A stretch of 64,000 nt of DNA, from NCBI RefSeq assembly GCF_012844345.1, contig NZ_CP051625.1, positions 434,001-498,000 on the forward strand, given 5' to 3'. The notes beneath the pieces are model-generated. The model ran no database searches. It was not told the origin of the DNA and worked only from the letters and a program-made list of their open reading frames with translations. Positions 1 to 64,000 of the stretch are shown piece by piece; the first letter of the stretch is position 1; each line of letters starts with the position of its first letter. Origin of the DNA: Pseudomonas sp. gcc21 (lineage in GTDB: Bacteria; Pseudomonadota; Gammaproteobacteria; Pseudomonadales; Pseudomonadaceae). The translations under genes and the position numbers were made by a program.

Positions 1-1
1 C

Positions 2-520
2 GCTAAGGCGGGATTAAAGGTAGCGCGTTTCGAGTTCCCCTACATGGCGGTTCGTCGAGAAGACGGCCGCAAGCGCCCGCCGAACCCTATGCCGGTACTG
101 CTTGAAGCATTTCGGGATGCCTACAACACATGCCGGGCCGACAATGATGGTCCGGTGTATGTTGCTGGCAAGTCGATGGGCGGACGTGTGGCCAGCATGC
201 TGGCTGACGAGCTGAAAGCCGGCGGGTTAGTGTGTTTCGGTTATCCCTTTCACCCGCCAGGCAAGCCGGAGAAGACCCGGGTCGAGCATCTACGCGATAT
301 CGCGACACCCGCCTTGATTATTCAGGGCTCCCGCGACCCTTTTGGCAAGCCCGACGACGTCAGCGGGTATGCGCTGGGCTCACAGGTCGCGATGCACTGG
401 TTGGAGACGGGCGACCATGACTTCAAGCCTCTGAAAGCCAGCGGCCAGACCCAGCTGGCGCTGATCAGTCAGGCAGTACAGGCCTGTGTCCGCTTCATCT
501 CCCACCCTGGCAGCGCTTAA
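2..520 (+). CDS. Alpha/beta hydrolase of the KANL3/Tex30-like family, 5' end outside the window
   Basis: The frame is open to the left edge, so the first ATG at 44 is probably internal and the start lies upstream. The 172 visible residues contain the nucleophile elbow GKSMGGR (Ser), a GSRDPFG loop that would supply the acidic residue, and GDHDFKP with the likely catalytic His. This spacing fits the small KANL3/Tex30-type alpha/beta hydrolases of proteobacteria, whose substrate is not known. No signal peptide can be judged because the N-terminus is missing. It converges with the chemoreceptor gene and the two coding regions overlap by four bases at their 3' ends, so no terminator fits between them. 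Confidence 0.8.
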
Positions 521-2226
521 ATCCCCAACGCTGCAGGCAGAACGGCTGCTGACATGGTGCCCCAGCGCCGGCCTTTTACCTCAATCGGGACATACAGCAC
601 GAACACGATGGTGGACGTTCCGGGCAGCAGGAAGGTGCCCATATTCATATAGATGCACGAGCTCAGGAAATGCAGGTCGGCAGCGTTAGTCACGGCGAAG
701 CGCTTGAAGTTGCTGCGCGCCGCGTCGACTTTCGGGTCACCGGTAGGGGGTTGTGACGACGCGCTGCGGCTGGTCGGCAAATAGCCCTTATCATTAACCG
801 CCGCCATATAGACGATGCCGTCCTTGCCCCCCTGGTCCCATTCATCCAGCAGCGGCCGGATCTGTTTGATGAAGGCGTCAGCCCAGCTCACGTCATGTTT
901 GGGAGGGTTGGTGCCAGCAATCGGCGTATAGCGCTGATCAAACAGATCGACGCCTGCGTTGGCCAGATCATTCAGTCGATCTTGCACTATCTCCCTGCGC
1001 TGCATAAGCCGCTGGGTAACTGCTTCCATGTTCCCCTCGCCGAGACGGAAGCCAGCCAGAGAGCGCAGGGTGAAGTGCGTATTGTCACGCAGGGAGTCGG
1101 CCTGGCTGAACGTATCTTCCATGCATTTGCTAATGGTGACGCTGAGCTCGCGAATTTCGCCGCCGTGCTTGAGGGTTTCGGCATTGGTAGCGGTGAGCTC
1201 CTCCAGGGCGCTGCTGACCATCAACAGGTCATCGTTGGCTTGCTGGAAGTCCTCCACCATGGCGTTGAACTGATCGGCAGCGGTGCTGACGGCCAGACCA
1301 GTGGTTTCGGTCTGTTCGAGCATGCCGAGTGTCTGTTGCTCCGCTCCTGACATGGCCTGGGTCATCTGTTCCATCAGATCTGTGATCTGCTCGGCAGCAC
1401 TGCCTACCTTGAACGACAGATTGCGTACCTCATCGGCCACCACGGCGAAGCCGCGGCCCTGTTCGCCGGCGCGGGCCGCTTCGATGGCCGCGTTCAGTGC
1501 CAGCATGTTGGTCTGTGCGGAGAAATCCTGAACCGTATTGAGAATCTCACGAATCCGGGCGGAAGTAGCGGTCAATGCACTGATGTTGCTTTTGAATCCA
1601 TTCATCGATTCGCTGACCCGGTGCATATTCAGCCGGGCATCACCCATCTGCTGTTTCGATTCGCGAGCCAGCTCCAGGTTGCGGGTGTTGACCGCAGTAA
1701 TGTCGGACGCGCGCGAGGAGATATCCTGGAGCGCGACCGTTGTCTGTTCGCTGGCATGAAATATCAGTTCCGATAGCTGTTGTTGAAGACCGGCATCCTT
1801 CGCAGCCTTTTCCGCCAGCAGCCGGCTGTTCGCTGATGCCAGGGCGGTTCGCAGGCTATTGGTTTGCAGATCGAGCATCACCGTACGTAACCGCTCGTTC
1901 AGTTCATTGAACAGGTGGGCGGCTTCGTTCTGCTGCGCTCCGCTCGCTGCCAGCTCACGTAGATCGATTTGTTTGCTATTGGTTGCGGCCAGGCGTTCGA
2001 CCAGATCGCCCGCCTGGTGCTGAACTGAGCGCGCCTGCAGGATCAGATAGAAGGCCACCGGGGTGAGCAGAATGGCCATGACCAGGAGCACGCCGTCTGC
2101 CAGCCATATGATCGTGCCGGTGAAGAACACTTGGCACAGACACAGCGCCAGGCAAATGCCCGCCCGGGACATACGGGGAAGATTAGGTGCAAGGCCGTTC
2201 TTGGGTGCGGTTTCCGTCGCGTTCAT
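517..2226 (-). CDS. Methyl-accepting chemotaxis protein with a C-terminal extra-signalling sensor-like domain
   Basis: A 569-residue chemoreceptor. Two hydrophobic segments near residues 22-65 leave almost no periplasmic loop, so it is not a classical periplasmic-binding receptor. The middle holds the cytoplasmic signalling hairpin with the conserved tip ([20 protein letters not shown] and [12 protein letters not shown]). About 150 residues follow the signalling hairpin ([11 protein letters not shown], then [17 protein letters not shown]) and look like a PAS/Cache-type ligand domain placed at the C-terminus. I chose ATG 2226 because GAGGA lies just upstream; an in-frame ATG at 2244 has no ribosome site. 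It would signal through CheA/CheW, and its ligand is unknown. Confidence 0.88.
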
Positions 2227-2396
2227 ATTTTCCTCATAACGCATATTAGGTTGCGTTTTTCGCCTATCAATCGATACCGCTGATTGGGTTTCGCCACTAT
2301 ATAGACGTATCGGCAGGGCAGGAAATAACCGAAGGGGAGGGAATGTATTTTTTTGTTATCCGCTGCGTGACAAATGCTCTGCTCGGGTTGCCGCCC

Positions 2397-3680
2397 TCAT
2401 GAATCGGACAATGAGGGCAACCAGAGTGATATCTGGGGGAAGAATATCAACAACGCGGTGGCCAGCAGAAGAATGAAGATAAAGGGTGGCGTACCCTTGA
2501 TGACGTCGAAATACGGGCGTCGGAAGATGGCCATTGCGGTGAAGATGTCGCAGCCGAACGGAGGCGTGGCAGAGCCAATTGCCGCTTGCAGGGTCACGAT
2601 GACACCCACATGCACTGGGTCGAGTCCAGCTGCGTCTACCGCGGGTTTGAACAGCGGCGTGAGAATCAGGATGACCACGATGGGGTCGACGAACATGCAG
2701 CCGATGAAAAAGGAAATAGCAATCAGGCCAAGCACCAACAGTTGACTGTCGCCGATAGTCTCGATGATCGGCCCAAGTATCGCCTGGGGTATGCCCGCGA
2801 ACGAGATGGTATAGGTGAATGCCGTCCCGGCTGCTACCAGAATGAAGACCACGGCTGTAATCAGGCCAGTTGAAAGCGCCACATCCCAGATTTCGCTGAT
2901 CTTGACCGCACGCAAAATGACGATTTCCAGCACCAACGCATACAGCACCGCAATGGCCGCAGCTTCAGTCGGGCTGAAAATGCCCCCATAAATGCCGCCA
3001 ACCACAACCAGCGGAAAACCCAGGGGCAGTACGGCCTTTTTCATTGCTGCCCAACGAACGGCCCAACCCAAACGGGGTTCAGGTTCGATGCCCATGCGGA
3101 TCGAACCTATCCAGCAGTACAGCGAAAACATCAGCAGAATCATCAGGCCAGGCAGAATGCCGGCAATGAACAGGTTACCGATCGAAGCGCCGGATACCAC
3201 GCCGTAAATGATCATGCCGATACTGGGCGGAATCAGCAGCGCGATATCGCTGGCGTTGATGATCAACGCCAGGGTAAAGCTGTCGGAATAACCTTTCTCG
3301 AGCAGCTTTGGCCGCATCGGGCCACCCATGGCAACCACTGTAGCCTGCGTAGAGCCTGAAACGGCGCCAAATAATGTACAGCCGGCAGCGGTGGTAATTG
3401 GTAAGCCGCCGCGCAGATGACCAACGAAACTCTGTACCAGGTCGAGCAACCGTTGGGAGGTGTGGCCGCGAGTCATGACATCCGCAGCGAATATGAATAG
3501 TGGAACGGCAGCCAACGCCCAGGATTGAACGCCGCTGATCATCTGCCCCAACAGCAGGCTGACATTGTTCATGTCGAGTTCAAGAAACAACAACATAAGA
3601 CTGGCGGCGAGCAGGGGAACCAGCATCGGGAACCCTAGCAGCAGCAATACCACCATAACGATCATTGTCAGGGTCAGCAT
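2397..3680 (-). CDS. TRAP transporter large permease (DctM-like)
   Basis: A 427-residue, very hydrophobic protein with about twelve membrane segments. It has the DctM-family signature around ASDIALLIPPSIGMIIYGVV and the second half repeat with FVDPIVVILILTPLFKP. In TRAP systems the large subunit forms the Na+-driven transport channel that receives substrate from the periplasmic DctP protein. It lies 15 bases after the small permease gene and is surely cotranscribed with it. The substrate class (C4-dicarboxylate, 2-oxo acid or other carboxylate) cannot be read from the sequence. An 8-bp hairpin at 2393-2418 overlaps the stop codon but lacks a U-run. Confidence 0.93.
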   Translation of the reverse strand: MLTLTMIVMVVLLLLGFPMLVPLLAASLMLLFLELDMNNVSLLLGQMISGVQSWALAAVPLFIFAADVMTRGHTSQRLLDLVQSFVGHLRGGLPITTAAGCTLFGAVSGSTQATVVAMGGPMRPKLLEKGYSDSFTLALIINASDIALLIPPSIGMIIYGVVSGASIGNLFIAGILPGLMILLMFSLYCWIGSIRMGIEPEPRLGWAVRWAAMKKAVLPLGFPLVVVGGIYGGIFSPTEAAAIAVLYALVLEIVILRAVKISEIWDVALSTGLITAVVFILVAAGTAFTYTISFAGIPQAILGPIIETIGDSQLLVLGLIAISFFIGCMFVDPIVVILILTPLFKPAVDAAGLDPVHVGVIVTLQAAIGSATPPFGCDIFTAMAIFRRPYFDVIKGTPPFIFILLLATALLIFFPQISLWLPSLSDS

Positions 3681-3695
3681 GGCTTGTGTACCGGG

Positions 3696-4286
3696 TTACG
3701 GAGCTGAGTCGGGCACTTCATCGTAGACTTCTTTCTCATTGAATGAACGGTAGATGCCCTTGGAAAGCATGTTGCGAATTGCAGTCAGCCAATACTGGAC
3801 GCCCGCCAGAACGAAGCCCAGCGGGGCCATCAGATAGGGAATCCATAACGGGATTTGCAGCGCGGAAGAAGTACGGCCGCGGTTCTGTATCGCCATGACG
3901 TAATCCCATGCATGCCAGGCAAAGAAGAACATCAGGGCGCCGGTCGACAGCGAGATGGTGACCAGAAGGATTTTGCGCGGCGTGCCCTTGAGCTGGTCAT
4001 AGAAGGCCGACATCGAAATATGCCGTGCGCGGCGAACGGCATAACCCAGCCCGGCGAAGGTCATGATGATCAGACTCATCTGAGTCAGTTCCACCTGACC
4101 GGTTACCCCGGTTCCGATTAACTGGCGGCCAATTACATGCACAATCAACAGGCCGGCCAGAAACAGCACGCTGCTGCCTAATATGATTTTTTCGATATGT
4201 TCCGCTATTCGATCCAGCGCGCGCAGAGCTTTGCTCAGCAATGCCTTGAACGAGTGGCTGTCCGACGTGTCGGCAGGCTCGGGCAT
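3696..4286 (-). CDS. TRAP transporter small permease (DctQ-like)
   Basis: A 196-residue protein with four membrane segments in the DctQ pattern (ILGSSVLFLAGLLIVHVIGR; LIIMTFAGLGYAVRRARHIS). The short motif RRARHI near the second helix is typical of the family. It pairs with the adjacent large permease to form the inner-membrane part of a TRAP carrier. Its ATG is separated from the divergent dctP-like gene by about 236 bases, which must contain both promoters. The N-terminal 30 residues are hydrophilic and acidic, and so is the C-terminal tail. Confidence 0.9.
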   Translation of the reverse strand: MPEPADTSDSHSFKALLSKALRALDRIAEHIEKIILGSSVLFLAGLLIVHVIGRQLIGTGVTGQVELTQMSLIIMTFAGLGYAVRRARHISMSAFYDQLKGTPRKILLVTISLSTGALMFFFAWHAWDYVMAIQNRGRTSSALQIPLWIPYLMAPLGFVLAGVQYWLTAIRNMLSKGIYRSFNEKEVYDEVPDSAP

Positions 4287-4522
4287 CTGTTGATCCTCTC
4301 CATGGCCTGGTCAGGCACTACCCGATCGCGGATATGACGTCGGGATATTTACTTTCAATCTGTAGTCCATGCACTGAGTAAAGGATCACGTTGCATGCAC
4401 TACGAGAATAGTTTCTTTTTTGACCTTAACTCATGACTCGAGTTTTTGCACGACGTGGACATATGACGACCTTGTGATAAGGTTAAAAGCGGTTAACCAG
4501 AACAATCGATAAGGAGCGTTCC

Positions 4523-5683
4523 ATGAACTGGCGTAATGGAGTAGTTGGGGCGGCAGCCCTGGTATTGGCGGCGTGTGGTTCGGATGAACCGGAAACAGCC
4601 GAAACCGGCCTTGATGCACAACCGGAACCGGGGCAGGTCGAAGTATGGCGAGTTGGCCTTGAAGAGATTGAAGGCAGTGTCCAATACGAATACGCCGCGC
4701 AGTTCGCGGAACTCATGAGCGAGAAGACAAACGGCGAAGTTGAAGTCCAACTCTTCCCTTATGGCCAGCTCGGCGGTTTGACCGATATCTATGACCAGGT
4801 CCAGGCAGGCTCGATCGAAATGGCGTTTGGCTCCGGCTTTCTTGGCGGGACCGTCCCTGAATCACAGTTGTTCAGCCTGAACTTCGTCCTCACCGATGAC
4901 GAAAAGCGAAACACCGAAGTTCTTAATCACCCCGATTTCCGCAAGCACCCCGCTCTCATCGAAGCGTTCAACGAACGTGATCTCCAGCCGTTGGCAATTG
5001 TGCCGGAAGGTTGGCAGGTGTGGACCGCAAACAAGGCAATCCGTACGCCTGAAGATTTCCAGGGGCTGGCCATCCGCACCATGGATAACCGTCTGCTGAG
5101 CGAAACATACAGTGCCTACGGCGCCGACCCGACCACTATGGAATACGGCGAGCTGTATAGCGGCCTGCAGTTGGGGCAGCTGGACGGTAATATTCAGCCG
5201 GTATTCGCACATCAGGAAATGGACTTCTATCAAGTCCAGGACTACATGATCTTTGCCAATCAGGCACAGTTTATCGCCACCTTCATGGCCAACCAGTCCT
5301 GGTACGAAAACCTGTCTGATGAGCTCAGGGACCTGATCGAAGAAGTAGTGGTGGAACTGGTGCCCTATATTCATGACGTGCAGACGCGTCTGAACACCGA
5401 GCGCCTGGATATCATCACCGAGAACAGCGATATCGAGCTGATCTACCTCACCGCCGAAGAGCGTGCAGCCTTCCGCGAGCGCAGTTTGCCGGTTCGCGAT
5501 GTCTTCGTCGATATGGTTGGCGAGCGTGGTGAAACGCTGCTTAATGCACTTCTCGAGCAGGTAGGCGATGAGTCACAGCAGGAACAGCCCGATGCCGCTG
5601 AGGAACCTGAAGCTGAAGCGGGCGAGCAACCTGAAGAGGCAACAGACGAGGCAACAGAAGCAGAGCAGCCTGAAGCGGCGTAA
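4523..5683 (+). CDS. TRAP transporter substrate-binding lipoprotein (DctP-like) with acidic tail
   Basis: A 386-residue solute-binding protein. The N-terminus ends in the lipobox LAAC (Cys19), so it is predicted to be a lipoprotein rather than a free periplasmic protein. The DctP core runs from about residue 38 to 345, with typical segments (EVQLFPYGQLGG, ANKAIRTPEDFQGLAIRT, GELYSGLQLGQLDG). The last 35 or so residues are a Glu/Ala/Pro/Gln-rich low-complexity tail not usual in the family. It is divergent from the dctQM-like genes, an uncommon order for TRAP loci, where dctP is usually in the same operon. AAGGAG precedes the ATG, and a strong terminator follows at 5721. Confidence 0.92.
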   Translation: MNWRNGVVGAAALVLAACGSDEPETAETGLDAQPEPGQVEVWRVGLEEIEGSVQYEYAAQFAELMSEKTNGEVEVQLFPYGQLGGLTDIYDQVQAGSIEMAFGSGFLGGTVPESQLFSLNFVLTDDEKRNTEVLNHPDFRKHPALIEAFNERDLQPLAIVPEGWQVWTANKAIRTPEDFQGLAIRTMDNRLLSETYSAYGADPTTMEYGELYSGLQLGQLDGNIQPVFAHQEMDFYQVQDYMIFANQAQFIATFMANQSWYENLSDELRDLIEEVVVELVPYIHDVQTRLNTERLDIITENSDIELIYLTAEERAAFRERSLPVRDVFVDMVGERGETLLNALLEQVGDESQQEQPDAAEEPEAEAGEQPEEATDEATEAEQPEAA

Positions 5684-5720
5684 GACGCTCATACCTGCCT
5701 GGTTTCGCAGGAGTTCGATC

Positions 5721-5755
5721 AAGGCCGGCGCACTTTCTCGTGCGCCGGCCTTTTT
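5721..5755 (+). terminator. Intrinsic terminator after the dctP-like gene
   Basis: An 11-bp GC-rich stem (GGCCGGCGCAC with GTGCGCCGGCC, 5723-5750) with a TTTCTC loop is followed by five T residues. It is a textbook Rho-independent terminator, 38 bases after the stop codon. Confidence 0.92.
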
Positions 5756-5861
5756 CATGAGTAAAGCATGGTTGCGCGGTGTCATATTCGGCACAGCGCT
5801 TCCCTGGCTGATATTCAGTCAGTAGCATACAAAACTGAAACGTCACAGCATTGGATACCCC

Positions 5862-6956
5862 ATGACCGCTATAGATCGTCCCGCCATCAAACGTGCCCTC
5901 GCTCAATATCAGGATCCCTATACAGGGACAGATCTGGTGAGTTCGGGTTGCCTCAAGCAGTTGGATATAGACGGCGGCAAGGTTACGGCGGAGGTGGTGT
6001 TGGGTTATGCGGCGGCCGGCATCATCAACGGAATCGCCGAAATGCTCAGAGTTGCCGTTGAGAACGTGGATGGCGTCGAATCGGCCACTATCAACGTGCG
6101 CTGCGAGATTGCCGCCGCGCCTGCGCAGGGTTCAGTGGAAGCGCTGCACAACGTCAAGAATATTATCGCCGTGGCATCGGGCAAGGGCGGTGTGGGCAAG
6201 TCCACTACTGCCGCCAACCTTGCGCTGGCGTTATCCAGAGAAGGTGCCCGGGTCGGCGTGCTTGATGCTGATATTTATGGTCCCAGCATGGGGCTGATGC
6301 TCGGACTGGCAGAGGGCACGCGCCCTGAAGTACGAGACGAAAAGTTTTTTATCGCGCCGACGGCCCACGGTATACAGGTTATGTCCATGGCCTTTCTGGC
6401 CGACGCCAAGACCCCCATGGTGTGGCGGGGCCCGATGGTCTCCGGTGCGCTGATGCAGCTGTTGACGCAAACCGCGTGGAACGACCTCGACTATCTGGTG
6501 GTGGATATGCCACCGGGTACCGGGGATATTCAACTGACTCTGGCGCAGAAGGTGCCGGTTACCGGCGCCGTCATCGTCACCACACCGCAGGATCTGGCCT
6601 TGCTGGATGCCAAGAAGGGCGTGGAGATGTTCCGCAAGGTGAATATTCCGGTACTGGGCGTGGTAGAGAACATGGCCGTGCACGTCTGCTCCAATTGCGG
6701 GCATGCCGAGCACCTGTTCGGCGAAGGAGGCGGGGAGCGGTTGGCGGATGAATATGAGGTGGACCTGCTGGCTTCGATGCCGCTGTCCATGATGATTCGC
6801 GAACAGGCCGATGGGGGCAAACCCACCGTCATCGCTGAGCCGGACAGCCAGATCAGCATGCTCTATCAGGACATTGCCCGTCACGTTGGCGCCCGTATCG
6901 CCCAGCGCGCCGGACATGCCCAGGCCGCTCCGACCATCAGTATCAGCGATGATTGA
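5862..6956 (+). CDS. apbC: Iron-sulfur cluster carrier protein ApbC (Mrp/NBP35 family)
   Basis: A 364-residue P-loop ATPase that carries and transfers Fe-S clusters to apo-proteins in the cytoplasm. Residues 1-95 form the MIP18-like (DUF59) domain. The deviant Walker A motif GKGGVGKSTTAANLAL follows at about 107-122, and the switch region is VVDMPPGTGD. The C-terminal CSNCGH provides the CxxC that binds the bridging cluster. Length and domain order match Pseudomonas ApbC. As in other pseudomonads it is followed by dcd. A perfect 10-bp hairpin (6966-6990) lies just after the stop. Confidence 0.96.
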   Translation: MTAIDRPAIKRALAQYQDPYTGTDLVSSGCLKQLDIDGGKVTAEVVLGYAAAGIINGIAEMLRVAVENVDGVESATINVRCEIAAAPAQGSVEALHNVKNIIAVASGKGGVGKSTTAANLALALSREGARVGVLDADIYGPSMGLMLGLAEGTRPEVRDEKFFIAPTAHGIQVMSMAFLADAKTPMVWRGPMVSGALMQLLTQTAWNDLDYLVVDMPPGTGDIQLTLAQKVPVTGAVIVTTPQDLALLDAKKGVEMFRKVNIPVLGVVENMAVHVCSNCGHAEHLFGEGGGERLADEYEVDLLASMPLSMMIREQADGGKPTVIAEPDSQISMLYQDIARHVGARIAQRAGHAQAAPTISISDD

Positions 6957-7040
6957 TGGCTGCTCGCCTGCCGACCTTTTGTCGGCAGGCATAACCGGCT
7001 AAGATACGGCACCTTTTCTGGTCTTAAAGCAGGACACTCC

Positions 7041-7607
7041 ATGAGCATCAAATCTGACCGCTGGATTCGCCGCATGTCCGAAGAGCAGGGCATGATTGAG
7101 CCCTTTCTGGAACGCCAGGTGCGTGGCGAGGAAGGCAGCCGGGTAATCTCCTATGGAGTATCCAGCTATGGCTACGACGTGCGTTGCGCGGATGAATTCA
7201 AGGTATTCACCAATATCCACTCGGCTACCGTCGATCCCAAGCATTTCGATGAAGCCAGCTTCGTCGACATCAAGAGTGACGTCTGCATCATTCCGCCGAA
7301 CTCCTTTGCGCTGGCACGCACCGTGGAATACTTCCGTATCCCGCGTAACGTGCTGACCATTTGCCTGGGCAAGAGCACGTATGCGCGTTGCGGCATTATC
7401 GTCAACGTCACCCCGCTCGAACCGGAATGGGAAGGCCATGTAACGCTCGAGTTCTCCAACACCACTACCTTGCCGGCGAAGATCTACGCTAACGAAGGCG
7501 TAGCGCAAATGTTGTTCTTCGAATCCGATGAAGTATGTGAAGTGTCGTACAAGGACCGGGGTGGAAAGTACCAGGGTCAGCGCGGCGTAACGCTGCCGCG
7601 CGCCTGA
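7041..7607 (+). CDS. dcd: dCTP deaminase
   Basis: 188 residues, the usual length. It deaminates dCTP to dUTP, which feeds dTMP synthesis. The start MSIKSDRWI and the segments [11 protein letters not shown] and [13 protein letters not shown] are characteristic, and [12 protein letters not shown] and [13 protein letters not shown] contain the trimer active-site residues, including the general-base Glu. An AGGACACTCC site precedes the ATG. The 3' flank carries the small inverted-repeat element at 7667-7810, so no native terminator is evident between them. Confidence 0.97.
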
Positions 7608-7666
7608 GCGCAACCTTCCACCATCGTCTAGTTTGTTTATCGGGCCGAATCGCGCCATGCTGGGTC

Positions 7667-7810
7667 AAGGAACCTCTGAATAACCACTGCGTTCGGCCAG
7701 GCTGCGTTGAGATCCTCCTCAAAGTGCTCATTTACAACACGTAAACTGCGCTTTTTCGTCGGATGTCGCCTTGCCTGGCCTTCGCTCGCTACGTTCTTCA
7801 GAGGTTCCTT
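7667..7810. mobile_element. Small MITE-like element bounded by a perfect 14-bp inverted repeat
   Basis: The 144-bp block starts with AAGGAACCTCTGAA (7667-7680) and ends with its exact reverse complement TTCAGAGGTTCCTT (7797-7810). It encodes no protein of its own and sits between dcd and a small membrane-protein gene. The length, perfect terminal repeats and intergenic position fit a non-autonomous element or a Pseudomonas interspersed repeat. I see no clear target-site duplication in the flanks. The right end lies about 22 bases upstream of the next gene's ribosome site. Confidence 0.7.
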
Positions 7811-7839
7811 AAAACAACAACGCATGGTGTGAGGCGACT

Positions 7840-8055
7840 TTGAAAATCTTCCGTACTCTGGGCTTCTGCTTCCTGTTCATCATGGTGCCGCTTGGCGGCC
7901 TCCTGGCCGCGTATCCCAATGAAGTCGCCAATGCCGTCTCGTCAATCTTCGGCACACCAGTCAGTCGCGGTGCGCTGGGTATCGCCTTTCTGTTTATCGC
8001 CGCGGTCTGTATGCGCATCGACATGAGTATCCGGCGGCGTCACGCTGAGATGTAG
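7840..8055 (+). CDS. Small two-helix inner-membrane protein
   Basis: A 71-residue protein with two predicted membrane helices (about 6-23 and 43-58) separated by a short loop containing NEVANAVSSIFG, and a basic C-terminus (RRRHAEM). The start is TTG with GAGG six bases upstream. I do not recognise a named family. Its promoter must lie in or next to the inverted-repeat element, which ends 30 bases before the start. Confidence 0.65.
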   Translation: MKIFRTLGFCFLFIMVPLGGLLAAYPNEVANAVSSIFGTPVSRGALGIAFLFIAAVCMRIDMSIRRRHAEM

Positions 8056-8348
8056 CGGCCGAACAGCCGGCGGGCTTGTTCGGCATTAGGCTGGCTCGAC
8101 CATAAAACCACTCGTGGCCAGCCGTAGTCGGTTGGGCGACGACCAGTGGGCGAGTTCAGCAAGCATGGCACAGACCCATTCCCCCTTTGAAAAAGGGGAC
8201 CAGGGGGATTCGGTTTCTGAACTTTAAAGGCAAGCTTTGTAGCCAGTCGCCCACCGCCTGTCAGCTCGCGACAGCTGATTCCGGAGGTAGCGTGGTGGAA
8301 GCTGCATTGCTGTGTTGTTGACCCGAACAATCAATCTCGCCAAGCACA
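8056..8348. other. Gene-free stretch with an imperfect hairpin and a short palindromic repeat
   Basis: No convincing coding region is seen here. An imperfect hairpin (GCCGAACAGCC with GGCTTGTTCGGC, about 8058-8083) directly follows the small membrane-protein gene and may end its transcript, though it has no U-run. At 8179-8210 there is a CCCCCTTT...AAAGGGG...AGGGGGATT block of the kind dispersed in many bacterial genomes. The minus-strand reading frame across the block has no ribosome site or recognisable product. Confidence 0.5.
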
Positions 8349-8390
8349 TTGATTGAGGTCAACCCGAACGTGATATGTCGGTGCAACAAT
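8349..8390 (+). promoter_or_regulatory. Anr/FNR box and class II promoter of the universal stress gene
   Basis: TTGATTGAGGTCAA (8349-8362) matches the FNR/Anr consensus TTGAT-N4-ATCAA at nine of ten positions. Its centre lies 29.5 bases before the first base of AACAAT (8385-8390), the spacing expected when the box is at -41.5 and AACAAT is the -10 element. This fits oxygen-limited activation of the uspA-like gene, as known for Anr-dependent stress proteins in Pseudomonas. The function is inferred from pattern and spacing. Confidence 0.75.
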
Positions 8391-8434
8391 GGCTATAGTG
8401 ACAAGGCCGGGATCAACAAGAACGAGGAGATGCT

Positions 8435-8863
8435 ATGCAGACGGTACTGGTGCCATTTGACGGATCGCCTTCAGCCAGGCGTGCCATTCAATACCTTGTG
8501 GATTTTTCAAAGGAATACCCGCATCTGAAGGTGCATGTGTTGAACGTGCAATCTGGCCCCAAACTGTATGGCAACTATGTATCCGCCACGATGCTCGAGC
8601 AACTGAATGCGGGGGCGGAGGATCATGCCAAGGAAATCGTCGCCGAAGCAGCGGTCAAGCTTGAGGCGGCAGGTATCGCTTGCGAGACCCATACCGCCGT
8701 CGGAGAGATTACTTCCGAGTTGGTTGAGGCAGTCGCCCGCCATGGATGCGATACCGTTGTAATGGGTACACGGGGCATGGGTAGCCTGGGTAATCTGGTG
8801 ATGGGCTCTGTGGCCACACGTGTGGTTCATAACTCACCGGTTCCGGTTCTGCTGGTCAAGTAA
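8435..8863 (+). CDS. Universal stress protein (UspA family)
   Basis: A 142-residue single-domain Usp protein of the cytoplasm. It begins VLVPFDGSPSARRAIQYLV and ends with the nucleotide-binding signature GTRGMGSLGNLVMGSVATRV followed by PVPVLLVK, so it is an ATP-binding type member. A good ribosome site (GAGGAG) precedes the ATG. The Anr box upstream suggests induction at low oxygen, the usual setting for such proteins during anaerobic survival. Confidence 0.93.
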   Translation: MQTVLVPFDGSPSARRAIQYLVDFSKEYPHLKVHVLNVQSGPKLYGNYVSATMLEQLNAGAEDHAKEIVAEAAVKLEAAGIACETHTAVGEITSELVEAVARHGCDTVVMGTRGMGSLGNLVMGSVATRVVHNSPVPVLLVK

Positions 8864-8870
8864 ATCGCCT

Positions 8871-8907
8871 TCGGTTCCTTCCAGCGAAGCGGTTCGGAGG
8901 GAACCGA
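8871..8907 (+). terminator. Hairpin after the universal stress gene
   Basis: A 12-bp stem with one G-U pair (TCGGTTCCTTCC with GGAGGGAACCGA) begins 8 bases after the stop codon. There is no U-run, so the role as terminator is tentative. Confidence 0.4.
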
Positions 8908-9039
8908 TATCACCGAACGACTCTCTACTGGTTAGAGCCTGCTGATGCGTTGCTCGCAACGGCAGTATTTCAGCAGGTCATGGGTAACCAAGCACGCGAC
9001 CTGGAGCCGTTAGTTCCGGCGCCTGACAGAGGAGTCAAT

Positions 9040-9288
9040 ATGGAACTGCTCAATAAAGACCTGAGCTTGCTATTCGAACAACTGGGCCTGCCATCCGATC
9101 AGGCCAGTATTGATGCATTCATTGCCAGCCACGCCCCTTTGCCTGATGACGTCAAAGTCTCAGAAGCGCCATTCTGGAACGAATCCCAGGCAGCGTTCCT
9201 GAAAGAGTCGATCATGGACGATGCGGACTGGGAGCCTGTGGTTGATGAGCTCAACGTTTTGCTCCACGAGAATCAGCCCCATCCTTGA
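9040..9288 (+). CDS. DUF2789 family protein
   Basis: An 82-residue soluble, acidic protein beginning MELLNKDLSLLFEQLGLPSD, the typical opening of DUF2789 proteins of gammaproteobacteria. Its function is unknown. I chose ATG 9040 because GAGGAG lies seven bases upstream; the frame is open further back but there is no ribosome site there. It sits between a universal stress gene and a CsbD gene, which suggests a general stress context. Confidence 0.8.
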   Translation: MELLNKDLSLLFEQLGLPSDQASIDAFIASHAPLPDDVKVSEAPFWNESQAAFLKESIMDDADWEPVVDELNVLLHENQPHP

Positions 9289-9377
9289 GCTCCTTTGTGC
9301 ACCTCAAGTGAACTGTCGTCCGTTATTAGGATCGACTCTATGTACACCTCGTATTTCCAGCAGAGAGAGACACGATC

Positions 9378-9569
9378 ATGGGAAGCACAAGTGACAAGCT
9401 CAAAGGCAAGGCCAATGAAGCAATGGGTAAGGCCAAGCAGGGCATAGGTGAAGCGACAGACGATCACGAAACCAAGAGGGAAGGCAAGATTCAGGAAGCC
9501 AAAGGCGAAGCGCAAGGCATGAAGGGTGAAGCCAAGGACACCATCAAGAAGGGTGTCGACAAAGCCTGA
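9378..9569 (+). CDS. CsbD family stress-response protein
   Basis: A 63-residue, highly charged, Lys/Glu/Gly-rich protein (SDKLKGKANEAMGKAKQGIG) with no hydrophobic segment and repeated KGEA/KGKA units. It matches the CsbD fold of small stress-induced proteins in Gram-positive and Gram-negative bacteria; the molecular role is not known. A strong terminator follows 30 bases downstream, so it is probably a single-gene transcript. Confidence 0.92.
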   Translation: MGSTSDKLKGKANEAMGKAKQGIGEATDDHETKREGKIQEAKGEAQGMKGEAKDTIKKGVDKA

Positions 9570-9598
9570 CGCTTATCCCAGTGAGCTGTAAACGGGCG

Positions 9599-9627
9599 AG
9601 CCGGAAGCATAAGCTTCCGGCTTTTTT
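9599..9627 (+). terminator. Intrinsic terminator after csbD
   Basis: A 10-bp stem AGCCGGAAGC / GCTTCCGGCT with an ATAA loop is followed by a run of T residues (9622-9627). Confidence 0.93.
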
Positions 9628-9704
9628 GTTTCTGGAACAAAGAGAGTATTTGGCGGAGACCAGTTGTCCAACTGTGCACGGCGGGCGATAGGAATGAGAC
9701 AGTC

Positions 9705-10598
9705 ATGTTTTCAGAATCGAGGGATTCAGCTCCCAGTATGTCCAGGGTCATGCACAGGGCAGCCTCGATTTGCTTGCTACCGATAATGCTGCTGAGCCCT
9801 GGGGTGGTTGCTGATGAGGCGGCCGATCTGATCGGCTTGATCAACCAGTTCCGTGAATCGAAGCAGTCCTGTGAAGGGCAGGAGGTTGGCCCTGTCGGTC
9901 CGTTGACGCCGGACCAGACGCTGTCCGGGATTCGGCTGGGTCAGGACAAGCCGTTGCAATCGATGTTGCACCAGGCCGGCTATCAGGCCGCAGGCGCTCA
10001 GGCACTGGGCTTTTCCGGACCCGCCGATGCTGAGACGGCGATGGGCCTGATCGAAGACCGTTATTGCCGTGCGCTGCTTGATCCGGACGTGGCCGACATT
10101 GGCATTCGCCAGGAAGGCAATACCTGGCACATCATCGTGGCTCAGCCGCTATTGGATGAGAATCTGGGCGACTGGCGGGAAGCCGGAAAGGCGGTATTGG
10201 CGCGTGTGAATGAAGCGCGCAGCGTGCCCCGGTCGTGCGGAGATACCGAATACCAGGCGGCGCCAGCGCTTCAGTGGGATGCCAAACTGGCAGCGGCAGC
10301 CCTTGAGCACAGCGAAGATATGGCGGAACAGGGTTATTTCAGTCATACCGGAAAAGATGGGAAACAGGTTGATTCACGTGCCGCTGCTCAGGACTATGCG
10401 TTCAGTCATATTGGCGAAAATATCGCAGCGGGGCAGGGCGCGGTTGAACAGGTTGTACAAGGATGGCTGGCCAGCCCGGGACATTGTTCCAACATAATGG
10501 AACCGGGTTATACCGAAATGGGTGCGGCATACGCTTTGAGCGATGACGGCAAGGGCACCATAGTCTGGACCCAGGTTTTCGGTACACCGCTGAGGTAG
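9705..10598 (+). CDS. Exported CAP (SCP/PR-1-like) domain protein with two CAP-like halves
   Basis: A 297-residue protein with a hydrophobic signal segment at about 18-36 (ICLLPIMLLSPGVVA) and likely export to the periplasm or outside. The C-terminal half (about 170-297) is a complete bacterial CAP domain: LQWDAKLAAAALEHSEDMAE, YFSHTGKDGK, GENIAAGQG, and WLASPGHCSNIMEPGYTEMG. The N-terminal half begins ADLIGLINQFRESKQSC and resembles a diverged second CAP copy lacking the His/Glu motifs. In-frame ATGs at 9738 and 9750 are possible starts. The role of CAP proteins in bacteria is poorly known. Confidence 0.85.
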   Translation: MFSESRDSAPSMSRVMHRAASICLLPIMLLSPGVVADEAADLIGLINQFRESKQSCEGQEVGPVGPLTPDQTLSGIRLGQDKPLQSMLHQAGYQAAGAQALGFSGPADAETAMGLIEDRYCRALLDPDVADIGIRQEGNTWHIIVAQPLLDENLGDWREAGKAVLARVNEARSVPRSCGDTEYQAAPALQWDAKLAAAALEHSEDMAEQGYFSHTGKDGKQVDSRAAAQDYAFSHIGENIAAGQGAVEQVVQGWLASPGHCSNIMEPGYTEMGAAYALSDDGKGTIVWTQVFGTPLR

Positions 10599-10626
10599 TT
10601 GCGTGCGGGGCATGTCGCCGGGATCT

Positions 10627-10658
10627 GCCGGGCTCGCCTTCATGCGGTCGAGCCCGGC
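10627..10658. terminator. Hairpin between the convergent CAP and parvulin genes
   Basis: A perfect 10-bp GC-rich stem (GCCGGGCTCG / CGAGCCCGGC) with a 12-base loop lies between two convergent genes. It lacks a U-run in either direction. Confidence 0.4.
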
Positions 10659-10682
10659 GCGCCGGAAAGTAACCGGCGTTGA

Positions 10683-10964
10683 TCAGTCCTGGCGGCTGGT
10701 AACTTCCAGCAGGTGGTATCCGAATTGTGTTTTTACCGGGCCCTGAACTTCGTTTACAGGCGCGCTGAATACAACGGTGTCGAATTCCTTGACCATCTGA
10801 CCCGGACCGAATGTTCCCAGGTCACCGCCCTGGCGGCTTGAAGGGCAGGTCGAGTTTTCGCGGGCTACCTGTGCGAAGTCAGCGCCGCCTTCGATGGCAC
10901 TCTTTAACTCATTACATTTCGCTTCGGTTGAAACCAGGATGTGACGGGCTGTTGCTTGGGCCAT
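10683..10964 (-). CDS. Parvulin-type peptidyl-prolyl isomerase (PpiC-like)
   Basis: A 93-residue single-domain parvulin, the length of E. coli PpiC. It begins MAQATARHILVST and contains the family blocks GGADFAQVARENSTCPSS, GGDLGTFGPGQMV and FGYHLLEV. No signal peptide is present, so it acts in the cytoplasm. I chose ATG 10964 because AGGAG lies nine bases upstream; the frame extends to 11030 but without a ribosome site. The flavin reductase-like gene ends 71 bases upstream on the same strand, so the two may be cotranscribed. Confidence 0.93.
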   Translation of the reverse strand: MAQATARHILVSTEAKCNELKSAIEGGADFAQVARENSTCPSSRQGGDLGTFGPGQMVKEFDTVVFSAPVNEVQGPVKTQFGYHLLEVTSRQD

Positions 10965-11035
10965 GAAATATGCTCCTGTTAGTGGGAGGGAGCAGAGTAC
11001 CGCAACCGCCCGTGCCTCGGGAACCAGCACGGGCG

Positions 11036-11656
11036 TTATGTTGGTCTGGTCATGCGAAACAGCGAATCCGGGTATATGGAGAAGTAATCTGCCGGTCCGC
11101 CACCGCGCAATACATGTTCCGCAGCGGCGGTATCGTAAATTCCGTCCCGCAGCATTCTGTTGGCTATGTGTACCGCGACGACCTCGCCCAGAATCAGCCA
11201 GCTGGGCACCAGGCTTTTATCGGCACGCTGTAACTGGACGATCTGGGTTACCTTGCACTCAAATGACACAGGGCTTTGCGCCACCCGCGGCGGTGCGATC
11301 AACCGCGACGGCGCCTTGTCTAACCTGCCCAGATCGAACTCGTCGATATCGGGCGCGACCATGGCGCAAGTCTGGTTCATGGCTTCTGCGAGGGGCTGTG
11401 TGACCAGATTCCAGGCGAATTCACCGGTCTGCTCGATATTGTTCAGGCTATCCTTGCGGCCCACACTCGAGAAGCCGACGATGGGCGGTACATAATTGAA
11501 TGCATTGAAGAAGCTATAGGGTGCCAGGTTTACATTGCCTGCAGCATCACACGATGATATCCAGCCTATGGGTCGCGGTCCGACGATGGCGTTGAAGGGG
11601 TCGTGTGGCAAACCGTGGCCTTTCGCCGGTTCGTAGTAATGGAAGTCATCCATCAA
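11036..11656 (-). CDS. Flavin reductase family protein
   Basis: A 206-residue protein of the DIM6/NTAB flavin reductase-like fold, which binds FMN and reduces it with NAD(P)H or uses it as cofactor. Diagnostic segments are FNAIVGPRPIGWISSCDAAG, NLAPYSFFNAFNYVPPIVGF and the later PSWLILGEVVAVHI. No membrane segments. The partner enzyme cannot be inferred from the neighbours. It is divergent from the small gene at 11737. Confidence 0.85.
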   Translation of the reverse strand: MMDDFHYYEPAKGHGLPHDPFNAIVGPRPIGWISSCDAAGNVNLAPYSFFNAFNYVPPIVGFSSVGRKDSLNNIEQTGEFAWNLVTQPLAEAMNQTCAMVAPDIDEFDLGRLDKAPSRLIAPPRVAQSPVSFECKVTQIVQLQRADKSLVPSWLILGEVVAVHIANRMLRDGIYDTAAAEHVLRGGGPADYFSIYPDSLFRMTRPT

Positions 11657-11736
11657 GCTGCCCTTTGGTTTGTTAGATTCCGCTGTAACCTATCACATGC
11701 ACATCCGGACCAGGTCATGGCTGTCAAGAGGGATAA

Positions 11737-12009
11737 ATGACAATGAAACCGATCGACTATGCAGGGCAGGCGACCCTGAGCTTCAAACAGCTCGACGAAC
11801 TGAACGGCGTGGAGAAGGGCACCGCATTCCGCGCTTTCAAGCGCCGCCGGGGGCAGCTGGTCGAGCAGGTTGATTTTTTCTATCTTGATGCAGCCGAGCA
11901 TGCCGGGTTTATCGAATCGCTCAAGGCGGCCGGGCTTATCTACCGCAGCACCAATCATCTGGTGTTGTTCAGCCGCAACGGTTATCAGCGGCTGCTCGGT
12001 GCTGGTTGA
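11737..12009 (+). CDS. Small conserved protein resembling the ORF6N/phage-regulator fold
   Basis: A 90-residue basic protein with TLSFKQLDELNGVEKGTAFR, FKRRRGQLVEQVDFFYLD and a C-terminal STNHLVLFSRNGYQRLL. The last block resembles the end of ORF6N-type domains found in phage-encoded and chromosomal regulators, so DNA binding is possible. This is inferred from pattern only. AGAGG precedes the ATG; a second in-frame ATG follows two codons later. Confidence 0.6.
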   Translation: MTMKPIDYAGQATLSFKQLDELNGVEKGTAFRAFKRRRGQLVEQVDFFYLDAAEHAGFIESLKAAGLIYRSTNHLVLFSRNGYQRLLGAG

Positions 12010-12094
12010 CTGAGCCTAACGGCATTCTGCTCCTATACTCAGTGAAACAGTCGTTGTGCTCAGACTGACTGGTCCGGAAAGAGGAGGGAGCGAA

Positions 12095-12481
12095 ATGTCC
12101 TATCGATTGCCATCCATTGCTACTGTCGCCACGGTTACTGCAGGCTTGCTGTTCACCTCAGGCGTAACGGCACATCACGGCTGGTCCTGGGCCGAACCTG
12201 AACAGATGCAACTTACCGGAACGGTCAAAAACGTCAGCATTGCGCCGCCGCATCCCTCGCTGGATATCGAAACGCAGGAGGGTGAAAGCTGGCATATCCA
12301 GCTGGGAAATCCAGCCGGAACCGCGCGTTCAGGTTTTGATGAGGACTCGGCGGAAGCCGGGGACGAAATAACTGTCGTGGGCAATCGCAGTCAGGACCGC
12401 TCCGAGTTACGCATGAAAGCAGTGCAGGTTACGGTTGACGGAAAAACCTACGATATCTATCCAGAGCGTGTTGAGCAGTAG
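12095..12481 (+). CDS. Exported DUF6152-like protein
   Basis: A 128-residue protein with a signal peptide (about 1-27, ending GVTAHHGW). The mature part is a small beta-rich domain with HHGWSWAEPEQMQLTGTVKN at its start and AGDEITVVGNRS later, which is the pattern of DUF6152 proteins. I chose ATG 12095, which follows a strong GAGGAGGGAG site. The following membrane-protein gene starts 5 bases after its stop, so the two form an operon. The paired His residues at the mature N-terminus could bind a metal. Confidence 0.72.
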   Translation: MSYRLPSIATVATVTAGLLFTSGVTAHHGWSWAEPEQMQLTGTVKNVSIAPPHPSLDIETQEGESWHIQLGNPAGTARSGFDEDSAEAGDEITVVGNRSQDRSELRMKAVQVTVDGKTYDIYPERVEQ

Positions 12482-12486
12482 CGGCA

Positions 12487-12960
12487 ATGCCGGAATTTTG
12501 GACGGCACTATCCGAATTTCCGCCGACAGCCTGGCTAAGGGATTCGGGAACCGCCTATCTACTGGTCAATGCCGCTCATATTCTGTCCCTGGCGTATCTG
12601 GTAGGTAACATCGTTACGCTGGATCTTCGTTTGCTTGGTGTCTTTCGGGTCGTGCCGCTGGATGCGGTCGGGCCGATGCTCTCCCGCAGCGCAGCGTGCG
12701 GACTGCTTCTGGCGATATTCACCGGAGCGTGGTTGTTCAGCGTCGATTCTTTTGCCTACCTCGACAATCCGGCTTTTCTCACCAAGCTATGCCTGATAGT
12801 GCTGGGAGTGGTGAATGCGCTCTGGTTGCACAGCCGAGCGCGTTGGCGTGCGGCCCTTGAAGCGGGCAAGGCCGGTGCAGCGGTGCGTCTGCATGCATTG
12901 GCTTCCGTCAGCATCTGGATAGGTGCAGTCGTCGCGGGTCGGTGGATAGGGTTCATCTAA
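12487..12960 (+). CDS. Four-helix inner-membrane protein (DUF6644-like)
   Basis: A 157-residue protein with about four membrane segments (near 24-45, 65-85, 95-115 and 133-155). A His in the first helix (NAAHILSLAYLVGNIVTLD), an Arg-rich loop and a last helix SVSIWIGAVVAGRWIGFI are visible. It is translated almost directly after the DUF6152-like gene, and the pairing recurs in other bacteria to my knowledge. Function unknown. Confidence 0.65.
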   Translation: MPEFWTALSEFPPTAWLRDSGTAYLLVNAAHILSLAYLVGNIVTLDLRLLGVFRVVPLDAVGPMLSRSAACGLLLAIFTGAWLFSVDSFAYLDNPAFLTKLCLIVLGVVNALWLHSRARWRAALEAGKAGAAVRLHALASVSIWIGAVVAGRWIGFI

Positions 12961-13002
12961 GCCGTGCCGATGAACCCTGATCGGGGCGCCGATATTGCTT
13001 GG

Positions 13003-13167
13003 TCAGTGGCGGTCGTCGATACCGTCATCCCCTTCGCCGGCTTCGTCGTAATCCGGATCTTCTCCGGGACCACCTTCCCCTGCATCGTTCATGGTGATGT
13101 CGGGCTCGTCCTGCGACGGTTCCGGGGTTCGGGGCTTGTCGTCCAGCGGGGTTTCTTTGTCGCTCAT
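13003..13167 (-). CDS. Very small acidic protein, 54 residues
   Basis: A short minus-strand gene beginning MSDKETPLDDKPRTPEPSQD and ending GIDDRH. It is rich in Asp, Glu, Pro and Gly, has no hydrophobic core, and is probably disordered. A GGGAG site lies six bases before the ATG. The codon pattern is coherent, while the longer plus-strand frames over the same bases make no sensible protein. Similar short acidic proteins with a GEGGPGEDP-like stretch occur in pseudomonads to my knowledge; no function is known. Confidence 0.72.
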   Translation of the reverse strand: MSDKETPLDDKPRTPEPSQDEPDITMNDAGEGGPGEDPDYDEAGEGDDGIDDRH

Positions 13168-13257
13168 GATCGTCTCCCAATGGCTCAGTAGCTCTACCGA
13201 TTGGAAATACGAACAGCGGCGAAGTTCAGCTATAGCCTGTACGAGCTTCAGGCGAGC

Positions 13258-13887
13258 TCAGTCCGGCTTGCGCCACACGCTGGCCAGCCAGGGTTGCTGC
13301 TCACGGGGCAAGCCAGCGGGCCGGTAATAGTGCTCCAGTTCTTCCATGCCAGCCTGATTCATCAATGTGCGCCAGATTTCAAGATCGTAGTAAGCGCCAT
13401 AACGTTCGCCATTCCAACCCTCCTCGTTATGACCGCGGGGATTGGAGCTGAACAGCACGCCGCCGGGCTTGAGGCTCGTCCTGAGCTGGCGCAGGACCGT
13501 CGGTATCACCGCGCTTGGCACATGAAACAGCACCGCATTGGCGAATATGCCGTCGAATCGTTCGGCAGGTAGGTCCAGCGCAAGGAAGTCCTGAAGCCAG
13601 ACCTCACAGCCGCTGCTGGCCCTGGCCATTTCGACAAAACGAGGGCAGCCATCCAGTCCAACCGCCTGATGGCCCATTTCGACGAAGGTGCGCAGGTCTC
13701 GCCCCGGGCCGCATCCAAAGTCGAGGATCTGCAGCGGAGCGTCGGCCTTGATATGGCGCAGCAGGGCATCAATGTTCTGGCGCACGTCATGATCGCGAGT
13801 GCCCGCCTCGAACTGTTCAGCCTGGCGCTGATAATGGCCAATGGTCACGGCACTGATTCTGGAAAGCGCTTCGGTGCTGGAGGTCAT
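13258..13887 (-). CDS. Class I SAM-dependent methyltransferase
   Basis: A 209-residue protein with motif I ILDFGCGPGRDLRTF (about 55-69), the acidic GLDGCPRFVEMAR after strand 2, and DGIFANAVLFHVPSAVIPT at motif IV/V. It belongs to the methyltransferase 25-like group. The substrate is unknown. AGGA lies eight bases before the ATG. It lies about 90 bases downstream of no obvious partner gene, upstream on the same strand of the 54-residue acidic protein. Confidence 0.85.
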   Translation of the reverse strand: MTSSTEALSRISAVTIGHYQRQAEQFEAGTRDHDVRQNIDALLRHIKADAPLQILDFGCGPGRDLRTFVEMGHQAVGLDGCPRFVEMARASSGCEVWLQDFLALDLPAERFDGIFANAVLFHVPSAVIPTVLRQLRTSLKPGGVLFSSNPRGHNEEGWNGERYGAYYDLEIWRTLMNQAGMEELEHYYRPAGLPREQQPWLASVWRKPD

Positions 13888-14051
13888 ACAGGCATCCTAT
13901 CGACAGCTTGGGTATACCCCAGTCTACCCAAGCTGATGCCTGAGTCGATTGGGCTTTGTCGAATCGTCAGGAGAAAGGTGGTGCGTTCTGCGGGGCGGGG
14001 GCTTGTCCTGATGCCCGGTGCGGTCGCCGGACATCAGGTGCTGGAGCAGTC

Positions 14052-14390
14052 TCAGCGGCTGGGTCTGTTCTTGTGTAGCGGGACAACCTCTGCCAGCCTG
14101 GCTTCGTTGCGGGTCGGTAGCGGACCAAGGATGCCGTCGCGCAGTTCGAGAGCCGAATCCATCATCATCTGCGATATCCTGATGCAGGCCTGCATGGGGT
14201 TTTTGGCCCTGCGCCGCTCGGCATCCACGCGAAACACAATGCCTAACAATCGCCGGCGTCGTTCCGCGGGAGCGTCGCGCAGAATGTCATCGGTCATTCG
14301 TTGCCTGAGGTTTTCCAGCTCCTCAGGCCGTTTTTGCGCCATTTCTACAAGTTCGTCAAAGCTGGGTAATTCGGTGGCGTGTCTGGTCAT
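14052..14390 (-). CDS. DUF3135 domain protein
   Basis: A 112-residue, helical, charged soluble protein with LPSFDELVEMAQKRPEELE at the start and RRRRLLGIVFRVDAERRRAK in the middle, the pattern of DUF3135. These are proteobacterial proteins of unknown role. No good ribosome site is seen, so the start is less certain. Confidence 0.75.
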   Translation of the reverse strand: MTRHATELPSFDELVEMAQKRPEELENLRQRMTDDILRDAPAERRRRLLGIVFRVDAERRRAKNPMQACIRISQMMMDSALELRDGILGPLPTRNEARLAEVVPLHKNRPSR

Positions 14391-14652
14391 GAGTGCACCC
14401 CTGAAGTCTGATCCACGCGCTTACCCCGGTTATGATTATTCACGGGTCAACCGTGCACTCCTGTGCCCAGAAAGCTTGAGGCGTGACCTGGACAGCTCTG
14501 TTCCAGGAACCAGAGTGAGACCTCCCGGCCCACAGTGGCGGGCCGGCTACAGATCACCCGGGCTCTCGCTGAAGCATGAGGAGGGCTGATTGGGTGTTCC
14601 TATTTACACAGACCCGATAGTGGCCAGTTAATTCCGTTCTGGTCAGTGGCGG

Positions 14653-15258
14653 TTAATCCGGACGGTAAAAAAGCAGGTCGCCAGCTTCGGCGGTCTTGGT
14701 GAAGATATCCGCCCAACCAGGTGCCACGCGGCGATCATGGAAATACAGCGCACCTCTGGTGCGGTCTTTAAGCTGACCGTTGAGCGCTTTGCGTGCGACC
14801 TCTGTCGCGATTCGGTAGGGCGCTTCCTCTTGTACTGTGTCCGAGCGGCCGTCGCACCACCAGGAGAACTGGCAGGAACCCTGTTCCGAGCCTTGTTTCA
14901 CCACGTCGCATACAGTTTTTGGAAAGCTGCTATCGGCGAGCCGGTTCATCACCACGCTGGCCACTGCTTCCATGCTGGCTGTCGTTTCGCCCTTTGCTTC
15001 CCAATAGATTGAGCGCGCCAGGCAGGTGATGGCGTCATCCAGTGGCGCCTCGCCGGCCGGATCGACAGCTCGGGCTTCGGCCTTGCTGATCGCATCAGCA
15101 GAGGCGGCCCGACTGACGTCTCCCTCATCAACGGTATTTTGCTCGAGCGTTTCCGCCTTGCTTATTGCGGCTTCGGCCCGTTCCGCCCTTTCAGTCGCCA
15201 GGGATGGGCTGATGCACGTCAAAGCCGTCAGATATAGCGCAATCCGGATAAGCCGCAT
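14653..15258 (-). CDS. Exported cell wall hydrolase of the SleB family
   Basis: A 201-residue protein with a signal peptide (1-21, MRLIRIALYLTALTCISPSL). Residues about 25-72 are an Ala/Glu/Lys-rich linker with near repeats of AISKAE. The C-terminal hydrolase_2 domain (about 80-201) has ARSIYWEAKGE with the likely catalytic Glu, NRLADSSFPKTVCDVVKQ, CQFSWWCDG and GALYFHDRRVAPGW. SleB-type enzymes are peptidoglycan lytic transglycosylases or amidases of the periplasm. GGAGTACGATC precedes the ATG. Confidence 0.88.
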   Translation of the reverse strand: MRLIRIALYLTALTCISPSLATERAERAEAAISKAETLEQNTVDEGDVSRAASADAISKAEARAVDPAGEAPLDDAITCLARSIYWEAKGETTASMEAVASVVMNRLADSSFPKTVCDVVKQGSEQGSCQFSWWCDGRSDTVQEEAPYRIATEVARKALNGQLKDRTRGALYFHDRRVAPGWADIFTKTAEAGDLLFYRPD

Positions 15259-15492
15259 GATCGTACTCCAGGTGACAGAATCTCAGTGTAGTTCGGCTTG
15301 CGTTGCGTTGAACGCGATGTGCACAAACTATTCGGCCAGCGTACTGTCCTAGGACTTCCAATCGATCATCAATGACTCGCACATGCAGCGCCCGTTTCGC
15401 CGATCTGATCGTGGTTTCATGTTTCGCCTGTGCGAAACCTCAGCGAGGCTGGAGTAAGATTGGGTCATTACCTCATCTGGCCGGAATTCAGA

Positions 15493-16863
15493 ATGCAAAG
15501 ACAAGTAGTCAACGTTTCAGTAAATCCCCGTGGCAGCCTGGAAACGCTGTCCCAGCTCGAAGTCCAACAGCTCAGCGAAGTCGGCTCCGGCAAAACCTAC
15601 CGACTGTTTCGTCAGTGTGCGTTGGCGATCCTCAACACCGGCGCCCAGATAGACAATGCCAAGACAATTCTCGAAGCATATGAAGACTTCGAAGTACGGA
15701 TTCGTCAGCAGGATCGGGGTGTGCGGCTTGATCTGATCAACGCGCCGGCTGATGCCTTCGTCGATGGTGAGATGATCGCCAGCACCAAGGAGATGCTGTT
15801 CAGCGCGTTGAGAGACATCGTCTACACAGAGAGTGAGCTGGGCAGCCCGCGAATCGACCTGACCAACTCCCAGGGCATCACGGATTACGTTTTCCACCTG
15901 TTGCGTAATGCCCGCACCTTGCGTGCCGGTGTCGAACCGAACATGGTGGTGTGCTGGGGCGGGCATTCGATCAGCACCGAGGAATACAAGTACACCAAAA
16001 GAGTCGGGCACGAGCTGGGGCTACGCAATCACGACATCTGTACTGGTTGCGGCCCGGGCGTCATGAAAGGGCCCATGAAGGGCGCCACCATAGCCCACGC
16101 CAAGCAGCGAATCCGACACGGTCGCTATCTGGGTCTGACCGAGCCGGGCATCATTGCGGCCGAAGCCCCCAATCCGATCGTCAACGAACTGGTCATTCTT
16201 CCGGACATTGAAAAGCGCCTGGAGGCCTTCGTTCGCGTGGGTCACGGCATTATCATCTTCCCCGGAGGAGTCGGCACGGCAGAAGAGTTTCTGTATCTGC
16301 TCGGCATCTTGCTGCACCCGGACAACGGCGATGTTCCCTTCCCGGTGATTCTGACCGGGCCAGCCAGCGCCGAGCCCTATCTTCGCCAGGTTCATGCCTT
16401 TATCGGCGCCACGCTGGGTGAATCCGCGCAAAGTCGTTATCAGGTGATCATCAACGACCCGGCTCAGGTCGCCCGGGAAATGACTGAAGGACTGAAGGCT
16501 GTTACCGAATTTCGCCGTGCACGCAATGATGCCTTCCACTTCAACTGGTTGCTCAAGATTGAAGAGAGCTTTCAACGGCCTTTTGACCCAACCCATCAGA
16601 ACATGGCCAACTTGCAGTTAAGCCGTGACCTTCCTGCACACGAGTTGGCAGCCAATCTGCGCCGGGCTTTTTCGGGGATCGTGGCGGGCAACGTCAAGGC
16701 GCGCGGTATTCGGCGTATTGAGGAGCATGGCCCGTACGAAATCCGCGGGGAATCGGCCATTATGGAACCGCTGGACAAGCTTCTCGAATCCTTCGTCGAG
16801 CAGGATCGTATGAAGTTGCCGGGGGGGATGCCCTACGAGCCCTGTTATCGGGTAGTCAGTTAG
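15493..16863 (+). CDS. ppnN: Pyrimidine/purine nucleotide 5'-monophosphate nucleosidase PpnN
   Basis: A 456-residue enzyme (the E. coli protein has 454) that hydrolyses nucleoside monophosphates to base and ribose 5-phosphate in nucleotide salvage and is ppGpp-controlled in E. coli. The N-terminal domain has RGSLETLSQLEVQQLSEVG; the Rossmann-like LOG core has VVCWGGHSIS, CTGCGPGVMKGPMKGA and the signature FPGGVGTAEEFLYLLGIL. I chose ATG 15493 because homologous N-termini begin here; the frame extends upstream to 15430 without support. It converges with arsO. Confidence 0.95.
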   Translation: MQRQVVNVSVNPRGSLETLSQLEVQQLSEVGSGKTYRLFRQCALAILNTGAQIDNAKTILEAYEDFEVRIRQQDRGVRLDLINAPADAFVDGEMIASTKEMLFSALRDIVYTESELGSPRIDLTNSQGITDYVFHLLRNARTLRAGVEPNMVVCWGGHSISTEEYKYTKRVGHELGLRNHDICTGCGPGVMKGPMKGATIAHAKQRIRHGRYLGLTEPGIIAAEAPNPIVNELVILPDIEKRLEAFVRVGHGIIIFPGGVGTAEEFLYLLGILLHPDNGDVPFPVILTGPASAEPYLRQVHAFIGATLGESAQSRYQVIINDPAQVAREMTEGLKAVTEFRRARNDAFHFNWLLKIEESFQRPFDPTHQNMANLQLSRDLPAHELAANLRRAFSGIVAGNVKARGIRRIEEHGPYEIRGESAIMEPLDKLLESFVEQDRMKLPGGMPYEPCYRVVS

Positions 16864-16887
16864 ACCGCCGACCTGACGCAGAGGCCA

Positions 16888-16929
16888 GCTTCAGGTAGGT
16901 AGAAATTGCGAGCTCTGCCTGCCTGAAGC
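16888..16929. terminator. Hairpin between convergent ppnN and arsO
   Basis: A 16-bp stem (GCTTCAGGTAGGTAGA / TCTGCCTGCCTGAAGC, two G-U pairs on the plus transcript) with a 10-base loop lies between two convergent genes. It has no long U-run, so its role is probable rather than certain. Confidence 0.5.
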
Positions 16930-16950
16930 GCTCAAGCGTAAAACTCGGGT

Positions 16951-18027
16951 TCACTGGCAATCGGTCGTTTGTGACAGGAGCGTCTGGATCTCGGATACCG
17001 CGGCGCGGGCGCTACGTGTTACCCCGATCAGCGTGGCGGAGGCTGTGCCTGTCCAATTGCCATATCCGACCAGCCAGAGATTGGGTTGCTTGACCGAGCG
17101 ATTACCCTCGACCTGAACCTTGCCGTCTGCCTCGATGATGTCCAGTTCGGCAAGATGATCAAGCGCCGGACGAAAGCCTGTGCACCAGATCACCGCTTCG
17201 ACGGACGCTTGCCTGCCGTCTGCCCAGGCGATGCCGTAGCGGTTGAAGCGTTGAAATGGTCGCTGCGCTGCGAGAACGCCGCGTTCACGCGCTTCGACTA
17301 CGGGTTCTACCATCACTATATCGCCCAGCCCGCCGGCCGATGCCTCTCTTTTCCGGCCCGCCTGTTCTGCTTTCCATGCGGCAGTGGCGCGATGAAACAA
17401 TACGCGGCCGTCAAAATGGTCAGGCAGAAACGACGGGGGCTGCGGGGTGATCCATAGCGTGTCACTGTATTGCGATACCTCAGCCAGGATCTGCGCGGCT
17501 GAGTTCCCGCCCCCTACGATCATGACTTTCTTGCCGGCAAAGGGCTTCGGCGACCGGTAGCGGGATGAGTGCAGCTGCTGTCCGGTGAAATCTTCGGCGC
17601 CCGGGTATTGGGGAATGTAGGGTCTGGACCAGGTGCCGGTCGCACTGACCACCGCTCGGGTCAGCCAGCTGTCAGTGCCGGCCCGCACCCGCAAACAGTC
17701 TCCCTCGCGGATCACCGAATCGACATGAACGGGCCGGAGTATCGGAAACTGATACCGCTGCTCATAGCGCCTCAAATAATCAATAACGGCGTCGCGATGC
17801 GGGTAGTCATCGGCTGCCGTTGGCATTTGCCAGCCGGCAATGGAGCTCCAGGTGGTCGGGGAAAACAATCGCAGGGAGTCCCAGGCATGCAGCCAGGCCC
17901 CCCCTGGCTGCGGCTGTTCGTCCAGCACAACATAATCGAGCTGTGCTCTGCGCAGAAAATAGGCAGTCGCCAGGGCCGATTGGCCGGCGCCGATAACCAG
18001 AACATCGAGCGTTTTGTTAAGTGTCAC
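16951..18027 (-). CDS. arsO: Flavin-dependent monooxygenase ArsO of an arsenic-resistance module
   Basis: A 358-residue FAD/NADPH monooxygenase. It has the N-terminal FAD motif [17 protein letters not shown], the [16 protein letters not shown] block, a second nucleotide motif [14 protein letters not shown], and [11 protein letters not shown] near the end. This length and pattern match ArsO proteins, which occur next to gap-arsJ genes, as here. Its reaction on organoarsenicals is not settled. The start is uncertain: I chose GTG 18027 because homologous proteins begin just before the FAD motif; the frame is open to ATG 18138. It is divergent from the gap gene with a 144-base shared promoter region. 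Confidence 0.85.
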
Positions 18028-18087
18028 CTTGTGATCCCGGGCGTGAGACGGCAGAAAGGCTGGGTCAGCGTGCCCAAACGTTGATTG

Positions 18088-18126
18088 TGCCGTTACGCAG
18101 CGGTGTTTTATGCCGTTATGCGTAAT
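18088..18126. promoter_or_regulatory. Candidate operator between arsO and the arsenic-associated gap gene
   Basis: The interval holds an inverted pair GTTACGCA (18092-18099) and TGCGTAAT (18119-18126), seven of eight bases matching, plus a 12-base near-direct repeat TGCCGTTACGCA / TGCCGTTATGCG spaced 23 bases apart. Placed between divergent arsO and gap-arsJ, it is a plausible binding site for an ArsR-type or other repressor. No regulator gene is adjacent, so this is inference. Confidence 0.4.
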
Positions 18127-18171
18127 ACCATTGCACATCCTCTTGCGACCTCATCAAAACGGGAAATATCT

Positions 18172-19176
18172 ATGTCCATTCGCATTGGTATCAATGGATT
18201 TGGCCGGATCGGACGGCTCGCACTGCGCGCTGCATTCAATTGGCCAGACGTTGAGTTCGTCCAGATCAATGATCCCGCAGGCGATGCACCTACTCACGCG
18301 CATCTGCTGAATTTCGACTCTGTCCATGGGCGCTGGCAGCACCAGGCCACCGCAGAGAATGGCACCATTCTGGCTGGTGGACAGCGGATAGGGGTCACGG
18401 CTAATCAGGCCATTGCCGATACGGATTGGTCGGGTTGTGATGTGGTTATCGAAGCCAGCGGTCGGATGAAGACCGTCGCGCTACTCGAAGCCTATCTGCA
18501 GCAGGGTGTGCGGCGTGTAGTCGTCAGTGCGCCGGTCAAAGAGCCGGGCGCGCTGAATATCGTGATGGGCGTGAATGATCATCTGTTCGATCCGGCCGTT
18601 CACCGCATCGTCACCGCCGCCTCATGCACGACTAACTGTCTCGCGCCTGTGGTCAAGGTCATCCATGAACATCTGGGGATTCGCCATGGCTCGATCACTA
18701 CTATTCATGATTTGACCAATACCCAGAGCATTCTCGATCAACCGCACAAGGATCTGCGTCGGGCGCGGGCGTCGGGCATGAGTCTTATCCCGACAACGAC
18801 CGGATCGGCCACGGCGATTGCCGAGATTTTTCCGGAGCTCAAAGGCCGCCTGAATGGCCATGCGGTGCGCGTGCCGCTGGCAAACGCGTCATTGACCGAT
18901 TGCGTATTCGAAGTGGAGCGGGCGACCACAGTAGAGGAAGTCAATGCGTTGTTCCAGGCTGCGGCGGCTGATTATCTTCGCGGCATTCTCGGATATGAAG
19001 AGCGTCCACTGGTTTCCATTGATTACCGAACGGACCCGCGTTCATGCATCATCGATGCGCTGTCGACCATGGTGGTCAATGGCACCCAGGTGAAGCTTTA
19101 CGCCTGGTATGACAACGAATGGGGCTATGCGAACCGTACGGTCGAGCTGGCTCGGCTGGTGGGTGCTGCAGGCTGA
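18172..19176 (+). CDS. Arsenic-associated glyceraldehyde 3-phosphate dehydrogenase
   Basis: A 334-residue type I GAPDH. It begins [20 protein letters not shown], has the active-site [10 protein letters not shown] (Cys near 152) and the C-terminal [16 protein letters not shown]. With arsenate in place of phosphate, GAPDH forms the unstable 1-arseno-3-phosphoglycerate, which ArsJ exports; the arsJ gene follows 40 bases downstream. This context says the copy serves arsenate detoxification rather than central glycolysis. I chose ATG 18172 from the conserved N-terminus and GGGAAA upstream. Confidence 0.93.
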
Positions 19177-19216
19177 TGCGATCGGTGTCGGTTGCCCCTA
19201 CAGGTAGCAGGGAGGT

Positions 19217-20449
19217 TTGATGAAGAGGGTGTCAGGGCTGTCCCCGGAGGTACGCCAGTATCTCGTGGTGACCGGTAATTACTGGGTATTCACGTTGACC
19301 GATGGCGCGTTGCGCATGCTGGTGGTGCTGCATTTTCATACGTTGGGGTACACGCCTCTGCAGATCGCCTCGCTGTTCCTGTTCTACGAGATATTCGGGG
19401 TGCTGACCAACCTGATCGGTGGCTACCTGGGTGCGCGGCTCGGTCTGAACCGCACGATGAATGTCGGGCTGGCATTGCAGGTGGTGGCGCTCCTGGTGCT
19501 CACTGCGCCAGTTTCCTGGTTGAGTGTGCCGCTGGTTATGGCCGCTCAGGCGCTATCGGGGATCGCCAAGGATCTGAACAAGATGTCGGCAAAGAGCTCG
19601 ATCAAGCTTCTTGTGCCTGCTGATCAACAGGGTGCGTTGTATCGATGGGTTGCGTTGCTGACCGGTTCGAAAAACGCACTCAAGGGCGTCGGGTTTTTCC
19701 TCGGCGCGCTCTTGCTCTCTACCGCAGGATTTCGTAGTGCGATGCTGGGGATGGCGGGTGCGCTGGCGCTGGTGTGGGTTTTCAGCGTGATTACGCTGAA
19801 AAAGGATCTGGGCAAGGCCAGCGCCAAACCGAAGTTCCGGGAGCTGTTATCCAAAAGCAGGGCAATCAACCTTCTGTCAGCGGCACGCATGTTTTTGTTC
19901 GGCGCCCGCGATATCTGGTTTGTGGTGGCCTTGCCAGTCTATCTGAGTACCGCCTTTGATTGGGACTTCTGGCGCGTGGGCGGTTTCATGGCGCTTTGGA
20001 TTATTGGTTACGGCATTGTGCAGACCTTTGCTCCTGCGCTGACTCGCTCACCTAGCGGTAGAGTGCCCGACGGCGGCGCTGCCTTGCTTTGGGCGATGTT
20101 GCTCGCCGGCTTGCCAGCAGCTATCGCACTGGCATTGGGCACAGACCTGTCTGAGCCTTTGGTGCTGGTGGGCGGCTTACTGGTCTTCGGTGTGCTGTTC
20201 GCTATCAATTCCTCGCTGCACAGCTACCTGATCGTCAGCTATGCCACAGACGATGGCGTATCGCTGGATGTGGGTTTCTATTACATGTCCAATGCCATGG
20301 GGCGATTGATCGGCACTTTGCTTTCGGGTTGGTTGTATCAGGCGTATGGGCTGGAAGTGTGTCTCTGGGCGTCCAGCGCCTTCGTAGTGGTCGCAGCGCT
20401 GATTTCCGTCGCGTTGCCGCGTCACTCTCCTGGTGAGCCCGTGCGCTAA
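19217..20449 (+). CDS. arsJ: Organoarsenical efflux permease ArsJ (major facilitator family)
   Basis: A 410-residue membrane protein with about twelve helices in the MFS pattern. The opening YWVFTLTDGALRMLVVLHFH and the segment GIAKDLNKMSAKSSIKLLVP are characteristic of ArsJ, which exports 1-arseno-3-phosphoglycerate made by the neighbouring GAPDH. An AGGGAGG site precedes the ATG. Together the two proteins give an arsenate efflux pathway that needs no arsenate reductase. No arsR, arsC or arsB lies in this window. Confidence 0.94.
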   Translation: MMKRVSGLSPEVRQYLVVTGNYWVFTLTDGALRMLVVLHFHTLGYTPLQIASLFLFYEIFGVLTNLIGGYLGARLGLNRTMNVGLALQVVALLVLTAPVSWLSVPLVMAAQALSGIAKDLNKMSAKSSIKLLVPADQQGALYRWVALLTGSKNALKGVGFFLGALLLSTAGFRSAMLGMAGALALVWVFSVITLKKDLGKASAKPKFRELLSKSRAINLLSAARMFLFGARDIWFVVALPVYLSTAFDWDFWRVGGFMALWIIGYGIVQTFAPALTRSPSGRVPDGGAALLWAMLLAGLPAAIALALGTDLSEPLVLVGGLLVFGVLFAINSSLHSYLIVSYATDDGVSLDVGFYYMSNAMGRLIGTLLSGWLYQAYGLEVCLWASSAFVVVAALISVALPRHSPGEPVR

Positions 20450-20553
20450 CAGCAGGAGAAAAGATTTCGCACGTATTCCATCTGCTGCCCGGAACGGTTG
20501 TCCATTGGTAGGGTCATCTATAAACGATGTGCCTTATCAAGGAGATCAGTTAG

Positions 20554-20913
20554 ATGATGAACAAACTGTACGATTCGAACGCACCACAGAATGTCCAGGG
20601 GTGGGAGCGTGCCGCTTCAGTTGCTGGTGGTCTGATGTTGTTGAAAAGAGGCATGCGTACCGGTGGGGTGGGTAGCGTTCTGGAACTTGCTCTGGGCGGC
20701 ATGGCGCTTTTACGCGGCGTTACCGGTCAGTGCAAGATGAAGCGTCAGCTGGTCGAGAGGCGCTCCGGTAAGCACGAGTCCAAGGAACGCTACAGCCATA
20801 TGCCGCTCGATTCCGAGGTGCATAGTCCTGACTTCCAGGACGCCGGTACGTCGATGCCTGACACCACCCCCATGGGCCACGAAACCCATCCCAAGACGAC
20901 CCCGGGTCTGTAA
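20554..20913 (+). CDS. Small protein with a YgaP-like (DUF2892-type) membrane segment
   Basis: A 119-residue protein. Residues about 15-60 (NVQGWERAASVAGGLMLL and GSVLELALGGMALLRGVTGQC) form two hydrophobic stretches like the DUF2892 domain of YgaP-type proteins. The C-terminal half is hydrophilic and Pro/His/Thr-rich, probably disordered. AAGGAG lies upstream of two adjacent ATG codons. The function is unknown. Confidence 0.7.
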   Translation: MMNKLYDSNAPQNVQGWERAASVAGGLMLLKRGMRTGGVGSVLELALGGMALLRGVTGQCKMKRQLVERRSGKHESKERYSHMPLDSEVHSPDFQDAGTSMPDTTPMGHETHPKTTPGL

Positions 20914-20967
20914 GCGCGGGTCGGCTCAGGTGCGGGATCGATCGCTGAGCCGACAATTATGAGCATC

Positions 20968-20998
20968 ACGAGCGAAGGGCCTATGGCCCTTTGCTCGT
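20968..20998. terminator. Hairpin between convergent genes at 20.9-21.0 kb
   Basis: A 14-bp stem with a three-base loop (ACGAGCGAAGGGCC / GGCCCTTTGCTCGT, one G-U pair) lies between two convergent genes. A second perfect 10-bp stem (20920-20929 with 20945-20954) precedes it. Both lack a long U-run. Confidence 0.5.
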
Positions 20999-21028
20999 TC
21001 TGCGAGCGCAGTTTATGCGCTTCTAGCG

Positions 21029-21328
21029 CTAACCATCGTTGTCCCGGTTGTCGGTGTCGCTCTCAGTGTCGTTTGCTTCGCCATTGGTGACCGGATCCTC
21101 AGCAGGATAAGTCTTTTTGTAAGGACTGGTGTGCGTTGCGTCGTCTGTTTCGCCGGATTCCGCGCCGCGGTTATTGGATGTATTGCTTTGCTGGCTGCCC
21201 GATTGGCTACTCGTCGTAGCCTGGCCTGTCTTGTGTTCGCCATTCTCCTGGTTTGCCAGTACCGCTGGGCCGGCGAGGCTGAATGAGGCGAGAATTGAAG
21301 CCGTTAGCAGTGTCTTGAGAGGATGCAT
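21029..21328 (-). CDS. Exported low-complexity Ser/Asn/Thr/Asp-rich protein
   Basis: A 99-residue protein with a clear signal peptide (1-25, KTLLTASILASFSLAGPAVL then A). The mature part is rich in Gln, Ser, Asn, Thr, Asp and Glu (QATTSSQSGSQQSNTSNNRG, then TESDTDNRDNDG) and is probably disordered in the periplasm. I chose ATG 21328 because AGGAG lies nine bases upstream; an earlier in-frame ATG at 21349 has none. No family recognised. Confidence 0.65.
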   Translation of the reverse strand: MHPLKTLLTASILASFSLAGPAVLANQENGEHKTGQATTSSQSGSQQSNTSNNRGAESGETDDATHTSPYKKTYPAEDPVTNGEANDTESDTDNRDNDG

Positions 21329-21545
21329 AAAGCGTGTCTCCTGGGACATGGCCGCGAATCAGTCGCCTGTGCGAGGCGGCTCCGGGCCGGTAAATTTCAG
21401 ATAGCAATATCAAGGTTGTGCGAGCCAGGCGGGGAAACACCACCAATGCTCGCTATGCACGATCAGTAGACTGGCAAACTGCCCAACCCGTTCAATGGAT
21501 GAGGGTGGGCAGGCAACCCGCCTTGCTGCGCATAAGGAGACGGAT

Positions 21546-22583
21546 TTGAACTTCTTCAATCCTTCAACCTGGTCGCTGACCCTGAGCGTTCTCGTGTTCT
21601 GCCTGTGTGCCGGCGTGATCACCATGTTGGGCACCCTGATAACGCGGGTCGTTGATCAGCTGGCGGATCGAACCGGGTTGGGCGAAGCCGTCGTGGGCGC
21701 GGTGTTGCTGGGGGCGGCTACCTCGCTGTCAGGCGCGGTGCTGTCCGTTACCGCCGCCTGGAATGGCAACCCGGATCTGGCTTTGGCCAATGCTCTGGGT
21801 GGCATCGCTGTGCAGACCCTTTTTCTGGTTGTGGCGGATATGACGCACACCCGGGCGAATCTGGAGCATGCAGCCGCCTCGGCGCCGAACATGTTGCAGA
21901 ACGCGTTGCTCATTACCCTGCTTGGCGTATTGTTGCTGGCGCCCAACCTGCCTGACGTGACCGTCTGGAATATCCATCCGGTTACCCCGATCCTGTTGGC
22001 GCTGTACGTGTACGGTATCAATCTGGTGAGCAAGGCCCGCAGCCATCCCATGTGGCATCCCCAGGTGACCGATGAAACGCGTGAGGATACGCCCGACGAC
22101 GAGTCGGCCACGCCATCGCTGGCAAAGCTCTGGGTCAGCTTCCTGCTGCTGATGGGCGGGCTGGGCATCGCCGGCTGGCTGCTTGAGCCGGCTGCAACCA
22201 ATATTGCCCGGCTCACCGGCCTCGGCCAGACGACGGTCGGGGTGCTGCTGACAGCCATCAGCACGTCTATTCCTGAACTGGTTACCTCGATCGCGGCAGT
22301 CCGCCGGGGCGCGCTGACGCTGGCCGTCGGCGGTATCGTCGGTGGGAATGCATTCGATACCTTGTTCACCGCAGCTTCGGATGTTGCTTACCGTGGCGGC
22401 TCGATTTACCACGTGATGTCCGGACAGATATTGCTATGGGTCTCGTTGACCATGGTCATGTCGGCGGTGCTGATGATGGGCTTGATCAGACGTCAGGAGC
22501 AGGGGCCGGGGCGTGTTGGCGCGGAGAGCGTTGCGATAGTGCTGTTGTATCTGCTCGGGGTGGCGTTGCTGGTGATGGGATAG
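21546..22583 (+). CDS. Cation antiporter of the Na+/Ca2+ exchanger superfamily
   Basis: A 345-residue membrane protein with two inverted repeats of about five helices each. The first alpha repeat has GEAVVGAVLLGAATSLSGAV and the second has TTVGVLLTAISTSIPELVTS with AAVRRGALTLAVGGIVGGNA, the ion-binding motifs of the exchanger family. An acidic loop (about 170-190, REDTPDDESA) separates the halves. I chose the TTG at 21546 because AAGGAG lies seven bases upstream and no ATG fits. The ion cannot be specified from sequence. Confidence 0.85.
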   Translation: MNFFNPSTWSLTLSVLVFCLCAGVITMLGTLITRVVDQLADRTGLGEAVVGAVLLGAATSLSGAVLSVTAAWNGNPDLALANALGGIAVQTLFLVVADMTHTRANLEHAAASAPNMLQNALLITLLGVLLLAPNLPDVTVWNIHPVTPILLALYVYGINLVSKARSHPMWHPQVTDETREDTPDDESATPSLAKLWVSFLLLMGGLGIAGWLLEPAATNIARLTGLGQTTVGVLLTAISTSIPELVTSIAAVRRGALTLAVGGIVGGNAFDTLFTAASDVAYRGGSIYHVMSGQILLWVSLTMVMSAVLMMGLIRRQEQGPGRVGAESVAIVLLYLLGVALLVMG

Positions 22584-22649
22584 TCGAACATCAGGAATGA
22601 CGCAGCGGTTTCGGAGGGGGCGGGCATCCATGCCCTGCGATGCTACCCG

Positions 22650-24047
22650 TTAATGCTTGCGACGCCCTTTGCCGACGTCTGATTTGGCCGCTTCCCTGAT
22701 GGTTAGCAGTCCATCCGCCGGCAGTACATAGCCATCCGATACATTGCTGCCTACCGCTTTGGTCACCTTGGCCACGTACTTACCGTGGTTGCGATAAAGC
22801 TCCTTGAGCTGTGCTTGATCAAGCGGCTCATGGCTGCCAAACAGGAAGCAGAACGTCTCTCCCGCGTTATCGCCGGTGTTGATTGCCGTCGGAACGGCCA
22901 ACTGTGAAAGCTGGATGCCGCCCTGCGCCAGACCCAACTCGTTACGCACCTTGGTGGTTCCCTCGAACTCCAGATAAGGCGCGCTGGGCGGCGTTTCTCC
23001 GTCAATCCAGTCCACCAGGTGATCATGTGCGGCCACGACAACGTGATGCAGCGGGATCCGGCTGAAGGGTTCGGCCACGCACTCATATTCCGGCGCGCCA
23101 TCTGGCAGGTCCCGTTCCGAAAGCGGTGCGCGGTAGGCCTGCCCCTGATAACCGGAGTGGGCCGCCCCGGCCACTTCCCATCGACGGTATACTTCGCTAT
23201 CGGGCCGCCGGCCTTCAGGCGTTCTCACGTCGGTTTCTGACAGGATATGAAATACCGGTTCGGCGCCCGCGCGCGAAGGTCCGGGCCCCACGACAAAGTT
23301 GTAGCCATCGAATACCGGATTCTCGACCTGGGGCAGGATGTTGTCGTAGTAGATCGTCATTCGTGCGGCTGATTGTGAGCCGCCCACTGCGAGTACTTTC
23401 TCGACGTTCAGCCCGCCCATGGGATCGATATCGCCTGGCTGCCGAACCGCTTCCGCTGCCTGGGCGAAGATGTCATAGGACAGCTCGTCTGTGGTGTAAG
23501 TCCCGCCACCTGTGACATCCAGTTCACCGTAGCGGGTAGGACTCCACTCGGTTAGCTGGTTTACCCCGACGCGCTGGGCTGACACACCCACCCAGGCGAA
23601 GCCCGCCCGCATGAGCTGCTCACCATGCCAGAGTGCATCCAGGTCATAGCCGGCTGTCACGTTCTGCCATTCCATGATGACTGTGCCGTTGAACTTACGC
23701 GGTGATTTCGGGCGACGTACGACGATGCGCGTGCGATAGGGGACATCTTCAGCGAGTTGCTCGCCCTCAACGCTGTATCCGGTTGCGGTCCCGGACAGAT
23801 AGAACTCTTCTTCTACATAGCCGCGTCGGGTCAGCGCGTCGTGAGTGGCGAAGAACGGGTAGGTATTCTCGATTTTTGCTGCGAGCGGATCGCCGGGAGG
23901 CGAGCCCGGTATAGGGCCGTCGATCGCGGGTGCCGCAAGCAGGCTGGTCGACCAGGACAAGCCCAGCGCCAGGCCAGCCAGCAGGAAGAAGGGACTTCGG
24001 GCAGACTGCGTCCCGTTTTGGGGTGAAGCGGTTCTGTCGCGCATCAT
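22650..24047 (-). CDS. Exported alpha/beta hydrolase-domain protein (Abhydrolase_10-like)
   Basis: A protein of about 465 residues with a signal peptide (FFLLAGLALGLSWSTSLLAA). It has the family blocks VIMEWQNVTAGYDLDALW, GVSAQRVGVNQ, and VLAVGGSQSAARMTIYYDN, where the Ser of GGSQSA is the likely nucleophile; WEVAGAAHSGYQ and HHVVVAAHDHL supply His candidates. These are uncharacterised exported hydrolases. Two adjacent ATGs (24047 and 24044) follow GGAG. The upstream palindrome at 24081-24101 suggests repressor control. Confidence 0.8.
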   Translation of the reverse strand: MMRDRTASPQNGTQSARSPFFLLAGLALGLSWSTSLLAAPAIDGPIPGSPPGDPLAAKIENTYPFFATHDALTRRGYVEEEFYLSGTATGYSVEGEQLAEDVPYRTRIVVRRPKSPRKFNGTVIMEWQNVTAGYDLDALWHGEQLMRAGFAWVGVSAQRVGVNQLTEWSPTRYGELDVTGGGTYTTDELSYDIFAQAAEAVRQPGDIDPMGGLNVEKVLAVGGSQSAARMTIYYDNILPQVENPVFDGYNFVVGPGPSRAGAEPVFHILSETDVRTPEGRRPDSEVYRRWEVAGAAHSGYQGQAYRAPLSERDLPDGAPEYECVAEPFSRIPLHHVVVAAHDHLVDWIDGETPPSAPYLEFEGTTKVRNELGLAQGGIQLSQLAVPTAINTGDNAGETFCFLFGSHEPLDQAQLKELYRNHGKYVAKVTKAVGSNVSDGYVLPADGLLTIREAAKSDVGKGRRKH

Positions 24048-24305
24048 GAAGGGCTCCAATATTATTCTTCTGAGACGTTCTGGACGTATGTCCAATATTG
24101 GTACTAGTTCTGCGTTTCGTCTGTGTCAAGTGCAACGCTCAAGGTTGCCCGTTTCAGGCTTGGCCTGCTGTGCTCTGGTTGGGCAATTTCGGCAGAGTTT
24201 CTTTTGCCAAGGCTGGTTAAGAAGGTCTCGCGTTGAATTGGCGGGCAGAGGTTGCTTCCTTGCCGGCCGATCAGCTAAAGTCGGGTCAATTCAATGGAGA
24301 TTCCC
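24048..24305. promoter_or_regulatory. Divergent promoter region with a TGGAC-N4-GTCCA operator-like palindrome
   Basis: TGGACGTATGTCCA (24081-24094) is a perfect inverted repeat with a 4-base centre, and it overlaps the perfect 10-bp palindrome CCAATATTGG (24092-24101). Such sites commonly bind TetR-type repressors; no regulator gene is adjacent. Facing right, TTGCTT (24252-24257) and TAAAGT (24276-24281) with an 18-base spacer are a plausible promoter for the attenuator leader that starts at 24306. Confidence 0.4.
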
Positions 24306-24437
24306 ATGTCCTTGCTGCAACGTGATCACCTCAAAGCTTCTGCCTGCGCCCTCCGCGCAGCGTTGGCGCGCGGGTGTTCGGTTGCAGCCGGCAAGTATTT
24401 CTATTTTGGGTATTGGTTCAGCCACTGGCGCGCCTGA
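24306..24437 (+). CDS. Aromatic-rich leader peptide 1 of the DAHP synthase gene (attenuator)
   Basis: A 43-residue peptide with GGAGA five bases before its ATG. The last third reads KYFYFGYWFSHWRA: Tyr at 31, 33 and 36, Phe at 32, 34 and 38, Trp at 37 and 41, eight aromatic residues in eleven. Such a cluster near the stop codon is the mark of ribosome-mediated attenuation. A hairpin at 24425-24454 overlaps the last codons and stop, and a strong intrinsic terminator follows at 24488. The downstream gene makes the first enzyme of aromatic amino acid synthesis. I know of no named leader with this sequence. The function is inferred from position and composition. Confidence 0.85.
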   Translation: MSLLQRDHLKASACALRAALARGCSVAAGKYFYFGYWFSHWRA

Positions 24438-24487
24438 TACCCCCAGGCGGCCAGATTTAACGGGTCGCGACCAAAGAATTTTCGAAA

Positions 24488-24517
24488 CCCCGGTCGGCAA
24501 CCCGACCGGGGTTTTTT
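24488..24517 (+). terminator. Attenuator terminator upstream of the DAHP synthase gene
   Basis: A perfect 10-bp stem CCCCGGTCGG / CCGACCGGGG with a CAAC loop is followed by six T residues. Three A residues before the stem extend it against the U-run. It lies 50 bases after the stop codon of leader peptide 1 and 160 bases before the structural gene. A competing GGTCGCGACC palindrome lies just upstream (24464-24473). Confidence 0.92.
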
Positions 24518-24543
24518 ATTTTCTATCGATTGAGGATATGACT

Positions 24544-24639
24544 ATGTACAGCTACCGCAGCCATGCTTCGTTTTGCTACCGCAACTGGCGATTTACCAGT
24601 GCTCTGCGCACACCAGACCTCGAACGAACACTACGATAG
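24544..24639 (+). CDS. Aromatic-rich leader peptide 2 ahead of the DAHP synthase gene
   Basis: A 31-residue peptide starting MYSYRSHASFCYRNWRF, with GAGG seven bases before the ATG. Tyr is at 2, 4 and 12, Phe at 10 and 17, Trp at 15: six aromatic residues in the first seventeen. It lies after the attenuator terminator and 39 bases before the DAHP synthase start. A short hairpin (GCGGC TTT GCCGC, 24647-24659) lies just after its stop, near the ribosome site of the structural gene, without a U-run. It could tune translation or a second termination step; this is inference. An in-frame ATG at 24538 is an alternative start. Confidence 0.7.
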   Translation: MYSYRSHASFCYRNWRFTSALRTPDLERTLR

Positions 24640-24678
24640 CGCCGCAGCGGCTTTGCCGCCCGGCTAAGGAAAGCATTC

Positions 24679-25761
24679 ATGAACGCCAATGTTTCAGCCC
24701 TGACTCCCAGTGATCTGGCTATAGCCACGCCGACTTCGCCAGTACTCCAGCGCACTGCACAAACGCTCCCCACTCCCGCCCAGCTGCGTGGCCGCCTGCC
24801 GCTTTCACCTGAGCTGGCCGTATCGATCCAACACCATCGCACTGCAATCCGCGCTGTGCTGAACGGCGAAGACGATCGTTTGCTGGTGGTGGTCGGCCCC
24901 TGTTCGCTACACGATCCGGACGCTGCCATTGAGTATGCCCAGCGTCTGGCTGAGCTGGATGATCAGGTAAGTGACCAACTGTTGCTGGTCATGCGCGCCT
25001 ATGTCGAAAAGCCGCGAACTACCATAGGGTGGAAAGGGTTGTTATACGACCCGCGTCTCGATGGCACCGGCGACATGGCCGAAGGGCTGGCGCTGTCGCG
25101 TCGCCTGATGCTGTCTATCACCGAGGCAGGCTTGCCCATCGCTACTGAACTGTTGCAGCCGATGGCTGCGGGTTACTTCGATGATCTCCTGGCTTGGGCT
25201 GCAATCGGGGCGCGAACCAGCGAGTCGCAGATACACCGGGAAATGGTCAGTGGGCTTGATCTGCCGGTGGGCTTCAAGAACGGCACGGATGGCAGCCTGG
25301 GCATCGCCTGCGATGCAATGCGCTCAGCTGAGCATGCGCACCAGCACTTTGGAATCAGTGAAAACGGGCAGCCAGCGTTGATTCAGACCCGGGGTAATCC
25401 GGATACGCATCTGGTGCTGCGTGGTGGCTATGCAGGACCAAATTACCATCCGGAAGCGATAGCGGCGGCGCGTACAGCCTTGGCTCGCCAAGGGATCGAC
25501 GCCGGCCTGGTGGTTGACTGCAGTCATGCCAACAGTGGTAAGGACCCGTTGCGCCAGCCCGCCGTGCTCGAGTCGGTTGTCGAGCAACGCCGGAGAGGCG
25601 AGCGATTACTCCGCGGCGTGATGCTCGAAGGGCACTTGTACGACGGCTGCCAGCCGCTGTCATCGCGGCTGGAGTACGGTGTATCGATTACCGATGGCTG
25701 CCTGGGCTGGAGCAAGACTGAAGCGGCCCTGATGCAAGCCGCCGAGCGGTTGCGAGCCTAG
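24679..25761 (+). CDS. 3-deoxy-7-phosphoheptulonate (DAHP) synthase, class I
   Basis: A 360-residue class I alpha DAHP synthase, which condenses phosphoenolpyruvate and erythrose 4-phosphate in the first step of the shikimate pathway. Visible blocks are VVVGPCSLHDPDAAIEYAQR, MRAYVEKPRTTIGWKGL, GARTSESQIHREMVSGL, GFKNGTDGSLGIACDAM and VDCSHANSGKDP, containing metal and PEP ligands. Length and N-terminal extension match the E. coli AroF/G/H type. Which amino acid inhibits it cannot be read safely. The upstream double leader suggests attenuation in response to aromatic amino acids. Confidence 0.94.
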   Translation: MNANVSALTPSDLAIATPTSPVLQRTAQTLPTPAQLRGRLPLSPELAVSIQHHRTAIRAVLNGEDDRLLVVVGPCSLHDPDAAIEYAQRLAELDDQVSDQLLLVMRAYVEKPRTTIGWKGLLYDPRLDGTGDMAEGLALSRRLMLSITEAGLPIATELLQPMAAGYFDDLLAWAAIGARTSESQIHREMVSGLDLPVGFKNGTDGSLGIACDAMRSAEHAHQHFGISENGQPALIQTRGNPDTHLVLRGGYAGPNYHPEAIAAARTALARQGIDAGLVVDCSHANSGKDPLRQPAVLESVVEQRRRGERLLRGVMLEGHLYDGCQPLSSRLEYGVSITDGCLGWSKTEAALMQAAERLRA

Positions 25762-25952
25762 CCGTTCGGCGAAGGCAGCACTTCGGCGATTGCCTGACAA
25801 CGCGGCGATTGCGTTCTACACTCGGAGCCTGTCCGGGCCGGACGCACTCGTGAGTCAAATGCTCAATCGCCGTGGCATTGCTGGTTTGATCTTTCAACGT
25901 TGCGTATGGCGCGAAGCATTTCACTGTTCTGCTTGCCAAAGGTCACCCAGCC

Positions 25953-27341
25953 ATGCCCAGCGTTTCCCGCGTTGGAATTTCGGATACCGATACACCACGC
26001 GCTACTGAATCCAGCAAGCTGTTGCTCGCCCTGGTGGCCCGGCTGCATTTCTATGCGGGCGTCCTTATAGGGCCTTTCATTCTTGTCGCGGCACTCAGTG
26101 GCTTGTTGTATGCGCTGACGCCTCAGCTCGAAAACTGGTTGTATTCGGAGCACCTGTATACCGAAAGTCACGGGCCCGTTGCGCCGTTGGGCGCACAGAT
26201 CGAGGCTGCTGAGACGCATCTCGGCGAGTCTGGCCTCCGGCTCGCTGCAGTACGGCCAGCACCCGGAGCGGGGCAGACCACCAGGGTGATGTTCGCTGCC
26301 GACGGACTCGATGCGTCTGAACATAAAGCTGTATTCATAGACCCGGTTACAGCCGAGCCAAGGGGCGACCTCATTGTGTATGGCACCACCGGGGTACTTC
26401 CGCTGCGCAACTGGATCGGTGATATGCACAGGCGGCTGTTTCTTGGCGATTGGGGCCGCCTGTACAGCGAAATGGCCGCTTCATGGTTATGGCTGATTGC
26501 ATTGGGTGGATTGACGATATGGCTTGTACGCAGGAAGCAGTCGAGATCAGTCGAAGCGGGCGCACCAACCGGCTTGAAGCAGTGGCACGGGCTGTTGGGT
26601 GTCATCCTGCTGCTTGCATTGTTGTTCTTTTCCGCTACGGGCCTGACCTGGTCAAAATGGGCTGGCGGTAATATCGGCGTCGTGCGTGCTGCGTTCGGAA
26701 TGTCCACTCCGGGTCTGTCCACACAGCTTGCCGGGCAGGGCAGCGCCACCGGAGCCCACCATAACCATCAGCAGCGTGAGCCCACGAATTCCGGAGCGAC
26801 CGTTGAGTACGCCTTGATCGACAACATCCTCTTGGCTGCCCGGGCGTCCGGCATCAATGCAAACAAACTTGAAATCACGCCAGCACGTACCTCCGGTGAA
26901 GCCTGGAGCGTGGTTGAGATTGATCGAAGCTGGCCTACTCAGGTCGATGCAGTTGCGATTGATCCGCGTAGCATGACAATCACGGATGAACTCCGATTTG
27001 CAGAGTTTCCGTTGGCAGGCAAGCTCACTCGGTGGGGGATCGATGCCCATATGGGTTCATTGTTCGGTCTGGCTAATCAGATCATTCTGATTGTGTCTGC
27101 CGCAGGCGCAGCAGCGATGGTCGTGTTGGGATACCTGATTTGGTGGCGCCGTCGTCCGCTACGTAGCCTTGCAAGCCGAGGGGTTGTAGAGGTCTGGACT
27201 CGCCTGTCCCTGCCAGGCAAAGCAGGCACAACCGTTTTTGCAGTCTTGCTGGGGGTTGCGTTACCGGTGTTCGGATTGAGTTTACTGCTGCTTTTGGTAA
27301 TCGATATGGCGACCGGATTGTCAACCAAAAGCGAAGTATGA
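25953..27341 (+). CDS. PepSY-domain inner-membrane protein
   Basis: A 462-residue protein with four or five membrane segments: one near 30-50 (FYAGVLIGPFILVAALSGLL), one near 175-190, one near 210-230 (LLGVILLLALLFFSATGLTW), one near 375-395 and one at 430-450. It is the PepSY-TM type found in iron-reductase or siderophore-linked loci. RLHFYAGVLIGPF at the first helix is a family mark. No siderophore receptor is adjacent. The 190-base upstream region shows no clear Fur box that I can defend. Confidence 0.85.
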   Translation: MPSVSRVGISDTDTPRATESSKLLLALVARLHFYAGVLIGPFILVAALSGLLYALTPQLENWLYSEHLYTESHGPVAPLGAQIEAAETHLGESGLRLAAVRPAPGAGQTTRVMFAADGLDASEHKAVFIDPVTAEPRGDLIVYGTTGVLPLRNWIGDMHRRLFLGDWGRLYSEMAASWLWLIALGGLTIWLVRRKQSRSVEAGAPTGLKQWHGLLGVILLLALLFFSATGLTWSKWAGGNIGVVRAAFGMSTPGLSTQLAGQGSATGAHHNHQQREPTNSGATVEYALIDNILLAARASGINANKLEITPARTSGEAWSVVEIDRSWPTQVDAVAIDPRSMTITDELRFAEFPLAGKLTRWGIDAHMGSLFGLANQIILIVSAAGAAAMVVLGYLIWWRRRPLRSLASRGVVEVWTRLSLPGKAGTTVFAVLLGVALPVFGLSLLLLLVIDMATGLSTKSEV

Positions 27342-27372
27342 ACTGAAAAGCCTGCGGCGTTGGTGTTGCAAT

Positions 27373-27406
27373 AAAAAAACCTGAGGCCATAACGGCCTCA
27401 GGGTTT
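27373..27406 (-). terminator. Bidirectional terminator between the PepSY and PETase-like genes
   Basis: A 9-bp stem CCTGAGGCC / GGCCTCAGG with an ATAAC loop is flanked by a run of seven A residues on the left. Read on the minus strand this becomes a stem plus U-run, a strong terminator for the PETase-like gene, and it also serves the plus-strand PepSY gene weakly (GTTT). Confidence 0.9.
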
Positions 27407-27425
27407 ATCTCAACAACGAAGCTGC

Positions 27426-28337
27426 TTAGCTACAGTTGCCACGGTACTCGGAAATTTTACGGTCCGATTCGTGGCGGGGTCCGCAAATAAACTGCTCGTA
27501 ACGCTGATCCTTATCGATGTGGACTTTCATCCAGGAAACACCGAGTCGGCTGAGAACCTCATCACTCGAGCCGCCACCGTTGGCGCAGTAGTGTGAGCCT
27601 CGGCTGAGTTCAACAAAGGCTTTGGGCGTGCTGGCTGGTATCTGGTTGTAGAACGGTGATGCGTGGCTGCGGACAGGCGCGACAGTATCTGACTCGCAAG
27701 CGAAGATCAGCGCGGGCGTATTCACACTGCGGAAATTGGTGGTGTCCCAGGGTGCCAGCGGAATAACGGCATCCAGACGACCTTCAGCGGCTACACGCAG
27801 ACTGCCGCCGCCGCCCATGGACCAACCCACAACACCCAGGCGCTCAGGGTCGATCATGCCGGACACAGCGCTACTGCGGGAGTTGTTCTGATCTATTAGA
27901 TAATCCAGCGCAGCGTTGATCTGGCGAGCGCGGCTTGGCGGCTGATCGAAGCCGGAGTTCGTATCAATAGTCATGACCACGAAACCATGGGACGCGAGTT
28001 TCGGACCCCACCATTCGATTGACGACTCAGCAGAAACGAACCCCGGAATCACGACGATAGCGCCCATGGTGCCAGTAGTATTAGTGGGATAGTGGATTGT
28101 GCCGCCACCAAAACCGCTGGTGAAACTTGATACGCTCTCTGTTCTTACCGAGAACGGGCCGTTCCGGGCTTCGAGCATTGAGACGCTTGGGTCCGGTCCG
28201 CGTTGATATCCGCCGTCCGGGTTGCCGGGATTGGTTGGTGGTGGAACCGGATTCGCTGCCATGGCCGAAGCAGAAAGGAACAATGCGCCTGCGACAAGCA
28301 GGGAAAGTGCCGATTTCGGCGATTTCTTGTTATTCAT
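27426..28337 (-). CDS. Secreted polyester hydrolase of the PETase/PE-H type (type IIa-like)
   Basis: A 303-residue enzyme with a signal peptide (about 1-28). Catalytic residues by motif: Ser173 in [10 protein letters not shown], Asp217 in [10 protein letters not shown], His249 in GSHYCANG. Oxyanion residues are Met174 and Phe100 (Tyr in Ideonella PETase), with Trp197 in APWDTTNF. Cys214 and Cys251 flank the active site and match the extra disulfide that marks type IIa polyester hydrolases; Cys285 and Cys302 make the usual C-terminal disulfide. Tyr250 sits where Ideonella PETase has Ser238, as in Halopseudomonas PE-H. GGAG precedes the ATG. Activity on PET is inferred; natural substrates are probably cutin-like or aliphatic polyesters. 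Confidence 0.94.
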
Positions 28338-29134
28338 TATAACTCCGTTGAGCTGTTCGATTTTAAACTAACTATTGTTTCCATGCTGGCCATGACATCG
28401 AACTACCGGTGGCCGGAAACAGAGTCTTAGCGTTGCAATTAAAAACGTCAACGGTCCAAGTGTAAGTCCACCCGTATGGGGTATAAATGTTAAACAGCTA
28501 CTGTCTGGGTTGACCTGGCGGAAGTTGATGTGGTGCACGTATTGCGTAGGTGTTATTTAATGAACTGAGAGGGAGTTCCGGTATCTGTTCGGCTAAATGG
28601 ATCAATTAACCCGTAGGGGTGATACCGCCTGCATTTCGAATATGCCTATGCGGAATGGTGTTCGACGGTGGCGACTGTGCAGTCCAGACGCTTGGAACTT
28701 GTCTCGCAGCAGTGCCTATAGTGGTGAAGTGATGTTGTTGTGCCTCATTAAAAAACCAATAAATATCAAACGCTAACAGAGTAACTAACAGGTATGCCCT
28801 GGGCGAGGAAATTGAAGTTTAAGTTCGAATTCCGCAACGCTTTAGAAAACCAGAAGAGTGCGGAAAAACTGGAATAGAACCGAACTTGGTAAGTTCACTC
28901 ATCAAAAATCGGCGCACCCTTCGTTCCATTTGCATTATCGCAAATGGCTTGGTCATCAGCGCGGTTCCGGACTGGCTTGCTACTCCCCCAAACTGTGGAT
29001 CGGCGGAGAAATCGATGCTGAATGAAACCTCCAGCCCCAGCCGTGAAATATTCCCGCCAGCGCTCTGCCATAGCCTGGATCTGAGTGCCTGTGCCAGACG
29101 CGGTTTGCCTTAGGGCGCAGGATTTTAGCAACCA
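28338..29134. other. AT-rich stretch without a recognised gene
   Basis: About 800 bases between the PETase-like start and the glycine riboswitch. It is visibly more AT-rich than its surroundings, especially 28738-28900. The only frames (for example minus strand 28895-29131) have no ribosome site or recognisable product. It contains a perfect 8-bp hairpin CCATTTGC/GCAAATGG at 28926-28947 without a U-run. The PETase-like promoter must lie at the left end. It may be a decayed insertion. Confidence 0.45.
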
Positions 29135-29163
29135 TTATGAATACGCGCAGCTTTCGGTATAAT
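29135..29163 (+). promoter_or_regulatory. Promoter of the glycine riboswitch transcript
   Basis: A perfect -10 element TATAAT (29158-29163) follows TTATGA (29135-29140) with a 17-base spacer. Transcription would begin just before the first aptamer. Confidence 0.65.
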
Positions 29164-29169
29164 CGCCGG

Positions 29170-29372
29170 CTCGCAGGAGAGAGAGGCTTCGAGCCTCCGC
29201 CGAAGGCGCAAACTCCCATAATCGCTCAGGCACACGTACTGCGAATTTTACCGGAGACAGACGATGTCTTCGTAACGCCAGCTGGAGAGAGGTTGTTCAG
29301 GCAACCCACCGAAGGGGCAAGCAGTCGATGACTGTGTAACTCTCAGGTACAACGGACAGGGGGAGAGGCGAC
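29170..29372 (+). promoter_or_regulatory. Tandem glycine riboswitch
   Basis: Two glycine aptamers in series. Aptamer 1 (about 29170-29265) contains GGAGAGAG, GCCGAAGGCGCAAACTCCC, TCGCTCAGGCAC and GGAGACAGA. Aptamer 2 (about 29279-29372) contains GGAGAGAGG, CACCGAAGGGGCAAGC, AACTCTCAGGTACA and CGGACAGGGGGAG. These are the conserved core segments of the glycine riboswitch family in the right order. The downstream gene is a UPF0126/glycine-transporter family protein, a known partner class. Whether glycine turns expression on or off is not decided here; no terminator is visible between aptamer 2 and the start codon, so control of translation is likely. Confidence 0.93.
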
Positions 29373-29391
29373 ACAGCTGCAGGAGTACTGT

Positions 29392-30012
29392 GTGCTTATC
29401 TACGTCTATCTGATCGCCATCACCGCCGAAGCCATGTCCGGCGCCCTTGCCGCAGGCCGGCGCAATATGGATATGTTTGGCGTTGCCTTCATCGCCTTTA
29501 TCACTGCATTAGGTGGCGGCACCGTCCGCGACATGTTGCTAGGTAACTATCCTGTTACCTGGACGCAGCACCCTATGTATATCTACCTGACCATCTCCGC
29601 CGGGCTGTTCACCATGGTCATTGCGCGCTTCATGCATCATCTGCATTCACTGTTTCTGGTGCTCGATGCCATGGGCCTGATTGCCTTTACAGTGATTGGT
29701 TGTAACGTAGCGCTGAGGTTAGGCTATCCCACGCCCGTCGTGATCATGGCCGGCATTACCACCGGTATATTTGGCGGCATTCTGCGGGATCTGTTGTGCA
29801 ACCGAACACCGATGGTGCTGCGCAAGGAGCTTTACGCTAGCGTTTCGCTGCTGGTGGCGCTTCTGCACCTTGGTCTCATACATCTGAACGTAAACGAAGA
29901 TATCAATCTGCTGGCTTCCTTCAGTGTCGGCCTTGCGCTGCGGTTGAGTGCGATTCGCTGGTCGCTCGCGTTGCCGGTATTTTCCTATGCGCCGGGGCGC
30001 TGGGGAGAGTAA
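29392..30012 (+). CDS. UPF0126 (YicG/TRIC-like) membrane protein under glycine riboswitch control
   Basis: A 206-residue inner-membrane protein with about seven helices and two internal repeats. Each repeat has the family motif: GGGTVRDMLLG near 43 and GGILRDLLCNR near 130. The Pfam family is named after glycine transport, and structures of relatives resemble TRIC cation channels. The riboswitch upstream supports a role in glycine uptake or efflux. The start is GTG with AGGAG six bases upstream. It converges with the T6SS lipase gene. Confidence 0.92.
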   Translation: MLIYVYLIAITAEAMSGALAAGRRNMDMFGVAFIAFITALGGGTVRDMLLGNYPVTWTQHPMYIYLTISAGLFTMVIARFMHHLHSLFLVLDAMGLIAFTVIGCNVALRLGYPTPVVIMAGITTGIFGGILRDLLCNRTPMVLRKELYASVSLLVALLHLGLIHLNVNEDINLLASFSVGLALRLSAIRWSLALPVFSYAPGRWGE

Positions 30013-30030
30013 TCCTGCGCGAACTGACGA

Positions 30031-30061
30031 ACGCCTCGCTGGTGGGATGTCAGCGAGGCGT
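30031..30061. terminator. Hairpin between the glycine-transporter and T6SS lipase genes
   Basis: An 11-bp stem ACGCCTCGCTG / CAGCGAGGCGT with a 9-base loop lies between two convergent stop codons. No long U-run is present. Confidence 0.5.
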
Positions 30062-30096
30062 GTCGATGACGCGGTTCAGTCAATGATTGGAATACT

Positions 30097-32247
30097 TCAA
30101 GCGAAGGCATTCTCCGTTCTGGCCAGCCTCACGGCCAGTTGCTCTGCTTGTTTCACGTCTGCTAACTGGCGCCATTCACTGAGCAGCTGAGGCAGGGCCT
30201 CGTGTCCTGCCCGGTCCCCGAAAACGCCTTGCGGTGTTACCGGCTGCTGTGCCTGCTGGAGCAGCCGCTCCTGCGCTCGGGACAGCCCGGCGAGTTGTTC
30301 CATCTGCTCGTCACGAGCTCTGTCTACCCCGTCATGGTAGGCTTGGAATCGCTCCGCTTTTGACAGTTTGTAAAAGCGCGTGTCGTGACGGGTGCGAATC
30401 TGTTTCTCGAATTCCTGGAAGCTACCAGCTTCCCAGTTGCTCAAGTATTCCTCCAGTCCTCGGAGTTGCGGCTGCAGTTCCCGCAGCTCCTCATCGGTGA
30501 AAAGCGTGCCGTTGCGGCTGAGGCTGGCATTCCAGCGCAGCAGGTTGGCCAGGGCCGCACGGGCGTAACCGGTATTTGAGGAATGATGGCCGACGCCGGC
30601 CATTTGGAGCAGAAGGTTGCCACGCTTTACTTCATTGCGTTCAAGATCCAGCTTGGCAGCAAGCTCTGCGCCGGCGATGTGTTCAATTGCTTCGCCCGGT
30701 TGCCACAGGACTGAAGCCTCGCTACCACCGCCTCTCTTGCGCGGCATGAAATGTCTCTGCTCGCCATGATGACCGTAGTCATCGCCTTTTAGATTTAGTA
30801 GACCGCCCAGTAGCAAGGCGACGCCAGCATAGGGCGCTCCGATCGAAGCCAGCAGTGAGACCGTGCCGGGCAGGGCCAACTTCCATTCGGCGTCCATCCA
30901 GGTAAAGGGCACGCTGGGGATAGGATCGTTGTGGTTGATCAGACGATGGTGAACCAGATCTTTTGCACTCTCGATGAAGGCGGCGTTGCCGGCCCGTGGG
31001 GCGCCGTAGGTGTAAAGAACTACCTTCGGAGCGGCGGGCAGCGATCTCAGCCATTGAGCCACAAGCAATGCGATGGCCCCGCCGAGACTGTGGCCGCTGA
31101 TCAAAATTGTCTGGCTCCCGGTATAAAAATCTTCCAGATAGGGTTCGAGGAATTTTTGAACTGCCAAGAAGCCGCCGTAGAAGCCACGATGGACCTGGCC
31201 TTCCATACCGACAGCAGAAATCTGCCGGGCATCGATATCTCTAAGCCAGTCGCGAGGCCCTACAGTACCCCGGATTGATACCAGCACCGTTCGGTCATTG
31301 TGGGTCACGAAGGCTTGTGTTTCGGTGTCTTTATCATGGAGAAAGTGCACGCTTTCCGGAGTGCTGCCTTCTTGCTGCTGTGGGTATCGCTCTGGATCGT
31401 AGGGCACCACCTCCAGGCGCTTGGAGTAAGGTACTTCTTCACACAGCAGGTGGTAGTTCGCGGTATCGAACTGAGTAGGCTTTTCTAAGCGGGCCAATTG
31501 CTCTCGTAACACGTGGCCAATACTGCCTTCGACATCATATGGCGGCGGGGAAGGTCTATAGGGCCCCAAAAGGCCTGGCTTGGCTCCGAATGGCGCGTAT
31601 GACAAAACGCTCATTACAGCCAGGTGATAAGCATTTAATGCACTGAATTCAGGAGCCAAGGAGAGTAGCGGGCTGTAAGCGCGCAATGCCTTGATCTCGA
31701 ACACATGATGCTGGTTTGGCTCTAGCGCTACACCTTCCGTCTCGCCTGCCGCAGATTTCAATACTGCGCTGGGTCGCGGTCCCCACTTCGTGTCGGGGTC
31801 TGGCAGGTGCTTGTTGGCTGAGACAAAATCGCTGACTTCAACGCGGAAGAACCGAGCGTTTTCCTCTGCAGCGCGCTGTTCGGCCATCCAGGTCAATCCG
31901 TTGGCTTTACGGGGGCCGGCGGGAGATTGTTCAGCAGCTATCTGTAAAGCGGAAAGAGGAATAGGGAAGGCATCACGCAATGTAAGCGTTTCATACCAAG
32001 GGTCTGGGAAAGTACTCGCAGCGGATGACAGTACAAGCGTAGTGGGTCCGCAATACAAGTTCTCGCGACGGAAATAGCCCTCGCTATCTAATACGCCTCT
32101 GGTGGTCTCCCCGTGTTCCGTATGCAAGGTAAATCCAAGCCCAGCAAATGGCTTGCCATCGCCGGACTCGTTGACAAGGCGGACGCTTACCCAGCATTTC
32201 CTTTTTGGGCACTTCAAATTTTCCCGCTTCCCTGCTTGCTCATCCAT
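30097..32247 (-). CDS. Type VI secretion lipase effector, class 3 lipase fold
   Basis: A 716-residue protein without a signal peptide. Residues about 13-95 form an N-terminal beta domain with Cys13, Cys18 and Cys66, seen in T6SS-linked lipases. The lipase core (about 300-480) has VLVSIRGTVGPRDWLRDIDA, GHSLGGAIALLVAQW with nucleophile Ser387, YTYGAPRAGN, and NHNDPIPSVPF with the likely catalytic Asp. The C-terminal 200 residues are helical and charged. It is the last gene of a vgrG-DUF4123-immunity-effector operon and begins 6 bases after the immunity gene. It probably attacks phospholipids of rival cells; Tle2-like assignment is by domain class only. Confidence 0.88.
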   Translation of the reverse strand: MDEQAGKRENLKCPKRKCWVSVRLVNESGDGKPFAGLGFTLHTEHGETTRGVLDSEGYFRRENLYCGPTTLVLSSAASTFPDPWYETLTLRDAFPIPLSALQIAAEQSPAGPRKANGLTWMAEQRAAEENARFFRVEVSDFVSANKHLPDPDTKWGPRPSAVLKSAAGETEGVALEPNQHHVFEIKALRAYSPLLSLAPEFSALNAYHLAVMSVLSYAPFGAKPGLLGPYRPSPPPYDVEGSIGHVLREQLARLEKPTQFDTANYHLLCEEVPYSKRLEVVPYDPERYPQQQEGSTPESVHFLHDKDTETQAFVTHNDRTVLVSIRGTVGPRDWLRDIDARQISAVGMEGQVHRGFYGGFLAVQKFLEPYLEDFYTGSQTILISGHSLGGAIALLVAQWLRSLPAAPKVVLYTYGAPRAGNAAFIESAKDLVHHRLINHNDPIPSVPFTWMDAEWKLALPGTVSLLASIGAPYAGVALLLGGLLNLKGDDYGHHGEQRHFMPRKRGGGSEASVLWQPGEAIEHIAGAELAAKLDLERNEVKRGNLLLQMAGVGHHSSNTGYARAALANLLRWNASLSRNGTLFTDEELRELQPQLRGLEEYLSNWEAGSFQEFEKQIRTRHDTRFYKLSKAERFQAYHDGVDRARDEQMEQLAGLSRAQERLLQQAQQPVTPQGVFGDRAGHEALPQLLSEWRQLADVKQAEQLAVRLARTENAFA

Positions 32248-32253
32248 GACGAG

Positions 32254-33084
32254 TTACTCCGTACATGCTGGATAAACGGTGCATTCCCGCCCGTTCATCT
32301 TGAAAGTTTTGAACACTGGCGGGGACTGGCAACTTATCCAGCCGCCTTCCTTAGGTTGGCACGGCTTCCATCCTTCAGCGAATTCAATCCAGGTGTTTCG
32401 ATAGGCCGGCTGCTCTCTTGGGTTCACTCTAAGGTCCAGGGCAAGCGTTTTACCGGGCAACTCGTCACGCCCTAGAGCTACGCCAATGGACCGTCGCTTG
32501 ACGAAGTCTGGATCCAGCTCCCACGACTCGTCGGTTTCCGAGCAGCTAAGGACCTTGCTGAGCTCCAGCCGGAGTTTGCTTATTTGGAATAACCAAGTGC
32601 AAACCCCACGGAGCGTCTGTATTCCATTGGAATCAAACTCCGGTGCGCCCGCTGGACGCGTATCAGCGATACCAATCCCCCCGGTGGAGCGGTGATGCTG
32701 CCAGCTCTCCTCACCGTAACGACCGCGTATCAAAAGCCCGACTCCGCTCAACTCCATGTCACAGAGACCAATGTGATACGTCAGCGGTATATCAAAACTG
32801 AAAGACGAAGGTTTATCCTGGAATTCGGTTCGGTATTGAGTGCGCGTATCCCGGGTTACGTTATGCCCGAGCCCCATGTTGTAAACCTGGCAGCGCTCGG
32901 GATTAAGTGGGTTGAACTGGGCAGTGGCCTGGATCAGAAAGTTGGCGGGCAACTCGCCGGCAAGGGTGAAGCTTTCCCGGCCTTCGCGTTCAGTTAGAGA
33001 TAAGGCGCTTTCCTTTACCAGTGAGCCTGTCGCGTTGCAGGCGGTGAGCAATACGAGGGGTAGGAGTAACAAAGACTTCTTCAT
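32254..33084 (-). CDS. Lipoprotein, probable immunity protein to the T6SS lipase
   Basis: A 276-residue protein with lipoprotein signal (KKSLLLLPLVLLTACN, Cys16). The mature part is beta-rich with about ten Cys residues, several near the C-terminus (KPCQPKEGGWISCQS, then ECTVYPACTE). It lies between the adaptor and the lipase gene: its ATG overlaps the adaptor stop in ATGA, and its stop is 6 bases before the lipase ATG. T6SS lipases act in the periplasm, and their immunity proteins are usually periplasmic or lipoproteins, so this role is inferred from position and export. No family recognised. Confidence 0.75.
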   Translation of the reverse strand: MKKSLLLLPLVLLTACNATGSLVKESALSLTEREGRESFTLAGELPANFLIQATAQFNPLNPERCQVYNMGLGHNVTRDTRTQYRTEFQDKPSSFSFDIPLTYHIGLCDMELSGVGLLIRGRYGEESWQHHRSTGGIGIADTRPAGAPEFDSNGIQTLRGVCTWLFQISKLRLELSKVLSCSETDESWELDPDFVKRRSIGVALGRDELPGKTLALDLRVNPREQPAYRNTWIEFAEGWKPCQPKEGGWISCQSPPVFKTFKMNGRECTVYPACTE

Positions 33085-33944
33085 GCATGGCTCCGGGTTA
33101 GATTGGCGATGTCCCGGTGACAGCGCTTGAAATGTTCTTCAGGGGTTTCTTCATGTCCCGCTGACCAAAGCGGAGCCTGGGCCAGTCTAGGGTCGAGCTG
33201 GTGCTGCAGCAGAAACTCTATTTGCTCGGTTTCTTCCCAGCCCCATCGTTCGGCAGTATCGAGCTGTCGATCCAGCCAAGGTAGCAATGGCTCGGTGGAC
33301 GCCAGCCGTGTGGTGGCCGATGGATGCTCCTCCCACAGCCACTGCTGGAGGTTTTTGCGCCGGATACCCCTCAGCACCTGCGCCGGTTCAGGCACATCCA
33401 GCCATGGGCGATTGAAAGGGGAGGTGTGATGTGCGGAGGCATCGGTTCGGGTCGTTTGCCAGCTATTGCCGTCCCAGCAAAGAGCAGCGCTGGCGGGGCC
33501 CAGCAGCAAGTGCACCTGTTCCGGCGTTAACGAAGCGAGATGGTGGGCGATCACCCGGTTGTCCTGAAAGCGATAGAGCGCTGTCGTGCCGCGCTCCTTG
33601 ATGACCATCCGCTCGCGCCAATGCGTTGCAAACGTCGAGAGCTTCAACTCAGTGGCGCTGGCTAACCAGCCCCAGTTGCGCTGTGGTGTTTCCAGAAATT
33701 CGGATATGGCGTCGGCATTCCCTGTCGGCAGTTTGACAAGCCAGGGCGCTGTTTCGGCCATCTCATGATATTCCGTACCCTGATAGAGGTTCAGGTACTC
33801 ATCCATTACCCCCGACGCAAAGAGCATTGGAATCGGGTCTGGTTCGGCGAGGCGGTCTACCACCATGAACAGATCCCGATTCAATCTCTGCTGTTCGGTG
33901 ATCCAATCCCTTGCTGGCTCGGCGATAGTGGTTATACCGGACAT
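33081..33944 (-). CDS. DUF4123 adaptor (T6SS effector chaperone, Tap/TEC type)
   Basis: A 287-residue cytoplasmic protein. The N-terminal DUF4123 region has LFMVVDRLAEPDPIPMLFAS and later NWGWLASATELKLSTFATHW with RERMVIKERGTTALYRFQDN, the usual family core. DUF4123 proteins load a specific effector on the VgrG tip. I chose ATG 33944, which follows GGAGG inside the end of vgrG, so the two genes overlap by 13 bases. It overlaps the immunity gene by four bases. Confidence 0.9.
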   Translation of the reverse strand: MSGITTIAEPARDWITEQQRLNRDLFMVVDRLAEPDPIPMLFASGVMDEYLNLYQGTEYHEMAETAPWLVKLPTGNADAISEFLETPQRNWGWLASATELKLSTFATHWRERMVIKERGTTALYRFQDNRVIAHHLASLTPEQVHLLLGPASAALCWDGNSWQTTRTDASAHHTSPFNRPWLDVPEPAQVLRGIRRKNLQQWLWEEHPSATTRLASTEPLLPWLDRQLDTAERWGWEETEQIEFLLQHQLDPRLAQAPLWSAGHEETPEEHFKRCHRDIANLTRSHA

Positions 33945-36028
33945 ACACCCTCCATGCAGGCCTCGCATACGGGGCAGCGGCTTGCGCCTATTTCACGCGC
34001 CGCTTGTGCGATCGAACGTTGAGCGCTGGCCAGGGTGGGGCTCGTTAAGGGTGTAGCCTGAGCGCTGACTGGCTTGGTCACTTTCCCGGTCTGACTGATA
34101 TCTGCCGGGACTGGAACCTCGGGCCGCAGCACGTTCGTGCCTGAACCTTTACCCGCGTGACCGCCCGCATTCAGCCGGATGGCCGGACCATTCATACTCA
34201 CCCCAGCGGGGGTGATCGAAATAAAGCTCCCACCAGCCTGTAAAGTCAGCTCGGCACCGGCTTCGATAACCATTTTTTGCCCGGCCTTGAGATGAATTTC
34301 ACGACCGGCTTTGAGCAGATGCGCTTTGCCGAGCTGGATATGTTGGTTGCTGCCTACGGTAAGGTGGTCGTCAGCCTTGAGTTCGGTTTTGCGGTCGCTG
34401 TGGGTGGTGTGGTGTTGTTCTGCTAGCAGCTCGGTATAGCTGTTGGCTTCGACGCGGTCGTGACGTTCGTTGCCAACCCGGATGGTCTGGTTGTGCTGGA
34501 CGTTCTGATTCCAGTCGCGCTGGGCGTGGATGAAAATCTGCTCTTCGTTCTTTTTGTCTTCGATGCGCAGTTCATTGAAGCCATCGCCGCCGGGGCTGCT
34601 CAGCGTTTTGAATACAGAGCGGGTTTTGTTTGCGGGTAAGTCATAAGGAACCTGATGTTCCTTGTGATAAAGGCAGCCGGTAACCAGCGGCTGATCTGGA
34701 TCGCCTTCAAGAAAGCTGACCAGTACTTCCATGCCAACCCGGGGAATGGCTACGCCGCCATAGCGATCGCCGGCCCAGCTGCTGGCCACTCTGAGCCAGC
34801 AACTGGTCTTGTCATTCGCCTGGCCGAGGCGGTCCCAATGAAACTGCACTTTGACGCGTCCGTATTGATCGCAATGTATTTCTTCCCCTTCAGGGCCGGT
34901 TACCACTGCGCTTTGACTGCCTCGAATGCGTGATTTGGCGTGCGCAAGCGGCGGGCGATACGGAACGTCCCAGGGCGTGGCGGTGAAATAGTTGCGGTAG
35001 CCCTGCGTAAACCCATCTTCGGATTTGGTGTCGCTGGTGATGGACTCTTCCAGCACCTGCGGCTGTTTGCCTTCGTGCCGGATGTCGGTGAGTAACCAGA
35101 GATCATTCCACTGTTGGCGTGAATGACCTTGCAGAGCGAGAAAATGGCCGCTGACCAATAGCGGCTGGTCGCTTTCCCCATTCGCCAACTGGTAGTCGCT
35201 GCGGTGGCGTTCAAGGCTGATTGTCGCCAGATCATTCCCGCGCTGGCGGTCAGTGAACCGGCCGGGATAGTCGTAATCCTCCAGGTCCGGCAGTGTTTCG
35301 CTGCGGGCATCGCTCTGCATCTGCAGACGCGGCTTTTCAGAGTCGTAATCGCGGCGGGTTACCCTGCTCGGGCGCGTTTCCAAGCGTAGGGCGAAGCGCT
35401 TGATAACAGGCTCGTCGGCCACCATGCCGTTGCCCTGATCGAAGCCGGTCGGTGCCAATGTGGGAAATACGGTCTGGTTGTCACCGAATACCAGCACATG
35501 CCCATCGGGACCGTGCTGGAAGTGATAGTGAATCCCTTCTTCTTCACATAGCCGCTGGATGAAGTGCAGATCGGTCTCGTTATATTGGGTGCAATAAACC
35601 CGCTCTGGCCCCTCATTGAGCAGTTGAAAGCGGAACGCATCGCTGTGAATGCCGTGTTCATGCAACACGCTGGCGATGATTTGCGGGACGGTCTGGTGCT
35701 GAAAGATGCGCTGGTTGCGCGCGTGTTCCAGATAGGCAAGGTGTGGCACGAGGGTCAGGCGATAACGGGTCAGACGCTTGCCGGCTTCACCCTGGGCGAC
35801 GCTGTAGATCAGACCGTGAATACCCTTGTTCTCGCCCTCGAAATCCAGAAACGCCGGCACATGCAACAGGTCTTCAATATCCAGGTCAGGCTGTTCGCTG
35901 ACCAGCTCAATCTCGAAGCAATAGGGTTTCGACAGACCTTCGAGGCCAGTGAAGCCCAGTACCTTGAAGTCGTGATCGTCACCCTGGATGCGCAGGGTGA
36001 ACTGGGGCGTGTTGGCGGGTGAGAACAT
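33932..36028 (-). CDS. Type VI secretion spike protein VgrG
   Basis: A 698-residue VgrG. It has the gp27-like part (FTLRIQGDDHDFKVLGFTGL; LCEEEGIHYHF), the gp5 OB-fold with CDQYGRVKVQFHWDRLGQ, WAGDRYGGVAIPRVGMEVLV and FLEGDPDQPLVTGCLYH, and the C-terminal beta needle with repeats such as IQLGKAHLLKAGREIHLKAG. The last 16 residues contain four Cys (RCPVCEACMEGVCPV), an unusual tail. I chose ATG 36028 because AAGGA lies upstream; a TTG at 36046 is in frame. It heads the effector operon. No T6SS structural genes lie in the window. Confidence 0.96.
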   Translation of the reverse strand: MFSPANTPQFTLRIQGDDHDFKVLGFTGLEGLSKPYCFEIELVSEQPDLDIEDLLHVPAFLDFEGENKGIHGLIYSVAQGEAGKRLTRYRLTLVPHLAYLEHARNQRIFQHQTVPQIIASVLHEHGIHSDAFRFQLLNEGPERVYCTQYNETDLHFIQRLCEEEGIHYHFQHGPDGHVLVFGDNQTVFPTLAPTGFDQGNGMVADEPVIKRFALRLETRPSRVTRRDYDSEKPRLQMQSDARSETLPDLEDYDYPGRFTDRQRGNDLATISLERHRSDYQLANGESDQPLLVSGHFLALQGHSRQQWNDLWLLTDIRHEGKQPQVLEESITSDTKSEDGFTQGYRNYFTATPWDVPYRPPLAHAKSRIRGSQSAVVTGPEGEEIHCDQYGRVKVQFHWDRLGQANDKTSCWLRVASSWAGDRYGGVAIPRVGMEVLVSFLEGDPDQPLVTGCLYHKEHQVPYDLPANKTRSVFKTLSSPGGDGFNELRIEDKKNEEQIFIHAQRDWNQNVQHNQTIRVGNERHDRVEANSYTELLAEQHHTTHSDRKTELKADDHLTVGSNQHIQLGKAHLLKAGREIHLKAGQKMVIEAGAELTLQAGGSFISITPAGVSMNGPAIRLNAGGHAGKGSGTNVLRPEVPVPADISQTGKVTKPVSAQATPLTSPTLASAQRSIAQAAREIGASRCPVCEACMEGVCPV

Positions 36029-36327
36029 CCATTGTTCCTTGTACAAATCCGTTGCGGCAGTAACGAAGCGCTCTGGCCCGATACCTTTCCATGGTTGCGT
36101 ATTGTCCTAAATACCACCGGCGAAGGTTGTGAGTCAGTCGGCACAACCTGTAATGGGCGGGCAGATTGGCAGTGTTGACTATGGAGTCCGGATGATTGTT
36201 CTGGCAGGGGTGGGATTATCAATCATGGTGATGGAAGCGCGCATTTCCAAGGGCTTGCCTATTCTTCAAAAGCCCCGGACTTACATGCCTGGGGAAGAAC
36301 AATAAAAGAAACAATGAGAGGTGTACC

Positions 36328-37767
36328 TTGCGCATTCATCAATGGTATTCAGCCGCCGTGCCCATGGCATTGTCGGCAATCGTATTAAGCGGTTGTCTGA
36401 GCGACGACGATAGTGACTCTGATACACCGGCCACGCCTGCTCCTCCTCAAGTGCGGGAGCATGACAAGCGCGCCTTTACAGCTGAGCTGCCTGAGCAATC
36501 GGAACTCCCGGCGGCGCTTGACGATGCGGCTATCTATTTTGGCAGATATGAAGGCTTGCAAGGTGATGCGCTATACACCTTCGAGGTGCCCGAAGGCTGG
36601 GATGGCGATGGTCTGATCATGTGGACGCGGGGCTACGGGGGTGAAAACCTGGAGCTGAGCCTCTCAAGACCCGGTCTGGCGTGGCGTCAGGCTGTACTCG
36701 ACGCAGGCTACGCCTGGGCAGCCTCTTCCTACTCAGCCAACTGGTACGATGCCCGGGCGGGTATCGAGGACACCAACAAGCTGGCGCTGAATGTTATCGA
36801 CTATGTCGAACGCGATTATGGTGAGAGGTTTGCGACGCCCAGCCAATATCTGATCTCCGGTGCGTCCCTGGGTGGTCATATTGCCGCTGCAGCTGTGGAC
36901 CGGGAGAACATGGAGCGGACGCAGTTCAAGGTCGACTACGCTGGCGCTGCGCCGCTATGCCAGGCAGAGCAGAATCAGTTCCAGTGGCTGGGCGATTACC
37001 CCCGGGTAATGATGGAGCTGAGCGGGTTTGGGGACAGAGACTATTCAGAGTTTCAGGACCTGCTACCGCAAATGGTCAGCACGCTTTTCGAAATGGACGG
37101 CACTACGCCCAAGTGGTTGGAGCCCCGGGGGCCGGAGGGCGAAAGGTTGATGGCGATAGCGCAAAACCTTACCGGCGGTGAACGTCCTTATTTTGAGTAC
37201 GGGTTTGCCAGTCCCTATCACAACGTGGTGCTTGCTACGGGCGGAAGGACAGGGGACGTAAACGGCATCCTTGCCAGCAATGGCTACGGCAACGAAGACC
37301 AGGTATATCGCTGGACTAACGATCCGGAGCCGACCGCTGAAGAAGTGGAGTTCAACGAACGTATCGCCCGCGTAAGCGCCGATCCGGATGCCAACCCGCT
37401 GCGCGACGACGGTGTGCGCTGGATTCCATTGGTCAACGGTGACTTCGATATACCGGTGATGACCATGCATACCCTGGGCGATTTCTACGTGCCTTTCCGC
37501 CACCAGCAGCTTTACCGCGAGCGAGCCCAGGAGAATGGCAATGCTGACTTGCTGGTTCAACGCGCGATTCGTGCGCCAGGTCATTGCGACTTCTCCGCCG
37601 GCGAATACCGCGCGCTGGTCACTGAATGGCTGGCGTGGGTCAACGGTGGACCCAAGCCAGAAGGGGACGAAGTGCTCGATCCAGCGGTCGTTGCGGACGA
37701 GGACTACGGTTGCAATTTTACTGTCGGTGAACGGGCGGGCTTGGCGGCCTGTTCCTCCCTTAACTGA
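36328..37767 (+). CDS. Lipoprotein alpha/beta hydrolase, first of a tandem pair
   Basis: A 479-residue protein with a lipobox LSGC (Cys23) after MALSAIVLSG, followed by an Asp/Ser/Pro-rich linker to about 42. The hydrolase part has IMWTRGYGGE, AWAASSYSANWY, the nucleophile elbow SGASLGGHIAAAAV (Ser180), and late motifs TMHTLGDFYVPFRHQQLY and RAPGHCDFS with Asp and His candidates. The start is TTG with GAGAGG upstream; the next gene has the same start context. I do not recognise a named family. A lipoprotein hydrolase of this type may act on esters outside the inner membrane. Confidence 0.8.
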   Translation: MRIHQWYSAAVPMALSAIVLSGCLSDDDSDSDTPATPAPPQVREHDKRAFTAELPEQSELPAALDDAAIYFGRYEGLQGDALYTFEVPEGWDGDGLIMWTRGYGGENLELSLSRPGLAWRQAVLDAGYAWAASSYSANWYDARAGIEDTNKLALNVIDYVERDYGERFATPSQYLISGASLGGHIAAAAVDRENMERTQFKVDYAGAAPLCQAEQNQFQWLGDYPRVMMELSGFGDRDYSEFQDLLPQMVSTLFEMDGTTPKWLEPRGPEGERLMAIAQNLTGGERPYFEYGFASPYHNVVLATGGRTGDVNGILASNGYGNEDQVYRWTNDPEPTAEEVEFNERIARVSADPDANPLRDDGVRWIPLVNGDFDIPVMTMHTLGDFYVPFRHQQLYRERAQENGNADLLVQRAIRAPGHCDFSAGEYRALVTEWLAWVNGGPKPEGDEVLDPAVVADEDYGCNFTVGERAGLAACSSLN

Positions 37768-37785
37768 TCCAGACTGAACCAGCCG

Positions 37786-37815
37786 ACCATGGCGGTAACC
37801 CCGCCATGGTCATTC
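37786..37815 (+). terminator. Terminator-like hairpin after the first tandem hydrolase
   Basis: A perfect 10-bp stem ACCATGGCGG / CCGCCATGGT with a TAACC loop. The same stem and loop recur after the second hydrolase (39487), so it was probably duplicated with the gene. Confidence 0.6.
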
Positions 37816-38011
37816 CAGCGACCTGAACGTGGCCGCTACTTCTCCTGCTTCTTCTTCACGTACAAGGCCCGATAATCGTCCAGGCGGTGGTGCAACTATC
37901 AATTGCAGTGATGCCGAAGCATTCCGCCTGATACTTGGCTATTCTTCGGAATGCGCTGGGCTCAGATGCCCGCGAAAAACAAAACTAAAAAAAGAACAAT
38001 GGAGGTTTACC

Positions 38012-39475
38012 TTGCGCACTCAACATTGGTACTCGGCCGCCGTGCCCATGGCACTTTCAGCGATTGTGCTGAGCGGTTGTCTAAGCAGTGGCGGTGGAAG
38101 TTCTGATAAGCCCACATCCCCAGCCCCAGGACAGGGAACCCCCGAAGTAACACGGGAGCATGATGAGCGCTCCTTTGAAGCGGTAGATAAGCCGTTTGAC
38201 AAGCTTCCTCTAGCCGAGAGCATCTATTTTGGTCAATACGATGGCTTGCAAGGGGAGGCGTCGTACGCCCTGGAAGTGCCTAAAAACTGGGATGGTCGCG
38301 GGCTCGTTATGTGGACTCGTGGTTACGGTGGCGAGGGCGATGAACTCCCTACAGTAGAGCCGCCCTTGCCTTGGCGAATGGTCGTGCTGAGTCACGGTTA
38401 TGCTTGGGCATCTTCGTCTTATTCCGCCAACTACTACGATGTGCGCGCAGGTATTGAGGATACCAACAAGCTGGCATTAAACGTGATGGATTATGTCCAG
38501 TATGACCACGGTGACCAGTTGGAAGAACCGAAGCAGTTTCTGATCTCAGGGGTATCTCTGGGAGGGCATACCGCCGCCGCCGCAGTGGATCGAGAGAACA
38601 TGGAGCGCACGCAACACAAAGTTCCTTATGCAGGCGCCGCTCCTTTCTGCCAGGCCGAGCAGAATCAGTTCCAGTGGCTGGGTGATTATCCAAGGGCCAT
38701 GATGGAATTAAGCGGGTTTGGAGACAGGGATTATTCTGAATTCCAGAGTTTATTGCCTCAGATGATTGGGACGTTGTTCGAGGTCGACGCAGATGGCCCG
38801 ACCTGGGTACCGCGAAATCAGGCGGGCGAGAGGCTGAAAGCAATCGCGCTCAATCTGACCGGCGGACCGCGCCCTATTTTCGAAGAAGGTTTCAAGGTGG
38901 ACATGTGGCAGGGAGCAGTGCTTGGCACGGGTGGCTCCGGTGGTGATATCAATGGGATCCTGGCACGCAACGGCTACGGCAATGAGGATCAGGTATACCG
39001 CTGGACCACCGGTCCACAGCCGGACGCCGAAGAACTCGAGTTCAACGAGCGTATAACCCGGGTCAGTGCCGACCCCGACGCAAACCCGCTGCGTAATGAT
39101 GGAGTGCGCTGGATCCCTCTGGTCAACGGTGACTTCGATGTCCCCGTGCTGACCATGCATACCTTGGGCGACTTTTACGTACCCTTCCGTCATCAGCAAC
39201 TGTACCGTCAGGGAGCCGAGGAAAATGGTAACGCGGACCTGTTGGTACAACGAGCCATTCGCGCTCCAGGGCATTGTGATTTTTCCCCGGGTGAGATGGT
39301 CGAAGCGATGACCGATTGGCTGGCCTGGGTGAATGGTGGGAGCAAGCCTGCCGGTGATGAGGTATTGGATCCCGATGTGGTGGCAGATCCAGACTATGGC
39401 TGTACCTTCACTCGGGCATTCCCGGCAGAGTTGAATATCACAACGAGAGATGATCTGCCCGCCTGCACCCCGTAA
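38012..39475 (+). CDS. Lipoprotein alpha/beta hydrolase, second of a tandem pair
   Basis: A 487-residue paralogue of the preceding protein, with the same signal and lipobox (YSAAVPMALSAIVLSGC), a Gly/Ser/Pro linker, the elbow SGVSLGGHTAAAAV, and the shared late motifs TMHTLGDFYVPFRHQQLY and RAPGHCDFS. Long stretches such as AEQNQFQWLGDYPR and ELSGFGDRDYSEFQ are identical between the two, but synonymous sites differ widely, so the duplication is not recent. The start is TTG 38012 with GGAGG upstream; the frame is open to 37829 but the signal peptide fixes the start. Confidence 0.8.
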   Translation: MRTQHWYSAAVPMALSAIVLSGCLSSGGGSSDKPTSPAPGQGTPEVTREHDERSFEAVDKPFDKLPLAESIYFGQYDGLQGEASYALEVPKNWDGRGLVMWTRGYGGEGDELPTVEPPLPWRMVVLSHGYAWASSSYSANYYDVRAGIEDTNKLALNVMDYVQYDHGDQLEEPKQFLISGVSLGGHTAAAAVDRENMERTQHKVPYAGAAPFCQAEQNQFQWLGDYPRAMMELSGFGDRDYSEFQSLLPQMIGTLFEVDADGPTWVPRNQAGERLKAIALNLTGGPRPIFEEGFKVDMWQGAVLGTGGSGGDINGILARNGYGNEDQVYRWTTGPQPDAEELEFNERITRVSADPDANPLRNDGVRWIPLVNGDFDVPVLTMHTLGDFYVPFRHQQLYRQGAEENGNADLLVQRAIRAPGHCDFSPGEMVEAMTDWLAWVNGGSKPAGDEVLDPDVVADPDYGCTFTRAFPAELNITTRDDLPACTP

Positions 39476-39486
39476 CCAAACTGACC

Positions 39487-39516
39487 ACCATGGCGGTAAC
39501 CCCGCCATGGTTGTTT
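39487..39516 (+). terminator. Terminator-like hairpin after the second tandem hydrolase
   Basis: The stem ACCATGGCGG / CCGCCATGGT with a TAACC loop is identical to the one at 37786 and is followed by TGTTT. Confidence 0.65.
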
Positions 39517-39605
39517 CGCGCTGGCACCCCAACGATCGCCCAACCGTGCAGCAAGCACCCAACCCAGCTACAATTGCCGGCTTTCCCGTAGCGCGGTAGC
39601 CTGCC

Positions 39606-41621
39606 ATGTCCCTTCCCAAGCATCACCTCGAACTCCTCAGCCCGGCCCGGGATGTGGCCATTGCCCGTGAGGCGATCCTGCATGGCGCTGATGCGGTGTA
39701 TATCGGTGGCCCGAGCTTCGGTGCGCGGCATAATGCCGAGAACAGCCTGGCTGATATCGCCGAGCTGGTGCGCTTCGCCAAGCTGTTCCATGTGCGTATC
39801 TTCGTTACGCTCAATACCATCCTGCACGACGATGAGCTGGAGCCGGCACGGCAGTTGATTCATCAGCTGTACGATGCGGGCGTGGATGCGCTGATTATCC
39901 AGGACATGGGCGTTATGGAAATGGACATCCCGCCCATCGAGATCCATGCCAGCACCCAGTGTGATATCCGCAGCCTGGACAAGGCGCAGTTCCTGGACAA
40001 GGCGGGGTTCTCGCAGCTGGTGCTGGCCCGCGAACTCAACCTGCAGGAAATCAGGGCGATCCATCAGCAGGTGGATTCAACCCTCGAATTCTTCATTCAC
40101 GGCGCGTTATGTGTGGCGTTTTCCGGTCAGTGTAATATTTCGCATGCGCAGACCGGCCGCAGCGCCAACCGGGGTGACTGTTCCCAGGCCTGCCGGCTGC
40201 CCTACACCCTGAAAGATGAAAGCGGCGGGGTGATCGCCTACGAAAAACATCTGCTGTCCATGAAGGACAACAACCAGTCCGCCAACCTTGATGCGTTGGT
40301 CAACGCCGGCATTCGTTCCTTCAAGATAGAAGGGCGCTACAAGGATATGGGCTATGTGAAGAACATCACCGCCTGGTATCGGCAGCAGCTGGACGCCATC
40401 CTTGAGCAGCGCCCTGATCTGGCGCGGGCATCCAGTGGCCGTACCGAGCACTTCTTCGTGCCTGATCCGGACAAGACCTTCCACCGCGGCAGCACCGATT
40501 ACTTTGTTACTGATCGCAAGATTGATATCGGCGCCTTTGATTCGCCGACCTTCACCGGTCTGGTCGTTGGCGAGCTGCAGCAGGTGCGCAAGCATGACTT
40601 GCTGGCGGTAACCGATACCCCTCTGTCCAATGGCGACGGCTTGAACGTGATGGTCAAGCGCGAGGTGGTCGGCTTCCGCGCCAACGTGGCAGAGCAGCTG
40701 CGGCAGTTTGAGGAAGATGGCCAGCCGCGCTGGGAATACCGCATCGAGCCGAACGAATTGCCCGAACCGCTGCGTCGTGTCCGATTGCCGCAAACCCTCA
40801 GTCGTAATCTGGATCACAACTGGCAACAGGCACTACAGAAGGTGTCCGCAGAGCGCCGTATCGGTGTGCGCTGGCAGGTTGAACTGGGTGCGGAGAGCTT
40901 CAAGCTTAGCGCGATAAGCGAGGAGGGCGTCGTTGTCTCGGGCGCGCTGAGCGGCCCCTTCGAGCCCGCCAAGCAGAAGGAGAGAGCGCTGGATCAACTG
41001 CGTGATTTGCTCGGTCAACTTGGCACAACCCAGTACCACGCCGAGCAGGTCGATATCGCCGGTGACTTTGTGCCCTTCGTGCCCAACTCCCAGCTCAAAG
41101 CCTTGCGCCGCGAACTGATCGAGCGGTTGAGCGAAGCGCGCATTGAGGCGTTCCCGCATGGCGGCCGCAAGCCGGTGAGTGTCCCGCCGCCGGTGTATCC
41201 GCAGTCGCACCTGACCTTCCTGGCCAACGTCTATAACCATAAGGCACGCGCCTTTTATCAGCGGTATGGCGTGGAGTTGATTGATGCGGCCTACGAGGCG
41301 CATGAAGAGCCCGGCGAGGTGCCGGTGATGATCACCAAGCACTGCCTGCGTTTCTCTTTCAATCTATGCCCGAAGCAGGCCAAGGGCGTGACCGGCGTAC
41401 GGACCAAGGTTGCCCCCATGCAGCTTGTGCACGGGGACGATGTGCTGACATTGAAGTTCGACTGCAAACCCTGCGAGATGCACGTGATCGGGAAGATGCG
41501 CAGCAATATTTTCAATGCGCCGCAGCCGGGCAGTGGCCAGAACTTAAGTAGCGGACGGAACATAGTTGGTTCCATCACGCCGGAAGACTTGCTCAAGACC
41601 ATCCGCCGGTCGCCGCGCTGA
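39606..41621 (+). CDS. rlhA: 23S rRNA 5-hydroxycytidine C2501 synthase RlhA (U32 peptidase family)
   Basis: A 671-residue protein of the long U32 type. The N-terminal U32 barrel starts LELLSPARDVAIAREAILHG and has GADAVYIGGPSFGARHNAEN, ARELNLQEIRAIHQQVDSTL and the cluster-ligand region HGALCVAFSGQCNISHAQTG with SANRGDCSQACRLPY. The C-terminal DUF3656 part ends with KFDCKPCEMHVIGK. The length (E. coli RlhA about 650) separates it from TrhP, which is about 450. RlhA hydroxylates C2501 of 23S rRNA using prephenate-derived chemistry. It is a single gene here. Confidence 0.92.
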   Translation: MSLPKHHLELLSPARDVAIAREAILHGADAVYIGGPSFGARHNAENSLADIAELVRFAKLFHVRIFVTLNTILHDDELEPARQLIHQLYDAGVDALIIQDMGVMEMDIPPIEIHASTQCDIRSLDKAQFLDKAGFSQLVLARELNLQEIRAIHQQVDSTLEFFIHGALCVAFSGQCNISHAQTGRSANRGDCSQACRLPYTLKDESGGVIAYEKHLLSMKDNNQSANLDALVNAGIRSFKIEGRYKDMGYVKNITAWYRQQLDAILEQRPDLARASSGRTEHFFVPDPDKTFHRGSTDYFVTDRKIDIGAFDSPTFTGLVVGELQQVRKHDLLAVTDTPLSNGDGLNVMVKREVVGFRANVAEQLRQFEEDGQPRWEYRIEPNELPEPLRRVRLPQTLSRNLDHNWQQALQKVSAERRIGVRWQVELGAESFKLSAISEEGVVVSGALSGPFEPAKQKERALDQLRDLLGQLGTTQYHAEQVDIAGDFVPFVPNSQLKALRRELIERLSEARIEAFPHGGRKPVSVPPPVYPQSHLTFLANVYNHKARAFYQRYGVELIDAAYEAHEEPGEVPVMITKHCLRFSFNLCPKQAKGVTGVRTKVAPMQLVHGDDVLTLKFDCKPCEMHVIGKMRSNIFNAPQPGSGQNLSSGRNIVGSITPEDLLKTIRRSPR

Positions 41622-41657
41622 CCCCTTAGCTGACAGCGCTGCCCGTATTAACGCCAG

Positions 41658-41984
41658 TCATGGATCGATCCGGTCCATCGCCTGGCGGATAGGTTCTGCA
41701 TCGGTTGGCCTGACCAGCCGCTCGATTTCTTCTCCATCCTTCATGAATATCAATGTTGGCCAGAGCTTGACCTTGAACGAGCGGCCCAGCTTGCGGCCTG
41801 GCCCGTCCTCGATCTTCAGGTGACGCAGGTCGGGGTGTCCTGCAAACGCCGAGGCAATATGCCGCTGCGCAGCGCTGCAATGGCCACACCATCCGGTGCC
41901 AAACTCTATGACCGTAGCGCCCTGAAGGGCATCGACTTCAGCGCGTGAAGGTGCCTGGTCTGTGTAGGTATCATTCATCGCCAT
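41658..41984 (-). CDS. Thioredoxin-like protein with a CGHC active site
   Basis: A 108-residue cytoplasmic thioredoxin-fold protein. The active site is GTGWCGHCSAAQ, where classical thioredoxin has WCGPC, and the cis-Pro region is KLWPTLIFMKDGEEIERLVR. CGHC raises the redox potential relative to CGPC in known oxidoreductases. It begins 14 bases after the stop of the giant hybrid kinase gene, with AGGAGG upstream, so the two are cotranscribed. Confidence 0.9.
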   Translation of the reverse strand: MAMNDTYTDQAPSRAEVDALQGATVIEFGTGWCGHCSAAQRHIASAFAGHPDLRHLKIEDGPGRKLGRSFKVKLWPTLIFMKDGEEIERLVRPTDAEPIRQAMDRIDP

Positions 41985-41998
41985 GCTTGATCCTCCTG

Positions 41999-44900
41999 TC
42001 AGCGCTTGAGCTTGATCTCTCTTATGGTATCCATCAGCCCATCATAGGTGACCGGCTTGCCCATATGCCGGTCAAAACCCGAGGCCAGTGCCTTTTTCGC
42101 ATCCTCGCTTCCGCCATAACCCGTCAGTGCGATAGCCGGTACGCTGGCATAACCGGGGATGGCCCGCAGGGCCCTGATCAGTTCATGACCATCCATGCCG
42201 GGCATACCGATATCCGACATGATCAGATCGAAATGATGAGGGCGTTTGGTTGCCGCCTGCAACGCCTGCGAGGCATCGGTGAAACTGCTTACCTGAGCGC
42301 CTTCGGCATTCAGCAGCATACCCATGACCTCGACCACTTCCGCCGCATCGTCCACCAGCAAGACATGCATACCCTTCAATCTGCCCTCGGAGCAGGAGGC
42401 TTGCTCCGCCACCGAATCGATGGATTCTTCGGTGTACAAGGGCAGCCAAACGGTGAAGTGGCTGCCTTTTCCGATTCCTCCCGAGCGCACCTGCACCCCA
42501 CCTTCGTGAGCCTCGGCCAGCTGGCGCACCAGCGACAAGCCGATGCCCAACCCCTCCTTGTGCAAACGCGCGTGCTGCGTTTCAACCTGACCAAAGAGGT
42601 CGAATACCTTATCGACAAATTCCGGCGCTATGCCATGTCCACTGTCTATTACGTCGAGGCGTGCCTGACCCTGCTCCCGGACGGCGCGGACGTGCACTTC
42701 GTCATTGGCATTGGAAAACTTCAGCGCATTGTTGATCAGATTCCAGATGATCTGTTCAACGCGGAGCGGGTCGGCATGCAGCACCAGGGGCTCTTCTTTA
42801 TCGTCAATCTCCAACACCAGTGGATTTGCTTCGGTATCGGCCTGGACGACTTCAGCGATACCTCTGAGCATCTTGCCCAGATCCACCGGACCGCGCTGGA
42901 GGTTCAGCTTGCCGGTGGCGATCCGCGACACATCGAGCAGATCATCGATGATGCGCACCTGGCTGCGCACCTGGCTGCGCACTGCGTCGCTTATTGTCCT
43001 CACGGCCTTGCCAACCACCGGCATTGTACGGGTGACCGGCAAGCGGCCGAGCAGCTCCGCATTCAGCTGGATGAGGTTCAGCGGATGCTTCAGCTCATGT
43101 GACATAACTGCGAAGAACTCATCCTTCAGCTGGATAGCGTTCTGCGATTGAGCCAGTTGCTCCTGCTGCTCATCCTGTTGCTTCTGTCGTTCAGTCAGGT
43201 CGCGCGCGATCTTCACGTAGCCCTGAAAGCTTTCTCCGTTCAGTACGGTCACTACGCCACTGCAATAGAAACGTGAGCCATCCTTGCGCATATGCCAGCG
43301 TTCATCCTCCGCTCGGCCACTTTCTCGGGCCCTGCGTAGCTCATCCTCCGGTACGCCGGCAGCTTGATCTTCGGGCACGAACAGCCGACTGCTATGACTG
43401 CCGATGGCTTCGTCCCGGCTGTAGCCAAAGGTCAGCTCGGCAGCTTTATTCCAGCTGGTAATCACCCCGTCGGCATCCTGCACGATGATGGCGTAGTCTT
43501 CGGTGCTATCGGCTACCAGTCGCATACGCTCCTCGCCCAGGCGCACTTCCTGCTCTGCTGCGCGGCGAGCGCTGATATCAATGAAGGTCAATACCGCGCC
43601 TTCGATGTGGTCTTCAGTGGTGCGGTAGGGCAGCAGTCGCGCCAGATAACAGCGGCCGTCCTGTGCCGGCACTTCGCGTTCTATCGGTCGCAGCGACTCG
43701 AATACCTGGGTCGCGTCCGACATCAGTTCCGGATAATCCATGCGGTGCGTGATATCCATCAGCGGTCGGCCGGCATCGACCGGCAGCATGCTGAACAGGT
43801 CCTTGGCACGCGGCGTGAACCACTTGATCCGCATGCCCCTGTCGACGAACACCGTGGCGATGTCGGTGGAGGTAATCAGATTCTGCAGGTCATCATTGAT
43901 CTTGTCGGTTTCCTCAACCTTTATCTTGAGCTCGTGATTGACCGTGATCAGCTCTTCGTTGATCGACTGAAGCTCCTCCTTGCTGGTCTCCAGCTCTTCA
44001 GTCGCCGAGCGAAACTCCTCGTTGATGGCCTGCAGCTCTTCGTTGGATGCCTTGAGCTCCTCGGTAGATACCCGCGACTGTTCGATGGTGTGTTGAAGTT
44101 CGAGCTGGGTGCGTTGCAATTCGGCTTCCAGTTGCAACAACACGCTGTCCTTGGTTTCCTCATGGGATTCGGTGCTCTCGCGGCTCATGGTGTCTTCTAC
44201 TTCATCGAAAAGCACCAGGATGTAATCGCTAGCCGAATCCTCGTCGCGAAACGGGCGGGCAATCATGTTGACATACAAAGCACGTCCGTCGCGCTTCAAC
44301 CGCACCCGGCGCGCTTCAACACTGCGTCTGGACTGGACTGCCTGAAAAATAGCAGTGCGTAATTCGACGCGCAGTTCGGGCCTGATCAGCGAGAGCAGGT
44401 TGTGTGAAGGTTCGCCGCCTATGTAGCGCAGGAAGTGACCTGCATTGTCGGACATATGCACAATTTCAGCGTCAGCATTAACGATCACGCTGGGCGGGGC
44501 GTACTCCTCCAATACGCGTTGATGGATTTCGGCGTAGGATCGTTTGCGCAGCTGTTCGCCACTCGCGTTGCGCCCGTCAGATGGGCGCGTGACTCCCGCC
44601 GTGTTGACAGGCATCGCAGATATAGAGCGGTTCGGCACCTGATCAGTGCGTGCGCGGAAGATTCGGTTCTTCTTGTCGACCGGGCTGAACAGGCTGGAAC
44701 ACATGTCGGCCGATTCGGAGCCGCCGAGAAACAGATAGCCGCCGGGCTTGAGCGCAAAGTGGAACGTCTTGAGGATGTGCTCCTGAACGTCGCGGTCAAG
44801 ATAGATCAGCAGGTTCCGGCAGGTAATAAGGTCCAGGCGGGAGAACGGAGGATCCCGCAGCAGGCTGTGGGGAGCGAATAACACCGTTTCGCGAAGCTCT

Positions 44901-46165
44901 TTTTTGACGTGGTAACGATTGTCATGCTTGACGAAGTGTTCGCGTAATCGAGAGGGCGCGATATCGGTGAGAATGGATTCAGGATAGACCCCCGCCCGGG
45001 CAATCGAGATGGCACGCTCATCGATATCGGTGGCGAAAATCTGCAACTTGACAGGACTCTGCTCGATGCGTGCCTGGTCTGCCAGCAGCATCGCCAACGA
45101 ATAGGCTTCCTCTCCCGTGGAACAGCCGGCTGACCAGACGCGAATTTCGGTGCTCCTGGTCTGAGCAGGCGCTTTCTGATCTGTGAAAAGCTCTGGTATC
45201 ACGTCCCGTTCGAGTGCTTCAAAAGCCTCGCGGTCCCTGAAATAGTTGGTCACGCCAATCAGCATATCGGCCAACAGCGCGTCAGCCTCCTGCGGGTTCG
45301 CCTGCAGGTAGCCCAGATACGATTGCAGGTCGGGCTGCGTGTTGACCTGCAAACGTCGCTCTACGCGCCGCAGCACGGTTGCCCGCTTGTAATGCTTGAA
45401 GTTATGTCCGGTGCGGCTGTATAGCAGGGCAAGGATGTCACGTAATGCGCGCTCGGCAGCAATCGCTTCTTCCTCGTTGGTGGGTGCACGCACCTCAGCA
45501 CTGAGGTCCGCCGGCATTTTTATCTGGCGGGAGTTATGCCAGAGCTCGAGAAGCTTGTGCGGCATCTCCGCGACCGGTAGTACCAGATCAACCATTCCGG
45601 TGGCGATGGCGCTGCGCGGCATATCGTCGTATTCCGCATCATCCGGCAGTTGCGCCAAAGTGACTCCGCCTTGCTCCTTGATGCGCGACAAACCCACCGC
45701 ACCGTCACTGCCCGTTCCTGACAGTACGAAACAGAACGCATGTTCGTGATGTGTATCAGCCAGCGTCCGGAAGAACAGATCAATGGCGATCTGGCCGCCA
45801 CGCTTGGGCTTTGGCTTGCTTACGCGCAAATGCCCGTCATGCATCGTCAGATCCAGTGCCGGCGAGATCACATATACATGATTCTTCTCGATCGGTACCG
45901 GCCCGGTCACCTGCCTTACTGGCATTTTCGTGACATTCTGGATGATCTTGCCGGCGTTGCTTTCATGGTTCGGCGAGAGGTGCATGATGATGACAAACGC
46001 CATGCCGTTGTCGTTGGGCATGTGCTCGAAAAAACGCAAAACCGCCTGCAGTCCCCCAGCCGATGCGCCGATGCCAACGACTGGGAAATTCAAATGACTG
46101 CGTTTGGTCGTGGACCCTTGCGATACGTCTTGCGAAGGTGCCGGTGGCGCGGATGTAGTATCCAT
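41999..46165 (-). CDS. Giant chemotaxis-type hybrid kinase: CheB-CheR-PAS-PAS-HisKA-HATPase-REC
   Basis: A 1388-residue protein. Domain order: CheB methylesterase (about 28-215; GIGASAGGLQAV, IIMHLSPNH, SGTGSDGAVGLSRI), CheR methyltransferase (about 230-500; GHNFKHYKRATVLRRVERRL, RVWSAGCSTGEEAYSLAMLL), a PAS-like unit, a coiled coil (about 665-735) with Glu-Glu-Leu repeats, a PAS (RIKWFTPRAKDLFSML), a further PAS (IITSWNKAAELTFGYSRDE-like), HisKA with FFAVMSHELKHPLNLIQLN, HATPase with EGLGIGLSLVRQ, and REC with MSDIGMPGMDGHE. Such fusions probably couple adaptation enzymes to a phosphorelay. It is divergent from the PHY-HisKA gene. Confidence 0.93.
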   Translation of the reverse strand: MDTTSAPPAPSQDVSQGSTTKRSHLNFPVVGIGASAGGLQAVLRFFEHMPNDNGMAFVIIMHLSPNHESNAGKIIQNVTKMPVRQVTGPVPIEKNHVYVISPALDLTMHDGHLRVSKPKPKRGGQIAIDLFFRTLADTHHEHAFCFVLSGTGSDGAVGLSRIKEQGGVTLAQLPDDAEYDDMPRSAIATGMVDLVLPVAEMPHKLLELWHNSRQIKMPADLSAEVRAPTNEEEAIAAERALRDILALLYSRTGHNFKHYKRATVLRRVERRLQVNTQPDLQSYLGYLQANPQEADALLADMLIGVTNYFRDREAFEALERDVIPELFTDQKAPAQTRSTEIRVWSAGCSTGEEAYSLAMLLADQARIEQSPVKLQIFATDIDERAISIARAGVYPESILTDIAPSRLREHFVKHDNRYHVKKELRETVLFAPHSLLRDPPFSRLDLITCRNLLIYLDRDVQEHILKTFHFALKPGGYLFLGGSESADMCSSLFSPVDKKNRIFRARTDQVPNRSISAMPVNTAGVTRPSDGRNASGEQLRKRSYAEIHQRVLEEYAPPSVIVNADAEIVHMSDNAGHFLRYIGGEPSHNLLSLIRPELRVELRTAIFQAVQSRRSVEARRVRLKRDGRALYVNMIARPFRDEDSASDYILVLFDEVEDTMSRESTESHEETKDSVLLQLEAELQRTQLELQHTIEQSRVSTEELKASNEELQAINEEFRSATEELETSKEELQSINEELITVNHELKIKVEETDKINDDLQNLITSTDIATVFVDRGMRIKWFTPRAKDLFSMLPVDAGRPLMDITHRMDYPELMSDATQVFESLRPIEREVPAQDGRCYLARLLPYRTTEDHIEGAVLTFIDISARRAAEQEVRLGEERMRLVADSTEDYAIIVQDADGVITSWNKAAELTFGYSRDEAIGSHSSRLFVPEDQAAGVPEDELRRARESGRAEDERWHMRKDGSRFYCSGVVTVLNGESFQGYVKIARDLTERQKQQDEQQEQLAQSQNAIQLKDEFFAVMSHELKHPLNLIQLNAELLGRLPVTRTMPVVGKAVRTISDAVRSQVRSQVRIIDDLLDVSRIATGKLNLQRGPVDLGKMLRGIAEVVQADTEANPLVLEIDDKEEPLVLHADPLRVEQIIWNLINNALKFSNANDEVHVRAVREQGQARLDVIDSGHGIAPEFVDKVFDLFGQVETQHARLHKEGLGIGLSLVRQLAEAHEGGVQVRSGGIGKGSHFTVWLPLYTEESIDSVAEQASCSEGRLKGMHVLLVDDAAEVVEVMGMLLNAEGAQVSSFTDASQALQAATKRPHHFDLIMSDIGMPGMDGHELIRALRAIPGYASVPAIALTGYGGSEDAKKALASGFDRHMGKPVTYDGLMDTIREIKLKR

Positions 46166-46421
46166 TTGATCTCTTGGCTGCTTGGATGCTGAGCTGATTG
46201 CCTAGAATACAGATACTCGCGAAACCGAGCCGTTCCATTGAAACAATCACTCAGGTTGCATACTGGGTGAAAAGCGAGACACTCTAACCTGACCAGCCGT
46301 CAGTTCCAATTCATGAGTGCTTGCGCTTGTGCTGTGCATATGGGCACGCTTTGAGCTTAACCAATCATCTCGCGCTACACTCCGCAACGCAGATCTCATA
46401 ACAATAGATATCGGAAAATTC

Positions 46422-47117
46422 ATGGCACAAGCGATTCAGGTGAACCTGGTAAATGCCGTGCGGGTGCACGACACATCTCCGCAGTACAGACAATTGGTCG
46501 ACCGTCTGAGGCAGAACGACAACCTTCTCGCAGCCCTGACAGCAGCTGACCTGAACATTGCCAATCTCCTGCCGTGCGAAGCCGCAGCGGTAACACGTAA
46601 CGGAGAGGCTGCCAGCACCGCAGGAGAGCTTGATTATCTTGCTCTCCAATTGGCTGAAACGCTGCTAGACACGGGCGATCAGGAACAGGTCTGTATCCAG
46701 CGCGCGGCGGAAGGCCGCGAAGCGCGCGAGGACGATACATTCTGCAGCGTACTGGCTGTGCGGTTCAGTCCCAGCGAGGCTGGCTGGCTGCTCTGGTTCC
46801 GCAAGCAGGATGCGTCCTCCGGCGATCAGACACGCTGGACAGACGCTGATATCGCCGTCGCCCAACGCCTGCGAGTCGACTTGCTGGAAATATGCCTCGC
46901 CCAGGCGACGGCGGCGCGAGAGGCGCATACCCAAGCGGTGCGTCGATTGGCTCACGATCTGTCCACCCCCTTGCAAACCCTCGATATGTCAGCGTCTATG
47001 CTGAAAGTCCAGGATGAGCGCAATACCGATCTCAAGCAGCACATGGTCGATGCCATAGCGCAGTTACGGCAACGGGTCGAACAGGTTCAGCAGCTCGGAC
47101 GGGGTAAGCTGCCGTAA
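46422..47117 (+). CDS. PHY-HisKA fragment of a bacteriophytochrome-type kinase without catalytic domain
   Basis: A 231-residue protein. The first 145 residues resemble a phytochrome PHY domain (LPCEAAAVTRNGEAASTAGE; the tongue-like GWLLWFRKQ). The last 80 residues are a HisKA dimerisation domain with RRLAHDLSTPLQTLDMSASM and the phosphoacceptor His. The PAS-GAF chromophore part and the ATP-binding domain are absent, so it can neither bind bilin in the usual way nor phosphorylate itself. It may be a phosphotransfer partner of the divergent giant kinase, or a relic. I chose ATG 46422 from the domain start; a GTG at 46317 is in frame upstream. Confidence 0.7.
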   Translation: MAQAIQVNLVNAVRVHDTSPQYRQLVDRLRQNDNLLAALTAADLNIANLLPCEAAAVTRNGEAASTAGELDYLALQLAETLLDTGDQEQVCIQRAAEGREAREDDTFCSVLAVRFSPSEAGWLLWFRKQDASSGDQTRWTDADIAVAQRLRVDLLEICLAQATAAREAHTQAVRRLAHDLSTPLQTLDMSASMLKVQDERNTDLKQHMVDAIAQLRQRVEQVQQLGRGKLP

Positions 47118-47169
47118 CCGGGCAGGGCCGGCATTCGCTCATCGTCGTCATTTTACCGGGGGGCGCATA

Positions 47170-48153
47170 TTGACATCTTTCAAGCATGCTTACGTTCACA
47201 CCAATGGCATCCGCATGCATTACGTCGAGCATGGGGAGGGGCCGCTGGTCCTCCTGCTGCACGGCTGGCCGGAGACCTGGTATACCTGGCGGCATCAGAT
47301 TACGGCGCTTGCTGAGGCAGGGTACCGGGTGGTTGCCCCCGACCAGCGCGGATACGGATATACCGAAACGCCTCTCGAAATCAGCGATTACGGGATTTTC
47401 GATCTGGTGGGCGACGTAGTAGGGCTGGTCAATGCACTGGGGGAGGAGCAGGCCGCCATTGTCGGACATGACATGGGCTCGATTGTTACCTCCGCCGCCG
47501 CGTTGCTGCGTCCAGACATGTTCAAGCGGGTAGGGCTGCTGAGCGTTCCGTTCATGCAGCGCAAGTCCATCAGGCCAGCGGTACGTTACGAAATGGCCTC
47601 GCAGAAAGCGCATTTTTATCAGACGTATTTCCAAACGCCAGGTCGGGCAGAAGCGGAGCTGGACGCGGACGTACGCCGCAGTTTGCTGGGCATCCTGTAT
47701 GACGGGGCGGCCGAATCGCGCATCAATACGGCACAACCGAAGACCAATATGGTGTTCTTCGACAAGAACACCCGGCTTGTCGACAACCTGACAACCGCCG
47801 ACGAGCTCCCCGGCTGGCTGTCTGAAGCGGATCTGGACACCTTCATCGACCACTTCCAGCATTCCGGCTTCCGCGGCGGCATCAACTGGTATCGCAACAT
47901 GGATCGGAACTGGGCACAGACGCCGTTCTGGGACGGCGCGCGCATCACCCAGCCGCTGATCTATATCGCCGGCGCGCTGGACGGCGTGCTGAAGATAACC
48001 GCAGAAGACATCGAGGCCATGGACAGCACGGTGCCCCGGTTACAGGGCAAACACCTGATCGACAACGCCGGGCACTGGGTGCAGCAGGAGCGGCCGCAAG
48101 AGGTCAGCCGACTGCTGATTGATTTTCTGGGACAAACGGCAACGCTCGACTAA
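47170..48153 (+). CDS. Epoxide hydrolase-like alpha/beta hydrolase
   Basis: A 327-residue protein with HGWPETWYTWRHQI (oxyanion region HGWP), the nucleophile motif VGHDMGSIV in which Asp replaces Ser, as in epoxide hydrolases and haloalkane dehalogenases, a cap region with GINWYRNMDRNW (likely Tyr acid), and a C-terminal GHWVQQERPQEV with the catalytic His. These features point to soluble epoxide hydrolase. The start is TTG 47170 with a G-rich site upstream; the N-terminal residues HTNGIRMHYVEHGEG fit the family start. Confidence 0.88.
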   Translation: MTSFKHAYVHTNGIRMHYVEHGEGPLVLLLHGWPETWYTWRHQITALAEAGYRVVAPDQRGYGYTETPLEISDYGIFDLVGDVVGLVNALGEEQAAIVGHDMGSIVTSAAALLRPDMFKRVGLLSVPFMQRKSIRPAVRYEMASQKAHFYQTYFQTPGRAEAELDADVRRSLLGILYDGAAESRINTAQPKTNMVFFDKNTRLVDNLTTADELPGWLSEADLDTFIDHFQHSGFRGGINWYRNMDRNWAQTPFWDGARITQPLIYIAGALDGVLKITAEDIEAMDSTVPRLQGKHLIDNAGHWVQQERPQEVSRLLIDFLGQTATLD

Positions 48154-48306
48154 GCGTTCCCGTAGTCTGTTCCGCTCAGGAGACCCCTGGGCGAACGGGT
48201 TGCTGCAAAGACTCTTGAAGCCGATGATGCTGACCTTCGGAGCGCGGACGCCCTGTTGATACTGGCGGAAGAAATCGGTCGGAGTCATGCCATCGGGGGA
48301 GTTTAA

Positions 48307-49110
48307 TCAATCAGGTTGCGGAAACTGCGGTGCGCGCTTCTCCTTGAAGGCCGCGATACCTTCCGCCGCTTCCGCTCCGCCCAGCGCGATCGCCATCAGC
48401 TGTTTCTCGCGCTCAAGCTGGCGCTCGAACACCTCCCTTTCAGGGCCGTCCAGCAGCTGCAAAATGGCAGTCTGCGAGGTGCGGGCACCTTCGGCGAGTT
48501 GATTGCCCAGCTCTAAAGCAGTTTCCAACGCCTTGCCCGGCGCGACGATGCGGTTGATTACGCCTGCCTGAGCGAATCGCTCGACTGGCAGCCTGCCACC
48601 AAACAACGCAATTTCAGCTGCCAGTTGATGGGGGAGGGCGGTGGCGAGAAATGCAGAACCACCGCCATCCGGTACCAGGCCAGCCTTTACATACGCCAGC
48701 GATATGTAACTTCCCTGCGCTGCAACAATCAGATCCGCCGCAAAGGCCAGCGAGGCCCCGGCGCCCGCTGCGCCTCCTTCTATCGCGGCGATCACCGGTT
48801 TGGGGAAGAACTTCAGCTTGAGTACCAGATCATGCAGTCGCTGAATCAGCCCTTCGCGTTCCGCCACGGGCAACGCTGCACGGGTTTCCAGCGAGCGCAG
48901 GTCACCGCCCGAACAGAAGAAATCGCCCTCTCCGCGCAGCACAATGTTAGCGATCTCCGGGTTATCCAGTGCCGCTTCGAGATGACTCTCCATCTGGATA
49001 TACATGCCCGTCTCCAGCGCATTGCGCTTGTCCGGACGGTTTAGACTAAGCACGAGGGTAGGGCCGCGGCGTTCAGCGAGCACGGAGTCGTTGGATGCAG
49101 TAATAGCCAT
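48307..49110 (-). CDS. Enoyl-CoA hydratase/isomerase family protein
   Basis: A 267-residue crotonase-fold protein. It begins with the LSLNRPDKRNALETGMYIQM block, has FFCSGGDLRSLE (oxyanion loop) and GGAAGAGASLAFAADLIVAA followed by VKAGLVPDGGGSAFL, where Asp and Gly replace the Glu seen in hydratases, so it may be an isomerase or hydrolase rather than a hydratase. No beta-oxidation partner is adjacent. The start site is weakly supported. Confidence 0.88.
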   Translation of the reverse strand: MAITASNDSVLAERRGPTLVLSLNRPDKRNALETGMYIQMESHLEAALDNPEIANIVLRGEGDFFCSGGDLRSLETRAALPVAEREGLIQRLHDLVLKLKFFPKPVIAAIEGGAAGAGASLAFAADLIVAAQGSYISLAYVKAGLVPDGGGSAFLATALPHQLAAEIALFGGRLPVERFAQAGVINRIVAPGKALETALELGNQLAEGARTSQTAILQLLDGPEREVFERQLEREKQLMAIALGGAEAAEGIAAFKEKRAPQFPQPD

Positions 49111-49350
49111 GAATTGGGTCCGTCGTTGTAAACAATGCGAATACGATACCGGAGGCGGGTGAGTCGCGGGACGCGCTGATAACCAGGGTGCGGTTCTGTT
49201 TATGATAAATCCAACGGGTTGCGTGCTCGTTCATGTGCGGCATACGCGGGCGCCCGACCGAAGCGCACAATACCCTGACGTCTCTGGCGGAACTGTTGGA
49301 GGGATGGGGCATCCACTGGGTACTCAGACTATTCCTTTTCGAGGCACATC

Positions 49351-50412
49351 ATGAACAGTAGCGCTCTGGTAGTTGGTTCAAGCGGCATAGCCGGGAGCGC
49401 CGTGGCGCGCGAGCTCGCTGGTCAGCAATGGCACGTGACCGGGCTAGCCCGCCGGCCGCGGGACGAAACCGGTGTCCAGCCGATCAGCGCAGATTTGCTG
49501 GATCCATCAGCCCTTGCTGAAGCCGTTAGGGGTCTTGAGCCTACCCACGTCTACCTGACGACCTGGGCTCGTCAGGCAACCGAGGCGGAGAATATCCGCG
49601 TCAATGCGCTGATGATCCGCAATGTTCTCGATGCATTGCGACCCGCAGCGTCCGTCCGCCATGTCGCACTGGTCACTGGGCTCAAGCACTATCTCGGGCC
49701 CTTTGAGGCCTATGGCAAGGGCACGCTGCCGCAGACACCGTTCAGGGAGGAGCAGAGACGGCTCGATGTTGAAAATTTCTACTATGCGCAGGAGGACGAG
49801 TTGTTTGCCGCAGCCGAGCGGGACGGCTTCAACTGGAGTGTGCACCGGCCGCACACCATCACAGGTGTAGCGGTGGGCAATGCAATGAATATGGCTACGA
49901 CGCTGGCCGTGTATGCATCGATCTGCAAAGCGACTGGCCGCCCGTTTCGCTTTCCGGGGTCGGAGGTGCAATGGAACAGCCTTACGGACATGACCGATGC
50001 AAGGCAGCTGGCCAGGCACATGGTCTGGGCCTCTACAACGCCAGCTGCAGCAAATGAAGCCTTCAATATCGTCAACGGCGATGTGTTCCGCTGGAGCTGG
50101 ATGTGGAGTCGCATCGCTGAATGGTTCGACATCCAGCCAGCTGCCTTCGACGGCACGCTTCTCCCACTTGAGCAGCAAATGGCGAACGATGCCGCCATTT
50201 GGCGAGACGTAGCGGCAAAACAGGGGCTGGTCGAAGCCGACATCACCAAACTCGTGTCGCCCTGGCATACCGATGCAGATCTTGGCCGGCCGATTGAGGT
50301 GGTGACCGACATGTCTAAAAGCCGCAAGCTTGGATTCACCGGCTATCAGGCCAGCGACGAGGCCTTCTTTGATGTATTCGCTACGCTGCGCGAGCGCAGG
50401 CTGATCCCGTAG
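49351..50412 (+). CDS. PRISE-like short-chain dehydrogenase/reductase
   Basis: A 353-residue extended SDR. The Rossmann motif is VVGSSGIAGSAVARELAG, and YLTTWARQ, HVALVTGLKHYLGPFEAYGK and NWSVHRPHTITGVAVGNAMN match the PRISE/progesterone 5-beta-reductase-like group that reduces enones with NADPH. It has the family's Lys (GLKHY) in place of the usual YxxxK. Bacterial substrates are unknown. GAGG lies seven bases before the ATG. Confidence 0.88.
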   Translation: MNSSALVVGSSGIAGSAVARELAGQQWHVTGLARRPRDETGVQPISADLLDPSALAEAVRGLEPTHVYLTTWARQATEAENIRVNALMIRNVLDALRPAASVRHVALVTGLKHYLGPFEAYGKGTLPQTPFREEQRRLDVENFYYAQEDELFAAAERDGFNWSVHRPHTITGVAVGNAMNMATTLAVYASICKATGRPFRFPGSEVQWNSLTDMTDARQLARHMVWASTTPAAANEAFNIVNGDVFRWSWMWSRIAEWFDIQPAAFDGTLLPLEQQMANDAAIWRDVAAKQGLVEADITKLVSPWHTDADLGRPIEVVTDMSKSRKLGFTGYQASDEAFFDVFATLRERRLIP

Positions 50413-50450
50413 GGCAAGCGCATTGCACACCTCTATTGCCCCGGCCATGG

Positions 50451-50555
50451 TTTGCCTGGGGTTGGCGTGCGCTTGCGCGCCGACAGGGTTCGGCAAAATC
50501 GAGGAACCCATCCGGACGCACAGACAGCGGTTGGCACATCCACAAACCACATCCG
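50451..50555. repeat. Direct repeat copy 1 (105 bp, 200-bp period)
   Basis: Starts TTTGCCTGGGGTTGGCGTGC and ends CACAAACCACATCCG. The copy at 50651-50755 is identical at 99 of 105 positions, exactly 200 bases downstream. It contains an imperfect palindrome around GTTGGCGTGCGC...GCGCGCCGAC. Weaker similarity extends leftward to about 50417. Confidence 0.85.
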
Positions 50556-50650
50556 GACAGGGGTTGATGTCACGGCAGAGCCTCGGCGTAGCGCAAGCGC
50601 GCTACACCCCCAGGTAGGCGCACTGCACCCCTCGACTGCAGCGGCGAGGA

Positions 50651-50755
50651 TTTGCCTGGGGTTGGCGTGCGCCTGCGCGCCGACAGGGTTCGGCAAAACC
50701 GCGGAACGCATCCGGACGCATAGACAGCGGTTGGCACATTCACAAACCACATCCG
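50651..50755. repeat. Direct repeat copy 2 (105 bp, 200-bp period)
   Basis: The second copy of the 105-bp unit, with six substitutions relative to copy 1. The two copies and a 95-base spacer fill the whole interval between the SDR gene and the frameshifted kinase gene, which has no coding sequence. It resembles Pseudomonas intergenic repeats rather than a CRISPR. Confidence 0.85.
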
Positions 50756-50779
50756 AATGCCCCGGCAGCGGCAGCCTGG

Positions 50780-51993
50780 TTAGGCTGACTCGCCGAACGG
50801 GAGCAGTGCTGCTGTTTCGACTACATTGGGGACTCTTGCCATGAAGCGGGTGCCGTCCTCCGGCGTGGAGGAGACGGAGAGGGTGCCATCGTGTCCCGCA
50901 GCAATCTGGGAGGCAATATATAAACCCAGGCCAAGACCCTTGCCTCTACCGCCCTCCTTGGGTCGGGTAAAGGGTTGGAACATCAGCGACATCAGCTCTG
51001 GCGGAATAACAGGGCCCTGATTGGTTACCGACAGGGAAATCTCGTCGCGCTCTGCCACCGCAGTGACATTGATCGGGGAATCAGGTGCGCCATGGGTGAC
51101 GGCATTCATCATGAGATTCGAAAGTAACTGTCCCATTCGGCTCGCATCGCAATAGTTCTGGGGCGCAATCGAGAAATCGCAGTTCATCAGCACCTCCGGA
51201 TGAGAGACCTTGATTTCATCACTGACGGAATTGAGCGCCTGGAGCAGGTCACCGGTTACTGCGCGAGTGACAGGAATGCCGGCACCAAGGCGTCCGTTGG
51301 AGAAATCCAGTACATCCTCAATGAGCGCACTCATTCTCTTCGAGCTTTGTTTTATGCCTGACGCCAGCTCGCGTTCGCGTTCGCCGGTCAGCTTGGCCTC
51401 CAGCAGTTCGGAACTCATGCCGATTGCGGTGAGCGGCGAGCGAAGGTCGTGGCCTAGAACAGCCACAAACTGCTCACGCAGACGGCCCGTTTCTTCCTCA
51501 TTGATCAGCGCAACCTGGGTCTTTTCCTGGGCTTCATGCATGTCCAGCTGGAGACCAATCAGTTGGGCATAGAGGCCTAGTGTATTCAGCACAGCCATCT
51601 CATCGAACTCGGCCGGAACGCTGTCGATGGCGCAGAGGGTGCCGAAGAACTTATCGTCAGCGGTAATGATGGGGATGGATACGTAACTTTCCAGCTGGTA
51701 CAGCCTGGGTGTGTGATGCACCGAGTACACGTTGTCCTTGCTGGCGTGCCGGAAGATCACCGGGCGTCGGTGATCGCGGATCTCATGGCAAATGGTGGTC
51801 TCGAGCTCCAGCTCTCCGCCGGGTTCCAGGCCGAAGTCGATCGAATCGTCCACCGCGCAGGCGACCCATCGCGAATCGGTGACTCTGGCGACAGCATCCC
51901 GGTCGTGTGTTTGACCATGCTGAGGATAAGCGAGACAGCATCTATCTTGGCGATTCTTGCTACGTCGCGGTTGAGGTCGAACGGTGTGGTCAT
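50780..51993 (-). pseudogene. GAF-domain sensor histidine kinase interrupted by a frameshift
   Basis: The N-terminal part (51993 to about 51895) reads MTTPFDLNRDVARIAKIDAV to VKHTTGM in one frame. The rest reads DAVARVTDSRWVACAVDDSI in another frame and continues through the GAF domain (ETTICHEIRDHRRPVIFRHA; GTLCAIDSVPAEF), HisKA (QFVAVLGHDLRSPLTAIGMS) and HATPase (GKGLGLGLYIASQIAAGHDG). In the family the GAF start reads TTGMGFAAVARV-like, so about ten bases (three residues and a shift) are missing near 51896. Either the gene is dead, or the downstream part is translated alone from GTG 51853, or there is a sequence error. A short receptor without the first GAF strands would probably not sense its ligand. 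Confidence 0.75.
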
Positions 51994-52190
51994 CGAAACA
52001 GCCGTGGTTGGAAATGTGAATTTCCCCCGGATGTTAAGCAAAAGAAGCCTATCTACCCAAGGAAAATCACGCTTTGGTGACCAGTGGAAGCTTCGCAGAT
52101 CGCGCGATCCGTTTGGGAAATTAGCTGCAACATCAAGGGATTAAACCTTAAGGCCGGCGTGCGGAACCGCGCGTCACGCCGGCTGATCGT

Positions 52191-52895
52191 TCAGCGCTTC
52201 AGACTGATCCAGGTCGCTTCGGCGTGAGCGACGCGTTCCCCATTGCTGCGGTAAAGAGCGCTGCCGGCGTTATGTTTGCGGCCGTCGTGGCTGATTGCCC
52301 ATGCCGAGACGATCAAGGCCTCGCCTGCACGCACCGGCTGTTCGATACGGGCGCTGAAGCGGCCTAGCAGCGCCGGCCCTGATACAGGCTGCACGGCGAA
52401 GTAACCGGGGCAATCCAGTGCGGCCCAGAGAAATTCGCTGGCAACAAGGCCGTCGGCGTCGCATAGGTCTTCAGCGGGCGTCCAGACTGCGGCAACCTGA
52501 CCTTGATGATCACACACGCTGCCGGTAAAAATGCGTAGACCGTCTCCGGCCTCACGGCTCGGGCCACAGACGAAGCAGCCGGGCAGATTGTGCTGCCCGA
52601 AACCGATAAAGCGCTCCTGCGCCTGTTCGGCCTCCTGCAACGAGGGCGGCGCAGGGATATCCAGATCAAAAGTGTAAGGACGCGCGCTGGCCAGCAGTTG
52701 CTCACCGAGTTTCAACTCAAGCCCGTCGCCCTTTGGATGAATCTGCAAATCAGTATCCAGCGGCGGCGGCGCATGCAGCGTAACCTGGCTGGGTTGCTGC
52801 ATATGATTGGCCACAAGACCGCAGACGTACCCTCCGTTGCCGCTGTTCGGTGGGCCACAGAAACGGTTGGCAATGTTCAAAGTGGTGCTGTTCAT
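52191..52895 (-). CDS. Hotdog-fold thioesterase-like protein
   Basis: A 234-residue soluble protein with FCGPPNSGNGGYVCGLVANH near the start and NLPGCFVCGPSREAGDGLRI in the middle, followed by FLWAALDCPGYFA and ALLGRFSARIEQPVRAGE. The two halves suggest a double hotdog, as in acyl-CoA thioesterase-like proteins. The CFVCG pair could bind a metal. GGAG lies six bases before the ATG. Substrate unknown. Confidence 0.65.
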   Translation of the reverse strand: MNSTTLNIANRFCGPPNSGNGGYVCGLVANHMQQPSQVTLHAPPPLDTDLQIHPKGDGLELKLGEQLLASARPYTFDLDIPAPPSLQEAEQAQERFIGFGQHNLPGCFVCGPSREAGDGLRIFTGSVCDHQGQVAAVWTPAEDLCDADGLVASEFLWAALDCPGYFAVQPVSGPALLGRFSARIEQPVRAGEALIVSAWAISHDGRKHNAGSALYRSNGERVAHAEATWISLKR

Positions 52896-53159
52896 GGGCG
52901 CTCCGCTGAGTGGGTTGATAGGTCATGGTACCTGCTGAAGTGATCACCACTCGCATCATCCGGAACGCTGATGATGGTCTATCAAGCCAGCGAGCTGCCG
53001 CCGTGCGGCTTTTCGGTCATTGTGCAGAATTGGGCGCGGTCCCGCATGACGCGTGGCTGCTGAGCGGAGCCTGTCACCATAGCCGCCCCGGCAAATCTTT
53101 ACCGGAAACTGCTATGGTGTATCCCCGCTAAAAAGTGCTCAAAAACAGGAACATACAAC

Positions 53160-53828
53160 ATGGGTTATACCTTCGATCACCTCAAGGAACACTGCCGGCA
53201 GGAGTGGGATGCCTACATTCAGCATGCCTTCGTCAGGCAGTTGGGGGAGGGCCAGCTGGCGCCGGAGTCGTTTCGTCACTACCTCAAGCAGGATTATCTG
53301 TTTCTGATTCAGTTCGCCCGGGCTTTTGCGCTGGCCGCGTACAAGAGCACCACCCTTGATGATCTGCGCCAGGCCAAGGCCGGGCTTGAGGCGATTGTGG
53401 ATCTGGAGCTTGGGCTGCATGTCCAGTACTGCAAGGAATGGGGCATCAGCGAAGTGGAGTTGCAGGCGCTGCCGGAAGCGCGGGCAACGCTGGCCTATAC
53501 CCGTTATGTGCTGGATACCGGTAACCGTGGCGATCTGCTCGACCTGCACGTCGCGCTGGCACCCTGTCTCGTCGGTTATGGGGAAATCGCCAACTGGCTC
53601 AACAGCCGGTCGGAAACCCTGCGCGGTGCGCAGAATCCCTATGACGCCTGGATTGCCATGTACGAAAGCCAGGAATTTCAGGACGCCATGCGTGCCGAAA
53701 TCGACTGGCTGAACCGTGAACTGGCGGATGTAACACCCAGGCGTTTCGAGCGATTGGCGCGGATATTCAGCGATGCAACCCGGCTTGAAATCGATTTCTG
53801 GGCCATGGGGCTGGAACTGCGCGAGTAG
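53160..53828 (+). CDS. tenA: Aminopyrimidine aminohydrolase / thiaminase II TenA
   Basis: A 222-residue all-helical protein. It has FVRQLGEGQLAPESFRHYLK, QDYLFLIQFARAFALAAYKS and the catalytic Cys region ALAPCLVGYGEIANWL; the late Glu is in DATRLEIDFWAMG. TenA hydrolyses aminopyrimidine breakdown products of thiamine for salvage. I see no TPP riboswitch upstream, and no other thiamine gene is adjacent. AGGA lies nine bases before the ATG. Confidence 0.93.
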   Translation: MGYTFDHLKEHCRQEWDAYIQHAFVRQLGEGQLAPESFRHYLKQDYLFLIQFARAFALAAYKSTTLDDLRQAKAGLEAIVDLELGLHVQYCKEWGISEVELQALPEARATLAYTRYVLDTGNRGDLLDLHVALAPCLVGYGEIANWLNSRSETLRGAQNPYDAWIAMYESQEFQDAMRAEIDWLNRELADVTPRRFERLARIFSDATRLEIDFWAMGLELRE

Positions 53829-53940
53829 CGATTGTGGCCCAGGCGGCGATGCCTGGCGGCGAGAACGGGACGCAGCACAAACCGTATCTCTATCGAAAAA
53901 TACAAAATTAGGTTTTTTACTCTAGGACCACCGCCCAATA

Positions 53941-53962
53941 CTTGCGCCATAACAGGCGCAAG
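53941..53962. promoter_or_regulatory. 8-bp palindrome upstream of the alpha/beta hydrolase gene
   Basis: CTTGCGCC / GGCGCAAG with an ATAACA centre, 14 bases before the ATG at 53977. It may be an operator or a hairpin that affects translation; it lacks a U-run. Confidence 0.35.
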
Positions 53963-53976
53963 CTTCAGGGGGGTGT

Positions 53977-54732
53977 ATGAGTCGATTCAAGTCGTTCGAT
54001 GGCGTTGAGATTTACTACCAGACCTGGGCACGGAAGTCCGCGTTGCCGCCGGTGGTGTTGCACCACGGCTATGTAGCAAACATGCGTGTGAACTGGGTCG
54101 TGCCCGGCATGGTCCGGCGGCTCAATCTGGCGGGGCGCAGTGTTATTGCGCTGGATGCCCGAGGGCACGGGCGTTCCGGCAAACCGCATAACCCCGCCGC
54201 CTATGGCGAGTCGCGCATGGCCATGGATGTGAGTTGCCTGCTGGATCAGCTGGGCCTGGAGGAAGTCGATCTGGTCGGCTATTCCATGGGCGGCACAGTG
54301 GCACTCATTACCGCCACGCAGGAAAAACGTATTCGCCGCGTTATCGCGTCGGGGATTGGTGGGGCCACGCTGCATCTGGAAAACCGCTACCGCAAAGGCG
54401 CAAACAAGGCCCTTGCCGACGCCATGCTGGGCAGCCGCTGGAGGATCCGTAATCCGACACTGGCGGGCTTTCGTCTGCTGGCAGAAATGGTCTGGGCGGA
54501 TCGAAAAGCCATGGCGGCGCAGGCGCTTGCCTTTCATTCCAAGCGCATTCCGTTGGAACGTATCACCGCACCGACGTTGATACTGGCGGGTGACAACGAC
54601 CCCTTCGCCCTTCAGCCGGGCAAACTCCAGAAAGCCATCCGCGGCGCGCAGCTCAAACTGGTTCCGGGGGACCACACCACGGTGCTGGTGAAACCGAGTT
54701 TTCAGAACGCGATTGTGGATTTCCTGCGCTGA
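53977..54732 (+). CDS. Alpha/beta hydrolase
   Basis: A 251-residue cytoplasmic hydrolase. It has VVLHHGYVANMRVNWVVPGM, the elbow VGYSMGGTVALI with nucleophile Ser, ILAGDNDPFA with the Asp, and PGDHTTVL with the His: a complete triad. The substrate is unknown. A G-rich ribosome site (GGGGGGTGT) precedes the ATG, which also follows a short palindrome. Confidence 0.85.
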   Translation: MSRFKSFDGVEIYYQTWARKSALPPVVLHHGYVANMRVNWVVPGMVRRLNLAGRSVIALDARGHGRSGKPHNPAAYGESRMAMDVSCLLDQLGLEEVDLVGYSMGGTVALITATQEKRIRRVIASGIGGATLHLENRYRKGANKALADAMLGSRWRIRNPTLAGFRLLAEMVWADRKAMAAQALAFHSKRIPLERITAPTLILAGDNDPFALQPGKLQKAIRGAQLKLVPGDHTTVLVKPSFQNAIVDFLR

Positions 54733-54873
54733 GCGGCTGAAAAGGGGCTGGGCTCTGCGTGCGGTGCTGACATGCGAAACGGGGAGGCGATGCCCGGACT
54801 GGAACCCGCTTGCCGATACGGCGTCACAAGCTGACCAGCTCCGTTACCCAGTCCCAGTTTCATGGAGGTTTCC

Positions 54874-56040
54874 ATGCAGCGCCGTGCTTTTCTCTCGTCC
54901 GTCACACTCGGCACCGCCTGCCTTGCCCTGTCGCCTTTGCTCGTCAGTGCACAATCAGCCGCAACGAACACGGCCGGTGGGTCGTCCGCCGCCCGGACAA
55001 CCGGCTCCGCAGCCAATTCCGAAACCCATCCGCTGCCTCGCAACACCGGCAGCGCCCGGCGCTACAGACCGGAATACCGGGTCGGATTGGGCGGCGCTGT
55101 CGGCCTGGGAAACATGCGTAAGGAATGGTCCGAACAACATGCCTTTGATCTGCTGAGAACTGCCTGGGAACAGGGCATTCGCTACTACGATACGTCTCCC
55201 TGGTATGGCCTGGGTCTCAGTGAGCGGCGCCACGCAATGCTGTTGTCTTCTTTGGAGCCGGACGGGTACCTTCTATCGAGCAAAACAGGCCGCATCCTCA
55301 AACCCGAAGCGGGCTACTCCCATGACAACTGGCAGGGCGTGAACCATTTCAATTACGAGTACGACTACAGCGCGAGCGCCACGCGGCGTTCGATTGAGGA
55401 CAGCTTGCAGCGTATGGGCGTGCCGAGCCTGGACATCGTATTCATACATGACCTGTCGCCAGACAACGTGGACATGGGCGAACGCTGGACGGAATACATG
55501 GACCAGGCGGTGGAAGGCGCCATGCCGGAACTGATCAAAATGCGCGAGGAAGGACTGATCAAAGGATGGGGCATGGGCGTGAATGAGCTGGCGCCGGCAC
55601 GCGCGGCTATAGAGCGATCCGACCCCGATGTCATCCTGCTGGCAACGCAGTACTCGCTACTCAAACACGAAGACGCCCTGAACGATCTGTTTCCGCTTGC
55701 CAGTGAGCAGGGGCAAACCTTCGTACTCGGCGCGCCGCTCAATTCCGGCTATCTCGCCGGCAATGAATACTTCAACTACAGCAAGGACGTGCCGGCGGAC
55801 ATGCGCGAAAAGCGTGAGCGCTATCGCGAGCTGGCGGAGCAGCACAACGTGGATCTGCGTACGGCCGCCCTGCAGTTCTGCAATGCGCCCGAGGTTGTTT
55901 CGTCTGTCCTGCACGGTGCCAGCTCAGCTGAGCAGGTTAGGGAAAACGTGGCTTCGATGTCAGCCACCATACCGGCCGAATTCTGGGCAGCCGCCAAGCA
56001 GCAAGGGTTAATGGCGGAGAATGCGCCTGTGCCGGAGTAG
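54874..56040 (+). CDS. Aldo/keto reductase with a twin-arginine-type signal
   Basis: A 388-residue protein. The N-terminus MQRRAFLSSVTLGTACLALS carries RRAFLS, a twin-arginine export pattern, and is followed by a Ser/Thr/Ala linker. The AKR barrel has RYYDTSPWYGLGLSERRH (Asp and Tyr), LLSSKTGRILKP (Lys), VFIHDLSPDNVDMG (His) and AALQFCNAPEVVSSVLHGAS with the cofactor loop. An exported AKR is unusual, since these enzymes use NAD(P)H. I chose ATG 54874 because GGAGG lies seven bases upstream. Confidence 0.85.
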   Translation: MQRRAFLSSVTLGTACLALSPLLVSAQSAATNTAGGSSAARTTGSAANSETHPLPRNTGSARRYRPEYRVGLGGAVGLGNMRKEWSEQHAFDLLRTAWEQGIRYYDTSPWYGLGLSERRHAMLLSSLEPDGYLLSSKTGRILKPEAGYSHDNWQGVNHFNYEYDYSASATRRSIEDSLQRMGVPSLDIVFIHDLSPDNVDMGERWTEYMDQAVEGAMPELIKMREEGLIKGWGMGVNELAPARAAIERSDPDVILLATQYSLLKHEDALNDLFPLASEQGQTFVLGAPLNSGYLAGNEYFNYSKDVPADMREKRERYRELAEQHNVDLRTAALQFCNAPEVVSSVLHGASSAEQVRENVASMSATIPAEFWAAAKQQGLMAENAPVPE

Positions 56041-56133
56041 GGTGACGCGCCAGTTGCCCAGGTCATTTGCACGGTGCGGATTTAGCTGAGCTATCAGGAA
56101 CGAGATTATCGTGTTGCAGCGATTAACCAGCAA

Positions 56134-56175
56134 TTGTCCTGGATCAAGTCATCGTCATCGGACCCTGACTACAAT
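56134..56175 (+). promoter_or_regulatory. Anr/FNR-like box and -10 element of the ferric reductase-like gene
   Basis: TTGTCCTGGATCAA (56134-56147) matches TTGAT-N4-ATCAA at eight of ten positions. Its centre is 29.5 bases before TACAAT (56170-56175), the same class II spacing as at the universal stress gene. This fits activation at low oxygen. The inference rests on the spacing as well as the motif. Confidence 0.6.
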
Positions 56176-56248
56176 GGCTTCTCCACCCCGCATCGCGTGA
56201 TGCCCTGACACCCCTGCCAGAACGATCACGTGCCGGCAGGAGGCTCCG

Positions 56249-57577
56249 TTGAAGAACATCCGTCTGATCTACTCCATTCTTTTCATTGGTCTGGTCGCGT
56301 TGTGGTTAGTGGCAGATAACATTCTGTCCGGCCCGCGCACCTTCTTCCCGGTGCGTGCGTCACTGGTGAACCTCACCGGCGTGCTCGCCATGGGTGCGAT
56401 GAGTGTTGGTATGGTTCTGGCGCTACGGCCGTTCCATGTTGAACCCTTTCTCGGCGGCATGGACAAGAGTTATCGCCTGCATAAATGGCTCGGGGTGACC
56501 GCCCTGGTGGTGTCCATCGTGCATTGGGCGTGGGCGGTGGTGCCGAAATGGCTGGTTGGCTGGGGATTGTTGACCAAGCCGCAGCGAGGCTCCGGCGGAC
56601 CCGCTCACTCTGCGTTGGTAGAGATGATGCAGAGCCAGCGCGGTTTTGCCGAGCTGGTAGGTGAGTGGGCATTCTACGCCGCCGTTGTGCTTATCCTGAT
56701 CGCGCTCATCAAGCTGTTTCCCTACCGGTTATTCTTCAACACGCACCGGTTGCTTGCGCTGGTCTATCTGGTACTGGTTTACCACTCGGTCATTCTCATG
56801 AAACCCGGCTACTGGAATTCGGCTATCGGTTTGGTCATGGCCGCGCTCATGGTTGCTGGCGGTATCGCTGCGGTGGTCTCGCTGATGGGTGGGATCGGAC
56901 GTAATAAAAAGGCGATTGGGTATATCGACTCACTCGAATATCACCGCGACAACCGCGTGCTGGCAGTGATGGTGCAGCTACGTGATCGCTGGGAAAGTCA
57001 CAAGGCAGGTCAGTTTGCCTTCGTCACCTTCGACAACCAAGAAGGCGCGCACCCCTTCACCATATCCTCCAGCTGGAGCCACCTCGGCACGCTGCGTTTT
57101 CATATCAAGGCGCTTGGCGATTACACAAGCGAACTGCCCAAACTTCTCAAAGCGGGGGAGGTGGTTACGGTCGAGGGGCCCTACGGTTGCTTTGATTTTG
57201 CCAGCCGACAGGATCGCCAGATATGGGTTGGCGGTGGCATCGGGATAACGCCCTTTATCGCGCGTTTGCAGGCATTGACCGTGCAGAAAGATGGTCGGGA
57301 AATCGATTTGTTTTACTCCACCGCCGAACCGGACCAGGAATTCATCAAGCGCCTCGAACAGCTGGCCGAAGAAGCAGGGGTACGTCTGCATGTGATCATA
57401 AGCGGCAAGGATGAGCGTCTGACGCCCGACCGGCTATGCGAACTGGTACCGCAATGGCGGGAAGCCTCAGTATGGTTCTGTGGCCCTGCGGGCTTCGGGC
57501 ATGCCTTGCGCGAGGGGCTGGTCGCGCGGGGCTTTGATGTTGATGATTTCCATCAGGAATTGTTTGATATGCGTTGA
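56249..57577 (+). CDS. Ferric reductase-like transmembrane flavoprotein
   Basis: A 442-residue protein. Six or seven membrane helices fill the first 215 residues with His residues for haem (HKWLGVTALVVSIVHWAW; NTHRLLALVYLVLVYHS). The C-terminal half is a ferredoxin-NADP+ reductase-type module: HPFTISSSWSHLGTLRFHIK (FAD), VEGPYGCFDFASR and IWVGGGIGITPFIARLQAL (NAD(P)H), then VWFCGPAGFGHALREG. It would pass electrons from NAD(P)H across the inner membrane. The start is TTG with AGGAGG five bases upstream. The Anr-like box suggests oxygen control. Confidence 0.88.
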   Translation: MKNIRLIYSILFIGLVALWLVADNILSGPRTFFPVRASLVNLTGVLAMGAMSVGMVLALRPFHVEPFLGGMDKSYRLHKWLGVTALVVSIVHWAWAVVPKWLVGWGLLTKPQRGSGGPAHSALVEMMQSQRGFAELVGEWAFYAAVVLILIALIKLFPYRLFFNTHRLLALVYLVLVYHSVILMKPGYWNSAIGLVMAALMVAGGIAAVVSLMGGIGRNKKAIGYIDSLEYHRDNRVLAVMVQLRDRWESHKAGQFAFVTFDNQEGAHPFTISSSWSHLGTLRFHIKALGDYTSELPKLLKAGEVVTVEGPYGCFDFASRQDRQIWVGGGIGITPFIARLQALTVQKDGREIDLFYSTAEPDQEFIKRLEQLAEEAGVRLHVIISGKDERLTPDRLCELVPQWREASVWFCGPAGFGHALREGLVARGFDVDDFHQELFDMR

Positions 57578-57925
57578 GTCTTGCGCTTTGTCCGTTTCGA
57601 CCTCATCGCGCCGCTCGAAAACGCGCGCCACGCGTCCGTAATAGCGCTTGCTGCGAAGCAAACGAGACTAAACCCGGCAGCCCCAACAACCCTATAGCGG
57701 CCGCGGGCGTTGCGACTGTATGCGGGCATCGAACGCGCTCGCAGCGTCGCTCGGATTCCTTGGAAGCACCACGCTGAAGACCGTCCCGGTGCCAGCCTAG
57801 GGGTATCTCACACGTCTGCGGTACCACGCAACCTGATGCAGCACCTGATGACCTGCGCATGACTTCCCACTCAAAAGCCGGATAATGGCGGCCCAATTCG
57901 TCCCGCTCGTTATTCTGGTGCCCCC
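57578..57925. other. Intergenic region upstream of the OsmC-YcaO gene
   Basis: No gene is supported here. GATAAT near 57880 could be a -10 element for the downstream gene. The minus-strand frame at 57603-57896 ends with a hydrophobic stretch and basic tail (AAAIGLLGLPGLVSFAS), faintly like a sorting tail, but lacks any start or family support. Confidence 0.4.
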
Positions 57926-60133
57926 ATGGAAATCAAGGTCAACTTTCTCGACAACCTTCGACTTGAAGCCAAGTTCGATGACTTTACGGTGGTGGCCGAT
58001 CAACCCATCCGCTACAAGGGCGATGGCTCTGCGCCGGGTCCCTTTGATTATTTCCTGGCGTCATCGGCATTGTGCGCGGCGTATTTTGTGAAGCTGTACT
58101 GCAACACGCGCAACATTCCCACCGACAACATTCGTCTGTCGCAGAACAACATTGTTGATCCTGAAAACCGCTACAACCAGATCTTCAAGATCCAGATCGA
58201 GCTGCCTGCGGATATGTCCGACAAGGACCGCCTGGGCATCCTGCGTTCCATCGACCGCTGCACTGTCAAGAAGGTGGTACAGACCGGCCCCGAGTTCGTT
58301 ATCGAACAGGTCGAGAATCTGGCCGCCGACGCCCAGGCATTGCTGATGCCTCTTAATGATTCGGCGGAGGGCACCCGTATCCTCGGCAAGGACCTGCCGC
58401 TGGAGCAGACCATCGCCAATATGTCGGGCATTCTGGCCGATCTGGGCATGAAGATCGAAATCGCCTCCTGGCGCAATATCGTCCCCAACGTCTGGTCGCT
58501 GCACGTGCGCGACGCGCAATCGCCGATGTGCTTCACCAACGGCAAGGGCGCGACCAAGGAGGCCGCGCTGGCCTCGGCGCTGGGTGAATTCATCGAACGG
58601 TTGAACTGCAACTTCTTCTACAACGACCAATTCTGGGGCGAAGAGCTCGCCAATGCGCCCTTCGTGCACTATCCCGACGAGCGCTGGTTCAAGCCTGGCC
58701 GCAAAGACGCATTGCCGGCCGAGATTCTCGATGAGTATTGTCTTGCAATCTACAACCCGGAAGGCGAGCTGCGTGGCTCGCATCTGTATGACACTAACTC
58801 CGGCAACGTTGAGCGAGGTATCTGCTCGCTGCCCTATGTACGCCAGTCCGATGGCGAGGTGGTGTATTTTCCCTCCAACCTGATCGAGAACCTGTTCCTC
58901 AGTAACGGCATGAGCGCGGGTAATACGCTGGCCGAAGCGCAGGTGCAGTGTCTGTCGGAAATCTTCGAGCGCGCGGTGAAGCGCGAGATTCTTGAAGGCG
59001 AACTCGCGCTGCCGGATGTACCGCAGGCGGTGCTGGCAAAGTATCCAGCGATTCTGGCTGGTATTCAGGGGCTGGAAGAGCAGGGCTTTCCGGTATTGGT
59101 GAAGGATGCGTCCCTGGGCGGCGAATTCCCGGTGATAAACGTCACTCTGATGAACCCGCGCACCGGCGGCGTGTTCGCCTCCTTCGGCGCGCACCCGAGC
59201 TTTGAAGTGGCGCTGGAGCGCAGCCTTACCGAACTGCTGCAGGGCCGCAGCTTTGAGGGCCTGAATGATCTGCCACCACCGACCTTTGAAAGCCATGCGG
59301 TGACCGAGCCGAACAATTATGTCGAGCACTTCATTGATTCCAGCGGGGTCGTGTCATGGCGCTTCTTCAGCGCCAGGGCGGATTACGAATTTGTTGAATG
59401 GGACTTCACATCTGAAGGCGAGCATGCCAATGCCGAGGAGGCCGCCACCCTGTTCGGCATCCTCCAGAACATGGGCAAGGAAGTGTACATGGCGGTATAC
59501 GAACACCTCGGCGCTACTGCCTGCCGCATCCTGGTGCCGGGCTATTCGGAGGTGTATCCAGTCGACGATCTGATCTGGGACAACACCAACAAGGCGCTGT
59601 TCTTCCGCGAGGATATTCTCAACCTGCACAGCCTGGACGAAGACAGCCTGCAAGCGCTGGTCGAGCGTCTGGAAGAGAGCGAACTGGATGACTACACCGA
59701 CATCACCACGCTGATCGGCATCGAGTTTGACGACAATACTGTCTGGGGTCAGCTGACGATTCTCGAGCTGAAGCTGCTGATCTATCTCGTTTTGCAGCAG
59801 TTCGACGAAGCGAAAGAACTGGTCGAAACCTTCCTGCAATTCAACGACAACACCGCCGAGCGCGGGCTGTTCTACCAGGCGCTGAATGCGGCGCTGGAGG
59901 TAGAGCTGGACGACGAGCTGGCGCTGGAAGACTACGAGCACAACTTCCGCCGCATGTTCGGCAATGAGCGCATGGATGCAGTGATCGGCTCGCTGGACGG
60001 CAGCGTTCGCTTCTATGGCCTGACGCCCACCAGCATGAAACTGGAGGGGCTGGACAGGCATCACCGCATGATCGAAAGCCTGAAAAAACTGCATGCGGCG
60101 CGGGGCAGGGCTGCGGCATTGAGCGCGGCGTAA
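57926..60133 (+). CDS. OsmC-YcaO fusion protein
   Basis: A 735-residue cytoplasmic protein. Residues about 1-150 form an OsmC-like domain (FDYFLASSALCAAYFVKLYC, with the OsmC redox Cys). Residues about 190-560 form a YcaO domain with the ATP-binding segments GKGATKEAALASALGEFIER, NVERGICSLPYVRQ and CLSEIFERAVKREI. The rest is helical and acidic with TPR-like repeats. YcaO enzymes use ATP to activate amide backbones, and this fused form is linked to RimO-type S12 methylthiolation in other bacteria. It is separated from the HerA-like gene by about 67 bases and may share its promoter. Confidence 0.9.
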   Translation: MEIKVNFLDNLRLEAKFDDFTVVADQPIRYKGDGSAPGPFDYFLASSALCAAYFVKLYCNTRNIPTDNIRLSQNNIVDPENRYNQIFKIQIELPADMSDKDRLGILRSIDRCTVKKVVQTGPEFVIEQVENLAADAQALLMPLNDSAEGTRILGKDLPLEQTIANMSGILADLGMKIEIASWRNIVPNVWSLHVRDAQSPMCFTNGKGATKEAALASALGEFIERLNCNFFYNDQFWGEELANAPFVHYPDERWFKPGRKDALPAEILDEYCLAIYNPEGELRGSHLYDTNSGNVERGICSLPYVRQSDGEVVYFPSNLIENLFLSNGMSAGNTLAEAQVQCLSEIFERAVKREILEGELALPDVPQAVLAKYPAILAGIQGLEEQGFPVLVKDASLGGEFPVINVTLMNPRTGGVFASFGAHPSFEVALERSLTELLQGRSFEGLNDLPPPTFESHAVTEPNNYVEHFIDSSGVVSWRFFSARADYEFVEWDFTSEGEHANAEEAATLFGILQNMGKEVYMAVYEHLGATACRILVPGYSEVYPVDDLIWDNTNKALFFREDILNLHSLDEDSLQALVERLEESELDDYTDITTLIGIEFDDNTVWGQLTILELKLLIYLVLQQFDEAKELVETFLQFNDNTAERGLFYQALNAALEVELDDELALEDYEHNFRRMFGNERMDAVIGSLDGSVRFYGLTPTSMKLEGLDRHHRMIESLKKLHAARGRAAALSAA

Positions 60134-60200
60134 TGATTCGCTTCACCCGCGCGGTACAAGCTGACTACACTCAGTCGATTATTTTTTTTGGAGCTTAGCC

Positions 60201-61685
60201 GTGACCGATACCAGCCCGCCGCCCTTGTTGCTTGGCGCCAACTCTGAACAGCGCGTTGCCATTGAACCCCGCATGGCCAACCGTCACGGTCTGGTCGCCG
60301 GCGCCACCGGGACCGGCAAGACCATAACGCTGCAGGTTATGGCGCAGGCGTTCTCGGACATAGGCGTGCCGGTGCTGGTGCCGGACATAAAGGGCGATTT
60401 TTCCGGCATCGCCAAGCATGGCGTCATGAGCGACGGTCTGCAGAAGCGAGCCACCCTGGTTGGCCTGGATGATCTGCAGATGAGCGGCGCGCCGACGGTG
60501 TTCTGGGATGTATACGGCGAGCACGGCCACCCGCTGCGCCTGACCATGGCTGACTTTGGTCCGATCATGCTGGCGCGTTTGCTTAATCTCAACGAGACAC
60601 AGACCGGCGTGCTGCAGGTGCTGTTCAAGGTCGCGGACGAGAACGGCTGGCTGCTGCTCGATCTCAAGGACTTCCGCGCCATGCTGGGTTATGTAAACGA
60701 GAACAGGAGCGAGATCGGCCCCAAATACGGCAACGTTTCCCCGGCCAGTATCGGTGCTATCCAGCGGGCGCTGCTGAGTCTGGACAGCCTGGGCGGTGAT
60801 CAGCTGTTCGGCGAGCCAGCCGTTACCCTCGATGATTTCATGCAGACCGACGTGCACGGCAAAGGCGTGGTGAACATCCTGCATGCCGCGCGCCTGTACC
60901 GCGACAGCCCATTGGCCTATTCCAGCATCCTGCTCTGGTTGCTATCCGAACTCTTCGAGCAACTGCCCGAAGTGGGGGACGCAGACAAACCACGCTTTGT
61001 GCTCTTCTTTGATGAAGCCCACTTGCTGTTCAAGGACACGCCCAAAACGCTGATTGACCGCATCGAACAGGTGGTGCGGCTGATCCGCTCCAAGGGCGTC
61101 GGTGTGTATTTCATTACCCAGAGCCCGCTGGATGTACCCGAGGCAGTTCTGGGACAGCTGGGTAACCGGGTACAGCACGCGCTGCGCGCATTCACCCCCA
61201 GGGATCAACGGGCCGTGCGCACCGCAGCGCAGACCTTTCGCAGCAACCCTGGACTGGATACCGAAACCGTCATTACCGAACTGGGCGTTGGCGAAGCGCT
61301 GGTGTCGGTGCTTGACCATAAGGGCGTGCCCACTCCGGTCCAGCGCGTGCTGATCCGCCCGCCTGCCAGCCAGATGGGGCCGATTACCGATCAGGAGCGC
61401 AACACGCTGATCCAGCAATCGGTGCTGGCCGGGGTGTTTGATGAGGTGCTCGACCGCGAATCAGCCTATGAAATTCTGCAGCAGCAGGCTGAACGCGCCC
61501 TGTCTGAAGAAACCGTCGTCACCCGCAGCCAAACCGAAGCCAAAAAACCCCGCAAGCCTGCGGCAGAGAAATCCGTCATGGGAGACTTTTTCAAACAGGC
61601 CGGACGCAGCGCCATGCGCTCCTTCGGCACGCAGCTTGGCAGGCAGATCATGCGCGGGCTGTTGGGGTCGTTGAAGGGGAAGTAG
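60201..61685 (+). CDS. HerA/DUF853-like ATPase
   Basis: A 494-residue protein with Walker A GATGTGKTITLQ (about 33-44), VLVPDIKGDFSGIAKHG, Walker B FVLFFDEAHLLF (about 268-279), an arginine finger region RLIRSKGVGVYFITQSP and a Lys/Arg-rich C-terminus (KKPRKPAAEKS). It is the DUF853 type of HerA-like ATPases, which are common in proteobacteria but poorly understood. The start is GTG with GGAG eight bases upstream. Confidence 0.88.
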   Translation: MTDTSPPPLLLGANSEQRVAIEPRMANRHGLVAGATGTGKTITLQVMAQAFSDIGVPVLVPDIKGDFSGIAKHGVMSDGLQKRATLVGLDDLQMSGAPTVFWDVYGEHGHPLRLTMADFGPIMLARLLNLNETQTGVLQVLFKVADENGWLLLDLKDFRAMLGYVNENRSEIGPKYGNVSPASIGAIQRALLSLDSLGGDQLFGEPAVTLDDFMQTDVHGKGVVNILHAARLYRDSPLAYSSILLWLLSELFEQLPEVGDADKPRFVLFFDEAHLLFKDTPKTLIDRIEQVVRLIRSKGVGVYFITQSPLDVPEAVLGQLGNRVQHALRAFTPRDQRAVRTAAQTFRSNPGLDTETVITELGVGEALVSVLDHKGVPTPVQRVLIRPPASQMGPITDQERNTLIQQSVLAGVFDEVLDRESAYEILQQQAERALSEETVVTRSQTEAKKPRKPAAEKSVMGDFFKQAGRSAMRSFGTQLGRQIMRGLLGSLKGK

Positions 61686-61704
61686 GGCTGTCGGTGTTCA
61701 GCGA

Positions 61705-62115
61705 CTACGGAAGATAAGCATCCTGGGTACGAACGAACTCATCAAACTCCGCTGAATTGTAGATCGTCAGACAAGCATGGAAGGCGCTATTGCCGTTGCC
61801 CGCTTTCATTGCCGAGCCCGCAGCCGGATAGCGAGCTACGACGAAATTGCGCGTCGCCTGGTAAGGATCGTGGAGGGTATTCAGGCTTTCTTCATCCTGC
61901 AGAATCTGGTGCCTGCCTTTGCCCATGAAATGATAAGCACGGCTGGCGCTGGCGAGATCTTCACGCAGCGCGGAGTCATCTCTTGGCAAGTTCTCCAACA
62001 GGCAACGGCTGAGCCCATAGTTTTTCAGCGATTGCCTGGCTTCTTCGAGAGTTGTGTCGTTCAGACCCGTGGCGCAGCCTGACACCAGCAGTGCCGCCAA
62101 TAGCAGGGCTTTCAT
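61705..62115 (-). CDS. Tai4-like T6SS amidase immunity lipoprotein
   Basis: A 136-residue protein with a lipoprotein signal (LLLAALLVSGCATG, Cys13). The mature part has NYGLSRCLLENLP and a C-terminal AGNGNSAFHACLTIYNSAEF, the pattern of Tai4 immunity proteins that bind the Tae4 amidase in the periplasm. Its ATG overlaps the Tae4 stop in TAATG, so translation is coupled. I chose ATG 62115, with GGGAG eight bases upstream. Confidence 0.85.
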   Translation of the reverse strand: MKALLLAALLVSGCATGLNDTTLEEARQSLKNYGLSRCLLENLPRDDSALREDLASASRAYHFMGKGRHQILQDEESLNTLHDPYQATRNFVVARYPAAGSAMKAGNGNSAFHACLTIYNSAEFDEFVRTQDAYLP

Positions 62116-62687
62116 TATTTCAGCTCCCAATAAAGTATCCGCACGGGCGAAACGCTGGGGTTGCGGTAGGAACTGCTGGCAGGGTTCTGGTAATCGGAGC
62201 CATCACCTGTAGCGCTTCCGTCCCAAAGTGTGACATGCCCGGTTGCATCGCCCCAGCCCTGTACCTCGATAACAATCAGACCCTTGAGGCCGTTGAGTGT
62301 AGCGGACTGAGCAGGAGTGAGAGTTTTGTCCGGCTGTCCCCAGTTGTGCCGTATGAAGTCAATCACACCCGTGACCCTCATTATGTAAGGCAAGCCGTCG
62401 CCGCCGCGGACGCGGTAGATATTGGTGCGGGGAGTGATAGTGCCGGAGGGGACTTGATAACTTCCGTAATTGAAGGCTCTGCTCATGCGCAGCGCGCAGG
62501 CATTGGTATAGTCGTCGGGGTTGCCGCGACGCAGTGCGGCGACGTTGCCACCGACCAGGTCATAAACGCCCTGATAATCCATCATTCCAACTTCGGCATA
62601 GGCGTTTCAAAGGTCATCGAAACGAGGCCTTTTGATAATGATGCTGGATGAGACATTTCCGGCGGATACTGTCAGGGTGTTTGGCAT
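62115..62687 (-). pseudogene. Tae4-like T6SS peptidoglycan amidase with an in-frame UGA at codon 27
   Basis: Reading from ATG 62687, which directly follows the PAAR stop, gives 26 codons ending KRPRFDDL, then TGA (62609-62607), then in the same frame NAYAEVG and MMDYQGVYDLVGGNVA. KRPxFDDL is the normal Tae4 N-terminus, so the stop splits a natural gene. Downstream are the catalytic Cys (DYTNACALRMS) and His (GWGDATGHVTLWDG). Translation could restart at ATG 62585, giving 156 residues with both catalytic residues but without the first 33. Nonsense mutation, sequence error or restart are all possible. Tae4 enzymes cut D-Glu-mDAP bonds in peptidoglycan of rivals. Confidence 0.8.
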
Positions 62688-63269
62688 TCAGATATCTCCC
62701 TGCAGTGACAACGAACGAGAGGTGAATGCCGCAGGTATAAACACCTTGCCGTCATTGCCCACGCGCCCACTGAATGCAGCGTCTACTACCCCGGCAACAG
62801 CTATTTCGACAACGTCACCTGGGGCAAAGCCGGACGTGTCGGCGTGGAGATTTACATCGGTGTAGAAACGAGAGTTGTCACCAAGCGGCGTCCGGTCTTT
62901 GCCAAAGGTGAAGTAAAGACGATCGACTGACTTGTTGGCCGGTTTGACTCCGCCACTAAGACCCAATGCCGAAGCCGGCGAGTCTGAGTGAACATTGCTG
63001 ACGCGAATGGTGCCGTGTGGCAGTAACGTATTAGAACCGGGGGGGCACCCGCAGGCTACATAATCGCCCGCCCGAGCAGCCGGTCCAGCGGGCAGGTTCA
63101 CGGTCCTGCCGCCCACCGCCACAATTTCGCCAATACCTTGGTTGCACGCGGGGCAAGTAGCCTTGTGACCCACTGAGCTGGCTACCAGACCGTCAAACAC
63201 AAGGCCTTGGTTACCCTCAATTACCTCACCGCCGGTTGAAGTTTTGGAACCGATCCCAATGCTGAGCAT
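62688..63269 (-). CDS. PAAR-domain T6SS spike-tip protein with a C-terminal extension
   Basis: A 193-residue protein. Residues 1-95 form a PAAR domain (EVIEGNQGLVFDGLVASSVG; ARAGDYVACGCPPGSNTLLP) with CPACNQG and CGCPPG as metal-ligand candidates. Residues about 100-193 are an extension ending GKVFIPAAFTSRSLS, perhaps the docking region for the Tae4 cargo encoded next. I chose ATG 63269 over the GTG at 63281, both in frame, because of GGAG upstream. Its stop abuts the Tae4 ATG. Confidence 0.88.
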   Translation of the reverse strand: MLSIGIGSKTSTGGEVIEGNQGLVFDGLVASSVGHKATCPACNQGIGEIVAVGGRTVNLPAGPAARAGDYVACGCPPGSNTLLPHGTIRVSNVHSDSPASALGLSGGVKPANKSVDRLYFTFGKDRTPLGDNSRFYTDVNLHADTSGFAPGDVVEIAVAGVVDAAFSGRVGNDGKVFIPAAFTSRSLSLQGDI

Positions 63270-63559
63270 GACGTGTGACACTCCATGTGAACAATATCCA
63301 ACCTGTCTGTAATCAGGCTTGGCAGCCAGCTTTGCAGCGTTCGGCCGTCTTCCATGGTAGATGACCTTAATGGGTGATGAGGTTAGGTCAATTTCTGACA
63401 GGCCGCATTGTAGCTAGGTCACAATTTGATTGAGCGTTCTACCGCGGAGAGCTACCGGGACGGTCATCAGCCTAGCTGACGCCTTTGTAGTAGCCACCTG
63501 TTACCCGCAGCCATGCGTTCCCGTGCATGCTGGCCCCATCATAAACAGGAGGGCCGAAC

Positions 63560-64000
63560 ATGAGTGCCAAGAAACTACTGCTGCTGGCTGGTGACTTCAC
63601 CGAAGACTATGAAACCATGGTGCCGTTTCAGGCGCTGACCATGTTGGGTTATGAGGTGCACACGGTGTGTCCGGACAAGAAAGCCGGGGACACGGTGCGT
63701 ACTGCGATTCATGACTTCGAAGGTGATCAGACCTACACCGAGAAGCCGGGGCATAACTTCGCGCTGAACTATGATTTCGACAAGGTGAAGGTTGAGGACT
63801 ACGTCGGCCTGGTAGTACCGGGCGGCAGGGCGCCGGAATATCTGCGGTTGAACCAGCGGGTCATCGAGATCGTGCAGCAGTTCAACACGGCCCAGAAGCC
63901 GATCGCCGCGGTATGTCACGGTCCGCAGTTATTGGCAGCGGCTGGCGTACTGGAAGGCCGGGAATGCAGTGCGTATCCAGCCTGCGGACCGGATGTAAAA
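63560..64000 (+). CDS. DJ-1/PfpI family protein, 3' end outside the window
   Basis: The frame is open to the right edge, giving 147 codons with no stop. It begins [20 protein letters not shown] and has [11 protein letters not shown] and the nucleophile elbow [14 protein letters not shown] with the conserved Cys. This is the DJ-1/PfpI fold, whose members include proteases, glyoxalases and stress proteins. AGGAGG lies upstream of ATG 63560. It is divergent from the PAAR gene. Confidence 0.9.

Follow-up and report, generated by a model that had tools for sequence, protein, structure and literature searches.

The element at positions 24306–24521, ahead of a DAHP synthase gene of Pseudomonas sp. 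gcc21, is very probably a ribosome-mediated transcription attenuator that would induce the enzyme when charged Tyr, Phe or Trp tRNAs are short. Its layout is best read as a six-segment attenuator of the his/trp type, and it likely reads Tyr, Phe and Trp together, with a dependence on tRNA charging that we infer. The original prediction had proposed just such an attenuation, and this reading is the best supported one, from the conserved aromatic codons and the family-wide folding. In our judgement it is a conserved attenuator that belongs, most likely, to a known kind; what sets it apart is an unusual cluster for three amino acids and the second leader that follows, and its RNA is already catalogued under another heading. 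Here, "the window" means the whole stretch of 64,000 nucleotides that was analysed.

Attenuators of the trpL, pheL and hisL type combine a leader ORF holding codons for the product of the pathway, alternative helices, an intrinsic terminator and a biosynthetic gene that follows. The aroF leader shares the ORF, the alternative helices, the terminator and the gene with them, and its six-segment switch comes nearest to the his layout as it is generally known. It differs in that three amino acids would be read in one cluster, in its greater length and in the second aromatic-rich leader that follows.

The leader, the terminator and the gene

The elements of the proposed attenuator, all on the + strand, are as follows.

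24252..24281, +, putative leader promoter, TTGCTT-18-TAAAGT (a resemblance seen in the closest of 12 aligned relatives, weaker in the others)
24296..24299, +, Shine-Dalgarno (SD) sequence of leader 1, GGAG (from the sequence)
24306..24437, +, ORF of leader peptide 1, 43 aa, tail YFYFGYWFSHWRA (ORF call, conserved tail, chance test)
24395..24512, +, match to Rfam RF00627 "P15" (99.8 bits against a gathering score of 70, full-length model)
24408..24413, +, attenuator segment 1, GGGUAU (codons Gly-Tyr), partner of segment 2 (alignment, 1:2 helix)
24426..24442, +, attenuator segment 2, which holds the stop of leader 1 and pairs by AUACCC with segment 1 and by UGGCG.CGCCUG with segment 3 (duplex tests, alignment)
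24444..24453, +, attenuator segment 3, CAGGCGGCCA, partner of segment 2 (antitermination) or 4 (termination) (duplex tests, alignment)
24462..24472, +, attenuator segment 4, GGGUCGCGACC, partner of segment 3 or of the 5' arm of the terminator (duplex of −16.6 kcal/mol in the window)
24484..24515, +, stem-loop of the intrinsic terminator (segments 5 and 6) with a T-rich tail after it (terminator scan)
24666..24671, +, SD sequence of aroF, AAGGAA (from the sequence)
24679..25761, +, class I DAHP synthase gene of the aroF/aroG/aroH family (TIGR00034, PF00793)

The full peptide of leader 1 is MSLLQRDHLKASACALRAALARGCSVAAGKYFYFGYWFSHWRA, ending at a TGA stop, and eight of the 11 residues of its tail (Y F Y F G Y W F S H W) are aromatic, exactly as had been predicted for 24306–24437. 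When all six frames of the window were scanned, only 6 of 92,158 twelve-residue stretches held at least seven F, Y or W residues, and all six overlap leader 1, so that no comparable cluster occurs elsewhere in the window. A protein search with leader 1 gave no candidate with three 5-residue words in common. The spacing of the GGAG suits ATG 24306 as the start; in a longer ORF from ATG 24294, the SD would be internal. An SD-preceded ATG was available for leader 1 in 120 of 120 unique relatives, among which the leader is 38–48 aa long; the starts were picked for an SD where possible, and the SD counts are therefore partly by construction. The promoter is a putative one because a strict consensus scan of the leader region gave no sigma-70 site.

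The strong intrinsic terminator expected after leader 1 is present at 24484–24515, with 14 pairs, of which 9 are G-C. Since two terminator-like sites were found in the surrounding 1 kb, compared with 1.1 in shuffles, it is distinguished by its long G-C stem and not by the number of sites. A lenient script finds a terminator-like stem in 120 of 120 unique relatives, with a weak stem in L055. The identity proposed for the downstream gene is borne out by a match to TIGR00034 (aroFGH) at 431 bits, where the cut-off is 173, and by a match to PF00793; its product is the enzyme with which the synthesis of aromatic amino acids begins. Three marks of a ribosome-mediated attenuator are present: a short SD-bearing leader ORF, predicted to be translated, lies ahead of the gene, codons for the end products of the pathway are clustered in it, and a predicted intrinsic terminator stands between leader and gene.

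P15 and the conservation of the aromatic leader

The original prediction knew of no named attenuator with this peptide. The RNA does have a name, RF00627 "P15", but the Rfam entry classes it among Pseudomonas sRNA genes and makes no attenuator of it. Read in the frame of the leader, the Rfam consensus gives S-Y-Y-F-G-Y-W-L-S-H-W-R-A-stop. As the consensus encodes the tail of the peptide, the conserved sRNA holds the end of the leader ORF as well as the terminator. P15 and the element described here are the same RNA, with the same terminator and hairpins; what differs from the sRNA gene as filed is that the RNA includes the end of the leader ORF and sits before aroF. The original P15 paper is reportedly that of Livny in 2006.

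Loss of the aromatic cluster in relatives would have spoken against the original prediction, and the cluster is kept. At a limit of E 0.001, RF00627 was found in 55 of the 116 relatives (50 above the cut-off) and in 0 of 14 controls. The aromatic tail is present in 55 of the 55 P15 loci, one of them truncated by a contig end, and a DAHP synthase gene lies downstream in 54, the contig of the remaining one ending first. Among the best 80 of 394 named loci, 79 have the GYW tail before DAHP synthase, and the single miss is a truncated contig; within these 80, aroF is closest in Pseudomonas profundi (90%) and P. saliphila (88%). The named and unnamed leader sets overlap, giving 120 unique leaders of 134.

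The aromatic leader extends beyond the P15 matches. All 19 members of the window's family without such a match were searched, and 18 had a DAHP synthase at the threshold used. Four of these genus-mates have a DAHP synthase 54–56% identical, and in 4 of 4 a leader ending in WAWFGFGFYYRQSSGRLCFS precedes the gene. The other 17 DAHP synthase loci, mostly 46–50% identical and 15 of them checkable (L186 has little upstream DNA and L188 is a fragment), showed no equally dense cluster, the best being 5 in 10 residues compared with 7. By the same scripts, the 46% identical paralogous DAHP synthase in the window's own genome has neither a leader nor a terminator. Among distant aroF orthologues (L145–L163, 53–66% identical), 18 of 19 have an aromatic leader with at least 4 aromatic residues in 10; two genes of this set, L147 and L151, also figure among the P15 loci, as L052 and L055. 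The one miss, L162, is the sole member of its family in the set, so that the aromatic leader is found in three further families. These leaders use different aromatic orders, for example FFWWFGYGFYFSQSPGRP or YWFGYWFMTGVP. Of the three loci next in order, L164 shows a shorter cluster (GWWFTYF), and none is seen in L165 or L166. When the 18 distant loci and L164 were tested, a terminator lay 46–71 nt past the leader stop in 17 of the 19, and none was found for L151 and L153.

Could P15 be mainly a trans-acting sRNA with its own terminator, placed before aroF only incidentally? It is filed as an sRNA gene, and PMC5627042 reports it as overexpressed in an hfq mutant of P. fluorescens, one of 4 changed among 87 ncRNAs, with its function called "currently unknown". 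On the other hand, P15 adjoins DAHP synthase in all 54 checkable loci, and the F/Y codons of its ORF vary in the fashion of codons. Furthermore, attenuators also leave a short stable RNA. According to PMC7298713, the terminated trpL leader of Sinorhizobium, rnTrpL, is a stable sRNA, and the system is attenuator and sRNA both; it resembles the proposed aroF attenuator in leaving a short RNA, but it reads Trp only. We hold the trans-acting explanation to be distinctly unlikely.

A riboswitch aptamer, with the ORF as a by-product, is the least probable explanation of the conserved RNA, and we consider it very improbable. It goes back to Livny et al. 2008 (PMC2527527), where P15 was suggested as a possible riboswitch from synteny with a TPP riboswitch. 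None of the riboswitch families in Rfam matches at the place of P15, so that no known aptamer class is seen there. Both the codon-wise F/Y swaps before GYW and the fact that families whose leaders differ in sequence still keep an aromatic tail point instead to translation.

In the portions available of the openly licensed literature, including PMC4263517, PMC2375449, PMC2527527, PMC8297930, PMC5627042, PMC2864571, PMC2659441 and PMC7298713, neither P15 nor any Pseudomonas aroF leader is described as an aromatic attenuator, and the main text of PMC8297930, a 3'-end map of P. aeruginosa, is without mention of PA1750 or aroF in the portion available. A related proposal is an aroF attenuator sensing tyr-tRNA, which is listed in a prediction for Shewanella that cites Camakaris 1980 (PMC2659441, available in part). 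This E. coli/Shewanella proposal concerns tyr-tRNA only and its aroF leader peptide is not given in that part; it is by description that the attenuator proposed here is set apart from it.

Competing helices and the position of the ribosome

By its sequence, the leader is complementary for two competing sets of helices, 1:2, 3:4 and 5:6 versus 2:3 and 4:5. The hairpin predicted across the stop of leader 1 is present, with 24408–24413 pairing with 24437–24442. In alignment A1, which covers 61 of the 63 nonredundant representatives (L052 and L055 were left out), the paired cells amount to 95.4% for 1:2, 93.4% for 3:4 and 99.1% for 5:6, and to 86.3% for 2:3 and 82.8% for the short GGGU/ACCC part of 4:5; changes on both sides occur in 4 pairs. 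The duplex energies of 1:2, 2:3, 3:4 and 5:6 are better than those of shuffled segments. With the segments cut too short, the 4:5 duplex showed no excess complementarity (−7.4 compared with −8.9 for shuffled segments), whereas with the whole segment it reached −16.4 compared with −10.9 for shuffled (n = 68; the window, −16.6). The 4:5 helix is without a covariation signal, since cognate segments gave −16.4 and swapped segments −16.0. Cognate segments beat swapped ones in 38 (1:2), 53 (2:3), 40 (3:4), 24 (4:5, short segments) and 57 (5:6) of 63 leaders. The fold of the window with no ribosome has 2:3 alongside the terminator and no 1:2.

These helices suggest how the attenuator would work. With enough aromatic amino acids, the ribosome would get to the stop codon within segment 2, allowing 3:4 to form; the 5:6 terminator would then halt transcription, and a short P15 RNA would be left. 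A ribosome stalled at the Tyr, Phe or Trp codons would instead cover segment 1 and leave segment 2 free for pairing with segment 3. The formation of 2:3 would release segment 4 to engage the terminator's 5' arm, and the polymerase would continue into aroF.

We evaluated the sequestration of the terminator 5' arm with a simulated ribosome that masks 12 nt, the A-site codon being the first three of them, using thermodynamic folding without kinetics. Over 120 leaders, the mean sequestration was 0.53–0.59 with the A site between the third aromatic codon before GYW and the Phe after it, and only 0.33 with the ribosome at its usual stop position. With the A site 15 and 21 nt before GYW, it was 0.37–0.39 (n = 120). 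A distant ribosome does not yield low sequestration, since the value was 0.43 at 30 nt before GYW and, at 60 nt, 0.56, which equals that on the aromatic codons (n = 120). In 60 of the 63 nonredundant leaders, a ribosome on the aromatic codons gave more sequestration than one at the stop (mean contrast +0.213), whereas the same contrast with shuffled spacers was +0.029 (the largest of 15 replicates, +0.058). When seven positions of the aromatic region were averaged, 57 of 63 nonredundant leaders and 114 of all 120 gave a positive contrast.

The energy needed to open the arm gave a similar picture, with 6.94 kcal/mol for the aromatic stall, 3.29 at the stop, 3.43 for an upstream stall and 5.22 with no ribosome, and with aromatic codons above the stop in 60 of 63 leaders. 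The window is one of the 3 of 63 leaders without an effect on sequestration (−0.05, mean-pairing test). Its opening energies are 7.7 (aromatic), 4.4 (stop), 4.8 (upstream) and 9.1 (no ribosome), and thus the window itself has an effect of ribosome position by opening energy but not by mean pairing. The antiterminator folding called for with the original prediction accordingly gives a mixed answer: the alternative exists and depends on ribosome position across the family, but it is less clean in the window, where one test of two supports it. An untranslated leader is not predicted to terminate cleanly, because sequestration is 0.56 with the ribosome 60 nt upstream and opening the arm without a ribosome takes an average of 5.2 kcal/mol (9.1 for the window).

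The tail of leader 1 is conserved both as peptide and as RNA. In 118 unique leaders aligned on GYW (two AYW leaders, L053 and L054, lie outside this alignment), the three preceding codons encode F or Y in 111, 117 and 116 cases, respectively. These codons show both F/Y and T/C swaps, a pattern that would be expected from selection on aromatic residues. The core GGG-TAT-TGG-TTT-AGC provides the first hairpin with its 5' arm and hardly varies even in its nucleotides, and its conservation is therefore partly that of the RNA and not of the peptide. The leaders mostly use TTT and TAT; in 30 long ORFs of the window, TTC is preferred to TTT (373 vs. 159), while TAC and TAT are nearly balanced (182 vs. 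175).

A peptide core as constant as GYWFS raises the question of a ligand-dependent arrest peptide of the TnaC type, in which a free aromatic amino acid or a metabolite, and not hungry codons, would stall the ribosome. Near-invariance of this core goes beyond what control codons alone would need. However, the invariance falls on a helix arm, the residues that follow GYWFS vary across the relatives (H/Q/R, W/R/G, R/L, A or an early stop), and other families have other aromatic orders, such as FFWWFGYGFYFSQSPGRP. We consider an arrest peptide unlikely and favor stalling at hungry aromatic codons.

Leader 2 and the two-stage reading

A second leader lies between the terminator and aroF, with the following features, all on the + strand.

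24532..24536, +, SD sequence of leader 2, GAGGA (sequence, relatives)
24544..24639, +, ORF of leader peptide 2, 31 aa, rich in Y/W/F, stop TAG (ORF call, relatives)
24586..24594, +, near-invariant block TGG CGA TTT (Trp-Arg-Phe) of leader 2 (codon counts, relatives)
24641..24664, +, hairpin in the interval from the leader 2 stop to the aroF SD (minimum free energy fold of the window, family alignment)

The peptide is MYSYRSHASFCYRNWRFTSALRTPDLERTLR, ending at TAG, and the spacing of the GAGGA fits ATG 24544 better than ATG 24538 as its start. A second aromatic-rich leader had been predicted, and it is indeed present and recurs in most relatives; it sits after the terminator, however, and therefore cannot act through it. 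Among unique candidates, which were scored on aromatics, ATG, SD and the WRF block so that the counts are partly by construction, the W-R/G-F/Y block occurs in 106 of 112, with an SD in 106 of these 106 and a TAG stop in 100. The codons of the block are CGA in 105 and TTT in 104 of the 106, unlike the long ORFs of the window, which prefer CGC and TTC; TGG is fixed by choice, as the 106 were chosen for the block and the other 6 of 112 are without it. Leader 2 keeps its aromatic content and its nucleotide block, but its peptide shows little sitewise conservation in the window's group, with a pN/pS of 0.88 overall and 1.02 before the block. In the fluorescens/putida group, the values are 0.65 and 0.49.

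Leader 2 probably serves aroF as a second element of control or coupling that depends on translation. The odds are nearly even that it acts as a translational-coupling or anti-Rho ORF, holding ribosomes on the mRNA between the terminator and aroF without sensing anything. The pN/pS of 1.02 before the WRF block in the window's group, which shows no sitewise purifying selection there (compared with 0.49 in the fluorescens/putida group), speaks for such an ORF, as does its position, with the stop a median of 44 nt before the aroF ATG and a hairpin between them in the family alignment. The predicted access to the aroF SD also agrees with it. In the fluorescens/putida group, the SD was unpaired at 0.42–0.45 with the ribosome anywhere in the leader 2 ORF and at 0.49 at the stop. 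In the other relatives, it was unpaired at 0.39 with no ribosome, at 0.41–0.45 with the ribosome at least 18 nt before the Trp codon, and at 0.49–0.51 from 12 nt before that codon onward, the stop included (12 loci without a W-R/G-F/Y block or with too short a gap to aroF were dropped from the folding of the two groups). Consequently, translational attenuation by leader 2 via the aroF SD was rejected, as the folding predicts a modest rise and none specific to aromatic codons. We also rejected a fixed TnaC-like geometry, as the distance from the Trp to the end is 17–36 codons, with modes at 36 and 18–19, and the stop is TAG in 100 of 106.

Other features speak against coupling alone. Up to and including the WRF block, the share of F/Y/W is 39% in the frame of leader 2 and 2% and 5% in the shifted frames, the ORFs having been partly picked for aromatics; the codons CGA and TTT are near-fixed, along with the TAG stop; and some relatives carry a pseudoknot in leader 2. 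This H-type pseudoknot, with helices S1 and S2 (model R1), follows the leader 2 block TGGCGATTT in 30 distinct sequences, which come from Pseudomonas of the fluorescens/putida kind and, in 3 cases, from one other family. S1 pairs columns 18–25 with 41–48 of alignment A2, and S2 pairs 33–39 with 58–64. The sequences were selected by pattern; 93.3% of the cells are paired, compared with 17–53% in slid controls, and changes on both sides occur in two pairs: 18:48, where the difference lies between the families, and 21:45, which 26 of the 30 sequences leave unpaired. The covariation support is modest, because the slid control at +3 scored higher (0.101 vs. 0.047). At leader 2 of the window, model R1 gave 11.4 bits (E 1.8), and the window is without the pseudoknot. 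A search of 369 genomes of the class gave one match, in G142, which is itself a sequence used to build the model, and Rfam had no match at this place in the loci scanned.

It is possible, though we hold this only tentatively, that aromatic amino acids gate aroF of the Pseudomonadaceae twice, by leader 1/P15 at the terminator and by leader 2, with its near-fixed rare codons and the pseudoknot of some lineages, at the translation of aroF. We consider this two-stage reading the less probable because the pN/pS of leader 2 is near 1 in the window's group. If true, it would make a two-stage aromatic checkpoint with an undescribed RNA element, the first half of which has been catalogued as an sRNA.

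The proposed attenuator offers a function that can be tested for P15, an sRNA catalogued in Pseudomonas and still described as of unknown function in 2017 (PMC5627042). Leader 2 and the pseudoknot it carries in some relatives present a concrete RNA element to be explained. For work on aromatic compounds, the switch would offer a practical point of control in laboratory and production strains, and it points to an entry into the aromatic pathway that is controlled by one leader reading all three of its products.

Pseudoknot in leader 2 of relatives

We observed an H-type pseudoknot within leader 2, the second Y/W/F-rich reading frame before the DAHP synthase gene, in Pseudomonas of the P. fluorescens/putida type and in three sequences from another family. 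The set comprises the following three loci from relatives, in their own coordinates, and 27 more sequences; Rfam gave no match at the pseudoknot site in the loci scanned.

L001:1722-1786, H-type pseudoknot, leader 2
L152:2608-2672, minus strand, H-type pseudoknot, leader 2
L154:1400-1464, H-type pseudoknot, leader 2

Blocks common to both leaders

In many relatives, leader 2 and the upstream aromatic-rich leader 1 have the blocks TGGCG and TTTAGCCA in common, in swapped order, which is possibly due to chance. The window departs from these forms: its leader 1 has TTC, and its leader 2 has TTTACCA.

24414-24431, block region of leader 1 (family form TGG TTT AGC CAC TGG CG)
24586-24598, block region of leader 2 (form TGG CGA TTT AGC CA)

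Glycine riboswitch and RNA baits

Elsewhere in the window, a tandem glycine riboswitch precedes a putative transporter gene, an ordinary pairing.

29164-29369, plus strand, glycine riboswitch aptamers in tandem, scoring 60.3 and 52.9 bits
29392-30012, gene with a Pfam Gly_transporter match, directly 3' of the aptamers

Could DAHP synthase itself bind RNA? In PMC4263517, PrrF1 RNA used as bait recovered the P. aeruginosa DAHP synthase PA1750 in 3 of 15 low-iron samples, against 0/5 and 0/8 for the two controls, while PrrH bait recovered it in 2/8 versus 1/9. Neither result is marked as significant there; this recovery is a weak lead that PA1750 may bind RNA.

Divergent DAHP synthase in four genus-mates

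Four genus-mates (L168-L171), in which the match to P15 (RF00627) is absent, carry a different DAHP synthase (54-56% identical). The leader before it is similar to another family's leader, possibly a case of gene transfer.
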